Source of the DNA: a bacterium
GTDB taxonomy: Bacteria > 4484-113 > JALSIF01
Length of the DNA stretch: 8,723 nt
NCBI GenBank assembly: GCA_026981635.1
Contig: JALSIF010000302.1
Location: forward strand, 1-8,723
Reading direction: 5' to 3'
In this document: positions 1-8,723 of the stretch, one piece after another
Numbering within the stretch: the stretch's first letter is position 1
Layout of the letters: each line of letters begins with the position of its first letter
Notes under the pieces: generated by a model
What the model was told of the DNA's origin: nothing
What the model saw: only the letters and a program-made list of their open reading frames with translations
Database searches by the model: none
Program-made: the position numbers and the translations under genes

Positions 1-988
<988 letters not shown>

Positions 989-1019
989 CCCCTCTATGTT
1001 AGCGGGAGCAGCCTCCCCG

Positions 1020-2030
1020 TCAGGATTTTCCCCAGGCCCGCCTTAGCACCCTGAGCCAGTTTTCCCCCATGAGCTTTTTGATGTCTGCCTCCTCCCAGCC
1101 CCGCTTGTCGGCGAGATAATCGGCCAGCTTGGGCAGGTCGGCCACCGTGCGGAAGGGGTCGGGGGAGTTTTCCGCCGTGATCCCGCCGTCAAAGTCACTT
1201 CCTATCCCCACGTGGTCAACTCCCATCACCTCAACCATGTGCTCCAGGTGGGCGTAGAGGTCGTTCAGGTTGGTGTGGCGGTCCTCGGCGATGAAGGCGT
1301 CGTAGAGCACCAGCCCCACCACCCCGCCCCGCTCGGCAATCATCCTGAGCTGGGCATCGCTCAGGTTTCTGGGGTGCTCATAGATGGCGGCGGCGTTGCT
1401 GTGGGAGGCGATCACCGGCAGCTCCCCCTCGCTCTGGTCCCAAACCTGCAGTGCCTCAAAGAAGGAGCGCTGGTTGAGGTGGGAGGTGTCAAGGATGAGC
1501 CCCGCCTTCTTCATCAGGATGAGCAGCTGCCTACCCGCCGGGGTTAGGCCGGGGCCGTCGGGGTAGTCGTTGCCCACCGCGTAGGCGTTGGGGTTGGCCC
1601 AGGTAAGGCCCACGATGGAGACCCCCTGGCCCCGCCAGTAGTCAGCCAGGCCGGGGTGGCCGATGGGGTCGGCCCCCTCCATTAGGATGACCATCCCCAC
1701 CTTGCGCTTCCCGCGCTCCGGGTGCTTGCGGTTGTGGGTAAGAAGTGCCTCCAGTTCGGGCAGGTTTCTCACCAACACCACTCTCCCCTTGCTCTCTTCC
1801 TCCAGCTCGCGGTAGAAGGAGAGTTGCAGCTTGGCTATCTCCTGGCTGCGGTAGGGCTTGTATTGGCGGGGGACGAAGAGGGTGGCAAAGACCAGGCTTA
1901 CCGGCGCGTCCAGATGGTCCTCAAAGGAGACCATCCAGTCTCCCCGGCGAAAGTAGCTCCGCTCCCGCTCCAGACAATGGCTGGCGATGTCCTCGTGGGC
2001 GTCAACGATGACGAGGTCTTCCCCCCGCAT
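1020..2030 (-). CDS. Membrane dipeptidase family (peptidase M19) zinc dipeptidase
   Basis: The 336-residue product matches the renal/membrane dipeptidase family M19, binuclear zinc enzymes that cleave dipeptides, including some with a D-residue at the C-terminal side. Expected ligands are all visible: HxD at H12/D14 ([10 protein letters not shown]), the bridging glutamate E118 ([10 protein letters not shown]), histidines H184 ([10 protein letters not shown]) and H210 ([20 protein letters not shown]), and the substrate Asp D279 ([10 protein letters not shown]). The [10 protein letters not shown] stretch is also typical. Length is normal for bacterial members. There is no signal peptide, so it is probably cytosolic, with a role in peptide or peptidoglycan-fragment turnover (family-based inference). 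No Shine-Dalgarno precedes the ATG. Instead TACAAT ends 7 nt upstream, which suggests a leaderless transcript. It sits 51 bp after the unknown protein gene and 31 bp before gatB. Confidence 0.93.
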
Positions 2031-2037
2031 GAGACAA

Positions 2038-2043
2038 ATTGTA
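2038..2043 (-). promoter_or_regulatory. Candidate -10 box for leaderless dipeptidase mRNA
   Basis: TACAAT (5 of 6 matches to TATAAT) is separated from the dipeptidase ATG by exactly 7 nt (ttgtctc), which would place the transcription start on or next to the A of ATG. No ribosome-binding site exists between it and the start codon. No good -35 hexamer is seen 16-18 nt upstream. The same layout occurs at csoR and at the hydrolase gene. Inferred, not proven. Confidence 0.45.
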
Positions 2044-2050
2044 GGTCAAT

Positions 2051-2064
2051 GGCTAAGACTAGCC
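2051..2064. repeat. Small inverted repeat upstream of the dipeptidase promoter
   Basis: GGCTA and TAGCC form a perfect 5-bp inverted repeat around AGAC. It lies between the stop of the upstream gene and the TACAAT box, about where a -35 element or operator would be. It lacks a following T-run on the minus strand, so it is a poor terminator. A minor operator or chance are both possible. Confidence 0.25.
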
Positions 2065-2081
2065 TTTAGGCAGGGTTTCTC

Positions 2082-3506
2082 CTAGCCTCTGCCGGAGCCA
2101 AGCAGGTAGCCTCTCATCCACTCGGCAAGCCCCACACCTCCCAGGTCATAGGGGCCGTTGGGACCAACTACGGTGTAGACCCCGCTTATCTGGTCAATCA
2201 CCACCAGGGCGAAGTCGTCCTGGTAGTAGTCGCTGCGGGAGAGGGCCACATAGACCATGTAGGTCATGTGGTCAATGTCCATCAGGTAGTTTTCCAGCTG
2301 CTCGCGGCCGCGGGGCATCACATCAGCCCAGGGATCCCGCTCACGCGCACCCGAGCGTCCCCGGCTGGGCTGGCGCAGGGGATCAAATCTCAGCGCCACC
2401 ACCTCCGGCTCAAGCTGATCCAGGGCCCGCATAAAGGCCACCTTGATGAAGTTGTTGCCCAGGTTCTTTACTCCCCGCTCGCGGGTAAGCAGGAAGTGGG
2501 CCAGGTTGACGGTGGCAGGGTCGTGATAAAGCTCCGGCAAACCCAGCTCATCGGGACTCACCTCCACGGTGGACTCGGTAATGCGGTCCTGCTGGATGGC
2601 CTGGGCAAATCTCTCCGCCTTTCCCGAGCGGTGGATGGCCTCCCGCAAGGGGTCCACGTCAAACCGCTCGGCCCCGGGGATGGGCGGGAGTCCCTCCCCC
2701 GCCCTGATGCTCAGCACCTTGCGGGGTGGGCGGCCAAGCTTCTCGCGGTAGTCCTCAAACAGGTTGCCGATGAGGCTGGCCTGGTCGGACCCCGTGGGGA
2801 GGGGATATACCCTGCCCTGGGCGAACTTGGTGGTGAAGGGAGCAAGATCATCACTGCCCAGGGTGCGGCCCACAAAGGGAGTGAGGGCGGGGCTACTTCC
2901 CCACTCCACCACCACCAGCCTGGGCCCCTGGATGCGGTCGCGGGAGGCAAGCTCCTCCACCTGCCGGCTGAATATCCACACCATCTGAACCGGGTCGGGC
3001 ATGATGTCGGGCGGCATCGCCCCCTGCTCCATCAGCCAGCTGGTGAAGTCCTCCGAATAGGCGGACACCACCGCGGGGTCAAGCTTTCTCAGGTTGGCAA
3101 GCAGGGAGCGGAGAGCATTGCGGTCATTCTCGGTGATCTCCTCCCACTGCTCCACGGTGCGCACCAGGGCATACTTCATGGCGTCGTCCAGTGGCTCAAT
3201 GTAGGGCTCGGACTGGACCACCAGCAGCCGGTCGTCCAGGTAGAGCCGCCTTATCCACTCCCTCAGGTGGCGCTCTATGCGGCGGCTCTCCTCCTCAATG
3301 GTGGGCGAGGGAAGCGGCCCCATCCTGAGCTCCAGCTTCTCCCTATACCAGATGGCGTCGGAGGTATCCACCTGGGCCGCTTCTGCTACCAGGGCAGACA
3401 GCCCTGGCTTTTCCTTCTGAATGGCCAGGAAGGCCACCACCCCCAGGGCAAGCAGCGTTACGGCAAGCCCGAAGATCCAGCGCGGTCCTCTTCCCAGTCG
3501 GGTCAT
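2082..3506 (-). CDS. Membrane-anchored protein of unknown function
   Basis: 474 residues that I do not recognise. A short basic N-terminus (MTRLGRGPR) is followed by one strongly hydrophobic segment at about residues 11-29, with no convincing signal-peptidase site. The rest is soluble-looking, so it is probably anchored in the inner membrane with about 440 residues outside. The body is rich in Arg, Glu and Leu. Features include a helical charged region at about 70-115, an alternating hydrophobic stretch PRLVVVEWG near residue 195, a low-complexity basic loop (RQPSRGRSGARERD) near 380-395, and a C-terminal segment with many aromatics (about 400-430, containing YMVYVALSRSDYYQDDF). No catalytic motif is evident. 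An excellent Shine-Dalgarno (AGGAGG, 8 nt spacing) fixes the ATG. It lies 53 bp after the Tat-exported phosphatase-superfamily gene, so the two probably act together at the cell envelope. This is inference from position only. Confidence 0.85.
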   Translation of the reverse strand: MTRLGRGPRWIFGLAVTLLALGVVAFLAIQKEKPGLSALVAEAAQVDTSDAIWYREKLELRMGPLPSPTIEEESRRIERHLREWIRRLYLDDRLLVVQSEPYIEPLDDAMKYALVRTVEQWEEITENDRNALRSLLANLRKLDPAVVSAYSEDFTSWLMEQGAMPPDIMPDPVQMVWIFSRQVEELASRDRIQGPRLVVVEWGSSPALTPFVGRTLGSDDLAPFTTKFAQGRVYPLPTGSDQASLIGNLFEDYREKLGRPPRKVLSIRAGEGLPPIPGAERFDVDPLREAIHRSGKAERFAQAIQQDRITESTVEVSPDELGLPELYHDPATVNLAHFLLTRERGVKNLGNNFIKVAFMRALDQLEPEVVALRFDPLRQPSRGRSGARERDPWADVMPRGREQLENYLMDIDHMTYMVYVALSRSDYYQDDFALVVIDQISGVYTVVGPNGPYDLGGVGLAEWMRGYLLGSGRG

Positions 3507-3514
3507 CTTTCTAA

Positions 3515-3520
3515 CCTCCT
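3515..3520 (-). promoter_or_regulatory. Shine-Dalgarno AGGAGG of the unknown membrane protein gene
   Basis: AGGAGG on the minus strand, 8 nt before the ATG at 3506. This perfect site contrasts with the absence of any such site before three other genes in the window, and it shows that both initiation modes occur here. Confidence 0.8.
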
Positions 3521-3541
3521 CTCCTCACCAGCATTCCCCCA

Positions 3542-3559
3542 GTCGGCCTCTCGGCCGGC
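3542..3559 (-). other. Intercistronic hairpin with GAGA tetraloop
   Basis: Immediately after the stop codon of the phosphatase-superfamily gene, the minus-strand RNA reads GCCGGCC-GAGA-GGCCGAC. This is a 7-bp stem (one G-U pair) closed by a GNRA-type tetraloop. No U-run follows, so it is unlikely to be an intrinsic terminator. It could stabilise the 3' end of the upstream cistron or tune expression of the downstream one. Its 12-nt core GGCCGAGAGGCC recurs exactly inside the candidate RNA gene at 5473-5484. Confidence 0.5.
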
Positions 3560-4753
3560 CTAGAGATACTCGGCCAGCACCTTCCCCTTGGCGGTGGGAA
3601 GCTCTATCCCCAGCAGGTGGGCGATGGTGGGAGCAACGTCAATGTGCTGCACCTCCCGCTCAATCACCACCCCCGGCCTGGTCTCCGGTCCCACGATGAG
3701 CATCCCGCAGTGGCGGGTGCCCTCGTCGCCCAGGCTGTGGTGCTGGAAGCCGTTGGCCACCCAGTCAAGGTTGCGCCCACACTCTGGCAGCACCAGCAGG
3801 GTGGTCTTGCCCTGATATTGGGGCAGGTTCTGGATCGCCTCCCAGATCAGACGCAGGTTCTCGTCGGTGTCGCGAATGGCTCTGACATAAAGGGACCAGT
3901 AGCCCTGGTGGGCCACATCCGGAGCGGCCAGGTTCACGTGGAGGATCTCGGGGGCAAACTTCTGCATCGCCTCAATGGCCAGGGCCACGTTGGCGCGGTC
4001 GCGGCCTGCCGCCTGGCGCACCTTGCTGCGGTCAAGGCTGAGCAGGAAGCGCCTAAGCTCCGGATCCAGGCTCTCCACCATCTCCACTGCCCGGTCCACC
4101 CGCTCCTGGTAGAGGCGGCGGGTGCGCGGATCGCGGTTTACCTCCTTGACGTAGCGATTAAGCTGGGCTTCCACCAGCTTCCTCACATCCTGCTCGGGCT
4201 GCTTCTCCAGCTCGTAGAGCACCTCCCGAAGGACCGGGTTGGCGGCCAGGTCTCCCCACACATTGGCCGCCGCGAAGCGGTCACCGTAGTCGGGGCTGGA
4301 GGAGCGGTTGATGGGGGCGAAGTTTGCCCCCTGGGGGATGAGCCAGGTGGATGTCTTGGGGGCGTCCTTCTGGCGGCGGAAGGCCTCAAAGATGGTGGGG
4401 GCGGGGGGAGGCTTGTAGGAGAAGTCCTCCAGCATGATCCAGTTTCCGGTAAGGATATTGGAGGTTCCCGCCACATGGTGAGTGAGCCCCCGGTTCCATA
4501 GCTCCCGATACATCATCCCCCGCTTGACCAGCTCGCGCAGGAAGGGGGTGTAGCGGTAGCTCGGATCGCCAAACAGCTCGCTGAAGCGGGTGGCACCACC
4601 AAACTGGACCACCACCACCTTCTGGGTGCGGTGGGAAAGGCCCTTGACAAAAGCCGGACCGGCCAGGGCGGAGGTAAGAGGGGAGGAGGCCAGCGCTCCC
4701 CCCAGCGCTCCCGCTCCCAGCCCACGGAGGAAATCACGCCTGCTAACCTTCAT
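3560..4753 (-). CDS. Tat-exported divergent alkaline-phosphatase/sulfatase-superfamily protein
   Basis: 397 residues. The N-terminus MKVSRRDFLRGLGAGALGGA is a classic twin-arginine signal (SRRDFLR), with a likely cleavage near residues 30-32, so the folded protein is exported and may carry a cofactor or metal. The remainder has the alkaline phosphatase/sulfatase superfamily layout: a hydrophobic strand then FGGATR (44-56), TPFLRELVKRGMMY (69-82), a nucleophile-like THHVAGTSNILTG (91-103), a D279/H282 pair in AAPDVAHQGYWSLYVRAIRDTD, TTLLVLPECGRN (317-328), FQHH...RHCGMLIVGP, and VQHIDVAPTIAHLLGIELP near the end. By eye the usual first metal Asp (FDG) is Gly here, and the DHG motif is ECG, so several canonical ligands are missing. 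Activity may be altered or lost. A helical insert rich in charged residues fills about 175-250. A GAGGT Shine-Dalgarno lies 7 nt before the ATG. The gene leads the probable operon with the unknown membrane protein. Confidence 0.8.
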   Translation of the reverse strand: MKVSRRDFLRGLGAGALGGALASSPLTSALAGPAFVKGLSHRTQKVVVVQFGGATRFSELFGDPSYRYTPFLRELVKRGMMYRELWNRGLTHHVAGTSNILTGNWIMLEDFSYKPPPAPTIFEAFRRQKDAPKTSTWLIPQGANFAPINRSSSPDYGDRFAAANVWGDLAANPVLREVLYELEKQPEQDVRKLVEAQLNRYVKEVNRDPRTRRLYQERVDRAVEMVESLDPELRRFLLSLDRSKVRQAAGRDRANVALAIEAMQKFAPEILHVNLAAPDVAHQGYWSLYVRAIRDTDENLRLIWEAIQNLPQYQGKTTLLVLPECGRNLDWVANGFQHHSLGDEGTRHCGMLIVGPETRPGVVIEREVQHIDVAPTIAHLLGIELPTAKGKVLAEYL

Positions 4754-4760
4754 CTCGCCT

Positions 4761-4765
4761 ACCTC
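4761..4765 (-). promoter_or_regulatory. Shine-Dalgarno GAGGT of the Tat-exported protein gene
   Basis: GAGGT on the minus strand, 7 nt before the ATG at 4753. It supports the start that gives a complete twin-arginine signal peptide. Confidence 0.65.
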
Positions 4766-4849
4766 TGAAGTGGTTAGCAGGTGGGTAGCAAAATTCCCCC
4801 GCCGGGTTTCAGAAGCGTGGAGAGGAACCAGCTCCCCTGCCCCGTACTG

Positions 4850-4875
4850 AAACGGCCTACAAGGTAGGCAGGTTT
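4850..4875. repeat. Hairpin between csoR and the Tat-exported gene, possible csoR terminator
   Basis: GCCTAC (4855-4860) and GTAGGC (4864-4869) form a perfect 6-bp stem around AAG. Flanking AAAC (4850-4853) and GTTT (4872-4875) can extend it across a small bulge. It starts about 17 nt past the csoR stop on the minus strand. A weak csoR terminator is the simplest reading, but the U-run in that direction is only GUUU. The plus strand has a better U-run (TTTTCTT) but no gene to terminate. An operator for the gene starting at 4753 is the alternative. Apart from this hairpin I see nothing definite in 4754-4892. Confidence 0.4.
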
Positions 4876-4892
4876 TCTTCCCAGAGATGGGG

Positions 4893-5174
4893 CTAATCGT
4901 TTAGCGCCCGCTCAAAGGTGTCTACCAGCTCGGCTATTACCTCTTCTGCCTTGTACTCATCAGGGCTGGTCATCGCCTCCTTGACACAGGTGCGCAGGTG
5001 GTCCTCAAGTATGATGGAACTGATCCGGTTGATGGCGTTTCTGGCCGCTATCAGCTGATTGACGATGTCAATGCAGTAGTCACCCCGCTCAATCATCACC
5101 TCTACGCCCCTGAGCTGACCCTGAGCACGAGCCAGGCGATTCTTCAGCCGGCGCTTAAGTTCGTCACTCAGCAT
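4893..5174 (-). CDS. csoR: CsoR-type copper-sensing transcriptional repressor (DUF156 family)
   Basis: 93 residues, the normal size for the all-helical CsoR/RcnR/FrmR/CstR family. These proteins bind DNA as tetramers and release it on binding metal or reacting with a small molecule. The family N-terminus (KRRLKNRLARAQGQLRGVEVMIE, residues 7-29) is clear. The sensor positions read C34 (GDYCIDIV), H59 and C63 (EDHLRTC). This is the Cys-His-Cys set that binds Cu(I) in characterised CsoR proteins. RcnR (Ni/Co) would have His at the last position plus an N-terminal His, and CstR lacks the middle His. Copper is therefore the likely signal (family knowledge plus residues seen). No copper exporter or chaperone gene is in the window, so the targets lie elsewhere. 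No Shine-Dalgarno precedes the ATG; TAGAAT ends 7 nt upstream. It probably represses itself through the G/C-tract inverted repeat at 5210-5238. Confidence 0.92.
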   Translation of the reverse strand: MLSDELKRRLKNRLARAQGQLRGVEVMIERGDYCIDIVNQLIAARNAINRISSIILEDHLRTCVKEAMTSPDEYKAEEVIAELVDTFERALND

Positions 5175-5181
5175 GGCAAGA

Positions 5182-5187
5182 ATTCTA
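5182..5187 (-). promoter_or_regulatory. Candidate -10 box for leaderless csoR mRNA
   Basis: TAGAAT on the minus strand, 7 nt (tcttgcc) before the csoR ATG, with no ribosome-binding site between. The spacing equals that before the dipeptidase gene. No clear -35 box is seen. Confidence 0.45.
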
Positions 5188-5209
5188 CCCTGAGAGAGCT
5201 GGGGAGAGC

Positions 5210-5238
5210 TTAACCCCTATAAGCCCAGAGAGGGGTAA
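5210..5238. promoter_or_regulatory. Candidate CsoR operator between csoR and tRNA-Arg
   Basis: TTAACCCC (5210-5217) and GGGGTAA (5232-5238) form an interrupted inverted repeat with a 14-bp spacer, upstream of csoR. Known CsoR operators are dyads with TACCC/GGGTA-type arms, which fits the arm sequence. The spacer is longer than in most characterised sites, so this is tentative. The right arm adjoins an A/T-rich stretch (TAAAAT, 5239-5244) that may be the -10 box of the tRNA gene. Confidence 0.35.
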
Positions 5239-5257
5239 TAAAATCAGATAGATAGCT

Positions 5258-5334
5258 GCCCCCGTAGCTCAAACGGATAGAGCAGCGGCCTTCTAAGCCG
5301 TTGGTTGCAGGTTCGAGTCCTGCCGGGGGCACCA
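5258..5334 (+). tRNA. tRNA-Arg (anticodon UCU), CCA encoded
   Basis: A full cloverleaf can be drawn. The acceptor arm GCCCCCG pairs with CGGGGGC, and the D arm is GCTC/GAGC with GG in the loop. The anticodon stem GCGGC/GCCGT holds loop CTTCTAA, so the anticodon is TCT at 5292-5294. A 5-nt variable region follows, then T arm GCAGG/CCTGC around TTCGAGT. The discriminator A and an encoded CCA end it. It decodes AGA (and AGG by wobble). The arginine identity elements C35 and, by loop position, A20 are present. A TAAAAT box 13 nt upstream (5239-5244) is a possible -10. No clear terminator follows directly; the weak plus-strand hairpin at 5520-5546 is the first candidate. Confidence 0.97.
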
Positions 5335-5353
5335 CCTCCCAATCTGGCTGAAA

Positions 5354-5371
5354 TTGCCTTGGAGCAGGCAA
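5354..5371. repeat. Small hairpin downstream of tRNA-Arg
   Basis: TTGCCT and AGGCAA form a perfect 6-bp inverted repeat around TGGAGC, 20 nt past the tRNA CCA end. On the plus strand an A-run follows it, so it is not a standard terminator, though it could guide 3' trailer processing. Its right arm overlaps the U-run of the minus-strand RNA terminator. Confidence 0.3.
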
Positions 5372-5427
5372 AAAAAGAACCACCGGGCTCGGGATGAGAG
5401 CAGATCGCTATATCTCTGCCCGGTGGT
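5370..5427 (-). terminator. Intrinsic terminator of the candidate RNA gene
   Basis: On the minus strand ACCACCGGGC (5427-5418) pairs with GCCCGGUGGU (5388-5379), a 10-bp GC-rich stem, followed by UCUUUUUUU. The 29-nt apical part contains a further short stem, AGAU (5415-5412) with AUCU (5405-5402). Stem length and U-run are those of a strong Rho-independent terminator. Confidence 0.8.
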
Positions 5428-5504
5428 CGGTCGGTCCGGGGTTCTACCCGCCTGGGCGTGCTACTGGGACTTGGCCTCTCGGCCCGGGTGCCCCAGTCCG
5501 ACGC
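5370..5504 (-). ncRNA. Candidate stable structured RNA gene, about 135 nt, family unknown
   Basis: This stretch has its own consensus promoter upstream and a strong intrinsic terminator at its end, with no plausible reading frame between. Transcription should start near 5502-5504 and stop near 5370. Helices that can be drawn in the RNA are: P1, GUCGG (5502-5498) with CCGAC (5434-5430); P2, ACUGGGG (5497-5491) with UCCCAGU (5469-5463); P3, GGCC/GGCC with a GAGA loop (5484-5473); a possible pseudoknot, ACCCG (5489-5485) with CGGGU (5450-5446); and the terminal hairpin. P1 and P2 are directly adjacent. A different nested fold pairs GGGG (5494-5491) with CCCC (5441-5438). Three tandem GACC units lie at 5436-5425. 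It lacks the SRP RNA core and does not fold as a 6S-like long rod. The next minus-strand gene, csoR, begins 195 nt beyond the end, across the oppositely oriented tRNA, so a free RNA is more likely than a leader. Confidence 0.6.
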
Positions 5505-5509
5505 AGATG

Positions 5510-5537
5510 ATTATACCCATTTGACCCACCCTGTCAA
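5510..5537 (-). promoter_or_regulatory. Consensus promoter of the candidate RNA gene
   Basis: On the minus strand, perfect TTGACA (5537-5532), 16 nt, then perfect TATAAT (5515-5510). The region just upstream (5538-5558 on the plus strand) is A/T-rich with runs of 7 T and 5 A, resembling an UP element. It is the only match to both hexamers that I see in the window, and it looks like a stable-RNA promoter. Confidence 0.75.
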
Positions 5538-5546
5538 GCTTTTTTT
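5520..5546 (+). terminator. Weak plus-strand terminator overlapping the RNA promoter
   Basis: TTGAC (5521-5525) pairs with GTCAA (5533-5537) across a 7-nt loop, with a T-G pair outside, and is followed by GC and seven T. The stem is short and A/T-rich but the T-run is good. It could end read-through from tRNA-Arg before the hydrolase gene. Its right arm is the -35 box of the minus-strand promoter, so the symmetry may be coincidental. Confidence 0.4.
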
Positions 5547-5610
5547 CAAAAATTGGGTCTCTTACCCCGCCCCTTACCCCAAGTATGGAACCTAACTCCC
5601 CAACCGGGAG

Positions 5611-5616
5611 TATGAT
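5611..5616 (+). promoter_or_regulatory. Candidate -10 box for leaderless hydrolase mRNA
   Basis: TATGAT, 6 nt (ttaggt) before the ATG at 5623, would place transcription start on the A of ATG. A GGGAG 12 nt upstream is too far for a normal Shine-Dalgarno. No good -35 is visible. Confidence 0.45.
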
Positions 5617-5622
5617 TTAGGT

Positions 5623-6501
5623 ATGGGAAGGTCCATTCTGCCTAAGGCTCCTGCCACCTTTATCCCCGTTCTCCTCCTCGTTGCCCTGCTCACTTCACCT
5701 ACCCCCAGCTACGGTCAGGGGAAGCTCATCAAGGTCATCTACGGCCCCGAGTTTTCCTCCATGAAGCTGGCCCTGCCCACCGGAAGTCCGGTTGAACTGG
5801 CCGGTGGCTTTAAGGGGTTTCTGGTTACTCCCAAGGAGTCGGGAGAGGAAGTACCGCTTCTGGTGCTGCTTCACGAACATGGCGGACGGGGCGACACCTT
5901 TGCCAGCATAAGCCGCTATGTAAAGATCAAGTCCGCCTACATCCTCTCCATCCAGGGCCGCTTCAGGGCGGTCACCCCGGAGGGGGAGAAGATGGACGGC
6001 TACTCCTGGTGGGAGCTTGGCCCAGACAGCACTGAGCAGAGTCAGCACGACTCCCTGGTCAGGGAAAGCCAGGCACTGGATGAGGCCATCCAGCAGTTCC
6101 TCCACAGCCAGCCCACCATTGACCCCAACAAGGTGGTTCTGATTGGCTTCGCCCAGGGATCCAGGATGGCCCAGGAACTGGCCGGTCGCTTCCCCAGCCA
6201 CTATGCCGGGGTGGTTCTATTTGGCGGCTACGGTGAGCTGGAGGCTGACTGGAAGAGCAGCCTAAGCCAGACCGGCACCCCGCCCAGCTTTTTCATCTCC
6301 ATTGGGGATGGTGACAAGCACACCCCCCTGGAGCTGGCCAAACAGCTCAAGTCCGACCTGGAAAGTCTGGGAGCCGATGTAATCCTCACCTACGTAAACA
6401 AGACCCACCAGATCATTGCCAGCGAATTTGACCAGATGAACCGCTGGCTCGGCAAGCTACTGGGCTATCCCCTTGTTGGCACTGCGGGCATCTCCTCCTA
6501 G
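5623..6501 (+). CDS. Exported alpha/beta-hydrolase (esterase-like) lacking the nucleophile serine
   Basis: 292 residues. Residues 1-31 form a Sec signal peptide (hydrophobic core about 13-25, likely cleavage after SYG). The mature part matches the phospholipase/carboxylesterase branch of alpha/beta-hydrolases: an oxyanion-region LLVLLHEHGGRGDTF (79-93), a nucleophile-elbow strand VVLIGFAQGSRMAQELAGRFP, ISIGDGDKHTP with the acid D231, and a final His at 262 (NKTHQI). Family members carry GFSQGG with Ser as nucleophile. Here the elbow is G-F-A-Q-G-S, so A177 (codon GCC, 6151-6153) replaces it, one base from a Ser codon. S180 is three residues off and cannot sit at the elbow tip. The protein may be a non-catalytic binding relative, or use another residue. 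It is followed after 41 bp by another exported protein and then a transporter, suggesting one operon. Confidence 0.85.
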   Translation: MGRSILPKAPATFIPVLLLVALLTSPTPSYGQGKLIKVIYGPEFSSMKLALPTGSPVELAGGFKGFLVTPKESGEEVPLLVLLHEHGGRGDTFASISRYVKIKSAYILSIQGRFRAVTPEGEKMDGYSWWELGPDSTEQSQHDSLVRESQALDEAIQQFLHSQPTIDPNKVVLIGFAQGSRMAQELAGRFPSHYAGVVLFGGYGELEADWKSSLSQTGTPPSFFISIGDGDKHTPLELAKQLKSDLESLGADVILTYVNKTHQIIASEFDQMNRWLGKLLGYPLVGTAGISS

Positions 6502-6529
6502 GCAGGAATTCCTCATCCGCACTGATAAA

Positions 6530-6552
6530 CTCTGCCCGGCTGATGGGCAGAG
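6530..6552 (+). promoter_or_regulatory. Perfect 8-bp hairpin covering the start codon of the next gene
   Basis: CTCTGCCC (6530-6537) and GGGCAGAG (6545-6552) form a perfect 8-bp stem with a 7-nt loop (ggctgat). The ATG at 6543-6545 spans the loop and the first pair. No T-run follows, so it is not an intrinsic terminator. It could block or tune translation of the downstream gene, or bind a regulator as DNA. There is no obvious Shine-Dalgarno between it and the previous stop. Confidence 0.5.
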
Positions 6553-7358
6553 CCACACCACTGCGATTAGGATCTCCATCGTTTGGGCTGGTTCTCCTCT
6601 CCTCCTTCCTACTCCTTACCCTCTCAGCCCATGCCACCCCCAACCGCTTCCCCCGTCTGCTTGACTACTTCGTTCCCTACCTGGACGACTGGGAGATTGC
6701 CACCTCCCTGCTGGAAGGCAAACCTGAGGAGGGAAAGGCAATCTTTGCCGAGCTATACGAGCGCACCGACCGAGAGGGGGCCCATCTGGTTCTGGCCGAA
6801 CTTGACCTGCTTGGCCGGGTAATGGTGGCGGCAGAGCTTATGGGGAAGGGGGAAATACCCCCCGCCAAGCTTTTTGCCTACCCCCTGAAGGGGGACCTTA
6901 CCAACTCGCTGGGGCTGGTTGAGGTGGAGGTACTGGTGGTGGAAGGAGACCAGAGGCGCTACGAGAAGCGACTGGTCAGTCTGGCCCGCTGCTGGCGGGA
7001 ACTTGACCGCTTCAGGGACAGGCTAGGTCAGGCCCTCATTGGGAGGACGATGCCCCAGGCTGCCCTAGCCATGCTAGAACTCATCGCCTCACCCCCAGGC
7101 TTTCCCGAACTGAGGGGGGAGCTGGTGGAGGAGATGGGGGAAGGGGGAGAGGAGGAGCTCTGGTTAAGAAAGCTCTTTGCTCCCCTGCGCGAGCCCCTGC
7201 TTCTCATCTCAGTCCGGCTAAGCAGCGAGCTCTCCAAGCAGGAGGAAGTGGATGACCAAACCCGCCAACTACTTTCCCGCTTTGCCGAGCTTAGCCTGAA
7301 ACAGGCCCGCCGCTCAGCCATCCCGCTGGCAAGCCTCACCCCACCCGAGGGAGGGTAA
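6543..7358 (+). CDS. Exported protein of unknown function, Leu/Glu-rich helical
   Basis: 271 residues that I do not recognise. The N-terminus is a Sec signal peptide: basic MGRATPLRLGS, hydrophobic LVLLSSFLLLTL at about 16-27, and a probable cut after SAHA (residue 31). The mature part is rich in Leu, Glu, Arg and Ala and looks mostly helical. Short repeated helix-turn patterns suggest a tetratricopeptide-like or other alpha-solenoid fold (inference from composition only). One Cys (in LARCWREL) is present, and no catalytic motif is seen. The ATG at 6543 is chosen because it gives a complete signal peptide and no other start lies upstream of the hydrophobic core in frame. It begins 41 bp after the hydrolase stop and ends 15 bp before the transporter ATG, so a shared operon is likely. 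The start lies inside a perfect hairpin. Confidence 0.8.
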   Translation: MGRATPLRLGSPSFGLVLLSSFLLLTLSAHATPNRFPRLLDYFVPYLDDWEIATSLLEGKPEEGKAIFAELYERTDREGAHLVLAELDLLGRVMVAAELMGKGEIPPAKLFAYPLKGDLTNSLGLVEVEVLVVEGDQRRYEKRLVSLARCWRELDRFRDRLGQALIGRTMPQAALAMLELIASPPGFPELRGELVEEMGEGGEEELWLRKLFAPLREPLLLISVRLSSELSKQEEVDDQTRQLLSRFAELSLKQARRSAIPLASLTPPEGG

Positions 7359-7359
7359 T

Positions 7360-7365
7360 AGGAAG
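7360..7365 (+). promoter_or_regulatory. Shine-Dalgarno-like AGGAAG of the transporter gene
   Basis: AGGAAG lies 8 nt before the ATG at 7374, just after the TAA of the preceding gene. It supports translation of the transporter from a polycistronic message. Confidence 0.55.
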
Positions 7366-7373
7366 CTCCAGCC

Positions 7374-8723
7374 ATGGCGGTCCTCAGGGTCACCATCCGA
7401 ACCATGCGCATCGCCATTGCCGAGGGGGTGGGCTGGTCCCTCTACGCCAACCTGATTCAGGGCGCATTCCTCACCGGCTACGCCCTGCTGCTGGACGCCA
7501 ACCCACTGGTATTGGGGTACCTGGGCACGCTGCCCTTTGTGGGCAACTTCATCGGCATCTTTGTTGCCCCCTGGATTGAGCGTCATCGTGACTACAAGCG
7601 GATCACTGTAATCGCCGAAACAGGTGCCCGTCTCTGCTGGCTGATCCCCTTGGCCAACCTGTTCATCTCTTCCACCCAGGTAAAGCTTGCCGTACTGCTG
7701 GGGGCGGCCACCCTGAGCTACCTGCTCCACGCCCCCGCCGCCCTGGCCTGGTGGTCGTGGATGGCCAAGGTGATCCCGCCCCATGTCAGGGGAAGCTTCT
7801 TCATGACCCGAAACACGGTGATGGGCGTGGCGGGGCTTTTTGCCGCCACCATCGCCAGCCGTTTCGCCGACCACTTCCTCGGCCCCATGAAGGAGGCGGT
7901 GGCCAAAGCCCAGGGTCTTCCCCTGAGCGAGGTAAGCGAGCGCCTGCTGGAGGTGGGAAAGGCCGAGTGGGTCTTTGTGACCATTTTCGTCGTTGCCGTC
8001 CTGTTTAGCGCCCTCAGCCTATGGCTCTTGGTAGTTCAGCCTGCCCCCCGTCCCCGCAGTCTGAGAGGCGAGGAGCCGCCCTCCATGGCGGCCCCCATAG
8101 CCGATCGGCACTTTGCCCGCTTTCTTTTGTTCACCCTGGTCTTCTCCTTGGCCAACGGGCTGGTCAGCCCCTTCTATATCCCCTTCATGTTGGAGGATCT
8201 GGGCACCTCCTACTTTCAGGTGATCATCTGGCAGTGGCTGGCGGTGGGAACCATGATCATCACCACCCCGATCTTCATCCGCCGGCTTGACCTGTGGGGA
8301 AACCACCGCACCCTGGTGAGGGGGGTGGCCGGAGTGGTTGTGCTTCCCATCATCTTTGCCCTCGCCCGGCCCGACAACTACCTCCCCCTGTGGATTGACG
8401 CCGTCTTTTCAGGGATCGCCTGGCCGCTGGTCAACCTGGCGGTATCAAACCTGGTCATCGGCGAGGCACCAGAGGGTAAGCGGGCCGCCTACGTGGCCTG
8501 GAACTCGGCCCTGGGAGGGGCTGCCTTCTTTGTGGGAGGAATTGTGGGGGGAGGAATAGTTAGCCTAACTGGGAAGTTGCTATCTGGCCTTCCCGATGGG
8601 GAGCTTGGGTTTATTTTTAGCGGCTACCAGAGCGTGATGCTGCTTGCCACCCTGGGCAGGCTATTTTCCCTTATCCTCATCCTGCCCTATCGGGAGCGCT
8701 TCCCCGCCCGCCGGCCCGAACCG
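7374..8723 (+). CDS. Major facilitator superfamily transporter, 3' end outside window
   Basis: 450 codons remain open to the window edge. The protein is largely hydrophobic, with about 12 membrane segments in two halves split by a charged central loop (about residues 220-243, containing PAPRPRSLRGEEPP). The loop after the second helix, APWIERHRDYKRITVIAETG (about 64-83), matches the MFS signature pattern in degenerate form. PPHVRGSFFMTRNTVMGV (about 134-151) resembles the RG-x-F-x-x-R-N stretch seen in one group of bacterial MFS proteins. The equivalent loop in the second half is IFIRRLDLWGNHRTL. Glycine-rich helices near 380-400 (GGAAFFVGGIVGGGIV) are typical of helix packing. The end (RERFPARRPEP) is already polar, so little is missing. 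The substrate cannot be told. Being downstream of two exported proteins, it may move a product they bind or process. Confidence 0.88.
   Translation, partial: MAVLRVTIRTMRIAIAEGVGWSLYANLIQGAFLTGYALLLDANPLVLGYLGTLPFVGNFIGIFVAPWIERHRDYKRITVIAETGARLCWLIPLANLFISSTQVKLAVLLGAATLSYLLHAPAALAWWSWMAKVIPPHVRGSFFMTRNTVMGVAGLFAATIASRFADHFLGPMKEAVAKAQGLPLSEVSERLLEVGKAEWVFVTIFVVAVLFSALSLWLLVVQPAPRPRSLRGEEPPSMAAPIADRHFARFLLFTLVFSLANGLVSPFYIPFMLEDLGTSYFQVIIWQWLAVGTMIITTPIFIRRLDLWGNHRTLVRGVAGVVVLPIIFALARPDNYLPLWIDAVFSGIAWPLVNLAVSNLVIGEAPEGKRAAYVAWNSALGGAAFFVGGIVGGGIVSLTGKLLSGLPDGELGFIFSGYQSVMLLATLGRLFSLILILPYRERFPARRPEP

What the first reader, a model, noticed from the sequence alone, without database searches (positions are those of the whole stretch)
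5370..5557. Possible new stable RNA gene with near-ideal promoter and terminator
On the minus strand a UP-like A/T stretch, perfect TTGACA, 16 nt, perfect TATAAT, about 135 nt of GC-rich non-coding sequence, and a 10-bp terminator plus UCUUUUUUU form a complete transcription unit next to a tRNA gene. I see no other promoter this strong in the window, so the product should be abundant. I could not match it to SRP RNA, 6S RNA, tmRNA, RNase P RNA or common riboswitches, so it may be a lineage-specific or strongly diverged housekeeping RNA.
Basis: partly seen in the sequence, partly recalled or inferred. Interest (0 to 1): 0.75.

Follow-up and report, generated by a model that had tools for sequence, protein, structure and literature searches.

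The report
Orphan small RNA gene, consensus promoter
A short stretch between a tRNA gene and an esterase gene carries all the signals of a strongly transcribed, non-coding small RNA of about 134 bases that matches no known RNA and has no detectable relative, so it is very probably a real but lineage-specific small RNA of unknown target.

Summary
On the minus strand an A/T tract, TTGACA-16-TATAAT, about 134 nt without a usable start codon, a perfect 10-bp stem and UCU7 form a complete transcription unit. The perfect promoter pair is not chance: it occurs twice in this 1.75-Mb genome (about 0.1 expected), and the other copy precedes tRNA-Gly. Across ten genomes of the class there are 85 matches against 2 for a reversed control, many in front of 5S rRNA, tRNA, ribosomal-protein, groES and lexA genes. 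The RNA matches no Rfam family, and 6S, SRP and 5S RNA all lie elsewhere in the genome, so it is none of these. Searches of 60 genomes by DNA and by a single-sequence covariance model found no homologue. The same method recovers 6S RNA in 4 of 8 class relatives tested and SRP RNA in 6 of 8. So 'strong small-RNA gene' is supported; 'diverged housekeeping RNA' is not, because the RNA is less conserved than 6S. The structure is mostly the terminator hairpin. Covariation is untestable because only one sequence exists. Most likely it is an orphan, lineage-specific regulatory sRNA: a new member of a known kind, with transcription and target unproven.

The parts
5538..5557 (-). A/T-rich UP-like stretch upstream of the -35 box (CCCAATTTTTGAAAAAAAGC)
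   Evidence: read directly
5532..5537 (-). -35 box TTGACA (6/6)
5510..5515 (-). -10 box TATAAT (6/6), 16-nt spacer
   Evidence: two perfect pairs in the genome
5370..5504 (-). predicted small RNA, about 134 nt; start at G5504 inferred from spacing to the -10 box
   Evidence: no Rfam match; no homologue
5429..5504 (-). 5' domain: P1 GUCGG/CCGAC enclosing P2 ACUGGGGC/GUCCCAGU capped by GGCC-GAGA-GGCC (predicted fold only; z -1.4)
5370..5427 (-). intrinsic terminator: 10-bp GC-rich stem with a 29-nt partly paired loop, then UC-U7
   Evidence: z -4.6 for the hairpin
5520..5547 (+). possible weak terminator for the opposite (tRNA-Arg) strand, TTTGAC-CCACCCT-GTCAA-GC-T7, overlapping the -35 box
   Evidence: -3.1 kcal/mol; dyad unique in the genome

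Best explanation
It is an independent, lineage-specific small-RNA gene. The housekeeping sigma factor starts at about 5504 (minus strand) from a consensus promoter, transcribes about 134 nt of non-coding RNA, and stops at the U-tract near 5370, before the convergent tRNA-Arg gene. The RNA most likely acts in trans as a constitutively made regulator, pairing with mRNAs through the unpaired stretch between P2 and P1 (roughly AGCACGCCCAGGCGGGUAGAACC) or through the terminator loop. Shown: sequence signals, their rarity, lack of coding capacity, lack of known family or homologue. Inferred: transcription, abundance, stability and trans-acting pairing; the target is unknown.
For: Perfect promoter pair, 2 in the genome against 0.1 expected. 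In ten class genomes 85 pairs against 2 reversed controls, with products including 5S rRNA, tRNAs, S2/S15/S20/L28/L32, GroES, LexA, HU and DnaK. Terminator hairpin z -4.6 with 0 of 500 shuffles as stable, then U7. No start codon usable for a peptide. A co-oriented promoter and terminator 40-500 bp apart is the top-scoring criterion in a published sRNA scan; in the same paper 14 of 18 candidate regions, chosen mainly by sRNAPredictHT and manual curation, were detected experimentally (PMC2573895).
Against: No homologue in any genome searched, so neither conservation nor covariation supports function. The 5' domain folds only slightly better than shuffled sequence (z -1.4, 40 of 500 as stable). 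No transcript data. No target or partner protein was tested, so the trans-pairing step is weak (the confidence given is for the sRNA gene; for trans pairing as its mode of action I would say about 0.45).
Confidence: 0.72

Rival explanations
1. It is a cis-acting leader: a strong promoter followed by a regulated terminator (attenuator or riboswitch) that controls read-through into csoR on the same strand.
For: Same strand as csoR; a folded domain just before an intrinsic terminator is the typical layout.
Against: About 195 nt, including a whole tRNA gene in antisense, lie between the U-tract and csoR; csoR has its own operator-like repeat ACCCCT/AGGGGT just upstream (about 5213-5236); no Rfam riboswitch match; no alternative pairing seen that would break the 10-bp stem.
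Confidence: 0.08
2. It is a strongly diverged known housekeeping RNA (6S, SRP, 5S, or another family) that Rfam fails to recognise.
For: Promoter strength like that of 5S and tRNA genes; size in the range of 5S, 6S and SRP RNA.
Against: 6S (51 bits), SRP (57 bits) and 5S (102 bits) RNA are each found elsewhere in the same genome; nothing relevant in Rfam even at E up to 10; too short for tmRNA or RNase P.
Confidence: 0.04
3. It is a trans-acting RNA that works by binding a protein (a decoy or scaffold, as 6S or CsrB do) rather than by base pairing.
For: Strong constitutive-type promoter and compact GC-rich fold.
Against: No 6S-like single long helix with a central bubble; GGA occurs only twice in the RNA and in no hairpin loop of the predicted fold (read); no protein partner known. 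Hfq, CsrA and ProQ were not searched for.
Confidence: 0.1
4. The promoter-terminator pair is fortuitous or decayed: the TTGAC-N7-GTCAA dyad belongs to a terminator for the opposite tRNA-Arg unit, and no functional RNA is made.
For: The -35 box lies inside that dyad, which is followed by T7 on the plus strand; the tRNA has no other T-tract terminator nearby.
Against: The dyad does not explain the TATAAT at the right spacing, the A/T tract, or a separate 10-bp stem plus U7 on the minus strand; all of these together by chance are very unlikely.
Confidence: 0.06

Closest known systems
Intergenic bacterial sRNA genes found as orphan sigma70 promoter plus Rho-independent terminator (for example the S. 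meliloti set, PMC2573895)
   Same: Own promoter and intrinsic terminator 40-500 bp apart, between genes, no ORF, folded GC-rich transcript
   Different: No homologue in any genome searched; promoter is a 12/12 match; not verified experimentally
6S RNA (RF00013)
   Same: Non-coding RNA of similar length from its own promoter
   Different: No match to the model, different predicted fold, and the genome's 6S RNA is on another contig
Bacterial small SRP RNA (RF00169)
   Same: GC-rich, about 100-130 nt
   Different: No match to the model; the genome's SRP RNA is on another contig
5S rRNA of the class (RF00001)
   Same: In G003, G006 and G007 the 5S gene also follows a perfect promoter and ends in a U-tract at about +125
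   Different: No match to the model; the genome's own 5S is on contig C3

Membership tests
Independent bacterial sRNA gene (general kind) | own promoter | tested here: met
   12/12 sigma70 pair, 2 in genome against 0.1 expected; by sequence only
Independent bacterial sRNA gene (general kind) | own intrinsic terminator | tested here: met
   10-bp stem plus UCU7, hairpin z -4.6; by sequence only
Independent bacterial sRNA gene (general kind) | non-coding | tested here: met
   no ATG/TTG; only GTG lies in the terminator stem
Independent bacterial sRNA gene (general kind) | detected transcript | not testable with these tools
   no transcript data
Independent bacterial sRNA gene (general kind) | conserved sequence or covarying structure | tested here: inconclusive
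   single sequence only; no homologue in 60 genomes including nine of the class; no other genome of its own family or genus appeared among the relatives
6S RNA (RF00013) | match to the family model | tested here: not met
   real 6S at G000:C2
Bacterial small SRP RNA (RF00169) | match to the family model | tested here: not met
   real SRP RNA at G000:C158
5S rRNA (RF00001) | match to the family model | tested here: not met
   real 5S at G000:C3
tmRNA / RNase P RNA | match to family model, length 300 nt or more | tested here: not met
   no Rfam or ARAGORN match; about 134 nt. Whether the genome has its own copies elsewhere was not searched.
Riboswitch / T-box leader | match to a known family and a co-directional gene directly downstream | tested here: not met
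   no Rfam match; next co-directional gene about 195 nt away beyond an antisense tRNA gene

The most novel reading that the evidence does not exclude
An abundant structured RNA specific to a deep, poorly sampled bacterial lineage, expressed at the level of rRNA and tRNA genes, that carries out a cellular role of a kind not yet described.
Probability: 0.06. Interest if true: 0.65.

Novelty: new member of a known kind. Interest (0 to 1): 0.33.

Why it matters
If transcribed, it would be one of the most strongly promoted genes of this organism and a first regulatory RNA of its lineage. It is otherwise the expected sort of find: bacterial lineages commonly have sRNAs that neither Rfam nor homology search can see (general knowledge). 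The promoter census gives a practical rule for this class: a perfect sigma70 pair is almost always real and often points to highly expressed genes.

Tried and rejected
Rfam at gathering and at E up to 10: only the tRNA, and a chance HepC_CRE match at E 0.31. Missing 6S, SRP or 5S RNA: rejected, each is elsewhere in the genome. blastn in 60 genomes: scattered 15-42-nt pieces only, none covering the RNA. Single-sequence model R1: best match outside this locus 21.5 bits (G018, E 0.06), inside a long open frame that looks like ffh by eye; weaker ones scattered, mostly within long open frames. Synteny through csoR, tRNA-Arg and the esterase: R1 finds nothing in those loci. Dyad TTGAC-N7-GTCAA as a regulon operator: occurs once in the genome. 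16S 3'-end or Shine-Dalgarno complementarity: none. Phages, plasmids, one viral-contig pattern: none. Literature on CC2171 gave no paper.

Full report
What is there. On the minus strand, reading down from 5557, the sequence has an A/T tract (AATTTTTGAAAAAAA), TTGACA at 5537-5532, a 16-nt spacer, TATAAT at 5515-5510, a purine suitable for initiation at 5504, about 134 nt without a usable start codon, a perfect 10-bp inverted repeat ACCACCGGGC/GCCCGGTGGT with 29 nt between the arms, and TCTTTTTTT ending at 5370. The tRNA-Arg(UCU) gene at 5258-5334 is on the other strand and convergent; csoR (4893-5174, minus; Pfam Trns_repr_metal) lies beyond it, and an Abhydrolase_2-type esterase gene (5623-6501, plus) diverges from the promoter.

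Is it more than chance? Base composition predicts 0.0005 perfect promoter pairs in the window and 0.1 in the genome. The 1.75-Mb genome has two, with none for the reversed pattern, and the other one drives tRNA-Gly. In ten genomes of the class the pattern occurs 85 times against 2 for the reversed control. I read what follows these promoters: 5S rRNA in three genomes (G003, G006 and G007), tRNA-Gly and tRNA-Arg genes, and many genes for ribosomal proteins S2, S15, S20, L28 and L32, GroES, LexA, HU and DnaK; one example of each protein type was confirmed with Pfam, the rest were recognised by eye. So in this class a perfect pair is almost always a real promoter and often marks highly expressed genes. 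The genome's own 6S, SRP and 5S promoters look weaker to the eye than this one.

Structure. The predicted fold (-60 kcal/mol) has a 5' domain (P1 GUCGG/CCGAC around P2 ACUGGGGC/GUCCCAGU capped by a GAGA tetraloop) and the terminator hairpin. The whole RNA is moderately more stable than shuffles (z -2.5 to -2.9), but most of that is the terminator hairpin (z -4.6); the 5' domain alone is not significant (z -1.4, 40 of 500 shuffles as stable). The details of the 5' fold are therefore only a model.

Is it a known RNA? Rfam gives only the tRNA at gathering thresholds and one chance match at E up to 10. The obvious candidates exist elsewhere in the same genome: 6S at G000:C2 (51 bits), SRP RNA at C158 (57 bits), 5S at C3 (102 bits). 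tmRNA and RNase P are excluded by length and by lack of a match.

Conservation. Among the genomes searched none shares genus, family or order with this one; nine are of the same class. blastn of the unit in 60 genomes gave only short scattered pieces. A covariance model made from this one sequence (R1) gave nothing convincing in 60 genomes, nor in 20 with laxer filters; the best outside match, 21.5 bits, lies in a long open frame that looks like ffh, and the weaker ones mostly lie within long open frames too. It found nothing in the loci holding the relatives' csoR, tRNA-Arg or esterase genes either. As a control I built the same kind of single-sequence model from this genome's 6S and SRP RNAs and searched the relatives' loci. 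The 6S model recovered 4 of 8 relatives, three of them at 49-53 bits; the SRP model recovered 6 of 8, but weakly, at 15-25 bits. Those control searches covered short loci, not whole genomes, so the weak recoveries would not all stand out genome-wide. So the RNA is clearly less conserved than 6S among the nearer class members; an SRP-like level of divergence could escape. Absence from phages, plasmids and one viral-contig pattern search adds little. With one sequence covariation cannot be tested.

How it most likely works. The simplest reading is an independent sRNA gene with a constitutive-type promoter, ending just before the convergent tRNA gene. Trans-acting pairing through the unpaired stretch between P2 and P1 or the terminator loop is my best guess for its action, but this is inference. 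The RNA has no complementarity to the 16S 3' end and no Shine-Dalgarno complement, and only 6-7-nt complementarity to the neighbouring csoR, esterase and tRNA sequences. A leader or attenuator of csoR is possible but unlikely: about 195 nt with a whole antisense tRNA gene intervene, and csoR has its own operator-like repeat.

A side feature. The -35 box lies in a dyad TTGAC-N7-GTCAA that, read on the plus strand, is a weak hairpin (-3.1 kcal/mol) followed by GCTTTTTTT. The tRNA-Arg unit has no nearer T-tract, so its primary transcript may run antisense through the whole sRNA gene. The dyad is unique in the genome, so it is not an obvious shared operator.

Verdict. The interpretation 'new stable RNA gene' is partly supported: a real, strongly promoted, lineage-specific sRNA gene is likely, while a diverged housekeeping RNA is not. 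A co-oriented promoter-terminator pair in an intergenic region is the established signature of sRNA genes; in the S. meliloti study 14 of 18 selected regions, chosen mainly by sRNAPredictHT and manual curation, were detected experimentally (PMC2573895). It is a new member of a known kind.

Noticed in passing
L152 (G004:C37), 545-743 +: In a class relative, a perfect promoter drives a different non-coding RNA of about 165 nt with a 9-bp terminator and U10, convergent with an enolase-like gene (named by eye). It carries AAAGGAGGUGAUCCAGU near its 5' end, complementary to the 16S rRNA 3' end, and matches RF01867 (Caulobacter sRNA CC2171) weakly (18.4 bits, E 0.05) through that same motif.
   Followed up: partly
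window 5211-5238: Inverted repeat ACCCCT/AGGGGT between csoR and tRNA-Arg, placed like an autoregulatory CsoR operator.
   Followed up: no
window 5520-5547 +: Weak terminator-like dyad plus T7 on the plus strand, overlapping the sRNA promoter; tRNA-Arg read-through would be antisense to the sRNA.
   Followed up: partly
G000 C24, C33, C146 (L088, L090, L089): The genome has three further CsoR-type proteins (27-40% identity), while most class relatives have none detected with this query.
   Followed up: no
window 2082-3506 - and 6543-7358 +: Two long open frames without any Pfam match.
   Followed up: no
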